Source of the DNA: an uncultured Opitutia bacterium | Lineage (GTDB): Bacteria > Verrucomicrobiota > Verrucomicrobiia > Opitutales > Opitutaceae | Assembly: GCA_903820035.1 (NCBI GenBank) | Contig: CAIJFT010000405.1 | Location: forward strand, 1-64,000 | Length of the DNA: 64,000 nt | Direction of reading: 5' to 3' | In this document: positions 1-64,000 of the stretch, in pieces | Position numbering within the stretch: position 1 is the stretch's first letter | Layout of the letters: each line of letters opens with the position of its first letter | Position numbers and translations under genes: made by a program | Notes under the pieces: generated by a model | What the model was told of the DNA's origin: nothing | Databases searched by the model: none | What the model saw: only the letters and a program-made list of their open reading frames with translations

Positions 1-900
1 CACCACTTCCGCCGTCCGCCGGATAATGCCATAGATGATACGCGGCGCGGTGGGATCCCAGGCCCAGGACTGGCCTTCAAACGGCACGTCGATGGTGGTC
101 ACGTACTCCAGCGTCACCCCCATGCGCGGCAGCCGCAGGACGTAGAGTTCGGTCGCATCGTGCCCGGAGACGTAGAGCAGGCCGTCGGCGCCCCAGCTGC
201 CGCCGGAGCAGCTGCTCTTGCCCCAGCGCTGGACGATTTGCGGCGGGAAGAGCCACGACTCCTGCACCTGCCACTGGTCGTCGAAGCGCCCCACCATGGT
301 ATAGCGGTTGTCCGAGCCCGGCGCGGTGCCCTGATCGTTGTAGTGCGCAAAGCAGGCCCACCAAGCACCCTCCCGGCGCTCCGCCCACGTGAGTGATCCG
401 TGGCGGATGCCGAGGCTGACGGATTTCACGGGCTTAACCGTGGTCGGGTCGAAGTACTCCAGCGAACTTGCCATCGGGAGTTGCGGGAAGTTCGAGTGCG
501 AGAGCACCAGCCGCCCGTCCTGGATGAGCCCGCCGTTCAGATGCACGGTCGGCCCGCCCTTGAGTCCGACCCACTCCGCGACGCGTTCGCCGTTATCCTT
601 GCGGTGTTTTACAACGACGAAGTTGCCGATGCCGTAGAAGAACTCGCGATCGACGGCGACGCCCTGGTTGGCCCCGCGGACCGGCCAGCGCGCGAGTTCG
701 ACCGCCTTGAGTCCGTGTTTGGTCAAGGTCGCCGGCGGCGCGCTGGGGAGCGATTGGTACCACGCTCGATTTGCGATCAGGCGCGGATCTGTCGGCGAGG
801 CGGACTCGGCGCCGGAAAGCGTCGTGGTGCAGGCGGCAACGACGCAGAGTCCGATGGCGCCGGCGAATGGCCGGAGATTTTCCGGTACAGGGTGGAACAT
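1..900 (-). CDS. Hypothetical secreted protein, partial (runs off the left edge)
   Basis: Reverse complement from 900 reads MFHPVPENLRPFAGAIGLCVVAACTTTLSGAESASPTDPRLIANRAWYQSLPS... and stays open to base 1; N-terminal signal-like segment; beta-propeller-like composition. Confidence 0.75.
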   Translation of the reverse strand, partial: MFHPVPENLRPFAGAIGLCVVAACTTTLSGAESASPTDPRLIANRAWYQSLPSAPPATLTKHGLKAVELARWPVRGANQGVAVDREFFYGIGNFVVVKHRKDNGERVAEWVGLKGGPTVHLNGGLIQDGRLVLSHSNFPQLPMASSLEYFDPTTVKPVKSVSLGIRHGSLTWAERREGAWWACFAHYNDQGTAPGSDNRYTMVGRFDDQWQVQESWLFPPQIVQRWGKSSCSGGSWGADGLLYVSGHDATELYVLRLPRMGVTLEYVTTIDVPFEGQSWAWDPTAPRIIYGIIRRTAEVV

Positions 901-907
901 GGTGGGG

Positions 908-3900
908 TTAGAATGAACGGGTAAAGTCCAACGACCAGGTGCGGCCAGCGAGCATCGTTTGATTGACGCCCGGGCTGTAACCGAACCCATCGGCGGCCAG
1001 CGGCGGTTCCGCATCGGTGAGGTTGGCGACGCCGACGCGGATCCTCGTGCCGCGCAGCCACGTGGGCGCACGTTCGCTGAAGCGGTAGCCGGCGGTGAGG
1101 TTGAACGTGAGGGTGGAGTCGATGACCTTCCGGTAGACGGTGCGTCCGGCGGTGTAGAACGGGGCGATGTAATCCGGGCGGCCCAGCGCGGTGTAGACCG
1201 CCTCGGTGGTGGTCGCTCCGCTGTCGTGAGTTTGGCCGACGTAGTACGCCCCGAGCGAACCGGACCAGGCGCCGTGGCGCCAGCCGACCGTGGTCGTGCT
1301 CCGCCAACGGGCGGCGCCGCCCGCGTAGAGCTCATTGTTCACCGTGGGCGCGACATTCGCGGGGGCGAGCGTCGTCTCGGAACGCTCAAGATAGGCCCAG
1401 TCTGAATTGATCGTCACCTGACCGAGCGGCAGGCGCGGCAAAAGGTACCGCACGCCGAGATCCCATCCGGCGTGGACGCTGCTGGAGAGATTCACGAACG
1501 GCTGATTGACGGAAAAGATTTTGCCGGCGACGGCGGCGGCGCGGGCGGGATTGGCGGTGTTGAACGCGGCGAACGCGGCCGTGTCCTCCGGCGTGACCGG
1601 GTAGCGCTGGATGTCCGGGTCGCCCTTGTAGGCGGCGCTGCCACTGCCGAGGTTGACGGCGTTGACCGCCACTCCGGCGGCGCGCTGGGCCTGAGTGTAG
1701 GCGGCGAGCAGGGCGTCGTCGCTGGCGCGGATCTGGGCGACGCTGCGCTGTCCGAGCAGATTGGTGCGGCGGATGCGCCAGTGGTCGGCGGTCAGGCTGA
1801 GTCCCTTGAGGCCGGGCACGTCGATCACGACGCCGGACGTATCGCCTTTGGACTCGGCGGCCTTCAACTGCGGGTTGCCGCCGAAGTAGGTGCGTTGCAC
1901 ATACGGACCCTCGTTGGTCACGGGGTTGCGGTAGGTGTCGATGTCGCCGGCGCCGGCGGAGATCGACCAGCGCGGGCTGGTGAAGAGGGCGGCGAGGCTC
2001 GGGGCCATGAAGCCTTCGTTGTAGGAGCTGCGGGCCATCAGCCACGAGGTCAGGCGCCAGTTTGCGCCCACCTTGGGCTTCGTGGTGCTGCCGAAGTCGC
2101 TGTATTTTTCGTGCCGGGCCGAGGCCGTGAGTTCGAAGGTGTGCACGAGGGGCCACGCCATTTTCGGCGCCACCAGCGGGATCACCGTCTCGGCGTAGAA
2201 GCTGGTGATGTTGCGGTCGCCGCGGACATCCGGCCGCGGCGGGTGGAGGAGGAAGTCGTTGTCGGTCGGGCTGAGGCCGGCGCCCGCGGGATTTTCGCCG
2301 CTGAACGGAGGCCGCAGATCCTTCAGGTCCTCGAAGCGGTACTCCGCGCCGATGGCGGCCATGACGTCACCCGCCCACAGTTGGAAGAGCCGGCCCGTGG
2401 TGCGGAGGTCGCCGCTGATAATCCGGCTCCAGGCGTTGCGAATGTAGACCTCGGAGAACGAATCGACGACCGCCTTCGGATTGGTGTAGGGCCGGTCCAC
2501 GACCACCGCGCCGCCGGCTACCTTGAAGGTGTAACCAAACGGATTATACGCGTTGGCGTCGGTCCGGTCGAGGGCCTTGGCGAGGAGACTCTCGCGCACG
2601 TCGGGGAACGCCTCGTCGACGCCCTTGACGCGGTTGTAGAAACCGGAGGTTTCCCAGGTCCAGGTGCCGCCCAGCCGGCCCTTGAGACCCGCGGCGAGCC
2701 GCGCGACGTCGGCCCGGGTTTCAATCGTTTCGGCGGCCAGATCGGCGAGCGTGAAGGAGACGAAGCTGAGGGTCCGCGGCTGGCCGGTGAGCCGGGCGCG
2801 GCCGTCAGTGGTGGGTGCGCCCGTCGGATGATAGAATTGCGAGCCGTAGGGATTGTAGGGACTGTCGACCGACATCACGGCGAGCTGGTCGGAGGTCGGG
2901 GCGTTGAGCGCGAGGGGCTGGCGCCGCATGGTCGAGACCGCCTTGTAGTAGCTGAAGTCGACGAAGCCGGTGAGCTGGGGGGTGAAGTCGACTTCGGCGG
3001 AGAGGAGGGCGTTGCCGCGGCGGACGCGCGGCGACGCCATGCCGTATTGGTTGAGATCGAGGAAGAACTCCGGGTTGCCGTCGCGGGTCGGCGCGACGCT
3101 CGAGAGCGTCGGGGTGCCGTTGACGAGGCGGAGGTAGTTGCTCGCGGTCGCGGTGCCGATGCGGAAGGTCGGAAAGTAGCCGCGGGCCGAACGCGTATCG
3201 AAGACGCCGCCGAGGGTGTTGAACGGGGCCGGCGCGCGGGCGGACGTGTTGCCGGTGGCGCTGAAGTCGCGCTCGGTGAGAAAAATCGCGTCGCGGTAGA
3301 GCGCCTCGACGGTGCCGAAAAGCCGGCCGCGGCCGCCGGCAAAACTCTGTCCGAACGTGAGCGTGCTCTGGACACTCTCGCCGCCGCCGTGCTCGGGCGC
3401 GCCGAAGCGAAGCGAGAATTCCGCGCCCTTGAATTCGCGCCGCAGCACGTAGTTGATCACGCCGCCGACGGCGTCGGAGCCGTAGACCGCCGAGGCGCCG
3501 TCGCGGAGCACCTCGACGCGCTCAATGCCCTGGGTCGGCAGTTGATTTACGTTCACGGCCTGGGAGAGTCCCGCGGTCATCGGGTTGATGGCCATGCGGC
3601 GGCCGTTGACCAGAATGAGGGTGCCGGTGGCGCCGAGATTGCGGAGGTTGATATTGGCGTTGTCGCCGCGTGCGCCGGAGGAACCGAGGCGGGTTTCATT
3701 CTCCGGCAGGTTCACCACCGAGGGCAACGAAGTCAGCAGGTCGACCGGCATGATCGCGCCGCGGGCTTCGATCGCGACCGGATCGAGCACGGTCATCGGC
3801 GCCACCTTTTCCAGGTCGAGCCGTTGGATGTTGGAACCGGTCACGACGTAGTTCTGCAACTTGACCACGCCCGCCGTGGCCTCCGCCGCCGTATCGGCAG

Positions 3901-4018
3901 GACGAGCCGGGCTCGTCTGGGCCGGTAGGGTGGCGCCGAACCAAAGGACACCGAGGAGCATGGTCACGGCGCGGAGGGTCGAACGCGGGGACGAAGTGCG
4001 AGGGGAGATAATGATCAT
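908..4018 (-). CDS. TonB-dependent receptor
   Basis: Long ORF; start at MIIISPRTSSPRSTLRAVTMLLG (signal peptide); plug motifs VKLQNYVVTGSNIQR, VEVLRDGASAVYGSDAVGGVINYVLR; C-terminal Phe (LDFTRSF). Confidence 0.93.
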   Translation of the reverse strand: MIIISPRTSSPRSTLRAVTMLLGVLWFGATLPAQTSPARPADTAAEATAGVVKLQNYVVTGSNIQRLDLEKVAPMTVLDPVAIEARGAIMPVDLLTSLPSVVNLPENETRLGSSGARGDNANINLRNLGATGTLILVNGRRMAINPMTAGLSQAVNVNQLPTQGIERVEVLRDGASAVYGSDAVGGVINYVLRREFKGAEFSLRFGAPEHGGGESVQSTLTFGQSFAGGRGRLFGTVEALYRDAIFLTERDFSATGNTSARAPAPFNTLGGVFDTRSARGYFPTFRIGTATASNYLRLVNGTPTLSSVAPTRDGNPEFFLDLNQYGMASPRVRRGNALLSAEVDFTPQLTGFVDFSYYKAVSTMRRQPLALNAPTSDQLAVMSVDSPYNPYGSQFYHPTGAPTTDGRARLTGQPRTLSFVSFTLADLAAETIETRADVARLAAGLKGRLGGTWTWETSGFYNRVKGVDEAFPDVRESLLAKALDRTDANAYNPFGYTFKVAGGAVVVDRPYTNPKAVVDSFSEVYIRNAWSRIISGDLRTTGRLFQLWAGDVMAAIGAEYRFEDLKDLRPPFSGENPAGAGLSPTDNDFLLHPPRPDVRGDRNITSFYAETVIPLVAPKMAWPLVHTFELTASARHEKYSDFGSTTKPKVGANWRLTSWLMARSSYNEGFMAPSLAALFTSPRWSISAGAGDIDTYRNPVTNEGPYVQRTYFGGNPQLKAAESKGDTSGVVIDVPGLKGLSLTADHWRIRRTNLLGQRSVAQIRASDDALLAAYTQAQRAAGVAVNAVNLGSGSAAYKGDPDIQRYPVTPEDTAAFAAFNTANPARAAAVAGKIFSVNQPFVNLSSSVHAGWDLGVRYLLPRLPLGQVTINSDWAYLERSETTLAPANVAPTVNNELYAGGAARWRSTTTVGWRHGAWSGSLGAYYVGQTHDSGATTTEAVYTALGRPDYIAPFYTAGRTVYRKVIDSTLTFNLTAGYRFSERAPTWLRGTRIRVGVANLTDAEPPLAADGFGYSPGVNQTMLAGRTWSLDFTRSF

Positions 4019-4419
4019 GTGGGAATTGCCCCTATCGTGCGGGGAGGTGATGGCGTTCCGGTGTCGTTGCGGTGACGAACCGGCAAAGATCCCGCCGTGC
4101 GGCGCAGACGACATTGAAAAAGGGATACGCCGTGGACCGCGGCCCGGCGCCGCCGCCCCGTGCGGCGTCCAGGCGGAGGTTCGAAGCGGGTTTAAAAACA
4201 CGGCTGCGTTACGCCGGTTCCCGGGGGGCTGGCGCTCGAGGGCCTGAGCGGTGCGCTCCACACCCGCGGCGCTGGCGATGGTCGGCGGCGTGACGGACGG
4301 GTGGCGCAGGTTACGGGCAGGTCAATTCACGGCCTCGCGGCCATCCCCGGCTTGTAGGTTCGGCGCGCCTCTGGCGTCTTTCGCGGCGTAGTTCATACGT
4401 TAGGTTCGCTAGGTTGTTG

Positions 4420-4456
4420 GGGGCCGTCCGCGGGTTTCGGGCGGCCCCTTTTTTTG
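4420..4456 (+). terminator. Rho-independent terminator-like hairpin
   Basis: GGGGCCG-TCCGCGGGTTTCGGG-CGGCCCC followed by an uninterrupted T run. Confidence 0.6.
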
Positions 4457-4647
4457 CCCGCGGGCGAACAGGTGCGTTGCGATCGCAACCGGGTTTTCAC
4501 CCGCCGGCCGGTGCGCGCGATGCCGGGCGGTCAGCGCATCGGCGGCGACCGCTTTGAGCCGGTGCCCTTTTGCGGCAGGAGGTGCCGGACTTCGGGTCGG
4601 CCGACGTGGCGTTTCGGTTGCGGCCGCCGCTCCCGCCGGCGCGGCGG

Positions 4648-4995
4648 TTAGCTGGCGCCTAACGCGAGGCGCTCGGCTTCCGTGGCGTCGGCCGTGATCG
4701 GGCAAAAGGTATCGACGCCTGCGAGGCGCAGAATCTCCTCCACGGCGGTCGAGGGCTGCAGCAGGATCATACGGTGGCCGCGCGGCTTGAGGCTTCGCGC
4801 ATTGCTAAAAAAAAGCCGGAGCCCGATCGAGGCAATGTAGGTCACGGCCGAGAGGTCGACGATGAGCGAGCTGCCGGCCCCGTTTGCCTCGGCGGTGAAC
4901 TTGAGGCTGATCGCCTGTTCCCCCAGGAGATCGAGCCGGCCGGCGGGTTGCAGGACGCGGATGCCGGAGGGGAGTGTTCGGACGGTCAGTGGCAT
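4648..4995 (-). CDS. STAS-domain protein (anti-sigma factor antagonist type)
   Basis: MPLTVRTLPSGIRVLQPAGRLDLLGEQAISLKF...LIVDLSAVTYIASIGLRLFFSNARSL matches STAS fold motifs. Confidence 0.85.
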   Translation of the reverse strand: MPLTVRTLPSGIRVLQPAGRLDLLGEQAISLKFTAEANGAGSSLIVDLSAVTYIASIGLRLFFSNARSLKPRGHRMILLQPSTAVEEILRLAGVDTFCPITADATEAERLALGAS

Positions 4996-5163
4996 GGGCG
5001 CGGAAACGTTCCCGCGAGGAGGAACCGCGGGGTGGCTGACCCGCAACGCAATTCCCGGTGACAAATGTGTCACGACGGCGACGCTGGCCGGCGGGTTGTA
5101 ACGATTGAGTGGCGCCACTGCTTTCGATTTGAGAATTTGCCGGGGGGCCGTGCGGTGAACCGC

Positions 5164-6276
5164 ATGCCTGCCGCCCGCTTCGCTCCCGCCCTGTCGTGGT
5201 ACTCGATGTTGCACGCCGCGCCCCTCCGGCCGCTGCACACGTTGGTCCGGACCACGGAGGCGCGCTTTCGGCCGGCGCGGGCGGCCGTCTTCCGGCCCCT
5301 GAACCGCCGGGCCCAGGACGAGGTGCTGGCCGCTGGGCTCGCGGATCCCCGGCAGGGCGCGGAACTCCTGCGGGAGGCGGGGCGCGGCCGGGTGCCCACG
5401 ATTGTGCTGGGGGGCTTTGTGCCGGATTCGTCGGAACAGGTTTTCCTCCTCCGCCGGCTGTTCCTGCAGGCCGGCGACCTTTACCCCGTGATGTATCCGA
5501 GGGACGGATTCTCGCTCGACCTCCTTTGTGCGCAGCTCGACGACCTCGTGGCGGAATTGAACGCCGTCGGCCAGCCGCCGGTGCTTTTCGGGGTGAGCTT
5601 CGGCGCCGGCGTCGTGCTGGAGTGGCTGCGGCGCCGGCGCGTGGCCGGCGACACGCCCGTTCTCGCCGGCGTGGTGATCATCAGCCCGGTGGCGTGCGTC
5701 GCCGACATCGTCGCGCCCGGTCTGGCCAAGCCTGCGTCGCTGCTCGGCCGCGCGCTCAAGCCGCTGCTGGGGGAGGTCGGACCGGGCACGGAGGGCGCGG
5801 TGGAAAAATCACGGACCGTGTTCACGCGGATGTTTGAGGCGGGGGCCCAAAACAAGGCGGCGTTGCGGCGGTTGATGACCGTGCCGGAGCTCGAGCGGCT
5901 GCGCGCCGGTGTGCTCGGCACGATCCGTGCGCTCACCACGCGCGGGGCCTACGAGCGGGTGCAGGCACTGGCGGCGATGCGGACGCCACTGGATTATTTC
6001 CGGCCGGAGCTTTTGCCCCTGACGACCGCGCCGGCGCTGGTGCTGTTCGCGGAGCGCGAGGACGCGGTGCTCGACCCGCGGGCGCCGGCGATCTTCGCCT
6101 TTAAGCATGCGACCCCCGCGTACTTTCCCGCCGGCACGGTGCGGGAGGTGGCGGCGCGGCCGGGCGCCGCGCCGGTGCAGCATGCCTCGCTGGTGTTTCA
6201 CGTCTTTGAATTTCTGCCGCCGTTGCAGGCGTTTTATGCCCGGGCGCGCGCGTCGGTGTTGGCCTTGGCCGCATGA
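5164..6276 (+). CDS. Alpha/beta hydrolase-like protein
   Basis: TIVLGGFVPDSSEQVFLLRR...VLFGVSFGAGVVLEWLRRR nucleophile-elbow-like G-x-S-x-G (GVSFGAG); start assigned to MPAARFAP. Confidence 0.75.
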   Translation: MPAARFAPALSWYSMLHAAPLRPLHTLVRTTEARFRPARAAVFRPLNRRAQDEVLAAGLADPRQGAELLREAGRGRVPTIVLGGFVPDSSEQVFLLRRLFLQAGDLYPVMYPRDGFSLDLLCAQLDDLVAELNAVGQPPVLFGVSFGAGVVLEWLRRRRVAGDTPVLAGVVIISPVACVADIVAPGLAKPASLLGRALKPLLGEVGPGTEGAVEKSRTVFTRMFEAGAQNKAALRRLMTVPELERLRAGVLGTIRALTTRGAYERVQALAAMRTPLDYFRPELLPLTTAPALVLFAEREDAVLDPRAPAIFAFKHATPAYFPAGTVREVAARPGAAPVQHASLVFHVFEFLPPLQAFYARARASVLALAA

Positions 6277-7862
6277 GTGCGGTCGCCGATTCACGCGGGC
6301 GATGGGTGGAGGCGGGCCTCAAGCGGGTGGTGGCCTTCGGGGCCGCCCTCCAGACGGCGCGCGTGGTGCGACGCCTGCGCCGGGCGGACGGTGCGGTGGC
6401 GGCCCAGGAGAAAGCCCGGCGCGAACTCTGCCGCGGACTGGCGGCGAGCAGCTGCGGGCGGGAGCAGGGGATTGTCGCATCGGGGTGCTACGAGGATTTT
6501 CGCACCCGGGTCGCGCTCCACGACTATGAGGCGTTGGCGCCGGCGATCGAGCGCATGAAACGCGGCGAGGCCGATGTCCTCTGGCCGGGTCGCTGCGCGT
6601 ACTACGCCGTGTCGTCGGGCACGACGGCGGGACGCACCAAATTCCTGCCCGTGAACCGGGAGATGCTCGCGCACTTCCGTCGGGCCGGTCTGGACTCGCT
6701 TTGCTTCTATGCGCACCGGGCCGGCAGCACCCGGGTGTTTCGGGGCCGGCATCTTTTCCTCGGCGGTTCGACGACGCTGACGCCGCTGCCGGAGCCCGCG
6801 CCGTTTCCCGCGTGGAGCGGGGATCTCAGCGGCATCACGGCGGTCAATCTGCCCCGCTGGGTGGAAAATTTTCTCTACGAGCCCGGCCGGGATATTTCGC
6901 AGGTGGCGGATTGGCCGACCAAGATCCGGGCGATCGCGGCGCGAACGGCGCGGCGCGACATCACCCTGCTGGCGGGAATTCCGAGCTGGCTGCTGATTCT
7001 GGCGGCGGAGCTCCGGGCGCAGACCGGCCAATGGCCGCTGCAGTCCGTCTGGCCGAACCTCGAATGTCTCGTGCACGGCGGCGTGCCCCTTGCGCCCTTC
7101 GAGGCGGAGCTGCGCGCAGACATCGGGCCGGGCGTGAACTTCCACGAAGTCTACCCGGCTTCGGAGGGATTCATCGCGGCGCAGGACGACGAACCGGCGG
7201 CGGGGCTTCGCCTGCTCGCCGACGCAGGCATTTTCTACGAGTTCCTGCCGCTGACCTCCTACGATCCGGCGCGGCTCGCCGACTTGGGGGGCGAGGCGGT
7301 GCCGCTGAGCGGCGTGCGTCCGGGCGTCGACTATGTGCTGATCATGACGACACCCGCCGGGCTGTGCCGTTACGTCATCGGCGACGTGGTGCGTTTCATC
7401 TCCACGACGCCTGCCCGCTTGGTGTACGTCGGCCGCACGCGGCTGCAGTTGAGTGCGTTTGGCGAGCATGTGATCGAGCGGGAGCTCACCGAGGCGATCG
7501 CGGTGGTGGCGCGGTCCCGGCAGGCGCGGGTGGCGAACTTCCATGTCGCGCCGTTGTTTGTCGACGCGGCGGCCGGGGTAACCCGCGGCCGGCACGAGTG
7601 GTGGATCGAATGGAAGGCCGGGCCCGGCGCCGAGCCCGCGGCCTGTGCCCGGGATCTTGATACTGAGTTGCAGGCCCGTAACGACGACTATCTGGCGAAA
7701 CGTCAGGGCGGGGGTCTGGCGGCCCCGGTGGTCCGGCTGGTGCCCGAGGGTACGTTTGAGCGCTGGCTGCGGTCCCGCGGCAAGTGGGGCGGACAGAACA
7801 AGGTGCCGCGGTGCCGGAGTGACCGCGAAGTGGCGGACGACCTCGCGCGTTTTGTGCGGTGA
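6273..7862 (+). CDS. GH3 auxin-responsive promoter family protein (acyl-adenylating family)
   Basis: YYAVSSGTTAGRTKFLPVNREML, NFHEVYPASEGFIAAQDD, YVIGDVVRF, QLSAFGEHVIERELTEAI; 4-nt overlap with upstream ORF. Confidence 0.85.
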   Translation: MSAVADSRGRWVEAGLKRVVAFGAALQTARVVRRLRRADGAVAAQEKARRELCRGLAASSCGREQGIVASGCYEDFRTRVALHDYEALAPAIERMKRGEADVLWPGRCAYYAVSSGTTAGRTKFLPVNREMLAHFRRAGLDSLCFYAHRAGSTRVFRGRHLFLGGSTTLTPLPEPAPFPAWSGDLSGITAVNLPRWVENFLYEPGRDISQVADWPTKIRAIAARTARRDITLLAGIPSWLLILAAELRAQTGQWPLQSVWPNLECLVHGGVPLAPFEAELRADIGPGVNFHEVYPASEGFIAAQDDEPAAGLRLLADAGIFYEFLPLTSYDPARLADLGGEAVPLSGVRPGVDYVLIMTTPAGLCRYVIGDVVRFISTTPARLVYVGRTRLQLSAFGEHVIERELTEAIAVVARSRQARVANFHVAPLFVDAAAGVTRGRHEWWIEWKAGPGAEPAACARDLDTELQARNDDYLAKRQGGGLAAPVVRLVPEGTFERWLRSRGKWGGQNKVPRCRSDREVADDLARFVR

Positions 7863-7890
7863 ACGGGCGGGCTTCGCCGTCAGGGCTCGC

Positions 7891-7924
7891 AAAAAAGGCC
7901 GCCGCGTGAATCACGCGGCGGCCT
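7891..7924 (-). terminator. Intrinsic terminator of the 7972-10323 receptor gene
   Basis: AGGCCGCCGCGTGA/TCACGCGGCGGCCT stem followed by TTTTTT on the minus strand. Confidence 0.9.
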
Positions 7925-7971
7925 GGGGTACGGGCTGGGGCCGGCAGAGTCCGGCCGCCGTGCCCCGGCGA

Positions 7972-10323
7972 TCAAAATTCAGTCGAAACCGTCAGGAAGT
8001 AGCCGCGCGTCACGAGAGGATTGTAGGTGCTCGTGAGCGGGTTGAGCGCGCCCGCGGTGGCCTTCGCGGCCTTGATCAAGATCACGTCGCGGTCGAAGAG
8101 ATTGTTGATCTGCAACCGGGCCTTGAAGCTCTTCAGGAAGCTGCCGCGCTTCAGGATGGTGCCGTAGCCGAGCGACAGGTCGTGCATCGTGTAGCCGCCC
8201 TGCACGATCGAGAGGGCGCCGGCGGGCAACGGGAGGTCGGGGCTCGCCGCGGAGGCCGTGTAGGTCGAGTACTGGCCGCTGTACTTGGCCATCATCGAGG
8301 CAAAGAAGCCGCCGCGGTCATAGATGAAGCCGTAGCCGGCGGTGACCTGCGGGATGCCGTCGATGCGGCGCTTGGAGCTCTCGTAGGTGCCATAGTTGCG
8401 CGAACCATTGGCGAACAGGCTCAGGCCGCCGGCGAGGTAGTAGGTGCCCTGGGCCTCGACGCCGTAGTAGTAGGCGCCCTTGGCGGTAAACGTGACCTTA
8501 TCGTTCGGGTTGATGATCCCCGTCTGGTTCGGATTCACCGCCGTGACCGGCAGGTTGTGGGTGCGGATAAAGTAGCCGGCGAAGTCGGCGTTGAAGCGGT
8601 TCGTCTTGTAGACGGTGCCGAGCTGGTAGTTCGTCGTCGTCTGCGGCTTCACCACGTTGTTTTCCGGATGATCCTCCTGGAAAAACGCCAGCGGTGGCGT
8701 GAGGAAGCCCTCGGCGAACTGGCCGTAGGCGGACCAGTTTTGCGCGAGACGGTAGTTGGCCAGCACGACCGGCAGCGTCTTGGCGTAGGTCTCGGTATAG
8801 TACGCAGGCAGCAGGTTGGTGGTCTGGTTGATCGGAGCGTCGATTTTGCGCTGCACCGACATGTACTTCACGCCGGGCGTGAGGGTCAGGCCCTGCAGCG
8901 GACGCCACGCGTACTCGGCGTACGGCTCGGTCGTGCGCGTGTAGAAGTGCATGTTGTAGACGTAGCCGCCCTTCGTGGCCGGAGCCAGGGGGTCGAGGTA
9001 GCCCGCGGGCATGGCGACCATCCCGAGCCGCTGGGCGTTTGCGACGTTGTAATCGAGGGCGTATTGGTAGCGCGGTCCAAACTGGTAGTCGTACCAGAGG
9101 CCGGCCTTGAACGTGCCAGCGTCGTCCTCGCGCGAGACGGCGAAGGTGTTGCCGATGGCGCGGACGAAGTTGACCTTGAACCGCCCGGCCAGATCGGTGC
9201 CGGCGACGATCTTGCCGTTGACGAGGGTGGCGCCGCCGTTGTTCGCGGGGGACTCGTGGCTGTTGTTGCTGTAGGAAAAGGTATAGACCTTGTCGCTCAG
9301 CTTCCAGCCGCCGCCCAAATTGCTGTCGAGGGCGATGAAGGCGGTGTCCGTTTGTTTCGCCTGGTAGTTCGAGCCGTAGTAGTTGCCGTTGCGGTCCAGC
9401 GGATCGGCCACGTTGCCGAAATTACGGCCCAGCGTCTGGATCTGCAGCCCGGTCAGCGGGGAGGCGTTCGGGTTGTTGAACTTGATGTTGTTGTACTCGC
9501 CCATGAACGTGAGCGTCGTATTCCGTCCGACGGGCTGGAGGTATTTGAAGAAATACGTGTTGCGCCGTAGCGTGCCGAAGGTGCGGTAACCGTCGGAGTC
9601 CATGTACTGGTAGCTGGTGATCAGCGAGCCGCCGCCGGCCTTGGGCATGACGCCGGTGTTGGCCTCAAAGTGGGCGAGCCGGGTTTTCCAGCTGCCGTAG
9701 CTGAGCGTCGGTACGAAGGACGCCTCGGTGCGGGGATCCTTGGTCTCCATCGCGAGCGTGCCACCGAAGGTGGCCATGCCGATCGTGCTGGCGGTGCCGG
9801 GGCCGCGGTCGACCGTCAGACGGCCGAGGAGCTTTGCCGGAAAGTAACTCGTGGTATGGTGGTTGAAGTCGTTGCCGTCGCCGAAGGGGATGCCGTCGAT
9901 GGTGACATTGTACTGGCCGTCACCGAAACCGCGCATGATCGGCTTGGACTCGTTGAGGCCCGGGCCGTTGGTGGAAAAATTCGTGACGCTCGGCGCGAGC
10001 GCCGCGATCATCGCGTAGTCGGCGGTGGGCGCGATGCTGTTCTGGATCGTCTGGAGGTTGATGATCGACTCGGGCTGCGTGGCCTCAAGCCGGCTCTCGG
10101 TCGGCGCCATGGTGGTCGCCGAGGTGCGGGCTTCCGTCACTTCGAATTCCTGGAGGCGGACGGCGCGGTCCGCCTCGGTCTTGTCCGGCCGGATCGCGAC
10201 CCGCGACTGCGCCAGCAGTCCTGAGCCGAACGCGAGGGCGAACGTGGCGGAGGCGATGAGGCGTGCGCCGCGGGGATAGGCGGGTTGACGCGGTATTTGT
10301 TTGGTGTGGGTGAATGAGTTCAC
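7972..10323 (-). CDS. TonB-dependent receptor
   Basis: LQEFEVTEARTSATT...KLLGRLTVDRGPGTASTIGMATFGGTLAMETKDPR plug; C-terminal LTVSTEF. Confidence 0.93.
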   Translation of the reverse strand: MNSFTHTKQIPRQPAYPRGARLIASATFALAFGSGLLAQSRVAIRPDKTEADRAVRLQEFEVTEARTSATTMAPTESRLEATQPESIINLQTIQNSIAPTADYAMIAALAPSVTNFSTNGPGLNESKPIMRGFGDGQYNVTIDGIPFGDGNDFNHHTTSYFPAKLLGRLTVDRGPGTASTIGMATFGGTLAMETKDPRTEASFVPTLSYGSWKTRLAHFEANTGVMPKAGGGSLITSYQYMDSDGYRTFGTLRRNTYFFKYLQPVGRNTTLTFMGEYNNIKFNNPNASPLTGLQIQTLGRNFGNVADPLDRNGNYYGSNYQAKQTDTAFIALDSNLGGGWKLSDKVYTFSYSNNSHESPANNGGATLVNGKIVAGTDLAGRFKVNFVRAIGNTFAVSREDDAGTFKAGLWYDYQFGPRYQYALDYNVANAQRLGMVAMPAGYLDPLAPATKGGYVYNMHFYTRTTEPYAEYAWRPLQGLTLTPGVKYMSVQRKIDAPINQTTNLLPAYYTETYAKTLPVVLANYRLAQNWSAYGQFAEGFLTPPLAFFQEDHPENNVVKPQTTTNYQLGTVYKTNRFNADFAGYFIRTHNLPVTAVNPNQTGIINPNDKVTFTAKGAYYYGVEAQGTYYLAGGLSLFANGSRNYGTYESSKRRIDGIPQVTAGYGFIYDRGGFFASMMAKYSGQYSTYTASAASPDLPLPAGALSIVQGGYTMHDLSLGYGTILKRGSFLKSFKARLQINNLFDRDVILIKAAKATAGALNPLTSTYNPLVTRGYFLTVSTEF

Positions 10324-10506
10324 GGCGTGATAATGCCGGAGCTCGGTGACGAACGCGTGGCGAACAGGTGAACTTTCCGCTGCCTTTTGGAACGCGGGGT
10401 GCGGTGTTGCCGGATCTTAACCTGGGTGCCGTTGCGGGCAGTGGGCGCTGGCCTGATGCTCGGCGTGCGTCGCGGGGTGTGAGCCCGATGACGCGCCGCC
10501 GCTCCC

Positions 10507-10707
10507 ATGAAATACCTGAACCTCCTGCCTCCCGACGACCAAGTGCTCCAGTGGTTGCTGGAAATTGCGCGTCGGGCCGATGCGCTCGCGGCGCGGCGCG
10601 GCGTCACGCGCGTTTCCGACCGCCAGATCTGGCTCAAGGCCGAATTCGCGGTGTTCGAGGAAACCGAACGGGCCCGGCCGCATGCGGTGCTGATGTCCGC
10701 GAGTTGA
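10507..10707 (+). CDS. Small hypothetical protein (66 aa)
   Basis: MKYLNLLPPDDQVLQWLLEIARRADALAARRGVTRVSDRQIWLKAEFAVFEETERARPHAVLMSAS; balanced composition, followed by a methyltransferase. Confidence 0.5.
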   Translation: MKYLNLLPPDDQVLQWLLEIARRADALAARRGVTRVSDRQIWLKAEFAVFEETERARPHAVLMSAS

Positions 10708-10732
10708 AATCCGAATACCCGCGCTGACCGCC

Positions 10733-11581
10733 ATGTCCGAAGTCACACTGAACTGTCCGCCAGCCGCGCCGTCCGCGGCGGCCCCGGCCGCGGTTGTCCG
10801 CAATTATTTCACCGCTCCCGCCGCCGCCGCGCGTTACGCCACCGGCCGGCCCAGCCGCCAGTCGCGCGCGCTCGAGCTGGTGGCGGAGTCGCTCCGCGAG
10901 TGCCTGCCGTTTGGCCACGCGCTCGATGTCGGCTGTGGTACGGGCCACTCGACGGTGGCCCTGTTGCCGTATGCCACGCGCATCGTCGGCCTCGACTCTT
11001 CCTCGGCCATGCTGGCGCAGGCGGCGGCGGATCCGCGGATCGAGTATCGCAAGGGCCACGCGGAGGCCCTGCCGTTCCGGGCCGCCCACTTCGACCTCGT
11101 GACGGTCAGCGCGGCGTATCATTGGTTTGAACACGAACGATTTTTGCGCGAGGCGGCCCGCGTCCTGCGGCCCGGCGGCTGGCTGGTGCTGTACAAGGCG
11201 GGCTCGATCGGCCGGCCGGAGTGCTATCCGGAATTTGCCCCTTGGTTGCGGGACGTCCTCCGTGCCCGCTATCCGAAGGTGGCGCGGAACAGCGAGGCCC
11301 TGACCGCGGAGGCGGCGGCTGAATTCGGGTTCAGCGAGGCGTGGTGTGAGGTCACCCCGCAGCGGCAAACGCACACCCTGGAAAGCTATGTGAACAACCT
11401 CATGACCCACAGCAGCGTGATCCGGGTGGTGGACGGAGGACATGAGCCCGCGGACCACGCCCGCGCCTGGCTGCGCGCGGAACTCGAACGGTTTTTCACC
11501 GGGGGCCAGACTGAATTTACCACCGAGATCCGCGTCCATGTGCTGCGGCGGATGCCTGCCGGCGGTGAGTGCGCCGGCTGA
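10733..11581 (+). CDS. Class I SAM-dependent methyltransferase
   Basis: ALDVGCGTGHSTVALLPYATRIVGLDSSSAMLAQA motif I; AYHWFEHERFLREAARVLRPGGWLVLY. Confidence 0.9.
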   Translation: MSEVTLNCPPAAPSAAAPAAVVRNYFTAPAAAARYATGRPSRQSRALELVAESLRECLPFGHALDVGCGTGHSTVALLPYATRIVGLDSSSAMLAQAAADPRIEYRKGHAEALPFRAAHFDLVTVSAAYHWFEHERFLREAARVLRPGGWLVLYKAGSIGRPECYPEFAPWLRDVLRARYPKVARNSEALTAEAAAEFGFSEAWCEVTPQRQTHTLESYVNNLMTHSSVIRVVDGGHEPADHARAWLRAELERFFTGGQTEFTTEIRVHVLRRMPAGGECAG

Positions 11582-11653
11582 GGGAGGAAGGCCGGCAGCT
11601 GAAAGCCCCGCGCGAATTGGCGGAGTTTACAACCTGAAGGCCTCAGTTGCCGC

Positions 11654-13291
11654 TCAGTTTCCTGGCCGCGGTTGCAGCAGCAGCAGGAGCGAAGGGGAGC
11701 GGGCGCCCGCCGGTGTCCGGCAACCGAGCAGCGCGGCGAGGGTCGGCACGATCTGCGCCGGCGACACGGGCTCGCGGATCACTTGGGCCGCGATTCCCGG
11801 CCCGCAGAGAATCACCGGGACGTGGGTGTCGTAGTCGTAGGGTGAACCGTGCATCGCCGCGTAGCGCTCGGCTTCGGGATAGAGGTACCAGAGTTTTTCC
11901 TGCACGATCACCACGTCGCCGGAGCGGGCCGGGTGAAAGGCACGGCGCACGCGTTCCCCCAACGGCGTGGCGGGGACTTCGCCCCGCGCCAAGCGGACGT
12001 GTTCAAAGGCATAGGCGATGCCCGGCAGTTGGCGGACCGCGGCGGCGAGGGCGGCTTGCACGGCGGCGGGAGTCAGTTTCGCCGCGGCGACCCGCGGGAG
12101 ATCAAGGTAGAAGCCCGGCGGGACGAAGGCCCTGACGAGATCGGTTTCGACGCCGAGCGAGCGTCGCAGCAGCGCGTTGACCTGGGCCAGGACTTCGGCC
12201 GGCTGAATCCGGCCGGCGGCGAGGCCGCGGGCGCGCGACGCCTCGGGGATATCCGCCGAACCGTGGTCGGCCGAGAGCACGATCAGCACGTGGTCGAGGC
12301 CGACGGCGTCGTCGAGAAACCGGAAGAAGTCCGCGAGGTTGGCGTCGAGCCGCAGGAGATTGTCTTCCGCTTCGGGGCTTTCCGGTCCGTAGGCGTGGCC
12401 GATGTAGTCCGTCGAGGACAGACTCACGGACAGGTAATCGAGTCCGCCGGTCCGGCCGATTTTTTCCGCGGTGATGAGTTCCCGGGTGAAGCCCAGGGTC
12501 AGTTCATCGAAAAAAGGCGTGTACGGAAACGCGGCGAGGAAGAGGGCATCGGACTTGGCCAGCAACGGATGGGGAAAGGTCCGGCCGAGTGACCCGGCGG
12601 GGCGGGCGTGGGGGTTCGCGGCGACCGTGGTGGTCCGGAGCGGGGTCCAGGTCAGCGCCTGGTAGGCGGCGAAGGCCTTGGTGCCATTCCACGCTTCCAG
12701 CCACGCGGGCAGGGTGGACCGGTAAAAGGTGCTGGTGGTAAAACCGCCGGTGGATTCAGAAAACCAATACGCCTGGCCGCGTTGGCCGCCCGGAATGACG
12801 GCGCTGCGGTCTTTGCCGGCCACGGCGAAGGCCCGCCGCCCGGGCCCGCTGGCGACGATTTCATCGCCGATGGTCGCGGCGAGGAGCAGCGCGGGTGAAA
12901 CGCCAACGCCCGGCTTGGCGGGTTCACCGATGACCGGGAAGCGGGCGTCGGCGACGCAGTACGTCATCCGCCCGGTCGCGCGGTCGTACCAGTCGTTGGC
13001 GACGATGCCGTGTTCGCCGGTGGCGGCGCCGGTGGCGAGCACGGCGTGTCCGCTGGCCGTGAGCGTGTTGGCCGCATCATGGTACGCCGCGGTAAACCAA
13101 ACTCCGCGTTCAAGCAGGCGCTGGAAGCCGCCCGCGCCGAATTTCTCCCGATACTTGGGCAAGCGATCGCCCCGCAACTGGTCGATGGTCAACTGCAGGA
13201 CCAAGCGTGGTTCCTCGGGCGGCATGGCGGCCGCGCCGAGCGTGGCCGGTGCGGCGGCGGCGAGGAAAAAGGCGAGGAGGCGGCGTGGCAT
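11654..13291 (-). CDS. Alkaline phosphatase superfamily protein (PafA / type I phosphodiesterase-like)
   Basis: LVLQLTIDQLRGDRLPKYREKFGAGGFQRLLERG...TLTASGHAVLATGAATGEHGIVANDWYDR; VLSADHGSADIPE. Confidence 0.88.
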   Translation of the reverse strand: MPRRLLAFFLAAAAPATLGAAAMPPEEPRLVLQLTIDQLRGDRLPKYREKFGAGGFQRLLERGVWFTAAYHDAANTLTASGHAVLATGAATGEHGIVANDWYDRATGRMTYCVADARFPVIGEPAKPGVGVSPALLLAATIGDEIVASGPGRRAFAVAGKDRSAVIPGGQRGQAYWFSESTGGFTTSTFYRSTLPAWLEAWNGTKAFAAYQALTWTPLRTTTVAANPHARPAGSLGRTFPHPLLAKSDALFLAAFPYTPFFDELTLGFTRELITAEKIGRTGGLDYLSVSLSSTDYIGHAYGPESPEAEDNLLRLDANLADFFRFLDDAVGLDHVLIVLSADHGSADIPEASRARGLAAGRIQPAEVLAQVNALLRRSLGVETDLVRAFVPPGFYLDLPRVAAAKLTPAAVQAALAAAVRQLPGIAYAFEHVRLARGEVPATPLGERVRRAFHPARSGDVVIVQEKLWYLYPEAERYAAMHGSPYDYDTHVPVILCGPGIAAQVIREPVSPAQIVPTLAALLGCRTPAGARSPSLLLLLQPRPGN

Positions 13292-13490
13292 GAGCGTCGC
13301 CGCCAGCAGGTCCGAGCCGGAGCCTCACGTCAGCGTTCGGAATGTGAATTTCAGGTGACGCGGCACCTTCGCTTCCGGCGCAAATGTAACATTGCCGCCG
13401 TTGCGCCGCCGGTCGGGCGAGGGTAGATTCTGACCTGAAGCGAGGCGCGTTCCTGCGCCCGGCGGCCGGTAACCCTGATATCACTCCCCT

Positions 13491-13832
13491 ATGAGCAGCA
13501 ACGGACCGAAGACCCAGGCCACTCCGGTGGCCAAACTGGCGGAACACATCGCCGCCGCCCAGAAGCAGGCGGACCAAGCCAAGAAGACGGCGCAGGCGGC
13601 GAAGGCGCAGGTCAAACAGGCGAAGAAGAAATTCAAGGAGGCCAAGCGCAACGCCAAGGCGGCCAAGAAAGCGGTAAAGTCGCTCAAGCTGGAGCTCAGT
13701 GCGGTGACGGCCAAGGCGAAGAAGGCCAAGGTGGTGTTGCGCCCGAAGCGCCCGGCCAAGAAACCGGCGGCCACGCTGCCGTCCGCCGCCCCCGCACCGG
13801 TGGGGCCCGCGCCGGCCGCGCCTGCAGCCTGA
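13491..13832 (+). CDS. Lys/Ala-rich histone H1-like or coiled-coil protein
   Basis: KLAEHIAAAQKQADQAKKTAQAAKAQVKQAKKKFKEAKRNAKAAKKAVKSLK, P/A/K-rich tail. Confidence 0.75.
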   Translation: MSSNGPKTQATPVAKLAEHIAAAQKQADQAKKTAQAAKAQVKQAKKKFKEAKRNAKAAKKAVKSLKLELSAVTAKAKKAKVVLRPKRPAKKPAATLPSAAPAPVGPAPAAPAA

Positions 13833-13924
13833 GCCGGAGCGTCTGAACCCGGCCCGCTCCCCGGTGGGGCCCGCTGTCTCCAACGGGGATGCACGCCCGG
13901 AAAGGCGCGACGAAACCGGTCCGC

Positions 13925-14854
13925 TCAGTAGATCTCCGGCACGATCATCTTGGCTGCCACCGGTTCGCGCCGGTAGTTCGGATCATGGATCCGCGGCGGC
14001 AGTACGATCTGTTCGTGTTCGACCTCGTTATACTTGATCTGGGAGAGCAGGTGGTGGATGCAGTTGAGCCGGCCCTTCTTCTTGTCCGCGGCCTGCACGA
14101 CCCACCACGGCGCCTCGGCGATGTGGGTGCGTTGGAACATCACCTCCTTGGCCTTGGTGTAGAGTTCCCAGCGCTTGCGGGACTCGAGGTCCATCGGGCT
14201 GAGTTTCCACTGCTTGAGCGGATCGTTGATCCGGCAGCGGAAGCGAAACTCCTGCTCCTCGTCGGTGATGGAGAACCAGTACTTGATGAGCTGGATGCCG
14301 GACCGCACGAGCATCTTTTCGAACTCGGGCACGGACCGGAAAAATTCCTCGTACTCCGCGTCGGAGCAGAAACCCATCACGCGTTCCACGCCCGCCCGGT
14401 TGTACCAACTGCGGTCGAAGAGCACCATTTCGCCGGCGGCGGGGAGGTGTTCCACGTAGCGCTGAAAATACCACTGGGTTTTTTCGCGGTTCGACGGTGC
14501 GGGCAGGGCGGCCACCCGGGCGACGCGCGGGTTCAGCCGTTGCGTGATGCGCTTGATGACCCCGCCCTTGCCGGCGGCGTCACGACCTTCGAACAGGATC
14601 ACCACCCGGTGGCCGCTCGCGACGATCCAATCGTGCATCTTCACCAGTTCGCCCTGCAGGCGGAACAGCTCGCGGAAATACTGGTTCCGCGCCGACGGCG
14701 AGGAGTTTGACTCCGTCGGGCGCGCCGGCTGGTTGGGATCGAGGCTTTCCCAATCCTCCCGCTCCATCTCCAACTCCTCATCGTAGTCGTCGATCAGCTC
14801 GCGGTGGACGCGGCGGATGAGCTCGTCGTCGTGCTTCAGGGAAGGTTTGCTCAT
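13925..14854 (-). CDS. ppk2: Polyphosphate kinase 2 (single domain)
   Basis: MSKPSLKHDDELIRRVHRELIDDYDEELEMER...VVILFEGRDAAGKGGVIKRITQRLNPR...VLFDRSWYNRAGVERVMGFC. Confidence 0.93.
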   Translation of the reverse strand: MSKPSLKHDDELIRRVHRELIDDYDEELEMEREDWESLDPNQPARPTESNSSPSARNQYFRELFRLQGELVKMHDWIVASGHRVVILFEGRDAAGKGGVIKRITQRLNPRVARVAALPAPSNREKTQWYFQRYVEHLPAAGEMVLFDRSWYNRAGVERVMGFCSDAEYEEFFRSVPEFEKMLVRSGIQLIKYWFSITDEEQEFRFRCRINDPLKQWKLSPMDLESRKRWELYTKAKEVMFQRTHIAEAPWWVVQAADKKKGRLNCIHHLLSQIKYNEVEHEQIVLPPRIHDPNYRREPVAAKMIVPEIY

Positions 14855-15036
14855 GCGTCGGTAGAGTGGGGTCAGCAGCCAAGGGCCGGTGGTTCCCCGG
14901 GCGCAAGCCACCGCCGGCGGCGATGGCTCCGGTCGCCGGAATGTAACCGGTTCGTCACCTGATTGACGCATTCGGGGCGCCCGCCGGCGCGGGCGCGGCT
15001 CGACAACCGGTGGGCCCGCGGCAGTTTGGCGGCTGC

Positions 15037-16512
15037 ATGCCGAAAGCCCAAGAACGCTTGCCGAAGCGGCTCTATCAGGCGCGCGCCACGCGGCTCCGCG
15101 CCCGCCTGACCCAACTTCAGCTCGAACTGAAGGATGCGCCCTTCAAGGTGCTCCTCATCATTGCCGGCCCGGAAGGGGCGGGCCGCGGCAGTCTCCTCAA
15201 CACGCTCGCCGAATGGCTCGATCCCCGCGGCGTGGAGACGTTCTCCTACCATCCGCCCACCGACGAGGAGGAGAAGCGCCCGCACCAATGGCGGTTCTGG
15301 CGCAGTCTGCCCGCCAAGGGCCGCATCGGGCTGTATGCGGGATCCTGGTACACGGAGACGCTCCGCGAGGAGGCGCGCAGCGAAAGTGCGCTCAGCCACA
15401 TCGCCCACGAGGCGGATCGCATCCGGGCCTTCGAGAAGCTGCTCGCCGACGGCGGCACCCTCATCCTCAAGGTCTGGCTGGAGATTTCGAAGGAGGCCCA
15501 GGGCCGGCGTTTGAAGACCCTGCGCGAGGATCCGGCCACGGCGTGGCGCGTGACCGACGAGGATTGGGAACATCACCGGCATTACGACCGGTTGGCGGAG
15601 ACGGCCTGGATGATCCGCAGCAAGACCGACCGGCCAGGGGCTCGGTGGACGACGGTGGAGGCCGAGGATGAGCGGGCGCGTGATCTCGCGGTCGGGCAAC
15701 TCCTGCTCACCCGCTTTCGCCAGCAACAGAAGAAAATGGCCCGGCTGGCCCGTCCGCGCGCGCCCGCCGAGGTGACCTCGCTCCGTGCCTCCGGCCTGCG
15801 CCGTCTGCACGCGCTGCCGTTGGATCAGGAGCTTTCGGAAAAGGACTACCATGCTGCGCGGGAGAAATGGCTCGGCCGCCTGAACCGGGCGGTGCGGGCG
15901 GCCTTCGCGGCCGAGCGGGCCGTGGTGTTTGCCTTCGAGGGCTGGGATGCGGCGGGCAAGGGCGGGGCCATCCGTCGCCTGACGAGTGCCATTGATCCGC
16001 GCGACTACCGCGTGATTCCGGTCGCGAAGCCGACCGACGAGGAAAAACACGCGCACTACCTCTGGCGCTTTTGGCGGGACCAGCCCCGGGCCGGCCGCAT
16101 GGCGGTCTTTGACCGCTCCTGGTACGGCCGGGTGCTCGTGGAGCGGCTGGAGGGATTCTGCCGCGACGACGAGTGGCGCCGGGCGTATGAGGAAATCAAC
16201 GACTTCGAGCGGCAGCTGACCGACCACGGCGCCATCGTGATCAAGTATTGGCTGCACGTCTCGCACGCGGAGCAGCTGCGGCGTTTTCGTGAGCGCGAGA
16301 CGACCCCGCACAAGCAGCACAAGATCAACCACGAGGACTGGCGCAACCGGCGCAAGCGCGCGGCCTATGAGGTGGCGGTCGGCGACATGCTCGCGTTGAC
16401 CGACCGGGACAACGCGCCGTGGCACCTCGTGCCGGCCAATGACAAGCGGTATGCCCGGCTGGAAGTGCTCCGCTATGCCAGCCGCCGGATCGAGGAAGTG
16501 CTCGAAGGCTGA
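15037..16512 (+). CDS. pap: Two-domain PPK2 / polyphosphate:AMP phosphotransferase
   Basis: Tandem PPK2 domains: IAGPEGAGRGSLLNTLAEWLDPRG and FAFEGWDAAGKGGAIRRLTSAIDPRDYRV...FDRSWYGRVLVERLEGFC. Confidence 0.9.
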   Translation: MPKAQERLPKRLYQARATRLRARLTQLQLELKDAPFKVLLIIAGPEGAGRGSLLNTLAEWLDPRGVETFSYHPPTDEEEKRPHQWRFWRSLPAKGRIGLYAGSWYTETLREEARSESALSHIAHEADRIRAFEKLLADGGTLILKVWLEISKEAQGRRLKTLREDPATAWRVTDEDWEHHRHYDRLAETAWMIRSKTDRPGARWTTVEAEDERARDLAVGQLLLTRFRQQQKKMARLARPRAPAEVTSLRASGLRRLHALPLDQELSEKDYHAAREKWLGRLNRAVRAAFAAERAVVFAFEGWDAAGKGGAIRRLTSAIDPRDYRVIPVAKPTDEEKHAHYLWRFWRDQPRAGRMAVFDRSWYGRVLVERLEGFCRDDEWRRAYEEINDFERQLTDHGAIVIKYWLHVSHAEQLRRFRERETTPHKQHKINHEDWRNRRKRAAYEVAVGDMLALTDRDNAPWHLVPANDKRYARLEVLRYASRRIEEVLEG

Positions 16513-16727
16513 GGCACGTAGACCGTGGCGCCCCGTGAGGGTCGGCGCGGCCTTTCCCGGTCGCCGCGGGTGCGGCTGCCGGCTGGAAAACGTGGGGGGC
16601 GGACGGCCGAAGGTTTCATGACCACGTGGGTGCTGCGCTCCAACGCGGCTGCGGGAAGAACCGGCGAAGGGAATCGCGCGACCGCATCGCGCTTCACAAT
16701 CGGCGGCAAACCGCCCATCCCTGACGC

Positions 16728-17672
16728 ATGTTATCGTCGGGCTCGTTCAAATTTTTCCGTTTCTCGGGCGTGCAGGTGTACGTACACTGGTCGTGGTTCA
16801 TCGTGGCGTGGCTGGAGATTTCCACCCGCGGCAATGCCTACAGTTCGCCGGTCTGGAACGTCGTCGAGTACCTCGGGCTCTTCGGCATCGTGCTGCTCCA
16901 CGAATTCGGCCACCTGTTCGCGTGCCGGCAGGTTGGCGGCAAGGCCGACCAAATCGTGCTCTGGCCGCTCGGTGGGGTGGCGATGGGCCGGCCGCCGCCG
17001 CGGCCCGGGGCGGAACTCTGGACGATCGCTGCGGGCCCCCTGGTGAATGTGGTGCTGTTTCCCGTCCTCATGCTGGCGACGATGGGCTTTTCCGCCGCCG
17101 GCCTCGGCGCGACACTGCCCGATCTGGAGCGGCTCCTGTTCATGCTCTGGCTGATCAACAAGTGGCTGCTGATTTTCAACCTGCTGCCCATTTACCCGCT
17201 CGATGGTGGCCAGATCCTGCGCTCGCTGCTGTGGTTCGGCCTCGGTCGCGCGCGTAGCCTGCAGATCGCCGCCGGGATCGGCCTCGCGGGGATCGCCCTG
17301 CTCGTCATGTACCGGTTGCAGACGCGCGCGGACGACTGGCTGTGGACCCTGTGCCTCGCGTTCTTCCTGGGGCAGCAATGTTTTTCCGGCTTCCGGCACG
17401 CGGCTGCGCTGCTCGCGCTCGAGAAACTCCCGCGGTATGCCGGGTACTCGTGCCGCTCCTGTCAGGCGTCGCCGCCGCGCGGCCCCATCTGGTTGTGTCA
17501 GTCCTGCGGCCAGCGCTTCGATGCTTTTGCGAACGACGCGGTGTGCCCGCATTGCCGGAACCGGCTCGCGGCCATCGCCTGCGTCGACTGTGGCACCGCG
17601 CTCCCGCTCGAGCGCTGGGAGAACGTGCCTCGGGCCCGCTCGGCGGATGCGCCGCCGATCATTGATGTTTGA
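16728..17672 (+). CDS. M50-family (site-2 protease-like) membrane metalloprotease with C-terminal zinc ribbons
   Basis: LLHEFGHLFACRQVGG; NLLPIYPLDGGQILRSL; four CxxC motifs in the C-terminus. Confidence 0.87.
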   Translation: MLSSGSFKFFRFSGVQVYVHWSWFIVAWLEISTRGNAYSSPVWNVVEYLGLFGIVLLHEFGHLFACRQVGGKADQIVLWPLGGVAMGRPPPRPGAELWTIAAGPLVNVVLFPVLMLATMGFSAAGLGATLPDLERLLFMLWLINKWLLIFNLLPIYPLDGGQILRSLLWFGLGRARSLQIAAGIGLAGIALLVMYRLQTRADDWLWTLCLAFFLGQQCFSGFRHAAALLALEKLPRYAGYSCRSCQASPPRGPIWLCQSCGQRFDAFANDAVCPHCRNRLAAIACVDCGTALPLERWENVPRARSADAPPIIDV

Positions 17673-17770
17673 GCGGCGCCCGCGCGGGAAACGATGGAAT
17701 TCCGCCCGTTTTGCCTGTTGCCGGGCGGGGCTCCCCGCCATCTTCCGGGTTCTTCACCCCTGACTTCCCC

Positions 17771-18559
17771 ATGAAACTTCGCCTGCCCCCTGTCCCCGTT
17801 GTCCTGCTCGGATCCTTTGTGCTGCTCGCGTCCGCCCTGCGCGCCGACGTCGGGGTCGGCGCCAAGCCGCTCCCCGGGGCGGAGGTCATCCTCGACGGCA
17901 CGCGGGCCACGCTCGATGCGAAGTGGACCTACTGGCAGGGACCGCGTTTCGCCTCCTCGCTTCCGATCAAGTGGAAGCTGGTGAACGATCCGGTGGACGC
18001 GGGCATGGTGCTGCAGAGCGACGACCCCGCGGTCACGAAGGGCAAGTACGGCACGGCGGACATCGTGACGAACAAAGCCTACCGGGATTTCCGGCTGCAC
18101 CTCGAGTTCCTCGTGATGCAGCCGGGCGGCAACAGCGGCGTGTACCTGCAGAACCGTTACGAGATCCAGATCCAGGACGGCGATGCGACTAAGCACGGCA
18201 TGGGCGCGGTGATCAACGAGACGCCATCGCCGTACTTTCTCTACAAGGGCATCCGCCAGTGGAACGCGTACGACATCCAGTTCCGCGCCGCGCGGTTCAA
18301 GGACGGCAAGCTCGTCGACAAGGCCCGGGTGACGCTCTTCTTCAACGGCGTGAAGATCCACGCGAACCAGGAGATCAACCAGGTGTGGGGCGGGGCGAAC
18401 TCGGGGCTCGACGGCGGCAACGACGGCGGTCGCGGCATCACCGATACCCCCGGCGGCCTGAAGCTGCAGTGCGAGGGCCATGACGTGCGCTTCCGGAATG
18501 CCTGGATCAAGGAGCTGACCTTGGATCGCCCGCAGACGAACTTCGCGCCGGAGAATTGA
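17771..18559 (+). CDS. DUF1080 / 3-keto-disaccharide hydrolase-like secreted protein
   Basis: MKLRLPPVPVVLLGSFVLLASALRAD signal; DFRLHLEFLVMQPGGNSGVYLQNRYEIQIQD. Confidence 0.85.
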   Translation: MKLRLPPVPVVLLGSFVLLASALRADVGVGAKPLPGAEVILDGTRATLDAKWTYWQGPRFASSLPIKWKLVNDPVDAGMVLQSDDPAVTKGKYGTADIVTNKAYRDFRLHLEFLVMQPGGNSGVYLQNRYEIQIQDGDATKHGMGAVINETPSPYFLYKGIRQWNAYDIQFRAARFKDGKLVDKARVTLFFNGVKIHANQEINQVWGGANSGLDGGNDGGRGITDTPGGLKLQCEGHDVRFRNAWIKELTLDRPQTNFAPEN

Positions 18560-18665
18560 GGTCCGCCCCGGGGTCCGTGCGTTCCGCTTCATGCGCCAAC
18601 GGGCGGGCAAATCGCCGGTTGACGATCCCCGCGCGCCGCGGCGACCGTGACCCCTGCCAAAAACC

Positions 18666-19751
18666 ATGATCCGCGTCTTCGTTTCCGGTTGTTACGACAT
18701 CCTCCATGCGGGCCATGTGCAGTTTTTCCGCGAGGCGCGCGCCCTCGGCGATCACCTCACGGTGTGCTTTGCTTCGAACGACGTGCTGTGGATCCACAAG
18801 CAGCGTCGCAGTTCGCTCCCCGACGAGCACAAGCAGGCCCTGCTCGCGGCCTTCAAGGTGGTGGACGAGGTCGTCGTCGGCACCGGGCTCGAAGAGGGGA
18901 TTGATTTCCGGGAACACTTCCTGCGGTTGAAGCCCGACATTTTGGCGGTGACGGATGACGACAAGTACGGGCCTTTGAAACGGGCGCTCTGTGCCGACGT
19001 CGGTGCGCGTTATGTCGTGATGCCGAAGACGCCGCCGCAATTCACCCCCATCTCCACGACGCAGATCGTGCGTTTTATCCGGGCTCCCCAGGTGGCGCCG
19101 CTGCGGGTGGATTTCGGCGGCGGCTGGCTTGACGTGCCGCGCCTCGCGCGGCCGGGCGCCTTTGTGGTGAACTGCGCGATTTCGCCGACGGTGTCGCTGC
19201 GCGACTGGCCCTATGAGCGTAATGCCGGTCTGGGTGGTTCGGGTGCGTGGGCGTTGCTCAATGGCAAAGACGGGGTTGGCGCCGAGCTCGATTTGGGGGT
19301 GGGCTGGCAGGATCCGGCGGTGATCGCGGAGACCGGACTGTGCGTGTGGCGCAGCGGCCCGCGACCGTTGCTCGACGTGAAGTCCAACGGGGAGTTTCTG
19401 GCCGGCCGGATGGCGTTGTACTGGACGGGTATGTCGCACGACACGCCGGGCATCGTGCATGGCGCCCGGGATTACGACGGCATTGCCCGGGCCGGCGCGA
19501 CCGCCCGCGCCGCGGTGTGGGGTAATGATCTTTCCGGCCTGGCCGATGCGGTGCGGCAGTCGTATGCGGTGCAGCGGGCCGAGGGCATGGCGGAGTTGCC
19601 GGCCGACCTGCCCGGCGCGCTCGCGTCGAAGTACTGCGGCGGCGGCTTTGGCGGCTACGCGGTGTACCTCTTTGCCGAAATCGCGCAGCGCGACGCGGCG
19701 TGCGCCCGGCCGCATTTCCGTCCGATCGAGCCGTTCGTCGCGACGCGGTAG
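18666..19751 (+). CDS. Fusion of a cytidylyltransferase-like domain and a GHMP kinase-like domain
   Basis: N-terminus VFVSGCYDILHAGHVQFFREAR...PISTTQIVRFIR; C-terminus PLRVDFGGGWLDVPRLARPGAFVVNCAISP, GLGGSGAWAL, KYCGGGFGGYAVYLF. Confidence 0.85.
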   Translation: MIRVFVSGCYDILHAGHVQFFREARALGDHLTVCFASNDVLWIHKQRRSSLPDEHKQALLAAFKVVDEVVVGTGLEEGIDFREHFLRLKPDILAVTDDDKYGPLKRALCADVGARYVVMPKTPPQFTPISTTQIVRFIRAPQVAPLRVDFGGGWLDVPRLARPGAFVVNCAISPTVSLRDWPYERNAGLGGSGAWALLNGKDGVGAELDLGVGWQDPAVIAETGLCVWRSGPRPLLDVKSNGEFLAGRMALYWTGMSHDTPGIVHGARDYDGIARAGATARAAVWGNDLSGLADAVRQSYAVQRAEGMAELPADLPGALASKYCGGGFGGYAVYLFAEIAQRDAACARPHFRPIEPFVATR

Positions 19752-19835
19752 GGCGCGCGAGGTAGGCCCGGCCGTGGGCTGGGCGATGCGTTCGAAATGC
19801 CCGGCCGGCGGCCGGGCCTACCTCGCGCCTCCGCC

Positions 19836-19839
<4 letters not shown>
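19748..19839. repeat. Long imperfect inverted repeat (REP-like, GTAG heads) between convergent genes
   Basis: GTAGGGCGCGC-GAGGTAGGCCCGGCCG ... CGGCCGGGCCTACCTC-GCGCCTCCGCCCTAC. Confidence 0.85.
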
Positions 19840-21305
<1,466 letters not shown>

Positions 21306-21479
21306 GAGTGAAAGCGTTGGAGTAAGTAACCAACGGGATACTTCGGGCCGGCCGTGGATTCAAGCCGGCATTCGGGGATCGGCGGCCGGAAATGAATTTG
21401 GGGCGGATCGCGCGGGGAACCTCGCCGGAGGCCAGCGCGCTTGCGCGCGCCTTCGGCCGCAGCGCAACCTGGGTTTTTC

Positions 21480-22484
21480 CTAGTACGCGAAGAAAAATTC
21501 CTGCAGCGCGGCGCGGTCCGCCGTCTGCGTGAGGCCCAGTTGCAGGAGGACGCGGGCCTTTTGCGGATTAAGTTCGTCGGCGGCGATGAAGCCGAGGGCG
21601 TCGTCGTCGATCTCGATGTTGCGCTCCACCACACCGCCGCCGGTGCGCGAGCTGCGGACGACGGCGAGGCCTTGGCGCGCGGCGTCCGCGGCGGCGTGCA
21701 GCGCGGCCGCACCAAGGTTGCCGTCGCCGACGCCGGCGAGCACGAGGCCGCGGGCTCCGGCGCGGACCGCCGCGTCGATGAGCGCGCGGTCCATGCCGGC
21801 GTGCGCATAGACGATGTCCACCCGCGGCAGCGCAGTGAGCCCGGCGACGGAAAACACGCTCTGCGCGGTGTGGCGGCGCGTCGGCGGGGCGTAGAGGTGG
21901 AACCGGCCGCTGTTGACCAGGCCGGCGAGGCCGCGGTGCGTGGCGCGGAACGTGCCGACCTGGGTGGTGTTGGTCTTGGCGACCTCGCGGGCAAAATGGA
22001 TTTCGTCGTTGGCGACCACGAGCACGCCGCGGCGCCGCATCTCGGGACATGCCGCCACGGCGACGGCGTTGTAGAGGTTCATCGGGCCGTCGGCGCTGAT
22101 GGCGGTGGCGGGGCGCATCGCGCCAACCAGCACCACGGGTTTGTCCGAGCGCAGGACAAGATTCAGGAAAAAGGCCGTCTCCTCCATGGTGTCGGTCCCG
22201 TGGGTGATCACGAGTCCGGCAAGGGTCGGGTCGTCGAGCGCGGCCTGGGCGCGGGCGGCGAGGCGCAGCCACGTGGCGTCGTCCATGTCCTGGCTGCCGA
22301 TGGCGGCGACCGCTTCGACCTCGAGGTGGGCCAGTGCCGACACCTGCGGCACGGCGGCAAGCAGTGCGTCGGTGGAGAACGCGGCGGCCTTGTAACCGCG
22401 CGTGCCGTCGACCTGTGCGCCGGCGATGGTTCCGCCCGTGGCGAGAATGCGGAGGCGGGGCAGGGCGGCGGAACCGGCGGGCAT
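21480..22484 (-). CDS. L-asparaginase
   Basis: LRILATGGTIAGAQVDGTRGYKAA; GLVITHGTDTMEETAFFLNLVL. Confidence 0.93.
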   Translation of the reverse strand: MPAGSAALPRLRILATGGTIAGAQVDGTRGYKAAAFSTDALLAAVPQVSALAHLEVEAVAAIGSQDMDDATWLRLAARAQAALDDPTLAGLVITHGTDTMEETAFFLNLVLRSDKPVVLVGAMRPATAISADGPMNLYNAVAVAACPEMRRRGVLVVANDEIHFAREVAKTNTTQVGTFRATHRGLAGLVNSGRFHLYAPPTRRHTAQSVFSVAGLTALPRVDIVYAHAGMDRALIDAAVRAGARGLVLAGVGDGNLGAAALHAAADAARQGLAVVRSSRTGGGVVERNIEIDDDALGFIAADELNPQKARVLLQLGLTQTADRAALQEFFFAY

Positions 22485-22707
22485 GGCGCAATGAGACGCA
22501 ACTCCGCCGCCGCGGCAAACCCAAGCGCTGGGGGGAACGGGACGTCCGGGGTCAAAGAAATGGCGAGCGCTACGCCCCGTTCTTTCCGATCTCCCGGTTC
22601 ATGCTGCGGCCGTTCGTCGGTCGCGGGTGAGGGGTGGGGCCTGAAAGAAGGCGCGCGCCGGCTCGACGTCGCGCCTGCTTCCCGCAAGCTCGGCGCGTCG
22701 TCACCCC

Positions 22708-24006
22708 ATGAAAACTCCCCTCGCGTCCCGTCGCTCGTTCCTCAAGTCCGGCCTTGCCGGGGTGCTCGCCGCGGGCGTCGCACCGCAGTTTATCCCGGCC
22801 CGGCTCCTCGGCGCGCAGGCGCCTTCGAAAAAAGTCACGCTTGGCTGCATCGGCGTCGGCGCGCACGGCTTCGGGGTGAACCTGAAATCATTCCTGCAGG
22901 AGGACGACTGTCAGGTGGTCGCGGTTTGCGATGTGTGGGGCAAGCGGCGCACCGTGGCCCGGCAGGAAGTCGACCAGAAGTATGGCACCAAGGGTTGCAC
23001 CGAAATCGCGGATTTCCGCACGCTGCTCGAACGCCCCGACATTGATGTCGTGGTGATTTCGACGCCCGACCACTGGCACGTGACGATGGCGCTGGCCGCG
23101 CTCAGGGCGGGCAAAAAGGTTTTCTGCGAAAAACCCACGCTGACGATCGCCGAGGGGCGCGAACTGGTGGACGCGTTTGCCCGGCAGAACGCGATGTTCG
23201 CCACCGGGCTCGAGGACCGGTCGGTCATCCAATATTACAAGATGGCCGAGGTCGTGCGGAACGGCGGCATCGGCCAACTCCAGCGCATCAAGGTCGGCCT
23301 GCCGACCAAGCCGGTCGTCCCCCTCGAGCAACCCGTGCCCGTGCCGTCGGACCTCAATTACGAGATGTGGCTCGGGCCGGCGCCGCACCGGCCGTACACC
23401 CCGACGCTGACGGATGCGCAGGTGTGGCGGCAGATCCGCGATTTCTCCGGTGGCTCGCTCACCGACTGGGGCGCGCATCTCGTCGACACCGCGCAGGTCG
23501 CCAATTTTGCGGAAAATTCCAGCCCAGTCGCCGTCACCGGCAAGGGCATCATCCCGCCCAACGTGATGAACACCGTGCCGCACACCTATAACATCACCTA
23601 CACTTACGCGAACGGCGTCGTGCTTGAGGTCGCCAACGACGGGCCGTCGATCCGCTTCGAGGGCACCAAGGGCTGGGTCGGTAACAAGGGTTGGCTGGGT
23701 CGGCTGGAGGCGAGCGACATGGAGGTCTTCCGCAAGACCTACGATCCGGCGACGAGCAAGATTTGGCGGATGCGGCCGCGTGAGCACCGTGATTTTCTCA
23801 ACTGCCTCAAGGACGGTCAGCCGCCGATGTATACGGCGGAGGCGCTGCATCGCCTGAGCACGACGCTGCATCTCGGCTCGATCGCGATGGAACTCGACCG
23901 GCCGCTGAAGTGGGACCCGAAGACGGAGCAGTTCGACGACGCGGGGGCCAACGCCCTCCGCTCGCGCCCGCGCCGCGACGATTGGAAAAAACTGCCGCGT
24001 GCGTGA
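22708..24006 (+). CDS. Gfo/Idh/MocA-family oxidoreductase with Tat signal
   Basis: MKTPLASRRSFLKSGLAGVLAAG; VTLGCIGVGAHGFGVNLKSFL; GKKVFCEKPTLTIAEGREL. Confidence 0.92.
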   Translation: MKTPLASRRSFLKSGLAGVLAAGVAPQFIPARLLGAQAPSKKVTLGCIGVGAHGFGVNLKSFLQEDDCQVVAVCDVWGKRRTVARQEVDQKYGTKGCTEIADFRTLLERPDIDVVVISTPDHWHVTMALAALRAGKKVFCEKPTLTIAEGRELVDAFARQNAMFATGLEDRSVIQYYKMAEVVRNGGIGQLQRIKVGLPTKPVVPLEQPVPVPSDLNYEMWLGPAPHRPYTPTLTDAQVWRQIRDFSGGSLTDWGAHLVDTAQVANFAENSSPVAVTGKGIIPPNVMNTVPHTYNITYTYANGVVLEVANDGPSIRFEGTKGWVGNKGWLGRLEASDMEVFRKTYDPATSKIWRMRPREHRDFLNCLKDGQPPMYTAEALHRLSTTLHLGSIAMELDRPLKWDPKTEQFDDAGANALRSRPRRDDWKKLPRA

Positions 24007-24102
24007 GGCCCGGCGGGGCGGCTTGCGCCCTGCCGCCACCTGACCCGCGATCGTTCTTCCTTGTTGGGGAAACGCCGCGGCGAGCGGGCTCCGCGGTGCG
24101 GG

Positions 24103-25197
24103 CTACGGCGTCGCCGTGGCGGGGAGCTCCACCCAGAACACCGAGCCGCCGTCGGCGGGAAAGTCGGCGCCGACGACTCCGCCCTGGGCCTCGGCGAGGC
24201 GTTTGACGATGGCCAGGCCCAGCCCGGAGCTGGTTTCTCCGCCGGTCGGCAGGTTGGAGATTTTGGCAAACTCCAGGAATAATTTTCCCCGTTCCGCTTC
24301 GCGCACGCCCGGGCCCTGATCCCTCACTTCCACCCGCCAGCGCGGCGTGGTCAACGCGGCGCTGACCGTCACCCGGGTGCCGGCCGGGCTGTATTTGAGC
24401 GCATTGGACACGTAGTTGGTCAGGATCTGATGGCAGCGGGAGCGGTTACCGCAGGCGGGGGTGGTGCCCGCCGGTTTTTCCCAGTGCAACTCGATCCGCT
24501 TGCTTGCGGCTGCGAAGGCCTGTTGTTCCAACACCTGACCGATGAGCTCGATCAGGTCGAACGGCAGGCCCAGGCCGGGGTCGGATTGATCCTCCAGCAG
24601 GCGGAGCGAGAGAAAGTCCTCGATGATGGCATTCATCCGGCGGGCGGCCGACTCGATCCTTTGCAGGGCCTTCGCCGTCACCGGGCTTGGCTTGTCCAAC
24701 CGGCCGAGGTGGATCGAGCTGGTGATGGTTGAAAGCGGATTGCGCAGGTCGTGGGCGGCGATGCGCATGAATCGGCTGCGTTCCTCCAGCAGGGCGGCGA
24801 GCTCCCGCTTTTGGCGCGCCAGGGTCAGGTGGGTCGCGACCCGCGCCAGGACCTCTTCGGCCTGATAGGGCTTCGTGATGTAGTCGAGTCCGCCGGCCTG
24901 AAAACCGCGTAGCTTGTCGCTCGTCTCCGCGAGTGCGGTGGTGAAGAGCACGGGGATGTCCTTGGTCGCGGCGCCGGCGCGGAGCCGGCGGCAGGTTTCC
25001 AAGCCGTCGACCTCCGGCATCATGACATCGAGCAAAATCAGGTCCGGCTTTATGCTCAGCGCCAACTCCAGCGCGGCCGCGCTGCCCGTGGCGACGATCA
25101 CCTGGTAGCCCGCGCCGCTCAGCACCTTGGTCATGATCCGTAGATTGGTGGGGGTGTCGTCGACGACCAGGAGGGTGGCTTTGGGATTCAGGGACAT
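24103..25197 (-). CDS. Response regulator receiver-histidine kinase hybrid
   Basis: LLVVDDTPTNLRIMTKVLSGAGYQV...PDLILLDVMMPEVDGLE; RIAAHDLRNPLSTITSSI; TSSGLGLAIVKRLAEAQGG. Confidence 0.93.
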   Translation of the reverse strand: MSLNPKATLLVVDDTPTNLRIMTKVLSGAGYQVIVATGSAAALELALSIKPDLILLDVMMPEVDGLETCRRLRAGAATKDIPVLFTTALAETSDKLRGFQAGGLDYITKPYQAEEVLARVATHLTLARQKRELAALLEERSRFMRIAAHDLRNPLSTITSSIHLGRLDKPSPVTAKALQRIESAARRMNAIIEDFLSLRLLEDQSDPGLGLPFDLIELIGQVLEQQAFAAASKRIELHWEKPAGTTPACGNRSRCHQILTNYVSNALKYSPAGTRVTVSAALTTPRWRVEVRDQGPGVREAERGKLFLEFAKISNLPTGGETSSGLGLAIVKRLAEAQGGVVGADFPADGGSVFWVELPATATP

Positions 25198-25515
25198 GGC
25201 GGGGAGGTGTTGGCCGGGCTGCGATCGGGAGGCGGGCGGATCGCCTCGTTCCGGAACCACCGGCCGCGCCACCGGCCCTGCGGGTGGTTGTCGTGGTGGC
25301 CGCGGATCAAGGGCATTACTCTATCGGTCCAGCGTACGGATGGTTCACCTGAGATTGCGATATAAAGGCGTTTTGGGTCCGGTCGCGGCGGGTGCGCCGT
25401 TCGCGGTGTCTCCGCGTTTTGGCGACGCGGGGGCTAAATTTCGGTTTCCTTTGCCTGTGATCACTGCGATGGCTTTGGCCGTATCCGGTCGCTCCGACCT
25501 TTTCCCCGCGCCCGC

Positions 25516-26784
25516 ATGAGCCCCGCCGCCCCTCCTTCGCGCCCGCCGCCCTCCGGCGTAGACGGGGCCACCTACGCCGTCGTGGTGCTGACCGCGATGA
25601 ACCTCCTCAACTACGTCGACCGCTGGGTGCCGTCGGCGGTGAAGGATCTTTTCAAGAAAGATCTCGGGTTGACCGACCAGCAGACGGCCTTGCCGCTTTC
25701 GGCGTTCATCATCGTGTACATGCTGGCGAGCCCCGTGTTCGGCTCCCTCGCCGAACGCGGACCGCGCAAGCTCCTGGTCGGCGCGGGTGTCGCCATCTGG
25801 TCCCTCGCCACGGCGGGCGCGGCGTTGGCCGGGAGTTTCTATGCCCTGCTGGTGGCCCGGGCGCTCGTCGGGATCGGTGAGGCCGCCTACGCGACGATCG
25901 CGCCGTCGCTGATCGCGGATTTTTTTCCACCGGACAAGCGCAACAAGGTCTTCACGATCTTCTACGTCGCGACCCCGGTGGGCTCGGCCATCGGCTTTGC
26001 GCTCGGCGGTTTCCTCGGCGAACACTGGGGGTGGCGCGCCGCCTTTCTCGCGGTCGGCCTGCCCGGGCTGCTCGTGGCTTTGCTCGCGCTGACGATGAAG
26101 GAGCCGTTGCGCGGCCGGTTTGATGAAAAAAAGGTGGCGCCGCCACCGTGGTCGACGGCCTTGCGCACGTTGGCCGGACACAAGCAATACGTCGTGACCG
26201 TCGCGGGCTACACCGCGGTGACGTTTGCGACGGGCGGCATTGCCGACTGGCTGGCGACCTTTCTTTCACGGCACCGCGGCATGGCCTTGGACCAGGCCGG
26301 CTTTCTCGTCGGTGTCGTGACCGTGGTCGGTGGGCTCGGCGGTACGGTGGTCGGCGGTCTGGTGGCGGATCGTGCGAAACGTTACACGCGCCAAGCCTAT
26401 CTCGCGGTGAGCGGACTCGCGCTGATCCCGGCGGTCGTCCTCACCTTCGTCGCGCTGTATGTCGCCGCCTCGCCGGCCGTCATCCTCGGCTGTATTCTCG
26501 TCGCGCAGTTTTTTCTCTGGGCCTACAACGCCCCGGTGAACGCGATCATCGTCAACGCCGTCGACGGCAGCATGCGGGCGCGCGCTTTCGGCGTCTCGAT
26601 CCTGTGCATCCATTTGTTCGGCGATGCGGCGAGTCCGCCGCTGATCGGCGAAGTCAGCGACCGGATGAACAACCTGCCGCTTGCCCTCGGGATGGTGCCG
26701 GTGGCGATCGGCGTCGGTGCGGTGATCTGGATCGCCGGTTGGCGGCTGCTTCCCGATCACGCGCCGGAAAGCCCCGCGCCATGA
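25516..26784 (+). CDS. MFS transporter
   Basis: Twelve-helix-like hydrophobic pattern; MNLLNYVDRWVPSAVKDLFKKDLGLTDQQTALPLSAFIIVYMLASPVFGSLAERGPRKLLVGAGVAIWSL. Confidence 0.92.
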   Translation: MSPAAPPSRPPPSGVDGATYAVVVLTAMNLLNYVDRWVPSAVKDLFKKDLGLTDQQTALPLSAFIIVYMLASPVFGSLAERGPRKLLVGAGVAIWSLATAGAALAGSFYALLVARALVGIGEAAYATIAPSLIADFFPPDKRNKVFTIFYVATPVGSAIGFALGGFLGEHWGWRAAFLAVGLPGLLVALLALTMKEPLRGRFDEKKVAPPPWSTALRTLAGHKQYVVTVAGYTAVTFATGGIADWLATFLSRHRGMALDQAGFLVGVVTVVGGLGGTVVGGLVADRAKRYTRQAYLAVSGLALIPAVVLTFVALYVAASPAVILGCILVAQFFLWAYNAPVNAIIVNAVDGSMRARAFGVSILCIHLFGDAASPPLIGEVSDRMNNLPLALGMVPVAIGVGAVIWIAGWRLLPDHAPESPAP

Positions 26785-27674
26785 GCGCCAGCCGCGTCAG
26801 GAGCGTGTGCGGGTACGTCGCGTTTGCCGCGGCCGTTTGCCTTGGCGGCGGTTGGGTGCGCGGCGCCGCGCCGGATTTGTCCACGACCCTCGCGCCCGAT
26901 CTCGCCGTGCCCTCGGCGCAGACCGCGGCCCCGGCGCCGGGCCGGCGCAGCGTGCAGACCGGTGCGGGGTGGGAGGGCACGGCGGTGCATCACACGCTTT
27001 ATCTTCCGACCGACTGGACGCCTGGAAGAAAATATCCGGTCCTCGTCGAATACGCGGGCAACGGCGGCTACAAAAACGCCTACGGCGATGTCTCCGACGG
27101 CAGCGTCGAGGGCTGCCGGCTCGGCTACGGCCTCAGCGGCGGCCGCGGGTTCCTTTGGTTGTGCCTGCCGTTTGTCGAGGCCGACGCGGGCGGCAAACGC
27201 AACGCGGTGAAGTGGTGGGGCGACGTCGCCGAGACCAAGCGCTACTGCCTCGCCACGGTGCGCGACGTCGTGGCGCGGTTCGGCGGCGACGAACGCGCCG
27301 TGATCTTTCTCGGCTTCTCGCGCGGCGCCATCGCCGCCAATTACATCGGACTTCACGACGACGAGATCGCGGGGCTCTGGCGTGCGTTCATCTGCCACAG
27401 CCACTACGACGGCGTGAGCGAACGCTGGCCTTACCCCGGCGCCGACCGCGCGTCCGCGTTGGTCCGCCTGCGCCGGCTCGGCCACCGGCCGCAGTTCATC
27501 AGCCAGGAGGGCTCGACGCAGGCCACGCGGGACTGGCTGGTGAGTACGGGGGTCGCCGGGCGGTGGACGTTCGTGGATATTCCGTTTCGCAATCACTCGC
27601 CCGATTGGACGTTGCGTGATCTGCCGGCGCGCCGCGAAGCCCGCGCTTGGTTGGCCGCCGTTTTGGCCGATTAA
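26781..27674 (+). CDS. Secreted esterase/hydrolase-like protein
   Basis: VHHTLYLPTDWTPGRKYPVLVEYAGNGGY...AVIFLGFSRGAIAANYIGLHDDEIAGLWRAFICHSHYDG; signal peptide; ATGA overlap with MFS gene. Confidence 0.75.
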   Translation: MSASRVRSVCGYVAFAAAVCLGGGWVRGAAPDLSTTLAPDLAVPSAQTAAPAPGRRSVQTGAGWEGTAVHHTLYLPTDWTPGRKYPVLVEYAGNGGYKNAYGDVSDGSVEGCRLGYGLSGGRGFLWLCLPFVEADAGGKRNAVKWWGDVAETKRYCLATVRDVVARFGGDERAVIFLGFSRGAIAANYIGLHDDEIAGLWRAFICHSHYDGVSERWPYPGADRASALVRLRRLGHRPQFISQEGSTQATRDWLVSTGVAGRWTFVDIPFRNHSPDWTLRDLPARREARAWLAAVLAD

Positions 27675-27897
27675 GGAGACGGCCGGCGTTTCCTGCAGTT
27701 GAAAACAAGTCCGGGCGGTGGGGCCGCAACCGACCCCATCGGGCCGGATCGAAACGTCGATCGGGCCGAAACGACCCGATGCGGGCAACCGGTCCCACCG
27801 ATTGTTCTCTCAACCCTCAACTCCCCGCGCTCAACCTCCGCAGCCTGACTCCGCTCTCGACAATCCCCCGCCATTCCCGTCTCGTGCCGTCGTCCGC

Positions 27898-27975
27898 ATG
27901 AATCTCCGCGCCGTCATTATTGCCGCCATTATTATGATGCCTCTGGCATCAGGGCGGCGGCGCGTGACCACTTAA
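27898..27975 (+). CDS. Candidate leader peptide MNLRAVIIAAIIMMPLASGRRRVTT
   Basis: 26-codon ORF with codons GTC ATT ATT GCC GCC ATT ATT ATG ATG; followed by attenuator-type alternative hairpins in front of a threonine dehydratase-type gene. Confidence 0.75.
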   Translation: MNLRAVIIAAIIMMPLASGRRRVTT

Positions 27976-28041
27976 TTCGACCGAAACAAGTCACCCGTTT
28001 TCCGAAGCCCTGAGCGCCAACGCTCAGGGCTTTTTGTTTTT
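27935..28041 (+). promoter_or_regulatory. Transcription attenuator (segments 1:2, 2:3, 3:4)
   Basis: 1 TGATGCC 27935-27941; 2 GGCATCAGGGC 27945-27955; 3 GCCCTGAGCG 28007-28016; 4 CGCTCAGGGC 28021-28030; then TTTTTGTTTTT. Confidence 0.8.
28006..28041 (+). terminator. Attenuator terminator hairpin
   Basis: AGCCCTGAGCG-CCAA-CGCTCAGGGCT, 11-bp perfect stem, then a T-rich tract. Confidence 0.92.
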
Positions 28042-28047
28042 CCGCCC

Positions 28048-29061
28048 ATGAATACCACCCGCCTCCCGGCCCTCAGCCTCGCTGATGTCGTCGCCGCCCG
28101 TCGCCTCCTGGCGTACGGATTGCGCCTGACGCCGTGCTCCCCCGCACCGGCGCTTTCGGAGATTACGGGCAGGTCGATTTGGCTCAAACGCGACGACCTG
28201 CAGCGCACCGGCTCGTTCAAGGAGCGAGGCGCGCGCCATGCCCTGCTGTGCCTCTCGCCCGAAGCGCGCGCCCGCGGCGTCATCGCGGCTTCGGCGGGCA
28301 ATCACGCGCTCGGACTCGCCTACCACGGCGCGCAGCTCGGCGTGCGCGTGACGGTTGTCATGCCCGTCGCGGCGCCCGAGGTGAAAGTCACCCGTTGCCG
28401 CAGCCTCGGCGCCGAGGTGGTGCTGCACGGCGCCGATTTTGAAGCGGCGCAGGTCCGCGCCCTGCAGCTTGCGAGCGCAGGCGGCGCGACGTTCGTGCAT
28501 CCCTTCGACGATCTCGACGTCATCGCGGGCCAGGGAACCCTCGCGCTCGAAATCCTCGAGCAGACGCCGCAACTCGACACGCTGGTCGTGCCGGTGGGCG
28601 GCGGCGGTTTGCTCGCCGGTGTCGCCACCGTCGTCAAGGCCCTGCGCCCCGACGTCCGCGTGATTGCGGTCGAGCCCGCGCATGCCGCCAGTTTCGTCGC
28701 GGCCTATCTGCACGGTGGTCCTGCTCCCGCGCGGTTGGCGCCGACCCTCGCCGACGGATTGGCCGTGGCGCGGATGGGAGCGACGACGTTCGCGCTCGCG
28801 GCGCCGCGGGTGGATGACGTCGTGACCGTGACGGAAAGTGAAATTGCCACCGCGATCGCCGTGCTGGCCCGGCGCTGCGGTGCCGTGGCGGAAGGTGCGG
28901 GCGCCACCGCACTCGCCGCGGTCCTCGCGGGCAAAATCGGAGGGCGTGTCGTCGTCGTGCCGGTGTGCGGCCGCAATATCGACGCGGGCGTCCATGCCGC
29001 CGTCCTCGCCACCGCCGCCGAACCGGCCCCGTTTCGCCACCCCGTCGCCCGCGCCGCCTGA
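28048..29061 (+). CDS. ilvA: Threonine/serine dehydratase (PLP-dependent, no C-terminal regulatory domain)
   Basis: IWLKRDDLQRTGSFKERGARHALL PLP-lysine motif; ASAGNHALGLAYHGAQLG; VPVGGGGLLAGVA; ends after the catalytic domain. Confidence 0.88.
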   Translation: MNTTRLPALSLADVVAARRLLAYGLRLTPCSPAPALSEITGRSIWLKRDDLQRTGSFKERGARHALLCLSPEARARGVIAASAGNHALGLAYHGAQLGVRVTVVMPVAAPEVKVTRCRSLGAEVVLHGADFEAAQVRALQLASAGGATFVHPFDDLDVIAGQGTLALEILEQTPQLDTLVVPVGGGGLLAGVATVVKALRPDVRVIAVEPAHAASFVAAYLHGGPAPARLAPTLADGLAVARMGATTFALAAPRVDDVVTVTESEIATAIAVLARRCGAVAEGAGATALAAVLAGKIGGRVVVVPVCGRNIDAGVHAAVLATAAEPAPFRHPVARAA

Positions 29062-29302
29062 ACCACCGACCGGCCCCGGCCATGTTTCACGTACTGCGTC
29101 AAACGAGCGAGGGGATGGCGTGCGGTGCGGCGACGCCGGTCAGGGTAGCGCCCGAGATTTCCGCCGGGCCTCTTCGGGCGGGAGCTCGTCCCGAAAAGGC
29201 CCGAGGGCGACGTCGAGTCCGCCAGGGTGATCGTTCGCTTTGCGCTCGACCGATCTCGGATTGCGTTGCGGGCCGACGTGCCGCGATGCTGACCGCTACC
29301 CG

Positions 29303-30967
29303 ATGGACCAACGACGCGACGACCGCCGACCCAACCCCAACCGTGACCCTCGCCAACCGCGGGCGGGTGGGAATGGCCGCGGCCCGCGGGATTCCCGCGG
29401 CGGTAATACGCCACGCGATCCGCGCGACCCGCGGAACCCGCGCGATGGGCGCGACAGCCGGGGCGATCGCAGTGGTGGCGGCCGTCCCGGTGACTACCGG
29501 TCGCAATCGAATCCCGCGCCGCGTCCGGCCCCGGCGCCTACTCCGGTTTCGGCCGCGGTGGTGCAATCGGGTGTGCCGCACGGCGCCCGCGAGGGCGGCT
29601 GGCTGCCGGACTGGGTTTATACTGGGGAGAAATTTGAAACCGGCCTCGCGTTCTTTGCCGACGCGCTCGGGCGCATCACGCGCTTCTCGCGCGAGCCGGC
29701 GGATCTCGCCGCCGCCCGCCGGCTCAGCGGCCAGGCCGCGCTGCCGGGCCTCGTCAACACGCACTCGCATGCCTTTCACCGCGTGCTCCGCGGTCGCGCC
29801 GAAGCACGCGGCCGTCCCGAGACGGGACCGCGCGGCGCCTGGCGTGAGGCCCACGACCGCGCGCTCGGCCGGCTCTCCGGCGAAGACGTGTTCGACGTCG
29901 CGCGGATGACCTTCATGGAGATGCTCCTCGCGGGCATCACCTGCGTTGGCGAGTTTCACTACGTTCACCACCAGCCCGACGGCACGCCGTGGCCGGAGCC
30001 GAATTTTCTCAGCTGCGAAATTCTCCGCGCGGCCCACGACGTCGGCATCCGCATTGCGCTGCTCCATGTGGCCCAGGTTCGGGCTGATTTCCTGGCGCCG
30101 TCTGGCTCCGCGCCGGTCCGCAGCCGCTGCGCCGGGCCCGAGGTTTATCTGCGCGAACTCGAGGCGCTCCGCGTGGTGATCGAAAAAGATTTTCCCGCCG
30201 ACGAGGCGTGGCTCGGGGCTGCGCCCTATTCACTCGCGACGGTGCCGCTCGATGCCTTCAAGGCGATCGCGACCTATGCGCGCGCCCAACGCCTGCGGTT
30301 GCACACGCACGTCGCGACTTCCGCCGCCGAGGCCGCCGCCTGTACGGCGGAGTACGGTCGCGCGCCGGTCGCCCTGCTGGCCGAGCAAGGTGTACTCGAC
30401 AAACGGTTCACCGCCGTCGACGCCAACTACCTCAGCGACGACGAGGTGAAGCTCCTCGGTACCGCCCGGGCTGCGGTCTGCGTGTGCCCCGGCAGCGCGC
30501 GCAACCTCGGCTTGCCGCCGGCTCCGGTGGAAAAAATTATCGCCGCCGGCGCGGGCGTGGCCTTCGGCAGCGACACCCAGGCGCAGATCGACCTGCTCGC
30601 GGACGCGCGGTCGTTGGAATATGATCTCCGGCTGCAACGGGACCAGCGCCCGGCCCTCGCGCCCGACGCGGCCACCGCGCTGTTTCACGCGGCGACCGTC
30701 ACCGGGGCCCGCAGTCTGGGTGCCACCAGCGGCGCGCTGGAGGTCGGCCGGCCCGCGGATTTCTTCACCGTCAATCTCCTCGATCCGTCGGTCGCCGGCG
30801 CGGATGCGGGCACGCTGTTGGCCAATGTTGTCTATGGACTCGACCGCCGCGCGATCCGCGACGTGTGGGTCGGCGCGCGCCAACGCCTTTCGGGCGGCCG
30901 CCACGTCAGCCACGGTTCGATCGTTGGCCGCTTCGTCGACGCTCAGAAGCGGATTTGGGCGGAGTAA
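29303..30967 (+). CDS. Amidohydrolase (HutF/formimidoylglutamate deiminase-like) with R/G/D-rich N-terminal extension
   Basis: ALPGLVNTHSHAFHRVLRGR; GITCVGEFHYVHH; RLHTHVATSAAEAA; GAGVAFGSDTQAQIDLL; N-terminus MDQRRDDRRPNPNRDPRQPR... Confidence 0.82.
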   Translation: MDQRRDDRRPNPNRDPRQPRAGGNGRGPRDSRGGNTPRDPRDPRNPRDGRDSRGDRSGGGRPGDYRSQSNPAPRPAPAPTPVSAAVVQSGVPHGAREGGWLPDWVYTGEKFETGLAFFADALGRITRFSREPADLAAARRLSGQAALPGLVNTHSHAFHRVLRGRAEARGRPETGPRGAWREAHDRALGRLSGEDVFDVARMTFMEMLLAGITCVGEFHYVHHQPDGTPWPEPNFLSCEILRAAHDVGIRIALLHVAQVRADFLAPSGSAPVRSRCAGPEVYLRELEALRVVIEKDFPADEAWLGAAPYSLATVPLDAFKAIATYARAQRLRLHTHVATSAAEAAACTAEYGRAPVALLAEQGVLDKRFTAVDANYLSDDEVKLLGTARAAVCVCPGSARNLGLPPAPVEKIIAAGAGVAFGSDTQAQIDLLADARSLEYDLRLQRDQRPALAPDAATALFHAATVTGARSLGATSGALEVGRPADFFTVNLLDPSVAGADAGTLLANVVYGLDRRAIRDVWVGARQRLSGGRHVSHGSIVGRFVDAQKRIWAE

Positions 30968-31109
30968 CGCGCGGGCGAGAACGCCTTCGACCGGATCCGG
31001 AAGCCGCCCGGGTTTGGGCGCGGTGGCGTCGGGGGTTTAGCGGGCTCCGCCATGAATTCACTCGGCGCGGCGTTGACCCGCCCCCACGGCTTCGATTCTG
31101 CTCGCACGA

Positions 31110-31985
31110 ATGTCCCTCACACTCGTCGTCCTCGCCGCCGGCATGGGTTCGCGGTATGGTGGCCTGAAGCAAATCGATCCGGTTGGGCCGGGCGGTGAAA
31201 CGGTCCTCGACTACGCGGTCTTCGATGCGCTGCGCGCCGGATTCACCCGGGTGGTGTTCGTGATCCGGCGGGACTTCGAGGCGATCTTCCGCGAAAAAAT
31301 CGGCGCGCGCTATGCCGGCCGCGCGGACGTCGACTATGTGTTCCAGTCGCTCGAGGCGCTCCCGCCCGGGTTCACGCCGCCCGCGGGCCGCGAGAAACCC
31401 TGGGGCACGGGCCACGCGGTGTGGTGCGCGCGTGCGGCGCTCGGTGAAAATTTCGCGGTGATCAACGCGGACGACTTTTACGGCGCCGACTCCTTCGCGC
31501 AGCTCGCACGGTTTCTCGCCCCGGCGCGCGGCGGCGACTTCGCGATGGTCGGCTTCCGGCTCGCCAATACCCTTTCGGAACACGGCGTCGTTTCCCGCGG
31601 CGTGACGGCCGCGGGCCCCGACCAAGCGTTGCACTCGATCGTCGAGCACACCGGTATCGCGCCGGAAGAGGTGGGTCCCGGCCGGAAATTTTCCGGCGAG
31701 GAAATCGTCTCGATGAACTGCTGGGGCTTCACGCCGGCGCTGTTCGCCGGCTTGGACCCGCAGTTCCGCGAATTCCTGGCGGCGCGCGGCGGCGAGCCGA
31801 AGTCCGAGTTTTATCTGCCGGCGGCGGTCTCCGCGATGATCGGCCGCGGCGGGGCGCAGGTCCGCGTGCTGCCGACGGCGAGCACGTGGTTCGGCGTGAC
31901 GTACCGCGAGGATAAGCCGCGCGTGCAGGCGGCGATCGCCGGCCTGGTGCAGGCGGGGCTCTATCCGGAGAAACTTTGGGCATGA
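31110..31985 (+). CDS. Sugar-phosphate nucleotidyltransferase
   Basis: LTLVVLAAGMGSRYGGLKQIDPVGPGGETVLDYAVFDA; FAVINADDFYG. Confidence 0.9.
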   Translation: MSLTLVVLAAGMGSRYGGLKQIDPVGPGGETVLDYAVFDALRAGFTRVVFVIRRDFEAIFREKIGARYAGRADVDYVFQSLEALPPGFTPPAGREKPWGTGHAVWCARAALGENFAVINADDFYGADSFAQLARFLAPARGGDFAMVGFRLANTLSEHGVVSRGVTAAGPDQALHSIVEHTGIAPEEVGPGRKFSGEEIVSMNCWGFTPALFAGLDPQFREFLAARGGEPKSEFYLPAAVSAMIGRGGAQVRVLPTASTWFGVTYREDKPRVQAAIAGLVQAGLYPEKLWA

Positions 31986-33094
31986 GCGCCGCCGCCTCTC
32001 CGGCCCGCGATTGGTGGCGCGAGCTGGCCCCGGTCGTCGCCGCGTTTCCCGTCGCCGGCCGGCTCGCCGCCGCCGCGCCCTACGGCAACGGCCACATCAA
32101 CGAGACGTATGTGCTCGGCTGCGACGTCGCCGGCGCCCCGCGCCGCTACGTGCTCCAGAAAATCAACCACCGCATTTTCAAGAACGTGCCGGCGCTGATG
32201 GACAACATCCGGCGCGTGTGCGACCACCTCGGCGCGAAGTCGTCCCGGGCGATGCGGCTCGTGTCGACGCAGCGCGATGAAATCTGCCACCAGGATGCCG
32301 CGGGCAACTGGTGGCGGTTGTATGATTTCATCGAGGCGGCACACACCGTCGACCAGGTGATGGGCGAGGCCCAGGCCCGCGAGGCCGCGCTCGCGTTCGG
32401 CCGGTTTCAGGCGCAGTTGGCCGACATCCCCGGCGCGCGGCTCCACGAGACGATTCCCGATTTTCACCACACGCGGCAGCGTTTCGAAAACCTGCGCGCG
32501 GCGCGCGCGGCGGATGTCCGCGGCCGCGCCGCCGAGGTGCGCGACGAGCTCGCGTTCGCCTTCGCGCGGGAGGCCGACACCGACGTGCTGCTCGGTTTGC
32601 TCGCCCGCGGCGAGGTCCGTGAGCGGATCACGCACAACGACACCAAGATCAACAACGTGATGCTCGACGACGCGACGGGCCGCGGCGTGGCCGTGATCGA
32701 CCTCGACACCGTGATGCCGGGGCTCGCGCTGTACGATTTCGGCGAGATGGTCCGCACCGCGGCGAGTTCCACCGCGGAGGACGACCCGGATTCCTCGCGC
32801 ATGCACGTGCGCCTGCCGTTTTTCCGCGCGTTGGTCGCCGGTTACCTCGAAGGCGCCGGCGATGCGCTCAACGCGGTGGAGCGCGCGCACCTGGGATTCG
32901 CCGGCAAGATGATGACCTACGAGAACGGCATCCGCTTCCTCACCGACTACCTGCAGGGCGACACCTATTACCGCATCAAGCACCCGCACCACAACCTCGA
33001 GCGCTGCCGCGCGCAGTTCGCCCTCGTGCGCAGCATCGAACAGAACCTTGACGCGATGGCGCGGTTGGTCGCGGAAATCCACGGCGCCCCATGA
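31982..33094 (+). CDS. Aminoglycoside phosphotransferase-fold sugar kinase (N-acetylhexosamine 1-kinase-like)
   Basis: PYGNGHINETYVLGCDVAGAPRRYVLQKINHRIFKNVPALMDNI; ITHNDTKINNVMLDD; AVIDLDTVMPGL. Confidence 0.88.
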   Translation: MSAAASPARDWWRELAPVVAAFPVAGRLAAAAPYGNGHINETYVLGCDVAGAPRRYVLQKINHRIFKNVPALMDNIRRVCDHLGAKSSRAMRLVSTQRDEICHQDAAGNWWRLYDFIEAAHTVDQVMGEAQAREAALAFGRFQAQLADIPGARLHETIPDFHHTRQRFENLRAARAADVRGRAAEVRDELAFAFAREADTDVLLGLLARGEVRERITHNDTKINNVMLDDATGRGVAVIDLDTVMPGLALYDFGEMVRTAASSTAEDDPDSSRMHVRLPFFRALVAGYLEGAGDALNAVERAHLGFAGKMMTYENGIRFLTDYLQGDTYYRIKHPHHNLERCRAQFALVRSIEQNLDAMARLVAEIHGAP

Positions 33095-33951
33095 ACTTTT
33101 CCCGCCCCGAAGCCGACGTCTTTTTCCCCGCGGCGACCCCCGGCCTCACCGCCGCGGCCGCGCTCGCCCGCACGACGCACCTTTGCGTGATCGCGCACCA
33201 GGACGACATCGAGATCAACGCGTACCCGGCCGTGGCCGAGTGCTTCGGGCGGGCCGACCGCTTTTTTACCGGCGTGGTAATGACCAACGGCGCCGGCTCC
33301 GCGCGGACTGGTCCGTTTGCCGGCACGACCGACGCCGAGATGCAGCGCATCCGCCGCGACGAGCAACGCCGCGCCGCGGAGCTCGGGCGCTACAACCTGC
33401 AGGTGCAGCTCGCCCATGCCAGCGCCGACGTGAAACGCGCGGATCATCCCGGGGTGCGGGCCGATCTCGCGGCGATTTTCGGCGGCTGCACGGCCGACGT
33501 CGTGTACCTCCACCAACCCGTCGACAAACATGAGACGCACGTCGCGTGTTTCCTGCGGTGCATCGAGGCGATCCGTGCGCTGCCGCCGGCGCGCCGGCCG
33601 CGCCGCGTGTTGGGGGTCGAGGGATGGCGCGACCTCGACTGGCTGGCCGACGCCGACAAGGTCGCGCTCGATGCCAGTCCGTATCCGGAATTGGCGGAGC
33701 AGTTAATCAACGTCTTCGCTTCACAGATCGTGGGTGGTAAACGCTACGACCGCGCCGCCCTCGGCCGCCGGGCGGCCAATGCTACGATGCAGGCGTCGCA
33801 CGCGGTGGATGCGGCGACGTCGGTCTCGCTCGCGATGGACCTCACGCCGCTCGTGCACGACGACACCCTCTCGACCGTGGCCTTCGCGCAGCTACACCTC
33901 GAGCGCTTCCGGACCGACGTCACGACCCGCCTGCAGCGCCTCGGCGGTTGA
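33091..33951 (+). CDS. PIG-L family deacetylase
   Basis: LCVIAHQDDIEINAYP; MTNGAGSARTGPFAGTTDAEMQRIRRDEQRRAAELG; VYLHQPVDKHETHVA. Confidence 0.9.
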   Translation: MNFSRPEADVFFPAATPGLTAAAALARTTHLCVIAHQDDIEINAYPAVAECFGRADRFFTGVVMTNGAGSARTGPFAGTTDAEMQRIRRDEQRRAAELGRYNLQVQLAHASADVKRADHPGVRADLAAIFGGCTADVVYLHQPVDKHETHVACFLRCIEAIRALPPARRPRRVLGVEGWRDLDWLADADKVALDASPYPELAEQLINVFASQIVGGKRYDRAALGRRAANATMQASHAVDAATSVSLAMDLTPLVHDDTLSTVAFAQLHLERFRTDVTTRLQRLGG

Positions 33952-34864
33952 GTTTCCGGGCTTGCGGGCGAGCGGGCGGAGTGATGCTCGCACTTTGAAT
34001 GGTGAGCGCGGGGTTGATGAAGCCCGGCCGGATCGCCACGTCCTGGCGGATGCCGCCGCGCTCCTGCGCGCGCCAGCGGGCCGGCGAGTGGCCGGCGAGG
34101 CGGGTGAAGACCCGGGTAAAGTGATGCACCGTGGCGAAGCCGCTGAGCTCGGCGATCCGTTTCAGTTCGTAGTCGGAATAGCGGATCAGCTGCATGGCCC
34201 GGGCGACCCGGTAACGCCAGAGGGCCTGCAACGGCGACTCGCGGTGTTCCTGTTGCCACACGTTGTGGAGATGCCGGTAGCTGTAGTGCAGCGCGGCGCT
34301 CAGCGTTTGCTGGTTGATCGTCCCGGTGCAGTTTTCGCGGAGGAACCGTTCCAGCCGCCGGGACAAATCGTCGTCGCCGGTGGACGCCGTCGTGGCGGGC
34401 ACGGGAGCGGGTGCGGCGGGTGGCTCCGCCTGCAGCAGTCGCAGCAGCAATTGCGCGAACAGGTTCTGGCAGACTTCCTTCGTATACGGTCCGTGCCGGC
34501 GCGCTTCGGCGTGAATCGCCTCAAGCAGCGCCACCACCTGATCGTCAACCTTCGCGTGAAACACGTCCAACCGGCGGCAGGCGGCGCGGAGTTTCGCGTG
34601 ATGGAGCAGAAATTTTGTGTCGAGCGTGCGCACCGGCCCTTCCGCTCCGGCTTCCAACCCGTGCTTGAACCGGGGCGGGAGGAAGAGGAGCTGGCCGGCG
34701 TGGAAGCGGCGCCGTTCCGGGCCGAGGAGCGCTTCGCCGGTGCCGCTCACCACGAGAATCAGTTGGAAGTAATCGTCGTGCGCATGGCGCGGCAGGCGCC
34801 AGCCCGGTTCGTAATCGTAGCGGGCGATCCAGAGCGGTTCCACGTCGGGGGTCAGCAAGGTCAT
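33920..34864 (-). CDS. AraC-family transcriptional regulator
   Basis: RHAHDDYFQLILVVSGTGEALLG cupin; RVARAMQLIRYSDYELKRIAELSGFATVHHFTRVFTRLAGHSPARWR HTH. Confidence 0.93.
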   Translation of the reverse strand: MTLLTPDVEPLWIARYDYEPGWRLPRHAHDDYFQLILVVSGTGEALLGPERRRFHAGQLLFLPPRFKHGLEAGAEGPVRTLDTKFLLHHAKLRAACRRLDVFHAKVDDQVVALLEAIHAEARRHGPYTKEVCQNLFAQLLLRLLQAEPPAAPAPVPATTASTGDDDLSRRLERFLRENCTGTINQQTLSAALHYSYRHLHNVWQQEHRESPLQALWRYRVARAMQLIRYSDYELKRIAELSGFATVHHFTRVFTRLAGHSPARWRAQERGGIRQDVAIRPGFINPALTIQSASITPPARPQARKLNRRGAAGGS

Positions 34865-35103
34865 CGATCGGGCGGCGGGAAACGGGGTTCGGTGGGGCGC
34901 AGGCCATTTCACGATTAGACAAAAAAGAGACCTGGCGAGCCAAAGACTACGGCTGAGCGGCAAGGTATGTTAGTTCCGTCTCGGACCAGCGGGAGCGTTC
35001 GGGGCGCCCGGTCGGGTTTCCACCCCGACCGTTCCCTGCCTTGCTCCCGGCTATCAACGTCAGCCACTCACCGGCGCGCCCGGTGCCCGCTCTCACAACC
35101 CCT

Positions 35104-37365
35104 ATGCAACCCCGACTCCGTTCCGTTATTTTAATCAGCGCCTTTGCCGTGGCTTCCTCGCTTGGCCGCGGGGCCACGACCGATGAGGTGGTCAAGCTCA
35201 CCGAGTTCACGGTCGGGGCCAAGGCCGACCGCGGTTACCTCGCCTCCGAAACGGTCTCCGGCAGCCGGGTGGCCACCGCCATCAAGGACCTGCCGTACTC
35301 GGTCAACGTGGTGACGAGCGAGTTCCTGGAGGATTTTGGCGTGCTGGAGGGAACGACGCAGGCGTTTGCCTACACCAGTTCGGTCGCGGCGATCGACCTG
35401 AGCGGCACCGGCAATTCCACGGTGCGCGGGTTTTCCAGCCAGTACATGCTCCGCGACGGCTTTTTCCGCCTGGGCCGGACGGATCCGATGCTGATCGACC
35501 GGGTGGAGTTCATCAAGGGGCCGAACGTCGGCTCGATCTACGGGCAAAGCCAGCCCGGCGGCATCATCAACATGATCACCAAGCGCCCGACGCGGACGGC
35601 CCACGCCTCGCTCAGCGTCACGGAAGGCGCGTACCAGACGAGCAAGGTGCAGGTGAACGCGAGCGGCCCGGTCCCCGGCCTGAAGAACGACGGTTATTTC
35701 GCCGGTTTCTCCAACTTCGAGCGCAACTATGAGGTCAAGGGCGCCAACCTGCGCAACCGTTCCTTCGCGCTGGGCTGGGAACACCGCCTCGCCGGCGGCG
35801 GCAACGTCTACCTATTGTCCAGCTACCTCCGGAACCAAGCCCACACCGTGATGAACGGCGTGCCCTACAACTACGACTCCGGGTCGAAGACCTACACGGG
35901 GCTGGCGATGAATCTGGCGTCGTTGAACGAGAACGGGCCGAACAGCGAGACGACCCGCGAAGTGGCCGATATCACCGCCAGCTTCGAGCAGCGGCTCAGC
36001 ACCGTCTTCTCGTTCCGCTCCGCGGCCAATGTGTATCACAGCCACAAATATCTCTTCAACGCCGGTTCGGGCACCCAGTACGACTACCTGAAGAACACCC
36101 TCGCGCGCGGCACCGTGGCCAAGAACCTGATCAACGAGGACGGCGGCGGTTTCCAGGCCGACTTGGTGGCGCACTACAAACTGTTCAACGGCGCCGCCGA
36201 CAACAAGACGCTCTGGACCCTCGATTTTTCGGACTACTACCGCTGGGACCCGACGTGGAACTTGAATTCCAATCTGGCGATCACCAACACCGCCACGACT
36301 CAGCCTCCCGGCGCCGCCGGCACCTATTGGTTTAAGAACATTTTTCCCGGCCAGCCCATCGACTACAGCATACCCGACTACAGTCCTGGGACCTTCTCGA
36401 CGCTCTCCAACCTCAAGAAAAACCGGTCCTCGATCTGGGGCGGCCTGGTCCGGCACCAAATGACCCTGTTGGGCGACCGGCTGATGCTGTTCGGCACCCT
36501 GCGCTACGACTACGTGCGGTTCAACCTGCGTAATTTCGAGGGCAAGGGGGCCGCGGCCCAGGGCAGCGCGAACGCCTGGTCGCCGAGCCTCGGGGTAAAC
36601 TACAAGATGGGCTCCGTCGCCTCTGCCTACTTCAGCCGCGGCGTCGGCTTCAATGCCAACGCCCAGAATCAGGTCGCGACCAATACGCCGGCGATCCAGC
36701 CGAACCAGCGCTCGTGGGGTTATGACTACGGGATCAAGTTCAACCTGCTCGACAACCGGCTCTTCCTCACCCTCGGCGGCTATTACACGGTGATGTACCA
36801 CGTGCCCACGACGGAGTTGCTGCCGAACGGCACCACGACCACGAATTTCTCCGGCAGCCTGCTGGGTCGGGGCGGCGAAATGGACCTGACGTGGCGGGTG
36901 ACCGAGAACCTGACGCTGCTCGGCGGCTACGGCCGCACCAACACGATCTACACCTATTTCGGCCGCGACACGGGCGCCGTCGGTTTTGCGCCGCGGCGGG
37001 TGCCGCCCACCCAAGGTGGGCTCTCCGCGAAGTACGCCTTCACCGGTTCGCTGCAGGGATTCTCCGTCAACGCCGGCGTTTCCCGAGTGGCCGCAGCGCC
37101 CGCGGAAGCACCGAACACCGGTGACCTGTTCAACTCCGCCGGCCTCTACACCGGCAATGACGGCCGCCGCTACCTCAAGCTGCCCGCCTACACCCGCGTC
37201 GACCTGGCCGCCCACTACCAGTTCAAGGCGTCGGGCAGCTATCGGCAGACGGTCAGCATCTTCCTCAAGAACGCGGGCGACAGCCGGTTTGCCGAGTATC
37301 TCACCTCCAATTCGACCGCCTCGGATCGGCGCGGAGTCTATGTGACCTACAAGCTCGGTTATTGA
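35104..37365 (+). CDS. TonB-dependent receptor (siderophore-receptor-like plug)
   Basis: GSRVATAIKDLPYSVNVVTSEFLEDFG; DRVEFIKGPNVGSIYGQSQPGGIINMITKRP. Confidence 0.93.
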   Translation: MQPRLRSVILISAFAVASSLGRGATTDEVVKLTEFTVGAKADRGYLASETVSGSRVATAIKDLPYSVNVVTSEFLEDFGVLEGTTQAFAYTSSVAAIDLSGTGNSTVRGFSSQYMLRDGFFRLGRTDPMLIDRVEFIKGPNVGSIYGQSQPGGIINMITKRPTRTAHASLSVTEGAYQTSKVQVNASGPVPGLKNDGYFAGFSNFERNYEVKGANLRNRSFALGWEHRLAGGGNVYLLSSYLRNQAHTVMNGVPYNYDSGSKTYTGLAMNLASLNENGPNSETTREVADITASFEQRLSTVFSFRSAANVYHSHKYLFNAGSGTQYDYLKNTLARGTVAKNLINEDGGGFQADLVAHYKLFNGAADNKTLWTLDFSDYYRWDPTWNLNSNLAITNTATTQPPGAAGTYWFKNIFPGQPIDYSIPDYSPGTFSTLSNLKKNRSSIWGGLVRHQMTLLGDRLMLFGTLRYDYVRFNLRNFEGKGAAAQGSANAWSPSLGVNYKMGSVASAYFSRGVGFNANAQNQVATNTPAIQPNQRSWGYDYGIKFNLLDNRLFLTLGGYYTVMYHVPTTELLPNGTTTTNFSGSLLGRGGEMDLTWRVTENLTLLGGYGRTNTIYTYFGRDTGAVGFAPRRVPPTQGGLSAKYAFTGSLQGFSVNAGVSRVAAAPAEAPNTGDLFNSAGLYTGNDGRRYLKLPAYTRVDLAAHYQFKASGSYRQTVSIFLKNAGDSRFAEYLTSNSTASDRRGVYVTYKLGY

Positions 37366-37444
37366 GCCGTCACGCCGCGTGCCGAACGGCCCTTTACCGG
37401 GGAATCCGGCGTGATTCATCGCCTCCGATCCCATTACCTTCGCC

Positions 37445-38563
37445 ATGCTCTTCCTCCTCGCCGCCCTGACGTTTAATCTCCCGGCCTACGAACTCCCGCG
37501 GGTCGTGCCCCTGGCCGAGGCCGCCCTCGGCGACCAGCCGGTTTCGATCACCGCCGTCGCGAATCCGCGCAGCCCGGGCGGGCTGCACGATTTCTCCTCG
37601 GAGGGCGACTACTGGTGGCCGGACCCGAAAAATCCCGCCGGCCCCTACATCCGGCGCGACGGTGAGACCAATCCCGACAACTTCGTCGCCCACCGGCGGC
37701 TGATGTTCGCGTTCGCGCGGGATTTTGGGGCGCTGGCCGCCGCGTATGACCTCACGCAAGAGGAACGTTTCGCCGCCGGGGCCGTGGCGCACTTGAAGGT
37801 CTGGTTCGTCGATCCGGCGACGCGCATGAATCCGAACCTCCAGTACGCCCAGTCGATCAAGGGCGTGTGCACGGGCCGGGGCACGGGCCTGATCGACACG
37901 GTGCACTTCGCGGAGGTCGCGCTCGGCATCCGCGCGCTGCACGGCTCCCGCGCCCTCGATGCGGCGACCGAGACCGCGGTCAAAGGTTGGTTCCGCGACT
38001 ACCTCGCCTGGCTGCAGACGCATCCGTACGGCATCGAGGAGCGCAACGCGGTGAACAACCACGGATCCTGCTGGGTGTTGCAGGTCGCGGCGTTCGCGCG
38101 GTTGGTCGACGACGCGCCGGCCCTCGCCTTCTGCCGGAGCCGTTTCAAGGACATCCTCCTGCCGAAGCAGATGGCGGCCGATGGCGGCTTCCCGCTCGAA
38201 CTGGCGCGCACCAAGCCGTACGGCTACTCGATCTTCAACCTGGATGTGATGACCGGGCTCGCCGTGGTGCTCACCACGCCGGACGTGAACTTCATGACGT
38301 TTGCGCTGGCCGACGGCCGCTCGATGGTGCGCGGGGTCGAATTCCTCGCCCCCTTCCTCGCCGACAAGTCGAAGTGGAAGCGGCCGCCCGATGTCTTGTA
38401 CTGGAAGGAATGGCCGGTGCGCCAACCGGCGCTGCTGTTCGGCGCGGTCGCCGCCGGCCGCGAAGACTGGCTCGCCCTTTGGCAGCGCCTGCCCTCGGAT
38501 CCCGTGGTCGAGGAAGTCCGCCGCAACCTGCCGATCCGCTTCCCGACCTTGTGGCGGCCCTGA
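37445..38563 (+). CDS. Alginate lyase family protein
   Basis: DYWWPDPKNPAGPYIRRDGETNPDNF; NLQYAQSIKGVCTGRGTGLIDTVHF; EERNAVNNHGSCWVLQVAAFA. Confidence 0.88.
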   Translation: MLFLLAALTFNLPAYELPRVVPLAEAALGDQPVSITAVANPRSPGGLHDFSSEGDYWWPDPKNPAGPYIRRDGETNPDNFVAHRRLMFAFARDFGALAAAYDLTQEERFAAGAVAHLKVWFVDPATRMNPNLQYAQSIKGVCTGRGTGLIDTVHFAEVALGIRALHGSRALDAATETAVKGWFRDYLAWLQTHPYGIEERNAVNNHGSCWVLQVAAFARLVDDAPALAFCRSRFKDILLPKQMAADGGFPLELARTKPYGYSIFNLDVMTGLAVVLTTPDVNFMTFALADGRSMVRGVEFLAPFLADKSKWKRPPDVLYWKEWPVRQPALLFGAVAAGREDWLALWQRLPSDPVVEEVRRNLPIRFPTLWRP

Positions 38564-38606
38564 TCTTTTTCTACCCACGATCGCAACGCGGCCCGCCCTT
38601 TCTCCT

Positions 38607-39962
38607 TTGAAAATTTTCTCCGCTCTCGCCCTCGGCGCTCTGGCCCTCGGATTCGTCGGCCCGCCGTCCGCCGGCGCCGCCGACCGTCCCAATGTCATCT
38701 TCATCCTCGCCGACGACCTCGGCACCGGGGACGTGAGCTGTTACGGCGCGGACAACCGCCGGACGCCGAACATCGACCAGCTCGCCGCGCGCGGGGTCCG
38801 GTTCACGCACGCCTACACGGCTCCGCTTTGCGGTCCGTCCCGCGCCTGCATCATGACGGGACGCTACGCGTTTCGCACTGGGGCGACGAATCAGGACCGG
38901 GTCGTGGCCTGGAAGGCGACCCACGAAACCCTCACGCCCGCGTACCTCAAGCCGGCGGGCTACGCCACGGCGATCGTCGGGAAGTGGAGCCAGTTCAGTT
39001 TTGATCCGGCCGAAGCCGGCTTCGACGACAGCCTGCGGTTTTATGCGAGCGGCCGCTATTGGGCGGATTCCGCCGGGGAGGATGATCAGAAGGTGAAGAA
39101 GGGCCTCTACGTCGTGAACGGCCAGACGGTGAAGCAGGGCAAAACGGAATACCTGCCCGATACGATGGAGCAGCATCTCTTCGCGTTCATGGCGAAGAAT
39201 CGCGAGCGGCCCTTCTATGCCTATTATTCCATGTCGCACGTGCATGGGGAGATTGTGCGGACGCCGGACAGTGCGCCCGACAGCAAGGACTTGTACGTCG
39301 ACAATTGTGCCTACATGGACAAGCTGGTCGGCAACCTGGTGCGCGAACTCGAGCGCCAAAAACTCAGCGAAAAAACAGTCCTGATTTTTTGCGGCGACAA
39401 CGGCACCGCCAAGTCGCCGGCCGAGCGTTCCACCATCGGCGGTCGCCGCCTCATCGGCCAGAAGGGCACGATGCAGGAGGGGGGCGCGCTGGTGCCCTTG
39501 ATCGTGGTTTGGCCCGGCGTGACGCCGCAGGGCAAAGTGATCGATGATCTCGTGGATTCGACCGACTACCTGCCGACCGTGGCGGAAATCGCCGGGGCGA
39601 CGTTGCCCAAGGACAAGGTGTTCGACGGTCGCAGTGTTGTGCCGCAGTTGCGCGGGGAGAAGGGCAACCCTCGGGAGTGGATCTTCATCGAGCTGGCCCG
39701 CAATTGGTATGTCCGCGAAGCCGGCTGGAAATTGAACGAAGCCGGCGAACTTTTCGACATGAGCGGGTCGCCGTTCACCGAACCCGTGGTGCCGGTGGCG
39801 CAGCAGAGCCCGGCCGCGGCGGCGGCCCGCGCCCGCTTGCAGACGGTGCTGGCGAAGCTGGATCCCGCCGGCGGAATCCTGGACGACGGCGACGGCACCG
39901 GCCGGCACGCCAACAAGCCCGCCAAGCCCGGCAAATCCGAGAAGAAGGTGAAGGCAAAATAG
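38607..39962 (+). CDS. Sulfatase (type I, Cys-type)
   Basis: In-frame TTG start before KIFSALALGALALGFVG signal; NVIFILADDLGTGDVSCYGA; LCGPSRACIMTGRYAFRTG (C-x-P-S-R). Confidence 0.9.
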   Translation: MKIFSALALGALALGFVGPPSAGAADRPNVIFILADDLGTGDVSCYGADNRRTPNIDQLAARGVRFTHAYTAPLCGPSRACIMTGRYAFRTGATNQDRVVAWKATHETLTPAYLKPAGYATAIVGKWSQFSFDPAEAGFDDSLRFYASGRYWADSAGEDDQKVKKGLYVVNGQTVKQGKTEYLPDTMEQHLFAFMAKNRERPFYAYYSMSHVHGEIVRTPDSAPDSKDLYVDNCAYMDKLVGNLVRELERQKLSEKTVLIFCGDNGTAKSPAERSTIGGRRLIGQKGTMQEGGALVPLIVVWPGVTPQGKVIDDLVDSTDYLPTVAEIAGATLPKDKVFDGRSVVPQLRGEKGNPREWIFIELARNWYVREAGWKLNEAGELFDMSGSPFTEPVVPVAQQSPAAAAARARLQTVLAKLDPAGGILDDGDGTGRHANKPAKPGKSEKKVKAK

Positions 39963-40020
39963 TCCGGCCGCGGTCTGGCCGCTCCCGGCCCTCAACCCAT
40001 TCCCCACCGGCTTCCCTCTT

Positions 40021-40869
40021 ATGTCCCGCTTACTGCGCGCCCGCGAACACTACCCGCAGCCTCTCGTGCAGCCGCGCGCCGGGCTGCTGGAGCTCGGTTA
40101 TTTTCACCTGCTGCGGCTGCGGGCCGGGGAGTCGCACACGTTTGCCGAGCCCGGTTGCGAACTGCTCTGCGTGGTGTTGTCGGGCCAGGCCGAAATCGTG
40201 GTTGGCGATACGTCGTTCGAACGCGTCGGGCGCCGGGCGGGCATTTGGGACGGGCCGGCGGACTCGGTGTACTGCGGCACCTCCGCCCGTATATCAGTGC
40301 GGGGCCTGCGCGACGGTACCGAGGTGGCGGTGGCCGGCGGCGTGTGCGCGCAGTCCTTTGCGCCGTTTCGGATTTCGCCCGAGGACGTCGAAATGGTCGA
40401 GGTCGGCTCGCCCGACACGCATTCGCGGCGGAGAATCTTTCACATCCTCGGGCAGAATGCCGCGGGTCGCGCGGGCAACCTGCTCGTCAGCGAACTCTAT
40501 GGTGATGGCGGCTGCTGGTCGGGTTACCCGCCGCACAAACACGACACGGAAAATCCGCCGGAAGAAACCGCCTTCGAGGAAATTTATCATTACCGCTACC
40601 GGCCGGAGAACGGATTCGGCGCGCAATTTTGCTATCGGCCCGACGGCGGCGGGGCCGAACCAGAAGTGGTCATGACGCGCCACGGCGACACCTACCTCGT
40701 CGACCGCGGTTATCATCCGACCGTCCGGGCGCCGGGGCATGAGGGCTACATCTTCACGATTTTGGTCGGTCGCCACCAGCGCTCGCTCGTGCAGAGTTTC
40801 GAACCGACGCACCGGCACCTGATGGATAAAATTCCCGGCATTCAGGCGATGCGGGACAAATTCAAGTGA
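40021..40869 (+). CDS. iolB: 5-deoxy-glucuronate isomerase family (IolB-like)
   Basis: GYPPHKHDTENPPEETAFEEIYHYRYRPENGFGAQFCY; YHPTVRAPGHEGYIFTILVG. Confidence 0.85.
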   Translation: MSRLLRAREHYPQPLVQPRAGLLELGYFHLLRLRAGESHTFAEPGCELLCVVLSGQAEIVVGDTSFERVGRRAGIWDGPADSVYCGTSARISVRGLRDGTEVAVAGGVCAQSFAPFRISPEDVEMVEVGSPDTHSRRRIFHILGQNAAGRAGNLLVSELYGDGGCWSGYPPHKHDTENPPEETAFEEIYHYRYRPENGFGAQFCYRPDGGGAEPEVVMTRHGDTYLVDRGYHPTVRAPGHEGYIFTILVGRHQRSLVQSFEPTHRHLMDKIPGIQAMRDKFK

Positions 40870-42128
40870 GCCGGCCTCCTTCGTCATCGCATCGCGTCGG
40901 CCCCGATGAGCGCCCGTGGCGCTGGGTGATCATCGGACTGATCTTTCTCGGTACGGTCATCAATTATTTTGACCGCCTGGCGCTCCCGACGCTCGCCCCG
41001 GTGCTGCGCGCGGAGTTCAAACTCACCAACGTCGACTACGCGTGGATCGCGAACTCGTTTCTCCTCGTCTACGCGCTCTCGATGTTTCTTTGGGGCGCGG
41101 TGTTTGACCGCATCGGAAACCGGCTTGGCTTTGCCGTCGCGGTGGTCGTCTGGTCGGTGGCCCAGATCGGCACCGCCGCCGCCCGCGGGGTCGCGAGCTT
41201 CGGCCTGTTGCGCGGCCTGCTCGGCCTCGGCGAAGCGGGCAACTGGCCCGGCGCCACCCGCACGATCGCGGCGTGGTTTCCCGCCCGGCAACGTGCGCTC
41301 GGCATGGGCATCGCCAACACGGGCGCCTCGCTCGGCCCGGCCTTTGCGATTCCGTTGATCATCTGGCTGCGCGACGACTTCGGCTGGCGCGCGGTGTTTC
41401 TGATCACGGGCGGGATGGGCTTCGTCTGGTTGATTCTGTGGCTCCTGCTTTATCCGCGGACGGCGGAAATCCAAGCGTCCGCCCGGAGCGACGGAGCCGC
41501 ACCGGCGCACCCGCCCGTCCCGTGGAGGGTGCTTCTCCACCGCCGCGAGGTGTGGGGCATCGTGGTTGCGCGGTTCCTGGGCGATCCCATCTGGTGGCTC
41601 TACGTGAACTGGATGCCGTTGTACCTTGCGGACGTGCGCGGCTTCGACCTGAAGCAGCTGAAGGCGACCGGCTGGGTGCCCTACGTGGCGGCGGCGGCCG
41701 GGGCGTTGGCCGGCGGCTGGCTTTCGGGCTTCTTGCTCCGCCGCACCGGGAACGTAAATCGGGCGCGCAAGGTCGCCATCACGCTGGGCACGGTCGCGAT
41801 GCTGGCCGGGTTTATGACGGCCTGCGCGACGTCCGCGCCCGCGGCCATCGTCTGGATGAGCATCACGCTCTTCGGTTTTCAATGCTGGGTCGGCAACGTG
41901 CAGACGCTCGCGAGTGATTACTTCCCGGTGGGGGCGGTGGGTTCGATCGCGGGGTTCGCCGGCACGGCGGCCGGTCTGGGGGCGGTGATCTTCACCTTCT
42001 CCACCGGCTGGGTCGTGGACCACTTCTCGTACACGCCGATCTTGCTGACGGCGGCCGTGCTGGCGCCGCTCGCGACGACGGCGTTGTTTGTCTTGTCAGG
42101 TCCGGTGCGCCGGATCGAAGTCACCTGA
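40866..42128 (+). CDS. MFS transporter (ACS/hexuronate type)
   Basis: GTG start overlapping upstream TGA; INYFDRLALPTLAPVLRAEFKLTNVDYAWIANSFLLVYALSMFLWGAVFDRIGNR. Confidence 0.9.
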   Translation: MSRPPSSSHRVGPDERPWRWVIIGLIFLGTVINYFDRLALPTLAPVLRAEFKLTNVDYAWIANSFLLVYALSMFLWGAVFDRIGNRLGFAVAVVVWSVAQIGTAAARGVASFGLLRGLLGLGEAGNWPGATRTIAAWFPARQRALGMGIANTGASLGPAFAIPLIIWLRDDFGWRAVFLITGGMGFVWLILWLLLYPRTAEIQASARSDGAAPAHPPVPWRVLLHRREVWGIVVARFLGDPIWWLYVNWMPLYLADVRGFDLKQLKATGWVPYVAAAAGALAGGWLSGFLLRRTGNVNRARKVAITLGTVAMLAGFMTACATSAPAAIVWMSITLFGFQCWVGNVQTLASDYFPVGAVGSIAGFAGTAAGLGAVIFTFSTGWVVDHFSYTPILLTAAVLAPLATTALFVLSGPVRRIEVT

Positions 42129-42135
42129 TCCTCCC

Positions 42136-42909
42136 ATGTCCGGAAAAAATCCCCTTTTCGATCTCACCGGGCGCATCGCGCTCGTCACCGGTTCCAGTCA
42201 GGGCCTCGGGCTCGCGATTGCGCGCGGGCTCGCGCAGGCGGGTGCGGCGGTGGTGCTGAACGGCCGCGACGAGAAGAAACTCGCGGCGACGGCGGACGCG
42301 TTGCGCGCGGAGGGCGTGAAGGTGTATCCGGCGGCGTTCGATGTCACCGACGGCGCGGCGGGTGCGGCGGCGGTGGCGCGGGCCGAGGCGGAATTCGGGG
42401 TCATCGACATTCTGGTCAACAACGCGGGCATCCAGCGGCGGGCGCCGTTGGCCGAGATGACGGAGGAGCAGTGGCGGTCGGTCATCGACACGAACCTTAC
42501 GAGTGCGTTTCTCGTCTCGCGGGCGGTGGCGCCGCGGATGATTGCGCGCGGCCGCGGCAAGATCATCAACATTTGCTCCGTGATGAGCGAGGTGTCGCGG
42601 CCGACGATCGCGAATTACGCGGCGGCGAAGGGCGGCTTGAAGATGCTCACGCGCGCCATGGCGGTCGAGTGGGCGAAGCACGGGCTGCAGACCAACGGCA
42701 TCGCGCCGGGTTACTTCGTGACCGAGCTGAACCAGCCGCTCGTCGAGAACGTCGATTTCAACAAGTGGATCTGCGGCCGCACGCCCGCGGGGCGTTGGGG
42801 TCAGCCGCACGAGCTGGCGGGCGCCGCGGTCTTTCTCGCCTCGACCGCGAGTGATTTCGTGAACGGCCAGGTGCTGTACGTCGACGGCGGTCTGCTGGCG
42901 TCGTTGTAG
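42136..42909 (+). CDS. SDR-family oxidoreductase (gluconate 5-dehydrogenase/KduD-like)
   Basis: RIALVTGSSQGLGLAIARGLAQAGA; DILVNNAGIQRR; YAAAKGGLKMLTRAMAVEW. Confidence 0.93.
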   Translation: MSGKNPLFDLTGRIALVTGSSQGLGLAIARGLAQAGAAVVLNGRDEKKLAATADALRAEGVKVYPAAFDVTDGAAGAAAVARAEAEFGVIDILVNNAGIQRRAPLAEMTEEQWRSVIDTNLTSAFLVSRAVAPRMIARGRGKIINICSVMSEVSRPTIANYAAAKGGLKMLTRAMAVEWAKHGLQTNGIAPGYFVTELNQPLVENVDFNKWICGRTPAGRWGQPHELAGAAVFLASTASDFVNGQVLYVDGGLLASL

Positions 42910-42932
42910 GCCCGGGCGGTGGCCGGGGTCAC
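42906..42932 (+). repeat. REP-like unit with GTAG head
   Basis: GTAGGCCCGGGCGGTGGCCGGGGTC; shares GTAGGCCCGG with the 19748-19839 element; TAG is the stop codon of the SDR gene. Confidence 0.5.
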
Positions 42933-43047
42933 CCGTTCCGAAATACACTCGCCCGGACACCGGCCGGTCCTGCCGCGGAAAATTTCCCCGGTAAATCCGC
43001 TTTGCTTTTCGGTGCGGTGCGGTCGACCGTGAGGTGACGGCGGCCGC

Positions 43048-43986
43048 ATGCACGATGTCTTCACCGGAAAAATCACCCGCATCCAAGGCCGCGCCCTCCC
43101 CGGCGCGGAAGAGCGCCGCTGTATTCAACTCGATCACGAGCGCCGACTGGAAGCGCTCGATCGACTCGGCGCGGCAGCAGAAAAATGCGATCTCCGAACG
43201 AATTCGGACCCGGACCGCGACCTCGTCCTCCTCGCCGAAGACGAAGTAGCCCTGCTTGAGGGTTCGAGTTCCGCCTGGTCGGAGTTGGGTGACGCGATCC
43301 GCGCGTTCCGCGAGTCGCTTCCGTTATGCCGGTTGGAGGATTTCGGCTTTCACGCCGAGGTGGAGCATCCGCTGGAGGAGCCGAATGCGCGCCTGCGTTA
43401 CCTGCATAGCGGCGTGGAGGCGTCGGCCTTTATGGCGGTGGCCGACGGCTCGGTGTACAAATTTTTTCTCCCGCGCGAGGAGAAGCAGGTCGGCAGCGTC
43501 TTCGGTTTCCGCCCGGGCGACGAGGCGTCGCTCCACGCCGAAGCCGAGCTCGGTGCCTACCGCGGGCTCCTCGAAAAAATCCTTCTGATCCACGCGCTCG
43601 GCGGCATGGCGACCGAGGTCGTGGCGGTCACCGTCGAGGGGATTCTCGTGGCGAAGCAGGTCCTCGGCGAACCGTTGCCGCAGGGCCAGGACATGTCGCG
43701 TTCGTTGCCGCCGGGGTTGATCGAAATCCCCTCGCGCTTCTTGCGCGCCAACCGCGACCACCCGCGGCTTTTTTTCCTCGGCGACCGGCCCTGGCTGGTG
43801 GCGGATTTGCACGCGCGGAACTTCGTGCGCGCGGTCGATGGCCACCTCTATGTGATTGATCTGGTGTCCGCCCCGTGGCCGGAGGAACGCGTCCGGGCCG
43901 ACCCGCAAATCGCGGCCTGGCTCGACCGTGTGCGCCGCGACCCCCACGCCGGCGCCCTGCCCGGAGCGCACGACGACGACCTGTAG
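43048..43986 (+). CDS. Putative polyvalent-protein-type kinase domain protein
   Basis: VYKFFLPREEKQVGSVFGF...GILVAKQVLGEPLPQG...WLVADLHARNFVRAVDGHLYVIDLVSAPW kinase-like motif order; the N-terminal boundary is uncertain. Confidence 0.65.
   Translation: MHDVFTGKITRIQGRALPGAEERRCIQLDHERRLEALDRLGAAAEKCDLRTNSDPDRDLVLLAEDEVALLEGSSSAWSELGDAIRAFRESLPLCRLEDFGFHAEVEHPLEEPNARLRYLHSGVEASAFMAVADGSVYKFFLPREEKQVGSVFGFRPGDEASLHAEAELGAYRGLLEKILLIHALGGMATEVVAVTVEGILVAKQVLGEPLPQGQDMSRSLPPGLIEIPSRFLRANRDHPRLFFLGDRPWLVADLHARNFVRAVDGHLYVIDLVSAPWPEERVRADPQIAAWLDRVRRDPHAGALPGAHDDDL
43055..43249 (+). CDS. Small ORF overlapping the 5' part of the kinase-like ORF in another frame
   Basis: MSSPEKSPASKAAPSPARKSAAVFNSITSADWKRSIDSARQQKNAISERIRTRTATSSSSPKTK. 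Confidence 0.4.
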   Translation: MSSPEKSPASKAAPSPARKSAAVFNSITSADWKRSIDSARQQKNAISERIRTRTATSSSSPKTK

Positions 43987-44031
43987 TTTCACGTATGACG
44001 TGAAACGATGCCCGGCCCATCCCTTGAACAA

Positions 44032-44100
44032 GGAGACCGGGCAGAGTGGGGGGATATATTTTCTCCCCCCGGCCTCCCCGGTCTTCCTGTTCCAAACGGT
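44032..44100. repeat. Inverted-repeat element, AACAGGAAGA family
   Basis: TTGAACAAGGAGACCGGGCAGAGTGGGGGGA / TCTCCCCCCGGCCTCCCCGGTCTTCCTGTTCCAA. Confidence 0.75.
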
Positions 44101-44153
44101 CCCGCCCGGTTTCGAGGTTGAACCGTTCCGGCCCTGCGGCGCACCTTGTCGCC

Positions 44154-45776
44154 GTGACCCCGACGACGTGGCTCCGTGTCGTGCTCGGCCTGTGGCCCCT
44201 GCTGGCCGGGGCGCAAACCCAGAAATTTGCGACGCAGTTTCGCGCCGACGCCCCCGAGGTGCCGGCCGCCGTGCGTGCGCCCGCCGTCGCCCCGCCGTGG
44301 ACCGGCGCCGAAGCGGGACCGGTCGCGGGCCTGCGCGAGTTCGCCCGAGAACGTTCCGGCGCGATCTGGCTCGGCAACGATGCGGGTGCAGCGCGATTTG
44401 ACCCGACGGCGACGCACCGCTGGGACCGCTGGCAGTATTTCGCCGGCCGCCGGTGGCTCGCCGACGATGCCGTGCAGGCGATTGTCGTCGATGAGCGCGC
44501 GCCGCCGAAAACCGTCTGGGTGCGCACCCGCTCCGGCGTGGCGCGATGGGAGTGGCGGCCGCTGACGCTCGCGCAGAAGGCGCAGGCGTTTGAAGACCGC
44601 ATCGACGCGCGGCACGTGCGTCACGGGATGGTCGGCAGCACGCGGCTGCATGTGGCCGGGGATCTGTCCACCAGCGTGACGCACGACAACGACAACGACG
44701 GCCTCTGGACCGCGATGTACCTCGGGGCGGAGGCCTTCCGTTTTGCCGCGACGAAGGAGCCGGCGGCGCGCGTCCGTGCCCGCCGCTCGCTCGACCTGTT
44801 AATGCGGCTCGAGGAAATCACCGGCATCCCCGGTTTTCCCGCCCGGTCGTTTGTGTCGGTCACCGAGCCGAAGCCCAAGGACGGCGAATGGCATCCGACG
44901 GCCGATGGCCGGTGGCTCTGGAAGGGAGACACCAGTTCCGACGAAATGGTCGGTCACTACTACGCCTACGCGCGGTACTACGACCTCGTGGCCGATGAGG
45001 CGGAGAAGGTCGCGATTCGCCGCGTGGTCGCGCGGATCACCGATCATCTGATCCGGAACGACTACAATCTCGTTGATCTCGACGGCCAACCGACGCGCTG
45101 GGGCGTGTGGGGCGAGGCGTACTTCCAAACCGAGGAGGGCAAGTACGAGGCCCCGCTCCGTTGTCTGGAGTTGCTGTCGTTCTTGAAGACCGCGCATCAC
45201 CTCACGGGCGACGCGAAGTATGCCGCCGCCTACGACGATCGGGTGCGCCGCGGGTATGCCGAGCAGATGCGCCACTACCGCCGCTGGCCGGGTGGCGGGG
45301 AGATTAATTTTTCCGACGACGAGCTCGCCTACCTGTCGTACGATCCGCTGCTGCGCTACGAGCGTGAGCCGAAGCTGCGGGCGATCTACGTCGAGGGGCT
45401 CGCGTTTACGTGGCAGCAGATTCAGCCCGACCTGAATCCGCTGTGGAACTTCATCAGCGCGGCGAGCGGTGCGGGGCCGTTGACGCCGGCGTTGCGCGAC
45501 GACGCGCGACGGACCCTGGAGCGCATTCCGGTCGATCTCATCAGCTGGACGGTGAAGAACGCGCACCGGCGCGACCTCACGCGGCACACCGACCGGGACC
45601 GTTTCGAGAAGCCCCAGCTTACCGCCGTACTTGCGCCCGACGAGCGGCCGATTGCGAAGTGGAACGCAAACCCCTACGTGCCCGACGGCGGCGCGGGCGG
45701 CACGAGCGAGGACGATGGGGCTTTTTTCCTGCTGCCGTACTGGATGGGCCGGTATCACGGTTGGATCCAAGACTAG
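44154..45776 (+). CDS. Secreted protein with regulator-propeller-like repeats and an alpha/alpha-toroid-like region
   Basis: GTG start; VAGLREFARERSGAIWLGNDAGAARFDP, AIVVDERAPPKTVWVRTRSGVARWE repeats; helical C-terminus. Confidence 0.72.
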   Translation: MTPTTWLRVVLGLWPLLAGAQTQKFATQFRADAPEVPAAVRAPAVAPPWTGAEAGPVAGLREFARERSGAIWLGNDAGAARFDPTATHRWDRWQYFAGRRWLADDAVQAIVVDERAPPKTVWVRTRSGVARWEWRPLTLAQKAQAFEDRIDARHVRHGMVGSTRLHVAGDLSTSVTHDNDNDGLWTAMYLGAEAFRFAATKEPAARVRARRSLDLLMRLEEITGIPGFPARSFVSVTEPKPKDGEWHPTADGRWLWKGDTSSDEMVGHYYAYARYYDLVADEAEKVAIRRVVARITDHLIRNDYNLVDLDGQPTRWGVWGEAYFQTEEGKYEAPLRCLELLSFLKTAHHLTGDAKYAAAYDDRVRRGYAEQMRHYRRWPGGGEINFSDDELAYLSYDPLLRYEREPKLRAIYVEGLAFTWQQIQPDLNPLWNFISAASGAGPLTPALRDDARRTLERIPVDLISWTVKNAHRRDLTRHTDRDRFEKPQLTAVLAPDERPIAKWNANPYVPDGGAGGTSEDDGAFFLLPYWMGRYHGWIQD

Positions 45777-45978
45777 GTGTTGGCTGGTTTCTTTGGAGGC
45801 GGGGTGACTTTACCCTTCGAACCTCATGCGAAATTCCTGTCTCCGCGGCCCCTCGCGGGCACGCGCAGCGACGACCGGACAAGCCGTGGCACGACCTCAC
45901 CCCGCGGCGAACCTACGACGAAGCGATCTTGCGGGTTGAGGTCACCGCGCCTCCACTCCAGTCCGCACCCCGCCCCCG

Positions 45979-47067
45979 ATGAAGCCCAAATTGATTTTCG
46001 ACATCCACCTCGACCTCGCGTGGAACGCGATTGAGTTCAACCGCGACCAGCGCTGGTCCCAAGAGCGTCTCCGCCGGCGCGAACTCGGGCAGACCGACAA
46101 TCCCGGCCGCGCACGCAGCACCGTGTGTTTCCCGGAGATGCGCCGCGGGCAGGTCGGCCTCTGCGTCGCGACCCAGCTGGCGCGCTATGTCCCGTACTTT
46201 GGCCGGCTCCCCGGCTTTGCGAGCCCCGAGCAGGCATGGGCCGAAACCCAGGGCCAGCTTGCGTGGTACCGCGAGATGGAGTTCGCCGGCGAACTCGTGC
46301 AGATCCGCAACCGCGCCCAGCTCGACGCACACCTCCAACGCTGGACTGGGGCGCCTGCCGCCTCGGCCGCGGTGCCGCCGCCGATCGGCTACATTCTCAG
46401 CCTCGAAGGCGCCGATTCAATGGTGACGTTGAAGCACCTCGAGCGTTCGTATGCCGACGGCCTGCGCGCGCTCGGCCCCGTGCATTACGGCCCGGGTATT
46501 TACGGCCACGGGACGGATGATGAAGGGCCGCTCACGGCCCGCGGCCACGACTTGTTGCGCGAGATGGAGCGACTCGGGATCATCCTCGATGCAACGCACC
46601 TGTGCGACGAGAGCTTCTGGGATGTCATGCATCGTTTCAGCGGGCGCGTCTGGGCCAGCCACTCCAACTGCCGCACGCTGGCGAACTGGAACCGGCAGTT
46701 TAACGACGACCAGATCAAGGAGCTCGTGCGCCGCGGGGCCGTGATCGGGATGGCGCTCGATGCCATCATGATGGTCCACGGTTGGGCGCACCACCGTTCG
46801 AAACCGCAGGACTTCGGTTTGAAACTCGAAAAAATCTGCGAGCACATCGACCACATCTGTCAGCTCGCGGGCAGCGCGCAGCACGTGTCCATCGGTACGG
46901 ACCTCGACGGCGGCTACGGCACCGAGCAGACGCCGATGGATGTTGATAGCATCGCGGACGTCGCGAACCTCGGCGGCTTGCTGGCCGCGCGGGGTTATCA
47001 GCCGGCTGAGATCGAAGGCATTTTCCACGGCAACGCAGTGCGGTTTCTGCGCGAGGCCTGGGCGTGA
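45979..47067 (+). CDS. Membrane (renal-type) dipeptidase, M19-like
   Basis: LIFDIHLDLAWNAIEFNRD; ILDATHLCDESFWDVMHRFSGRVWASHSNCRTLAN; SIGTDLDGGYG. Confidence 0.9.
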   Translation: MKPKLIFDIHLDLAWNAIEFNRDQRWSQERLRRRELGQTDNPGRARSTVCFPEMRRGQVGLCVATQLARYVPYFGRLPGFASPEQAWAETQGQLAWYREMEFAGELVQIRNRAQLDAHLQRWTGAPAASAAVPPPIGYILSLEGADSMVTLKHLERSYADGLRALGPVHYGPGIYGHGTDDEGPLTARGHDLLREMERLGIILDATHLCDESFWDVMHRFSGRVWASHSNCRTLANWNRQFNDDQIKELVRRGAVIGMALDAIMMVHGWAHHRSKPQDFGLKLEKICEHIDHICQLAGSAQHVSIGTDLDGGYGTEQTPMDVDSIADVANLGGLLAARGYQPAEIEGIFHGNAVRFLREAWA

Positions 47068-48398
47068 GTGACGGCGCTGATATGACGCCGTCGCGCATCC
47101 GGGCGCGCATCATCGCCGTGAGTATGGCGATGGCGTTCGTCCTGTACCTCGACCGCATCTGCCTCGCGGAGATCGTGAAGGCCGCGTCGTTCAACGCGGA
47201 AGTCGCGTTGACGAAGGAACAGATCGGCCGGGTGCTCGGGGTGTTTTTTCTCTCCTATGCGGTGTTTCAGGTGCCGGCGGGCTGGGCGAGCGATCGCTTC
47301 GGGGCGCGGCCGATGCTCACGCTGTACATCGTGTTGTGGTCGATTTTCACCGCGCTCACCGGCATGGTCAGTTCGTTTCCCGCGCTGGTCGGGATGCGTC
47401 TCTTGTGCGGGGCGGCCGAGGCCGGAGCGTATCCGACGAGCGGCGCGCTGATCCGGCGTTGGATGCCGCTCGCGGGGCGGGCGCGGGCGAGTTCGCTGGT
47501 GACCCTTGGCGGCCGCATCGGTGGTACGCTCGCGCCGTTTCTGACCGCCTGGATGGTGGTGAGTCTCGGCCACTGGCGGCCGGTGTTGTGGATCGACGGC
47601 ACGATCGGCCTGCTCGTGGCGGCGCTCTACTGGCGGGTCGTGCGCAATCGACCGAGCGAGCATCCGGCCTGCAATGCCGCGGAGTGCACCCTGATCGGAT
47701 CGCCGCCGGTGGAACCGCCGTTGCCGGCGCGTGAGGTGGGCCGCGTGCTGCTCGCGTTTTGCCGCAGCCGCAGCCTTTGGCTCAACGCCACGATGCAGTT
47801 TCTCATCAACATCGGCTGGTCGTTTCTGATCACGTGGCTGCCGACCTATCTGAAGGAAGCGAAGCAGGTCGAGCCGGTGGCCGGCGGCCGCATGGTCACG
47901 CTGGTGCTCGCGTGCGGCATGATCGGGCAGGTGGTCGGCGGGCTGTACGCCGATTGGAGCGTGCGCCGCTTTGGCCTCACGTGGGGTCGCCGCCTGCCGC
48001 TCTGCACGTCGGGCACGCTCGCCGGGGCGGCTTATATCGGATGTTTGTTCAACGACTCCGCGTGGGGCGTGGTCGGATGCTGTGCGGTGGTGTCGTTCGC
48101 CGTGGACATGGGCACGCCGGCGATCTGGGCGTTTCTGCAGGACGTCGGCGGACGGGTGACGGCAATGGCCGGTGGGTGGGCCAACATGTGGGGCAACTTT
48201 GGCGCTTCGCTGACGGCGATGATGGTGCCGACCTTGCTGGCGTTCGGTTCCACCAACGAGGAGGGCCAGCGCTACGTCTTCCTGGCGTGTGCCAGCGCGC
48301 TGTTCCTTTCGGCGTTCGCCGCACTCGGACTCCAGGCCGCGCGACCGGTGTGGGCGGGCACCGGAATCAAGGCGGACGCGGCGGGCGCCCAAGCCTGA
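47064..48398 (+). CDS. MFS transporter
   Basis: GTG start overlapping upstream TGA; LYLDRICLAEIVKAASFNAEVALTKEQIGRVLGVFFLSYAVFQVPAGWASDRFGAR. Confidence 0.92.
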   Translation: MSDGADMTPSRIRARIIAVSMAMAFVLYLDRICLAEIVKAASFNAEVALTKEQIGRVLGVFFLSYAVFQVPAGWASDRFGARPMLTLYIVLWSIFTALTGMVSSFPALVGMRLLCGAAEAGAYPTSGALIRRWMPLAGRARASSLVTLGGRIGGTLAPFLTAWMVVSLGHWRPVLWIDGTIGLLVAALYWRVVRNRPSEHPACNAAECTLIGSPPVEPPLPAREVGRVLLAFCRSRSLWLNATMQFLINIGWSFLITWLPTYLKEAKQVEPVAGGRMVTLVLACGMIGQVVGGLYADWSVRRFGLTWGRRLPLCTSGTLAGAAYIGCLFNDSAWGVVGCCAVVSFAVDMGTPAIWAFLQDVGGRVTAMAGGWANMWGNFGASLTAMMVPTLLAFGSTNEEGQRYVFLACASALFLSAFAALGLQAARPVWAGTGIKADAAGAQA

Positions 48399-48470
48399 AC
48401 CGGAAGGACGGGAAGAGCGGAGAGGCGGAACTCGTCCTTCCCGTTCTTCCCGCTCTTCCTGTTACAGCGA
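48398..48470. repeat. Inverted-repeat element, AACAGGAAGA family
   Basis: AACCGGAAGGACGGGAAGAGCGGA ... CCCGTTCTTCCCGCTCTTCCTGTTAC. Confidence 0.7.
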
Positions 48471-48534
48471 CTTGTGGTTTGGCGGCAGCGAAGGACCCGG
48501 CCAATGGCCGAGACTACAACGATCGGATCCGCGC

Positions 48535-49617
48535 CTACTCCGGTACGAGCTCCGGTACGACGGGCCGGCCGATGTCGCGGCGGATCGACTCGAGGTTTTG
48601 TCGGATGAGCGCGCCCATCGATTCGCAACGCAGGTAGTCGTCGCGGTGGTAGTGCTCCGCCAGGCCCTCGCGCAACGAGTACACTTTTTCGAGCGGGGCG
48701 AGCGGATCGTTGGCCATGTCGTGGAGGAGCAAGCCGAGGCGTTCGGAGGCCAGCGTCGCGCGGTGCAGGATCAGCGTCTGCTCTTCGCGCCGATACTGGG
48801 CGGCGGTTTCGGGGCGCAGGTGTTTCGCGCAAAAGCGCACGAGCGGGCTGTTGTCCTTGAAGAACTGCGGCAGGTAGAAATTTTTCCGGCCGTCGTAGCT
48901 CTGCTGGTCGAAGTCCATCGCCCGGATCCGGACCTGCGCCTCTTCGAAGTCCGGGGTGAGCACGAAGACGAAGTTGTACGACCGCATGTCGCCGAGCAGG
49001 CGCACGAAGCAACGTTCGTTGAACTTCACCAGCTCCTTGGCCACGCGGATCGGTTTCAACTCGGGGCGGCGGCCGAGCCAGTTGGCGATGAACATGTCGC
49101 CGGGGATGCCGGCGATGTGCTCCTCGATCAGCGTGGTGCCGTGGGTGAGAAAATTGAGGCGGTTCGGGGACAGCAGATGCTCGAGCTCGATGCCGTAGAT
49201 GCGCGAGGCGTCGGCCTTCTTCACGTAGAAGTAGTCCTGGTTGTCGTTGTAGGCATTGACGATCCGGACCCGGAAGGGCGTCGAATTGCCGAACGTGCAG
49301 AAGTCCACGCGGTCGACATAGAGATGCCGCACGACGGAAAGGTCGCCGTCGACCTTCAGCCACGCGTAAACCTCCTTCAGCGCATCGTTCAGCTCTGACA
49401 TCTCGCTGGCCTCGTAGATGACCGTGTCCCACAGCGTCGGCTTCCCCGCCTCGTCCGTCAGCGGGATTACCTCGTGAAACGCCCGCAGCCGCTCGTAGGT
49501 GATCGGCAGTTCCCGCTCCCGCTTGTAGCGACGCAGGTAGCCGCGCAGGTCGGCGCTCACCGGAAAGCTCGGTTTGCGCTGCGTCGGCAGAGGTGTGCTG
49601 GTGCCGTGATCCCCCAT
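48535..49617 (-). CDS. Conserved-looking protein of unknown function
   Basis: MGDHGTSTPLPTQRKPSFPVSADLRGYLRRYKRERELPITYERLRAFHEVIPLTDEAGKPTLWDTVIYEASEM...FYVKKADASRIYGIELEHLLSPNRLNFL...RAMDFDQQSYDGRKNFYLPQFF. Confidence 0.82.
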   Translation of the reverse strand: MGDHGTSTPLPTQRKPSFPVSADLRGYLRRYKRERELPITYERLRAFHEVIPLTDEAGKPTLWDTVIYEASEMSELNDALKEVYAWLKVDGDLSVVRHLYVDRVDFCTFGNSTPFRVRIVNAYNDNQDYFYVKKADASRIYGIELEHLLSPNRLNFLTHGTTLIEEHIAGIPGDMFIANWLGRRPELKPIRVAKELVKFNERCFVRLLGDMRSYNFVFVLTPDFEEAQVRIRAMDFDQQSYDGRKNFYLPQFFKDNSPLVRFCAKHLRPETAAQYRREEQTLILHRATLASERLGLLLHDMANDPLAPLEKVYSLREGLAEHYHRDDYLRCESMGALIRQNLESIRRDIGRPVVPELVPE

Positions 49618-49879
49618 GCCTTCACGCTGGGTGCCGGGGTGCACGCTGGCAACTGCGCTCGGTTGCCCCGGCAGCAGGTCGCCGCGTTGGAGGCCACCGG
49701 CCGAAAACGCGGCGGAGCGTGGGACCGACTGGGCTCCGACCACGTTGTCGCTGCACGCCAACGCGGCGACGAAACGGTTCGGCTCTTGCGACGGCAGGGC
49801 TTGGGCCTCGCCCGCAACGGAGGTTTGCAACCCGTCCGCGTCCCGCGCTCACTCGACCGCCAAGCGACCTGCATCTGGC

Positions 49880-51448
49880 ATGAGTATTTTTCGGCCCGGC
49901 CTTTTCCGTTGGCGGTGGCACGCGGCGGGCCTCGGGCTCGCGGCGGCGCTCGCCGTGCTGGTCGCCCGGTTCTGGCATCCGTATTATGGATTCACGCGCT
50001 TTGTGCAGCTCGATGAATTCGACGCGCGCAACGGCATCCACGAGGTGCGCGAGCAGCCGTTCTTCGTCTATCCCGGCAACGGCGGCTACGACGGCGCGGC
50101 CTACGCGCAGATCGCGTTTCACCCGCTGCTCGACGCGCCTGACCTGCCGACCGCGGTCGACAGTCTCGCGTACCGTGCCCGGCGCATCCTCGCGAGCGCC
50201 CTGGCGTGGCTCGCCGCCGGCGGCAACCCCGCGTGGATCACCCACACCTACGCCGGACTCAACCTCGTCGTCTGGCCCGTCTTCGCCTGGCTGTTGTGGC
50301 GGATTTTGCCGGTGACCGACGCCCGCAGCTGGGCCGGGTGGGCGGGCGTCGTCTGCTCCGCCGGCGCGCTGCACTCGGTGCGCCTCGCCTTGACCGATTT
50401 ACTCGCGACCACGCTGCTCACCGCCGGCGTCTGGCTCGGCGAACGCCACCGCGGCAAGGGCGCGCTCGCCGCCTTGGCCGTCGCGGGCCTCGCCCGGGAA
50501 ACCGCCCTCGCCGCGGTCGTCGGCCTCGGCCGCGACCCGCTTCGGGCTCCGCGCACGTGGCCGAAGTTCGCCGTGCGCGCCTTGCTTGTGGCACTGCCGC
50601 TGGCGGGGTGGATGCTCTACGTGCGCTCGCGCACCGGCCCCGCTGCGCAGGGCTTCGGCAACTTTACCTGGCCCGTCGTCGGCTGGATCGAGAAATGGGC
50701 CGACACCTGCGCCGAATTTGTGCGCCACCCGGAGTTCACCTGGCTCATCGCCACGACGCTCCTCGCGACCCTCGCGCTCACCGTGCAAGCGGTGTACGTC
50801 CTGCGCCGCGCGCGTTGGAGTGACGCGTGGTGGCGGGTCGGCGCGGTCTGGTCCGTGATGCTGTTGCTGCTCGGCACCGCCGTGTGGGAAGGGCATCCCG
50901 GCGCGGCGACGCGCGTGCTGCTGCCGCTGACCGTCGCGTTTGGCGTTCTGGCCGTGCGCGAGCGGGCCGGCTGGGGTTGGATTGGCCTCGGCGGGCTTTC
51001 GGCATTGAGCGGCGTGCTGGCGCTCTGGCACGTCCCGGCGGCTCCGCCGGAAATTGCCGCCGGCCGCAATGCCGCCGGGGCCTACGTCGCGCGCATCGAC
51101 TCCGGCTGGTTTGGCGTCGAGCACCGCGGCAGCGCCGGGTGGGCGTGGACCGGGTCTTCCGGTGCGATCGAGGTGGAAACGTTCCCGCGGACTGCCGCGC
51201 CGCGGCGCATCCGGCTCAAACTTCGGGCGATCACCCCGCGTGACGTCGAGGTGCGTGCCGGCGACACGGTGCTGTTCCGCGGGCCGGTCGCGGTGCAGGC
51301 CGCGTGGATCGACCTGCCGGCGCTGACGCCGATCGTGGCGGGACGACTCCGTTTGGAATTACGCTCGGCCGCGGCGCCGGTGAAAGAAAACGGCCAACCG
51401 GGCGCGCGGGCCCTTGGCTTCGCCCTGCATGGACTTGAGGTGCAATGA
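49880..51448 (+). CDS. Multi-pass membrane protein with soluble C-terminal domain
   Basis: Many hydrophobic helices; C-terminus RDVEVRAGDTVLFRGPVAVQAAWIDLPAL...GARALGFALHGLEVQ. Confidence 0.8.
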   Translation: MSIFRPGLFRWRWHAAGLGLAAALAVLVARFWHPYYGFTRFVQLDEFDARNGIHEVREQPFFVYPGNGGYDGAAYAQIAFHPLLDAPDLPTAVDSLAYRARRILASALAWLAAGGNPAWITHTYAGLNLVVWPVFAWLLWRILPVTDARSWAGWAGVVCSAGALHSVRLALTDLLATTLLTAGVWLGERHRGKGALAALAVAGLARETALAAVVGLGRDPLRAPRTWPKFAVRALLVALPLAGWMLYVRSRTGPAAQGFGNFTWPVVGWIEKWADTCAEFVRHPEFTWLIATTLLATLALTVQAVYVLRRARWSDAWWRVGAVWSVMLLLLGTAVWEGHPGAATRVLLPLTVAFGVLAVRERAGWGWIGLGGLSALSGVLALWHVPAAPPEIAAGRNAAGAYVARIDSGWFGVEHRGSAGWAWTGSSGAIEVETFPRTAAPRRIRLKLRAITPRDVEVRAGDTVLFRGPVAVQAAWIDLPALTPIVAGRLRLELRSAAAPVKENGQPGARALGFALHGLEVQ

Positions 51449-51461
51449 ACCCCGCCCGCCG

Positions 51462-51893
51462 ATGAAGTTCCACGGATGGCTCGTAGTGGGTGCGGTGGCA
51501 CTCACCGCGGGGATCAATCTCGTGGACGCCGTGCGCCGCGGGCCGCCTCCGCCACGTTTGCCGGCGGTGCCCGCGACCGACCCGGTGGTGCGGCATGAAG
51601 CGCGCTTCGCCGGGGTGACCGCGGCCTTGCGCCGGCACGAGGTGCGCGGGGTGGTCGGGTATTTTTGCGATCTTACGCCCGAGGTGCTCGCGGCGACGCC
51701 GGCGGCGATGGAGGACTATTTTCTCACGCAGTTTGCCCTTGTGCCGTGGGTGCTCGATCCGCGCGACCGGGACCGGCCGTGGGCGATCGCCAACCTGCGG
51801 CAGACGGGTGGCGGGGAGCCGTTGCCTGCCGGCTATCGCATGACGGTGAATTTCGGCGGCGGGGTTTTGTTGTTGGAGCGGACCCGGCCATGA
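51462..51893 (+). CDS. Hypothetical single-anchor protein (143 aa)
   Basis: MKFHGWLVVGAVALTAGINLVDAVRRG...HEVRGVVGYFCDLTPEVLAATPAAMEDYFLTQFALVPWVLD; ATGA overlap with the next gene. Confidence 0.75.
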   Translation: MKFHGWLVVGAVALTAGINLVDAVRRGPPPPRLPAVPATDPVVRHEARFAGVTAALRRHEVRGVVGYFCDLTPEVLAATPAAMEDYFLTQFALVPWVLDPRDRDRPWAIANLRQTGGGEPLPAGYRMTVNFGGGVLLLERTRP

Positions 51894-53707
51894 GCCTCCC
51901 GCCGCTCCTTTCCCTGCTGGTCGCGTGGCTGTTGGGCACGCTGCTCGTCTCCGCGCTGGTCGGCGAAGCGGAACGTCGCCCGGGTGACACGGCGTTGCGC
52001 CTCGCCCTCGGCGCGCTGCTCGGGCTTGGCGTCACCGCGGTGATTTTCTGCGGATTTAGTCTGCTCGTGGACCGTCCGGGGTTGGCGAGCGGCATAGTCG
52101 AGGCGGCGCTGCTCGCGGTGCTCGCGCGGCGACTGGCCGGCCGCGGCGCCGCCGTGGTCGCGCCCGCCGCCGCGTGGACGTGGCCGCAGCGGTTGCTCGC
52201 GTCGTGCTGCGCGCAGGCGCTGCTCGTCGCCGCCGTCGTGGCCTGGCGCGCGTGGGCCGCGGCCCCGTGGGGCGGCTGGGATGGCTGGGCGATCTGGAAC
52301 TTGCATGCGCGCCTGCTCGCCCGCGGCGGAACCGACTGGCCCGCGCTGCTGGCGGCGCCGCAACTCAGCTGGACGCATCCGGATTATCCACGGTTGGTCG
52401 CAGCCGGTGTGGCGCGCGCCTGGGCCTGGACCGGCGCCGAGTCACCGGCTGCGGCCGGGCTGGTGTCCGCGGCGTTTGCGGCGGCGCTGCTCGGCGTGCT
52501 GGTGGCGGGATTGCACGTCCTGCGCGGCCGAATCGCGGCGGCGGTCGGGGGACTTTTGCTGGTCGGTACGCCGTTCTTTGTGACCTTTGCCACGAACGAG
52601 CACGCGGACATTCCCTTCGCGGCGTACGCGCTGGCCGCGGTGGTCTGCGGCGTGCGGGGTTGGCTGATACCTGCCGCACTCTTCGCCGGGCTCGCCGCCT
52701 GGACGAAGAATGAGGGGCTTTTGTTTGCCGCGGTTTTTGGTGCCGTCCTGCTGACGACGCAGCCGCGGCAAAAGATCGGGGCGATTTTGGGCGCGCTCGC
52801 CCTGGGGTTGTTGCCGGTCATCGGCTTTAAACTCGGATGGGCGCCGGCCAACGACCTCATGGGGCCGACGCTCGCGCCGCGGCTCGCGCAACTGTTCGAC
52901 CCGGCGCGGCACGGTGCGATCCTGTCCGCGCTCGGGCGCGACCTGCGGCAGTTCGGGGAGTGGACGGTGCTGCCGTACTTCGCGCTGGCGCTCGGGTGGT
53001 GGGCGTCGCGCCGCGCCCAGCCGGTCCCACGGCTGGTGCCGCTCGTGATCGTCCTGATGGCGGCCGGCTACTATGTCGTTTACCTGCTGAGTCCGCACGA
53101 CCTCGCGTGGCATCTCGATACGTCCCTCGTGCGGTTGCTGCTGCAGCTATGGCCGTTGGTGATCGTCGCGTGGTGCCTGCGTTGGCCGGAGGCGGCGGCA
53201 ACCACCGCAGGCGCGCCGTCGCGGGTTCGTCGCCTCGGCTGGTGGGGAGCGAACCTGGGTGTGGCCGCGGGGCTGCTCGTGGCGCTCGGCGGACAACTCG
53301 GGGCGGGCGAGGTGGCGTTGCGCCGCGTCGGGCTCGGCAAGGTCACGCTCGCGTGGGGCGAGGGATGGTATTCGCCGGAGTCCCTCGGTCGCCAGCGTTG
53401 GGCCTGGAGCCGTGGTGAGGCGCAGTTGCGGTTTGCGGTGGATCCCAGTGCGGCGGGCGGGCCGCAGCACGTGCGCTTCACCTTGCGTTCCCTCGGGGCG
53501 CGTCGGGTTGCGGTCACGCTGGGAAATCGCGTCGTGTGGTCCGGTGCGGTGGCGGAGGTGCCCGTGACGGTGGAGCTCAAGGACCTGGTGTTGCCCGAGG
53601 GAGAGACGGCGCTGGTCATCGCCTCAGACCAACCGCCGAGGGCGGAGTCGGCGGCGCCCGGCGCGCGGGCTCTGGCCTTCGCGGTCTACGATCCGGAATT
53701 GCGGTGA
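51890..53707 (+). CDS. Multi-pass membrane protein (glycosyltransferase C-like topology) with soluble C-terminal domain
   Basis: Hydrophobic helices; WDGWAIWNLHARLLARGG; WTKNEGLLFA; C-terminus GARALAFAVYDPELR. Confidence 0.82.
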   Translation: MSLPPLLSLLVAWLLGTLLVSALVGEAERRPGDTALRLALGALLGLGVTAVIFCGFSLLVDRPGLASGIVEAALLAVLARRLAGRGAAVVAPAAAWTWPQRLLASCCAQALLVAAVVAWRAWAAAPWGGWDGWAIWNLHARLLARGGTDWPALLAAPQLSWTHPDYPRLVAAGVARAWAWTGAESPAAAGLVSAAFAAALLGVLVAGLHVLRGRIAAAVGGLLLVGTPFFVTFATNEHADIPFAAYALAAVVCGVRGWLIPAALFAGLAAWTKNEGLLFAAVFGAVLLTTQPRQKIGAILGALALGLLPVIGFKLGWAPANDLMGPTLAPRLAQLFDPARHGAILSALGRDLRQFGEWTVLPYFALALGWWASRRAQPVPRLVPLVIVLMAAGYYVVYLLSPHDLAWHLDTSLVRLLLQLWPLVIVAWCLRWPEAAATTAGAPSRVRRLGWWGANLGVAAGLLVALGGQLGAGEVALRRVGLGKVTLAWGEGWYSPESLGRQRWAWSRGEAQLRFAVDPSAAGGPQHVRFTLRSLGARRVAVTLGNRVVWSGAVAEVPVTVELKDLVLPEGETALVIASDQPPRAESAAPGARALAFAVYDPELR

Positions 53708-53730
53708 GGGTGGCGCAGGTTTCCTGCCTG
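53708..53730 (+). repeat. REP-like unit
   Basis: GTGGCGCAGGTTTCCTGCCTGCC, near-copy of the element at 58691. Confidence 0.5.
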
Positions 53731-53835
53731 CCTGATTCTGCGTTCACGCGAAGCCGCCCGAAGAAAAGGCCCGGGCCTGGGAGCCCTCGCCCTTTGTGGT
53801 TCGCGATCTTCGCGTGCGCCTCCGGTTGGCGCCGC

Positions 53836-54717
53836 TCAGGTCACAAGCAGACGTTCGCAGAGGGCCAGCAGCCGCGCCCGCAATGGTTCGCCGCGGGTGG
53901 TGAAGTCCCGCTGGAGGCGTTCGTACTCGGCGCGACCGGCGGCGGTCTCGATCGGGATCGGGGCAAATCCGATCGCCCGCAGGTCGTACGGACTGGCCCG
54001 CATGTCGATTTCGCGGATGTCGCGGGCGAGTTCGAAGCAGTCGGCCGTCAGCTCGGACGGCGTGAACGGCGCGAGTTTATAGGCCCACTTGTAGAGATCC
54101 ATGTTCGCGTGCAGGCAGCCGCGCTGTTCGAGCTGCGCCGTGTCCGTCCGGGCGGGTTGGAGTTTGTTGAGCGGCCGCGCGGGCGTGGTGAAGAACCGGA
54201 ACGCATCGTAATGCGAACAACACACCGCGTTGGCTTCGACGATCCGAGCGGTTTCGTCGGCCGGGAAACGCAGCGGCCACGCGTTGTGGCGGACTTCATC
54301 GGGCGTCTGCCGGTACACCATCGCCCACTCGTGCAGGCCGTAACAGCCGAAGAACGCGGGTCGCACCTGCATGGCTGCAAGCAGTTCGCGCAGCCAGGCG
54401 ACGGTTTCGCGGCGGTGCGGGGGCAGCGTCGCCGGATCGACCATGACACCCTCGGCGGTTTCGCGATAGCCGGTCCGCTGGAGAAAGGTCCGGGCCTCGG
54501 CGCCGGCGAGCACGACGTCGGGCCCGGGATGCCAGCGCTGCAGCCAGGCGATGCGGAAGCCGTAGTAGTTGAAAAGAAAATCGTAGACCGGATGTTTCTC
54601 CCCCCGGGCGGCCCGCGTGCGGTGCGCCGCCGTCAGGGCATGGATGCGGGCCTCGTGCGCGGCCCGGCGGGGCTGCCACTCGGCGGGCGAAAGCAAAACC
54701 GGGGCCGTGGTGGTCAC
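53836..54717 (-). CDS. 3-methyladenine DNA glycosylase-like protein
   Basis: GTG start VTTTAPVLLSPAEWQPRRAAHEARI...RARGEKHPVYDFLFNYYGFRIAWLQRWHPGPDVVLAGA; the name follows common annotation of this family. Confidence 0.65.
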   Translation of the reverse strand: MTTTAPVLLSPAEWQPRRAAHEARIHALTAAHRTRAARGEKHPVYDFLFNYYGFRIAWLQRWHPGPDVVLAGAEARTFLQRTGYRETAEGVMVDPATLPPHRRETVAWLRELLAAMQVRPAFFGCYGLHEWAMVYRQTPDEVRHNAWPLRFPADETARIVEANAVCCSHYDAFRFFTTPARPLNKLQPARTDTAQLEQRGCLHANMDLYKWAYKLAPFTPSELTADCFELARDIREIDMRASPYDLRAIGFAPIPIETAAGRAEYERLQRDFTTRGEPLRARLLALCERLLVT

Positions 54718-55202
54718 GGGGCGAACGTACGTTCGAGCGACTGGCCCGGATTCAACGGCCGCCAGGCGGCGCCAAAGGCGCGAATCGCGGCGCGGAGTGC
54801 GGTCAGGGTCGTGGCGTCGATCACCGGCGGTTTCACGCCGCGGCGGCGGCACGCCGCCCCGAGGACTTTTTTGAACGGAGTCGCTTCCGTGGCGCCGCCC
54901 CATTGGTTCGCCTGCAGGCACTCGACGAGGGCCTCGCTCTGCCGGGCGCGGGGTGGGCCGGCGCGCTTGGCGTTCGGGCCGTGGAGTTCGGCGGTCAGGC
55001 GGTCGAGTGTGGCGCCGCCGGCGACCTGACCGAAGAACGCGTCCGGCCAGCCGAGCGTTGTTTCGACGACGAAGTGAAACGCGTCGTGCGGTAAAATTCC
55101 CTGGCGCGGCAGGCCGGACTCCGTGCGTGTGCCGTCGATCCGGATACAGCTTAGCCGATCGGCCGGCTCGGTCGGGGCGGACTTGGTGAAACGGACTTGC
55201 AT
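54714..55202 (-). CDS. Hypothetical protein, overlaps the glycosylase-like gene by 4 nt
   Basis: MQVRFTKSAPTEPADRLSCIRIDGTRTESGLPRQGILPHDAFHFVVETTLGWPDAFFGQVAGGATLDRL. Confidence 0.75.
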   Translation of the reverse strand: MQVRFTKSAPTEPADRLSCIRIDGTRTESGLPRQGILPHDAFHFVVETTLGWPDAFFGQVAGGATLDRLTAELHGPNAKRAGPPRARQSEALVECLQANQWGGATEATPFKKVLGAACRRRGVKPPVIDATTLTALRAAIRAFGAAWRPLNPGQSLERTFAP

Positions 55203-55210
55203 GCCGGTGT

Positions 55211-56140
55211 TCAGGGCTTGGCCGGAAAGGTGTACGCGTAACGCGCCGCGATAAAACGCGTGAGCGCATCGACCGTGACGCGGGCGAACCGGGCGCGGTT
55301 TTCCGCCGTATCGCGGAGTCCGGTGCGGTAGGTCTCGATCTGCAGCCCGTCGACTTTCGGCGTGTCGGGCGCGGCGGCGTGGACGCGGACGGTGTATCCA
55401 CCGGAGAAGAACGGGTTGCCGTCCGGCTGCGGCTCCTGCGGGCTCGGGACGGCCCGGATGCCGCCGCGGGCGAAGAGGTCGCCGAGGCTGCCGGGGCCGC
55501 GCAACAGGTCGGAGGGTTTTCCGCCGACCCGCGCGTGCAGGTCGCGCAGCGTGCTCAGCGTGATGAGTTCAGCGGCGTCGAAGGCCGCGTTGGTTTGGTT
55601 GAGCTGCGCGGCGTCGAGCGCGTAGCCCAGTTCGATGCGGGCGATCGGGTGGCCGTGGCCGTGGAGGTCGACGAGGAAGGCAAAGCCGTGCCGGGCGACG
55701 GCGGCGGCCAGGGCGCCGCGGATGGCGGCGTGATATTCCATCCAGGTGCGCTCGGCCAGCGGCTGGCCCTGCGCGGCCTCCTTGATGTCGCGGTTGGGGT
55801 CGAGTTTGACGCGGTGCAGGTGGCTCGCGATCAGGTGCGGGTGGTGGCCGGTGCGTTGCAGGAATTCCGCGGCGACGGCGCGGGCGAGTTCCTGGGTGTT
55901 CGCGTCCATGTCGGTGACACCCTCGGTGCGGTTCGCGATCGCGGCGGGTTTCAGGCGACCGCCGTGCGGCGCGGTCAGTACGATGGGCAGGTCGCCGTGG
56001 ATTTGCTCGACGTAACGATCGGTGCCGAACGTGGCCTGCCCCGGCGCCGTGGCCAACGCGGGCAGGGCGGGCGCGCCGTGGGACGGGAGGGCCCACAACA
56101 GGCTCGCGCTGAGGATCAGGAGACGGCGGAGGAGTGACAT
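55211..56140 (-). CDS. N-formylglutamate amidohydrolase-like secreted protein
   Basis: IVLTAPHGGRLKPAAIANRTEG...DANTQELARAVAAEFLQRTGHHPHLIASHLHRVKLDPNRDIKEA; FLVDLHGHGH; signal peptide. Confidence 0.82.
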   Translation of the reverse strand: MSLLRRLLILSASLLWALPSHGAPALPALATAPGQATFGTDRYVEQIHGDLPIVLTAPHGGRLKPAAIANRTEGVTDMDANTQELARAVAAEFLQRTGHHPHLIASHLHRVKLDPNRDIKEAAQGQPLAERTWMEYHAAIRGALAAAVARHGFAFLVDLHGHGHPIARIELGYALDAAQLNQTNAAFDAAELITLSTLRDLHARVGGKPSDLLRGPGSLGDLFARGGIRAVPSPQEPQPDGNPFFSGGYTVRVHAAAPDTPKVDGLQIETYRTGLRDTAENRARFARVTVDALTRFIAARYAYTFPAKP

Positions 56141-56156
56141 GGGCGGAAAATTCGAA

Positions 56157-57053
56157 TCAGGTTGCGCGCTGCAACAGCCGCCGCACGCCCTCGATCGGGG
56201 CGGCCGTGATCGGCGTCAGCGCCAGCGGCGTGCGCACGCGCAGTGCGTCGAGGACGACCGGGTGGGTGAGGAGCGCGCCGCTCAAACCGGCGGGGACGGT
56301 GGCGAGCGATTGACCGGGAAAGAGTTTTTGCGCCACCCGCAGGGCGAGTTCGAGGAGCTCGGCGGCGGATTCGATCACGACCTGCTGCGCGGTCGGGTCG
56401 CCTTCGGCGGCGAGGCGCAGGACGGCGGGGGCGAGGGCGGCGATGACGCGGTTGGGCTCGGCGTGCTGGTAATAATAACGCGTGACGGCGCGGACGTCCC
56501 CGCCGGCGGCGAGTTGGGTGTGCTCGCGCACGGTGGCGCCGAGCGGCGAGGCGGGCAGCCAGCCCTGGAGTTCGAGCAGGCCGCGGGCGATGGCGCGGCG
56601 GCCGAGTTCGTAGCCGCTGCCCGGATCGCCGAAGCGCCAGCCGGTGCCGCCGGCGTAGTGGATGGAGCCGTCGGGCGCGCGCGCCGCGACGAACGAACCG
56701 GTGCCCGCGTGCAGGACGAGTCCGGGCCCGCCGGCGGTGGCGAGTTCGAGCGCGGGGAGGGAGTCGATGGCGGCCGAGACGCGACCGTAGCCGGTCAGCG
56801 CGGCGGCGAATTCCTGCCAGAACGTCGGGGCGCCTGACATGAAGAGCTGCGTGAGCGCGAGGGCGGGCGGCGGCGTGACCGACGCGGTGAGCGCGCGCAG
56901 GGCGTCGGTGACGATCTGCCGGGCCGCGTCGGGACCGGCGACGTTCGGATTGCAGCCGGCGGCGAGATGGCGGGCGACGATCGTGCCGGTGGCATCAACG
57001 AGGATGCACTCGGTCTTGGTGCCGCCGCCGTCGACGCCGATCTTAAAATTCAT
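56157..57053 (-). CDS. BadF/BadG-type ATPase, N-acetylglucosamine kinase-like
   Basis: FKIGVDGGGTKTECILVDATGTIVARHLAAGCNPNV; GTGSFVAARAPDGS; GDPGSGYELGRRAI. Confidence 0.9.
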   Translation of the reverse strand: MNFKIGVDGGGTKTECILVDATGTIVARHLAAGCNPNVAGPDAARQIVTDALRALTASVTPPPALALTQLFMSGAPTFWQEFAAALTGYGRVSAAIDSLPALELATAGGPGLVLHAGTGSFVAARAPDGSIHYAGGTGWRFGDPGSGYELGRRAIARGLLELQGWLPASPLGATVREHTQLAAGGDVRAVTRYYYQHAEPNRVIAALAPAVLRLAAEGDPTAQQVVIESAAELLELALRVAQKLFPGQSLATVPAGLSGALLTHPVVLDALRVRTPLALTPITAAPIEGVRRLLQRAT

Positions 57054-57063
57054 CGGACCAAGT

Positions 57064-57152
57064 TAACCACGAAATACACGAAAGACACGAAACGCTTTCG
57101 ACCGGCTCGCCGGTTCGGAGATTTTCGTGTGTTTGGTGTGTTTCGTGGTTTC
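57064..57152. repeat. Imperfect inverted repeat (AACCACGAAATACACGAAAGACACGAAA type)
   Basis: TTAACCACGAAATACACGAAAGACACGAAA ... TTTTCGTGTGTTTGGTGTGTTTCGTGGTTT. Confidence 0.85.
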
Positions 57153-57157
57153 TCCGC

Positions 57158-57892
57158 TCAGGCGAGCTGCTTGCTCAGGCGGTGCTTGTACTTTTCGCCG
57201 ACGGCGCGGTTGCGCTCGATGGAGCCGGGGATGTTCTGGCTGCGCAGCACGGGCAGGTCGTGGCCGTGGGCGTTGAGCCATTCCATCGTGGAAATCATCA
57301 GCCAGTTCAGCAGCGCCGAGCCGATGAACGTCGAGGTCGGTCCCGTGGAGACGTGGGCGTTGACCGGCATGATCGCGTCGCCGGGGACGCCGCCGTTATC
57401 GAGGGTGTAATCGGCGATGGCGTGGAGGTTCTTGCCATCGGGATGCACGGTCTTCGCCGTGGTCGACATGGCGAGCGAGGTCAGGGCGACGACGACGCAA
57501 CCCTTCTTCTTGGCGTGCAGGGCGACCTCGATGGGCGAGGAGTTTTTGCCGGAGTTGGAGATGACGATGACGACTTCGCCCGGGCGCAGCTCGTACTGGC
57601 GGTCGTAGCGTTCGACGAGTTTGGTGCCGTAGCCGACGAGGTTTTCGATGAATCCGGCGGTCGGGTCGTTGATGCTCGTGATGCAGACGAGGCCGCCGGC
57701 GCGGCCGACGATTTCGCGGGCGATGATTTCGCTGTGGCCGGACCCGAAGGTGTGGATCACGTCGCCGCGCGCGACGCTGGCGCCCAGAATCGGGGCGAGC
57801 GCGGCGAGGGTGGCGGTATTCTGCTCGCGGGCGGTCGCGAGCATCTGCAGCGAGAGATCGTAATAGGCGTGGGCGAGCGGAGACAGGGACAT
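57158..57892 (-). CDS. SIS-domain sugar isomerase-like protein
   Basis: VIHTFGSGHSEIIAREIVGRAGGLVCI; VIVISNSGKNSSPIEVALHAKKKGCVVVALTS. Confidence 0.9.
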   Translation of the reverse strand: MSLSPLAHAYYDLSLQMLATAREQNTATLAALAPILGASVARGDVIHTFGSGHSEIIAREIVGRAGGLVCITSINDPTAGFIENLVGYGTKLVERYDRQYELRPGEVVIVISNSGKNSSPIEVALHAKKKGCVVVALTSLAMSTTAKTVHPDGKNLHAIADYTLDNGGVPGDAIMPVNAHVSTGPTSTFIGSALLNWLMISTMEWLNAHGHDLPVLRSQNIPGSIERNRAVGEKYKHRLSKQLA

Positions 57893-57964
57893 GGGGAAGG
57901 GAATGAGGGAGCGAGGGAGTGAGGTGAAGCGGGAAAACGCGGGCTGGCGGGCGGATCGTGATGC

Positions 57965-57984
57965 CCTGCGTGAGTGCAGGGAGG
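57965..57984. repeat. REP-like hairpin unit, degenerate copy of the 63807-63870 unit
   Basis: CCCTGC-GTGAGT-GCAGGG. Confidence 0.45.
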
Positions 57985-58080
57985 GTCCGTGCGTTGACCC
58001 GAGGCGATCCCGGCGCTTAGGCGCCGGGCGACGTTGCGCGGACTTGCGGGGCGAGGGTGGAGTTGTACGGTCGGCGGGCC

Positions 58081-58542
58081 ATGATCCGCGGGATCGACCA
58101 CATCAACCTTGTCGTCACCGACCTTGCCCGGTCGGTGAAGTTCTACACGGAAGTGCTGGGCTTCGTGAAAACGGCGGACGTCCACATGAAGGGCGACTGG
58201 ATCGAGACGATCATCGGCCTGCGCGGGGTCGAGGGGTTGGTCGCCTTTGTTGAATTGCCGGGCGGGAGCGGGCCGCGGATCGAGTTGCTACAGTATGTGG
58301 CGCCGGCCGGCGTGACCCGGCCGGAAAATTCCCGCGCCAATACCCTCGGGCTGCGGCATATCGCGTTTCGCGTCGACGACATCGCGGGGATGGCGGCGCG
58401 GTTGAAGGCGGCGGGCGTGACGTTGTTCAGCGAACCCGTGCGCGTGCCGGCCGGCGTGGTCAAGTTCGCCGCCGGCGACAAGACGCTCGTGTATTTCCTC
58501 GATCCGGACGGCGTGATTTTGGAGTTGGCGGAGTACGGCTGA
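58081..58542 (+). CDS. VOC/glyoxalase family protein
   Basis: MIRGIDHINLVVTDLARSVKFYTEVLGFVKTAD; LRHIAFRVDDIAGMAARLKAAGV; LDPDGVILELAEYG. Confidence 0.93.
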   Translation: MIRGIDHINLVVTDLARSVKFYTEVLGFVKTADVHMKGDWIETIIGLRGVEGLVAFVELPGGSGPRIELLQYVAPAGVTRPENSRANTLGLRHIAFRVDDIAGMAARLKAAGVTLFSEPVRVPAGVVKFAAGDKTLVYFLDPDGVILELAEYG

Positions 58543-58565
58543 GGGGGCTTCGGGGCGCGCAGACG

Positions 58566-58680
58566 CTGAACAGGAAGATCGGGGAGGGCGGGGAGAAGAC
58601 CGGCCACTCGCTGGCGCTCGCAGCCACGACGATTTCGAACGGGGCTCCCCGTTCTTCCCGGCCTCGCGGTGCCAAGGGTT
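58566..58680. repeat. AACAGGAAGA-family inverted-repeat element
   Basis: GAACAGGAAGATCGGGGAGGGCGGGGAG ... CTCCCCGTTCTTCCCGGCCTCGCGGTGCCA. Confidence 0.65.
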
Positions 58681-58690
58681 CAGGGAAAGG

Positions 58691-58713
58691 CAGGCTGGAA
58701 GCCTGCGCTACGG
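58691..58713 (-). repeat. REP-like unit with GTAG head
   Basis: Minus strand GTAG-CGCAGGCTTCCAGCCTGCC; about 20 of 23 bases match 53708-53730. Confidence 0.55.
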
Positions 58714-58721
58714 CGGAGGGT

Positions 58722-59645
58722 TCAGGACTCCCAGCGGCCGTAGATGCCGCAGGGGAGCACCTTGCCGTCGCGCTGAATCGGGAGGCCGACTTCGCCCGCG
58801 GTGATGGTGCCGGCGCGGCCGTGCATGAGCTCGGCGAGCAGATTGGCGACGACGGTCGGCGAGAGGCGGGCCGTGTAGGCGTTGATCAGGACGAACAGCG
58901 GCTGCTCGCTCAACAGCGCGCGGCACTCGGTGAGGAGTTCCCAGAGATGATCCTCGAGCTTCCACATCTCGCCGGTGGCCCCGCGACCGTAGGTGGGCGG
59001 GTCCATGATGATGGCGTCGTACTTCCGGCCGCGCTTCAATTCGCGGCGGGCGAACTTGAGGCAGTCGTCCGTGATGGTGCGGATCGGGGCCTCGGCGAGA
59101 CCGCTCAGCACGGCGTTTTCGCGGCACCATTTGACCATACCCTCGGCGGCGTCGACGTGGCAGACCGTTGCCCCGGCCTTGGCGGCCGCGCAGGTGGCGG
59201 CGCCGGTGTAGCCGAAGAGATTGAGGACGTTCACCTCGCGGCCGGCGGCGCGGGCGGCTTTGATTTTCGCGGAAAACCAATCCCAGTTTACGGCCTGCTC
59301 GGGGAAGAGGCCGGTGTGCTTGAACGATGTCGGGTGGATCTTGAAGGTCAGGCCCAGTGGTTCGTAGCTGATCTTCCACGAATCCGGCAGCGGGCGCCGG
59401 TATTCCCATTTACCCCCGCCTTGCTCGCTGCGGTGGTAGAAACCGTCCCAATTTTCCCAACGTTGGGGTTTGCCGTCGCTGGTACCGCTGCCGCGCCGGG
59501 GCCAAATGATCTGTGGGTCGGGCCGGACGAGGCTGAATTCACCCCACCGCTCCTGTTTCATGCCGTCACCGCAGTCGATCAGTTGGTAGTCACGCCAGCG
59601 TTCCGCGGTGATGAGGGCAGGGCGCTGGACGGGCACGGCGGACAT
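58722..59645 (-). CDS. Class I SAM-dependent methyltransferase (RlmK/RlmI-like)
   Basis: VLNLFGYTGAATCAAAKAGATVCHVDAAEGMVKWCRENA; DAIIMDPPTYGRGATGEMWKLE. Confidence 0.9.
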   Translation of the reverse strand: MSAVPVQRPALITAERWRDYQLIDCGDGMKQERWGEFSLVRPDPQIIWPRRGSGTSDGKPQRWENWDGFYHRSEQGGGKWEYRRPLPDSWKISYEPLGLTFKIHPTSFKHTGLFPEQAVNWDWFSAKIKAARAAGREVNVLNLFGYTGAATCAAAKAGATVCHVDAAEGMVKWCRENAVLSGLAEAPIRTITDDCLKFARRELKRGRKYDAIIMDPPTYGRGATGEMWKLEDHLWELLTECRALLSEQPLFVLINAYTARLSPTVVANLLAELMHGRAGTITAGEVGLPIQRDGKVLPCGIYGRWES

Positions 59646-59938
59646 GGTTCGGTGGTGCGGGCGAGGCAAGGGTGGGTCGCCGCGGGTGTCGAGCCGCGTT
59701 TAGCCAGCACGGGTTCCGGTAGCGAAAGGCGCCGGCGCCGGGTACCAGCGTCTGCCGGGGGGGAATGGAACGGGTGCGGAAAAGGACGGAACGGCCTTTT
59801 TTTCGCGCGGCCAGTGGAGCGGGCGGCTCTCAACCCTCCAGCGCCTTCCAGTGGTGAAAGTTGAATTCGGTCCGTGGGGGCCCCGAAGGATAATCGGGGT
59901 GGCCACTCGGCCCCTTTCATTGAGATCAGGGAGATTTG

Positions 59939-59966
59939 TTGACTAGGATGTGAGTAATTGTACCTA
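59939..59966 (+). promoter_or_regulatory. Possible sigma-70-like promoter of the DUF481 gene
   Basis: TTGACT-16 nt-TACCTA in an AT-richer patch 22 nt before ATG. Confidence 0.3.
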
Positions 59967-59987
59967 GCTCGTCCGTCCCACTCACTC

Positions 59988-61028
59988 ATGAATAAATCCC
60001 TCCTCCAACGCGGAGTCCTCTCCGTTGTTTTCGCTGCGCTTCTCGCCGCTCCCTTGTCTGCCGATGTCGTTGAAACCAAGAACGGCGCCCGGATCATCGG
60101 TAAGGTGACAAAGATCGACGCCGGATCTGTTACCGTCGCCACTGATTACGCCGGCGCGGTGACGATCAAGCAGTCGGAAGTCACCGCAATTTCCACGGAC
60201 GCCCCGGTGGCGGTGCGTTTGACCTCCGGCACGCGCATTGACGGCAAGGTGGCTACGACCGGCGGGGCGGTGCAGATCACCGGCGCCGACGGTGCGATCA
60301 CGACCTCGGTTGACAAGGTGGCGGCGTCGTGGGCGGCGGGTGGCAAGGATCCGGCGGTGGCGGCGCTCGAGCGCGGCTGGGCCTACGAGGCTGCGGTCGA
60401 TGTCTCCGGCAAGTCCGGCAACAAGGAGCAGCTCGGCACGGGTTTCTCCGTCCGCGCGACGCTCGCGGGTTCCCAGGACACGCTGCAATTTTACACGGCG
60501 TACGACCGTCAGGTTTCCGACGGCAAGAAATCGGCCGACCAGTTCAAGGCCGGCGTCGACTATGCGAATAATTTTTCCGGTCGTAAATCGTGGTACGTCC
60601 GCAACGAAGGCGGCTTTGATCGCGTAAAGGATATCGATCTCTATGACGTCGCCGCGTCCGGTCTTGGGTATGACCTCATCAAGGAGCCAAAGCAGGCCCT
60701 GACGACTCGCGCCGGTCTGTCGTTCCGCTATGCCGGCTATAAGAACCCGGGCACCGCGGCCGTGAAGAGCGCCGGCTTGGACGTTGGCATCGCCCACCGG
60801 CTGCAGCTCGGGAACTCGCTGCTCGTGAATCGTCTGGCCTACGACCCGACCTTTGATGATTTCGGCAACTTTGTCCTCACCCACGAAAGTTCCCTCGAGC
60901 TGCCCGTCGCGAGCGGCCAATGGAAGATCCGTTTCGGTGTGGCCAACGACTACAACAGCAAGCCCGGCCGCGGGGTGGAGCGTCTCGACACGACCTATTT
61001 TACCCGCTTGGTGCTGAACTGGCGCTAG
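59988..61028 (+). CDS. DUF481-family outer-membrane protein with duplicated N-terminal small domains
   Basis: Signal peptide; TKNGARIIGKVTKIDAGSVTVATDYAGAVTIKQSEVTAI; barrel-like C-terminus SGQWKIRFGVANDYNSKPGRGVERLDTTYFTRLVLNWR. Confidence 0.87.
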   Translation: MNKSLLQRGVLSVVFAALLAAPLSADVVETKNGARIIGKVTKIDAGSVTVATDYAGAVTIKQSEVTAISTDAPVAVRLTSGTRIDGKVATTGGAVQITGADGAITTSVDKVAASWAAGGKDPAVAALERGWAYEAAVDVSGKSGNKEQLGTGFSVRATLAGSQDTLQFYTAYDRQVSDGKKSADQFKAGVDYANNFSGRKSWYVRNEGGFDRVKDIDLYDVAASGLGYDLIKEPKQALTTRAGLSFRYAGYKNPGTAAVKSAGLDVGIAHRLQLGNSLLVNRLAYDPTFDDFGNFVLTHESSLELPVASGQWKIRFGVANDYNSKPGRGVERLDTTYFTRLVLNWR

Positions 61029-61061
61029 GCCACCGCGGAATCTTCCGCGACCTCGCCCGGC

Positions 61062-61089
61062 AAGGCCGCCCTCCGGGGCGGCCTTTTTT
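61062..61089 (+). terminator. Intrinsic terminator
   Basis: AAGGCCGCC-CTCCG-GGGCGGCCTTTTTT. Confidence 0.9.
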
Positions 61090-61186
61090 GTCGCAGCCGT
61101 TCGCACTCGACCCGTGACAGCGGCATTGCACGGCGGCATCCGTTCCCTTTTCCTGCGGCGTCCGTCTCTTATCCCAACCCCTCCCT

Positions 61187-62191
61187 ATGAAGCTTCGCGT
61201 CCTGCCCGCCCTTGTTCTGGCCAGCCTGCTCGCATCCTCGTATGCGCTGCACGCCGCCGCCGCTGCCGCCGTCAAACTCACCCGCGCCGATGACCGGGTG
61301 CGCGTTGAAATCGACGGCCAGCTGTTCACCGAGTATATTTTCAAGGGCGCGCAAAAGCCCTACCTCTATCCGGTCATTGCGGCCGACGGCACACCGATGA
61401 CCCGCAACTACCCGATGAAATCCGATGTGGCCGGCGAGGTGAAGGATCACCCGCACCACCGGTCGCTGTGGTTCACGCACGGCGAGGTCAACGGCTTCAA
61501 CTTCTGGGCGGAGTCGGCCGGGGCCAAGCAGGGCCGCATCGTCAACACCGGCGTCGAGCAGTCCGTCCAAAACGGCGTCGGCGTGATTCGCGCCCTCAAT
61601 GAGTGGGTCGGACCGGACGGCGTGGTGCAGTTGACCGACGACACGACGATCCGCCTGCGCGGCGCGGCCGAGGGCCGTTACCTCGACTACGAGGTCACGC
61701 TCAAGGCGCCCGCCGGCAAACCCGTCGTGTTCGGCGACACCAAGGAAGGTTCGATGGCCATCCGTCTCCCGCTGTGGATGACGCCGCCGCATAGTTACTC
61801 CGACGGCGCCAATAAGCGCGTGAAGCATGAGGGGCTCGGCATCATCATCAATGACGCCGGTGTTACGAACACGCCGACCTGGGGCAAGAAGTCCGCGTGG
61901 GTCGACTACTACGCGCCGAAGGACGGCAAGGTCTACGGGGTCGCCATGTTCGATCACCCGGGCAACCCGCGCCACCCGACGTGGTGGCACGTGCGCGACT
62001 ACGCGCTGTTCGCCGCGAATCCGTTCGGCAAGCACGACTTTGAAAACCTCAAGGGCGAGCCCAACGCCGGCGACATGACGATTCCCGCGGGCGGCAGCGT
62101 CACCTTCCGCTGGCGTTTCTTCTTCCACCAGGGCGATGAAAAGACGGCGAAGATCGCCGAGCGGTTTAAGGACTACGCCGCCGGGAAGTAA
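61187..62191 (+). CDS. PmoA-like (DUF6807-type) secreted protein
   Basis: LFTEYIFKGAQKPYLYPVIAADGTPMTRNYPM; VKDHPHHRSLWFTHGEVNGFNFWAE; signal peptide. Confidence 0.87.
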   Translation: MKLRVLPALVLASLLASSYALHAAAAAAVKLTRADDRVRVEIDGQLFTEYIFKGAQKPYLYPVIAADGTPMTRNYPMKSDVAGEVKDHPHHRSLWFTHGEVNGFNFWAESAGAKQGRIVNTGVEQSVQNGVGVIRALNEWVGPDGVVQLTDDTTIRLRGAAEGRYLDYEVTLKAPAGKPVVFGDTKEGSMAIRLPLWMTPPHSYSDGANKRVKHEGLGIIINDAGVTNTPTWGKKSAWVDYYAPKDGKVYGVAMFDHPGNPRHPTWWHVRDYALFAANPFGKHDFENLKGEPNAGDMTIPAGGSVTFRWRFFFHQGDEKTAKIAERFKDYAAGK

Positions 62192-62194
62192 GCG

Positions 62195-62223
62195 CGGGGC
62201 GGGCTTCACCCCGCCCTTTTTTT
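62195..62223 (+). terminator. Intrinsic terminator
   Basis: GGGGCGGGCTTCACCCCGCCCTTTTTTT. Confidence 0.9.
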
Positions 62224-62279
62224 ATTTTGCGACCGAGCGCCGAGAGTCTTTCACCCCTCCTCCAAAAAACCCCCCCGTC

Positions 62280-63779
62280 ATGAACGCCCTGAACCGCCGG
62301 ACCTTTCTGAAAACCTCCGCGCTCGCCGCCGCCGGCGCCGCGCTTACCGCCCGCTCCTGGTCGCAAGTTGCAGGTGCCAACGGCGACCTCCGGGTCGCCG
62401 TCATCGGCCTCAACGGCCGCGGTAAGAGTCACCTCGGCAGCTTGGCCAGGATCTCCGGTGTGCGGGTGGTGGCGTTGTGCGATGTCGACTCCACCGTGCT
62501 TGCCCGGACCAAGGCCGGCCTCGGCGAGAAGGGGGCGGCGGTGAAAACCTACGTCGATCTCCGTGAGCTGCTCGCGAATCCGGACATCGACGCGGTGACA
62601 ATCGCCTCACCCAATCACCAGCATTCGCTGCAGGCGATCTGGGCGTGTCAGGCGGGCAAGGACGTGTACGTGGAGAAACCCGTTTCGCACAATATCTGGG
62701 AGGGTCGCCAGCTCGTCGCCGCCGCCACGAAGTACAATCGCGTGGTGCAGGCGGGTACGCAGATCCGCTCGGGCGAGGGCCTGCAGCAGGCGGTGGCGTG
62801 GGTGCGCGCCGGCAACCTCGGCAAGGTCACGGCCGCGCGCGGCTTCTGTTACAAACGCCGCGACACGATCGGCCTCGCCGACGGCCCGGTGCAGATACCG
62901 GCGACGATCAATTTCGACCTCTGGTGCGGTCCGGCTCCGCTCGTGGCGCCGAAACGCAAGCGGCTGCACTACGACTGGCACTGGATGCACGTCACCGGCA
63001 ACGGCGACGTCGGCAACCAGGGCATCCACCAGATGGACGTGGCGCGCTGGTTCCTCGGCGAGGCCGGGCTCCCGCGCCAGACCCTGAGCGTGGGCGGGCG
63101 GCTGGGTTACGTGGACGATGGTGACACGCCCAACACGCAGGTCGTCATCCATGATTACGCGTCTGCTCCCCTGATTTTCGAAGTCCGCGGCCTGCCGGCA
63201 AAACCCGGCGCCGGCGGTGGTGGCGGCGACGACGAGGGCGGCGGCCGGCGCGGCGGGGTGATGGACCAGTACCGCGGCGTCTCGGTGGGCAACGTCATCG
63301 ACTGTGAAGGTGGCAGCGTGGTGGTTCCGAGCTACACTGCGGCCACGGCCTACGACAAGGCGGGCAAGGTGGTGAAGGAGTTCAAAGGCAGCGACCGGCA
63401 CATGCAGAACTTTATCGACGTGGTGCGCAGCCGGAAGACGGCTCAGCTCTACGGCCCGGTCGAGGAGGGTCACCTGTCGAGTGCGCTTTGCCACCTCGGC
63501 AACATCTCGCATCAGCTCGGCAAGGCGGCGGCCACCGACGCGCTGCGCGAGAAGATCAAGGGCAACGCCCCGCTCGCGGAGGCCTGCGGCCGGATGCTGG
63601 AGCATCTCAAGACCAACCGGGTTGATCTCGCCCAAACGGCGCTCACGCTCGGCGTGCCGCTGACGATCGCGCGCGGCAAGGAGGCGTTTACCGGGGAATT
63701 TGCCGCCCAAGCCACGCCAATGCTCACGCGCCAATACCGCGCGCCGTTTGTGGTGCCGGAGATCGTCCGCGCCAGCTGA
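62280..63779 (+). CDS. Gfo/Idh/MocA-family oxidoreductase with Tat signal
   Basis: MNALNRRTFLKTSALAAAGAALTARSW; RVAVIGLNGRGKSHLGSLARI; GKDVYVEKPVSHNIWEGRQL. Confidence 0.93.
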   Translation: MNALNRRTFLKTSALAAAGAALTARSWSQVAGANGDLRVAVIGLNGRGKSHLGSLARISGVRVVALCDVDSTVLARTKAGLGEKGAAVKTYVDLRELLANPDIDAVTIASPNHQHSLQAIWACQAGKDVYVEKPVSHNIWEGRQLVAAATKYNRVVQAGTQIRSGEGLQQAVAWVRAGNLGKVTAARGFCYKRRDTIGLADGPVQIPATINFDLWCGPAPLVAPKRKRLHYDWHWMHVTGNGDVGNQGIHQMDVARWFLGEAGLPRQTLSVGGRLGYVDDGDTPNTQVVIHDYASAPLIFEVRGLPAKPGAGGGGGDDEGGGRRGGVMDQYRGVSVGNVIDCEGGSVVVPSYTAATAYDKAGKVVKEFKGSDRHMQNFIDVVRSRKTAQLYGPVEEGHLSSALCHLGNISHQLGKAAATDALREKIKGNAPLAEACGRMLEHLKTNRVDLAQTALTLGVPLTIARGKEAFTGEFAAQATPMLTRQYRAPFVVPEIVRAS

Positions 63780-63806
63780 GCCGTTGCCCGTTGAACGATC
63801 GGCGAC

Positions 63807-63870
63807 GTAGCCCTGCGCGTGAGCGCAGGGATTCTGGCGAAGCGAAAACTCCCTGCGCTCACGCGCAGGG
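63807..63870. repeat. REP/BIME-like inverted repeat
   Basis: GTAG-CCCTGCGC-GTGA-GCGCAGGG-A then inverted TCCCTGCGCTCACGCGCAGGG; 21-bp perfect arms, 18-nt spacer. Confidence 0.85.
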
Positions 63871-63910
63871 CGGCGGATGGAGGCTCGACCGGTGGTCGGC
63901 CGTTCGACCG

Positions 63911-64000
63911 TTGGGCTGGCTTGCCCGCCAATGCTCCGCGGTCGGCCTCCTGGCCGCGTCCCTCGCCTGCGGCGCCACTCCGGCCCCGCCCGCGGCCAAC
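63911..64000 (+). CDS. Possible partial lipoprotein-like CDS running off the right edge
   Basis: TTG-initiated reading (M)GWLARQCSAVGLLAASLACGATPAPPAAN with lipobox-like LAASLAC; only 30 codons visible. Confidence 0.3.
   Translation, partial: MGWLARQCSAVGLLAASLACGATPAPPAAN

Follow-up and report, generated by a model that had tools for sequence, protein, structure and literature searches.

The gamma-proteobacterial attenuators of ilvGMEDA, ilvBN, thr, leu, trp and his share a design in which a leader peptide rich in regulatory codons is combined with 1:2, 2:3 and 3:4 hairpins and a terminator. In the Actinobacteria, the candidate ilvB leaders and the Corynebacterium ilvB-II motif and ilvBNC attenuator likewise have a short Ile/Val/Leu-rich ORF and a terminator (PMC1262725, PMC10272879, PMC11857589), and the hisS and hisZ leader peptides of bacilli (PMC2965389) are likewise examples of attenuation outside the Proteobacteria and Actinobacteria. 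In Streptomyces coelicolor, altering the regulatory codons in an ilvB leader of similar appearance is reported to have changed nothing (PMC1262725), so that anatomy alone is not proof.

Here we examine a leader of this design that precedes an ilvA-type gene in the window, the whole 64,000-nucleotide stretch of Opitutaceae DNA that was analysed (Table 1). We think that it is very probably a ribosome-mediated transcription attenuator, sensing isoleucyl-tRNA and controlling ilvA. It differs from the gamma-proteobacterial attenuators in its phylum, in serving just one gene, either ilvA or cimA, in that segment 2 lies within the leader ORF, 5' of its stop codon, and in the presence of a second, inner antiterminator helix; no sequence relation to them was found, and there was no match at curated threshold to any Rfam family (His, Leu, Thr, Trp, ilvB and T-box leaders, and others). 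The actinobacterial leaders target ilvB(N)C, a shared step, whereas those of the Opitutaceae target the isoleucine-specific entry, ilvA or cimA. The bacilli hisS and hisZ leaders differ in having histidine codons, in serving aminoacyl-tRNA synthetase genes, and in belonging to the Firmicutes. In the searchable literature we found no attenuator from the Verrucomicrobia or Opitutaceae and none before citramalate synthase, so the suggestion of a first-pass annotation of this DNA, that the system may be undescribed in the Verrucomicrobiota, can be kept as provisional, leaving aside the survey of Lopatovskaya et al. (2010), which may cover the phylum. The mechanism is classical and known; it is the RNA family, the host phylum, the single-gene targets and the alternation between ilvA and cimA that appear to be undescribed.

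Table 1. Elements of the leader region and the gene behind it (window coordinates).
Element	Position	Strand	Remarks
Predicted promoter, -35-like hexamer TCGACA	27857-27862	+	in 20 ilvA1 leaders a T[C/G]GACA-type hexamer stands at -40 to -57 relative to the ATG, mostly 40-50 nt before it
-10-like box GTCTCG	27879-27884	+	GTTCTC/TTCTCT in relatives; spacing to hexamer nearly constant in most
Leader peptide ORF MNLRAVIIAAIIMMPLASGRRRVTT*, 25 aa, four ATT Ile codons	27898-27975	+	peptide conserved; orthologues differ in length by whole codons
Regulatory Ile codons ATT ATT, first pair	27916-27921	+	column conserved in relatives
Regulatory Ile codons ATT ATT, second pair	27928-27933	+	conserved in many relatives
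Segment 1: CGCGCC 27907-27912 and GCCGCC 27922-27927	27907-27927	+	pairs with 27959-27964 and 27953-27958; MFE fold; cognate better than swapped (0/5000 permutations, not a probability)
Small hairpin TGATGCC/GGCATCA atop 1:2 stem	27935-27951	+	GATTCG/CGAATC in relatives
Segment 2 TCAGGGC, copy of terminator 3' arm	27949-27955	+	relation also holds, in different sequence, for ilvA2, cimA, ilvD and ilvB leaders
Inner antiterminator helix, 5' arm GTGAC	27964-27968	+	covaries with 27990-27994
Inner antiterminator helix, 3' arm GTCAC	27990-27994	+	covaries with 27964-27968
Intrinsic terminator: 11-bp stem 28006-28016/28021-28031 and T-run 28031-28041	28006-28041	+	5' arm (28007-28013) is segment 3, 3' arm is segment 4
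ilvA-type threonine ammonia-lyase, 337 aa, without ACT domain	28048-29061	+	Pfam: PALP only; NCBIfam PRK07334/ilvA_1Cterm 352/320 bits

The coordinates in the first-pass annotation, for the ORF, the ATT pairs, TGATGCC/GGCATCA, TCAGGGC/GCCCTGA, the terminator stem, the T-run and the ilvA ATG, proved exact, and the fold of the region 27890-28060 was more stable than those of 200 of 200 dinucleotide shuffles (z -4.2). When both strands of the window were scanned for mini-ORFs that have four or more isoleucine codons and are followed by a terminator whose 5' arm finds a 7-base complement in the ORF, the leader at 27898 was the single match, and 0 of 2000 local shuffles of the leader region produced such a mini-ORF and terminator. 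The last isoleucine codon begins 18 nt 5' of segment 2. On two points the earlier description needs enlargement. Segment 1 had been taken to be TGATGCC, paired with GGCATCA; the hairpin exists, but it is only the top of a larger conserved 1:2 stem built of CGCGCC/GGCGCG and GCCGCC/GGCGGC. Similarly, the TCAGGGC/GCCCTGA pairing of the proposed 2:3 antiterminator is present, but an inner, covarying helix, GTGAC/GTCAC, was overlooked.

What gene does the leader serve? It had been called a threonine dehydratase-type gene under an attenuator. The product is a PALP-fold threonine ammonia-lyase and the start codon is where it had been placed, but a C-terminal ACT-type regulatory domain was not found in the window IlvA, for which Pfam reports the PALP domain alone, and the design extends beyond ilvA. 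The protein falls below the cut-offs of PRK07334 (352 of 496 bits) and of TIGR01127 and TIGR01124 (320 of 378.75 and 276 of 411 bits). From the leader we infer a biosynthetic role, with 2-oxobutyrate for isoleucine as the product. The leader-bearing IlvA proteins of the Opitutaceae are without an ACT domain, and an Ile-rich leader was not found before seven ACT-length Opitutaceae IlvA paralogues. One might suppose that the leader substitutes for a lost ACT feedback, but there is no such rule, as an IlvA of family f27 has both an ACT domain and a leader.

The first-pass annotation had looked to orthologues for conservation of the mini-ORF and the alternative pairings, and the 20 closest loci (group ilvA1) have kept both: the leader lies directly 5' of ilvA in 20 of 20, with its peptide, segment 2 and terminator conserved. 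The IlvA relatives behind these leaders, at 50-81% identity, come from the same genus and family, and include those of an Opitutus sp. MAG (L035, identical to L129) and an Opitutae MAG (L036, identical to L132), which suggests that the window belongs in or near the Opitutaceae of the Verrucomicrobiota. The consensus peptide is about MSLRAVIIAA(M/I)IMIxxxSGRRRVxx, and differences in leader length between orthologues amount to whole codons.

The three alternative helices, 1:2, outer 2:3 and inner 2:3, all fit better with their own partners than with swapped ones. For segment 2 and the terminator arm, over all groups, the cognate value is -15.2 versus -12.6 kcal/mol for swapped partners (0/5000 permutations as low), for the inner antiterminator helix it is -8.4 versus -7.2 (0/5000), and the 1:2 stem of the ilvA1 leaders also fits best with its own partner (0/5000); these permutation tests ignore relatedness, and the counts are not probabilities. 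Within the main leader group TCAGGGC is nearly invariant, because it is a copy of the terminator 3' arm, and the proof of the pairing comes from comparison between groups. In the ilvA2 and cimA leaders segment 2 is CCCGGGC and the terminator arm CCCCGGGC; in the ilvD leaders (L203, L204) they are GGGCGGC and GGCCGCCC; and in one ilvB leader, CCGGCA and GCCCTGCCGG. The inner helix is GTGG/CCAC, ATGG/CCAT or CGCGG/CCGCG in relatives, and because the terminator does not include it, the covariation is evidence for the 2:3 state as such. A terminator is present between the leader ORF and the structural gene in 74 of 74 catalogued leaders. By their overlapping segments, covariation and folds, the 2:3 antiterminator is mutually exclusive with both the 3:4 terminator and the 1:2 hairpin. 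Judged by comparison of sequences, then, the leader has the parts of an attenuator, and these are conserved, covarying and mutually exclusive.

Does transcription begin early enough to include the leader? A transcript beginning 3' of 27935 would have told against the earlier reading. A T[C/G]GACA hexamer and, about 21 nt 3' of it, a TTCTC-like box form a promoter-like pair that is conserved just 5' of the leader ATG, and transcription is therefore expected to start before 27935. The predicted start would leave few untranslated bases before the leader ATG. It counts against the attenuator that a Shine-Dalgarno sequence is absent before every leader examined, but one is found in at most one of eight window genes and none is visible before the ilvA genes, a pattern which suggests that Shine-Dalgarno-independent initiation is usual in the window genome. 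Positions at which the scarcity was noted are 22708, 25516, 28048, 29240 and 31110, and the leader start at 27898.

The leaders have a distinctive codon choice. The 83 isoleucine codons of the ilvA1 leaders comprise 72 ATT and 11 ATC, and 25 ilvA leaders together have 85 ATT and 25 ATC. The readable ilvA genes downstream, with 222 isoleucine codons, use ATC 185, ATT 33 and ATA 4 times, so that ATT in leaders (72/83) versus genes (33/222) gives a Fisher p of about 5e-32. That ATT is a non-preferred isoleucine codon, as first proposed, is borne out by eight window genes, with 91 ATC, 17 ATT and 1 ATA. The codon counts in the cimA leaders, 147/73/1, show a bias like that of the ilvA leaders. Attenuators are expected to use sensitive synonymous codons (PMC1183508). 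An alternative cause of the ATT bias may be RNA structure, with A and U keeping the isoleucine stretch unpaired. ATT and ATC are normally decoded by one and the same tRNA.

How would the switch operate? We modelled an RNA ending just past the terminator 5' arm, with a ribosome masking it to the 13th base from the penultimate isoleucine codon; the model is a fold calculation and not a kinetic simulation. A ribosome stalled on the isoleucine codons would cover segment 1 and leave segment 2 free, and in the model the 2:3 helix forms in 20/20 ilvA1 leaders with the stalled ribosome versus 6/20 without a ribosome, a prediction that supports the earlier stalled-ribosome interpretation. The ilvA2 leaders form 2:3 in 5/5 versus 2/5 cases. 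For the cimA leaders the two states are poorly separated (32/39 with the ribosome versus 27/39 without). Placing the ribosome on the stop codon instead gave the terminator in each of the three leaders looked at. When the full terminator is present in the RNA, it is the stabler fold even with a stalled ribosome, and the switch must therefore be kinetic, as in the classical model.

In the mechanism that we propose, transcription would start a few bases before the leader ATG, and a ribosome would trail the polymerase through the Ile-rich leader. With isoleucine plentiful, the ribosome would reach the stop codon, and segment 2, either covered or locked in the 1:2 stem, would be unavailable, so that the terminator would form and ilvA would go untranscribed. 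With charged tRNA-Ile scarce, the ribosome would stall at the ATT codons and cover segment 1; segment 2, together with the GTGAC/GTCAC helix, would then capture the emerging 5' arm of the terminator. The terminator being blocked, ilvA would be transcribed, providing 2-oxobutyrate for isoleucine. Ribosome stalling, read-through and isoleucine as the signal are what we infer for this leader.

Could the same elements serve another purpose? The terminator is a good one, and many weak model matches elsewhere are plain terminators, as might be expected if its role were to end a small RNA or a short transcript from upstream, with an incidental mini-ORF and with the ilvA promoter lying after it. That reading is extremely unlikely, given that the Ile-rich in-frame peptide, segment 2 and the covarying alternative helices are all conserved, and that about 6 bases between the T-run and the ilvA ATG leave no space for a promoter. 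The leader might instead act on translation, or on ribosome re-initiation at ilvA, which has no visible Shine-Dalgarno sequence and an ATG 72 nt past the leader stop codon; for leader peptides in general, re-initiation has been put forward (PMC4833913). We consider this very unlikely, however, for every leader has a GC-rich stem and T-run, segment 2 copies the terminator arm, and the ilvA start is untouched by the alternative pairing. A T-box or small-molecule riboswitch, sensing tRNA-Ile or isoleucine directly, would also be a terminator-based leader 5' of an amino-acid gene, but it can practically be dismissed here: the whole window lacks an Rfam match at gathering level, the sub-threshold matches in the leader are unrelated sRNAs catching the terminator hairpin, and the conserved part is an ORF.

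If the leader is an attenuator, as we hold, is isoleucine its only signal? Attenuation of the E. coli ilv operon is multivalent, and the ilvA1 leader peptides contain 10% Val, 7% Leu and 6% Met beside 17% Ile, as would suit a signal in which Ile is joined by other branched-chain or hydrophobic amino acids (Val, Met and Leu). The cimA leaders, however, have 24% Ile and little Leu, with Val outside the commonest residues, and IlvA and CimA supply only the isoleucine branch of the ilv pathway; a multivalent signal thus seems rather unlikely. Across groups the Ile share of the leader peptides is 17-24%, and the window leader has four ATT among 25 codons, in a conserved frame.

Which genes do such leaders precede in the Opitutaceae? 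We searched 252 genomes of the family with two covariance models, R1 and R2. R2 matched 96 of the 252 at E up to 0.001, with one match each and a single weak exception; the many weak R1 matches (E about 1e-5 to 1e-2) were plain terminators, and were discarded. The gene behind the strong and middle matches is ilvA in 25 genomes and cimA in about 50, one tested copy of the latter scoring 604 bits against TIGR00977 (cut-off 450). The product of cimA, citramalate synthase, is an alternative entry to 2-oxobutyrate and is unrelated to IlvA. An Ile-rich leader and a terminator directly precede cimA at L139, L142-L146, L150, L153, L167-L194, L196, L198, L200, L201, L209-L211, L215, L216, L224, L296-L298, L300 and L306-L311, in no case beside an ilvA leader. 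A cimA above the cut-off is present in 20 of 24 genomes with an ilvA leader, and in those genomes an Ile-rich leader with terminator is absent from 19 of 19 readable cimA upstream regions. In each genome, then, the attenuator serves one entry enzyme or the other. The window genome's own cimA (L226, G000:C288:32-1576) lies at a contig edge, with 19 nt before its ATG.

Do the two kinds of leader share an ancestor? The ilvA2 leader peptides (G030, G110, G228, G230, G235) score 15-23 bits against the cimA-leader profile, and 500 of 500 composition-preserving shuffles score below them (maximum 10.3); the cimA of those genomes has no leader. The ilvA1 peptides, the window's group, have a weak likeness to cimA leader peptides, and mostly none. 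By peptide sequence, a common origin is supported for the ilvA2 and cimA leaders only, and those of the window's group may have arisen independently. No gene neighbourhood common to the ilvA-leader and cimA-leader loci was found. Quite possibly, though we propose it tentatively, one isoleucine attenuator cassette has been re-used in the Opitutaceae on the non-homologous ilvA and cimA, marking the entry that is kept under isoleucine control even where both genes are present.

Class- and phylum-level relatives have the same design before ACT-bearing ilvA (L148, L151, L158), long-form ilvA (L301), ilvD (L203, L204), an IlvM-like small ORF (L166) and, in tandem, ilvB (L243, L312, L313, L314). The long-form IlvA of L301 (G166, genus g57) lies behind a leader MRTASARLLATTTIIISPIPG*, with Thr and Ile runs, and a terminator, possibly an independent attenuator. 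In genus g44, the ilvD leaders of L203 and L204 are MAVILLAPTSGRHSHT and MVVILLTPTSGRHSHS. In genus g60, a lone small ORF lies behind a terminator (L166 in G184, L170 in G185, L223 in G183); it bears a weak likeness to IlvM, the small subunit of acetolactate synthase 2 (E 0.0013, below cut-off), and at L166 and L223 a hydrophobic leader peptide lies 5' of it. In genus g62 (L195, L202, L206, L221), a leader rich in Thr, Ile and Met, MNHIKATAIIMMTKANTLRAGGMRRY*, in which the match of segment 2 is perfect, precedes a small ORF without a family match. In family f32, two tandem Ile/Val-rich leaders, each with a terminator, precede ilvB (L312, L313, L314 and L243, in G407, G354, G359 and G433); those of G407 are MKQFFNNINSMIIIIAAIIIGCGTAGCCC and then MNTMKFENSFSYIPALLVSDSFVVSIFIAIAIIISMIISVIIITPPGMA, and of the two it is the second in which segment 2 matches the terminator better. 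The tandem attenuators of Salmonella mgtCBR (PMC3641672) similarly have two short leader ORFs, but mgtCBR is a magnesium-transport operon, whereas the f32 leaders are Ile/Val-rich, have their own terminators and precede a biosynthetic gene; the window element is single.

Leader-peptide attenuation would thus reach a phylum without reports in the searchable literature, and more than 70 loci now serve as examples, along with the two covariance models. The covarying inner antiterminator helix and the strong ATT bias offer direct targets for mutagenesis. With a regulatory RNA on alternative, unrelated pathway-entry enzymes, it can be asked how attenuators are gained, moved and lost.
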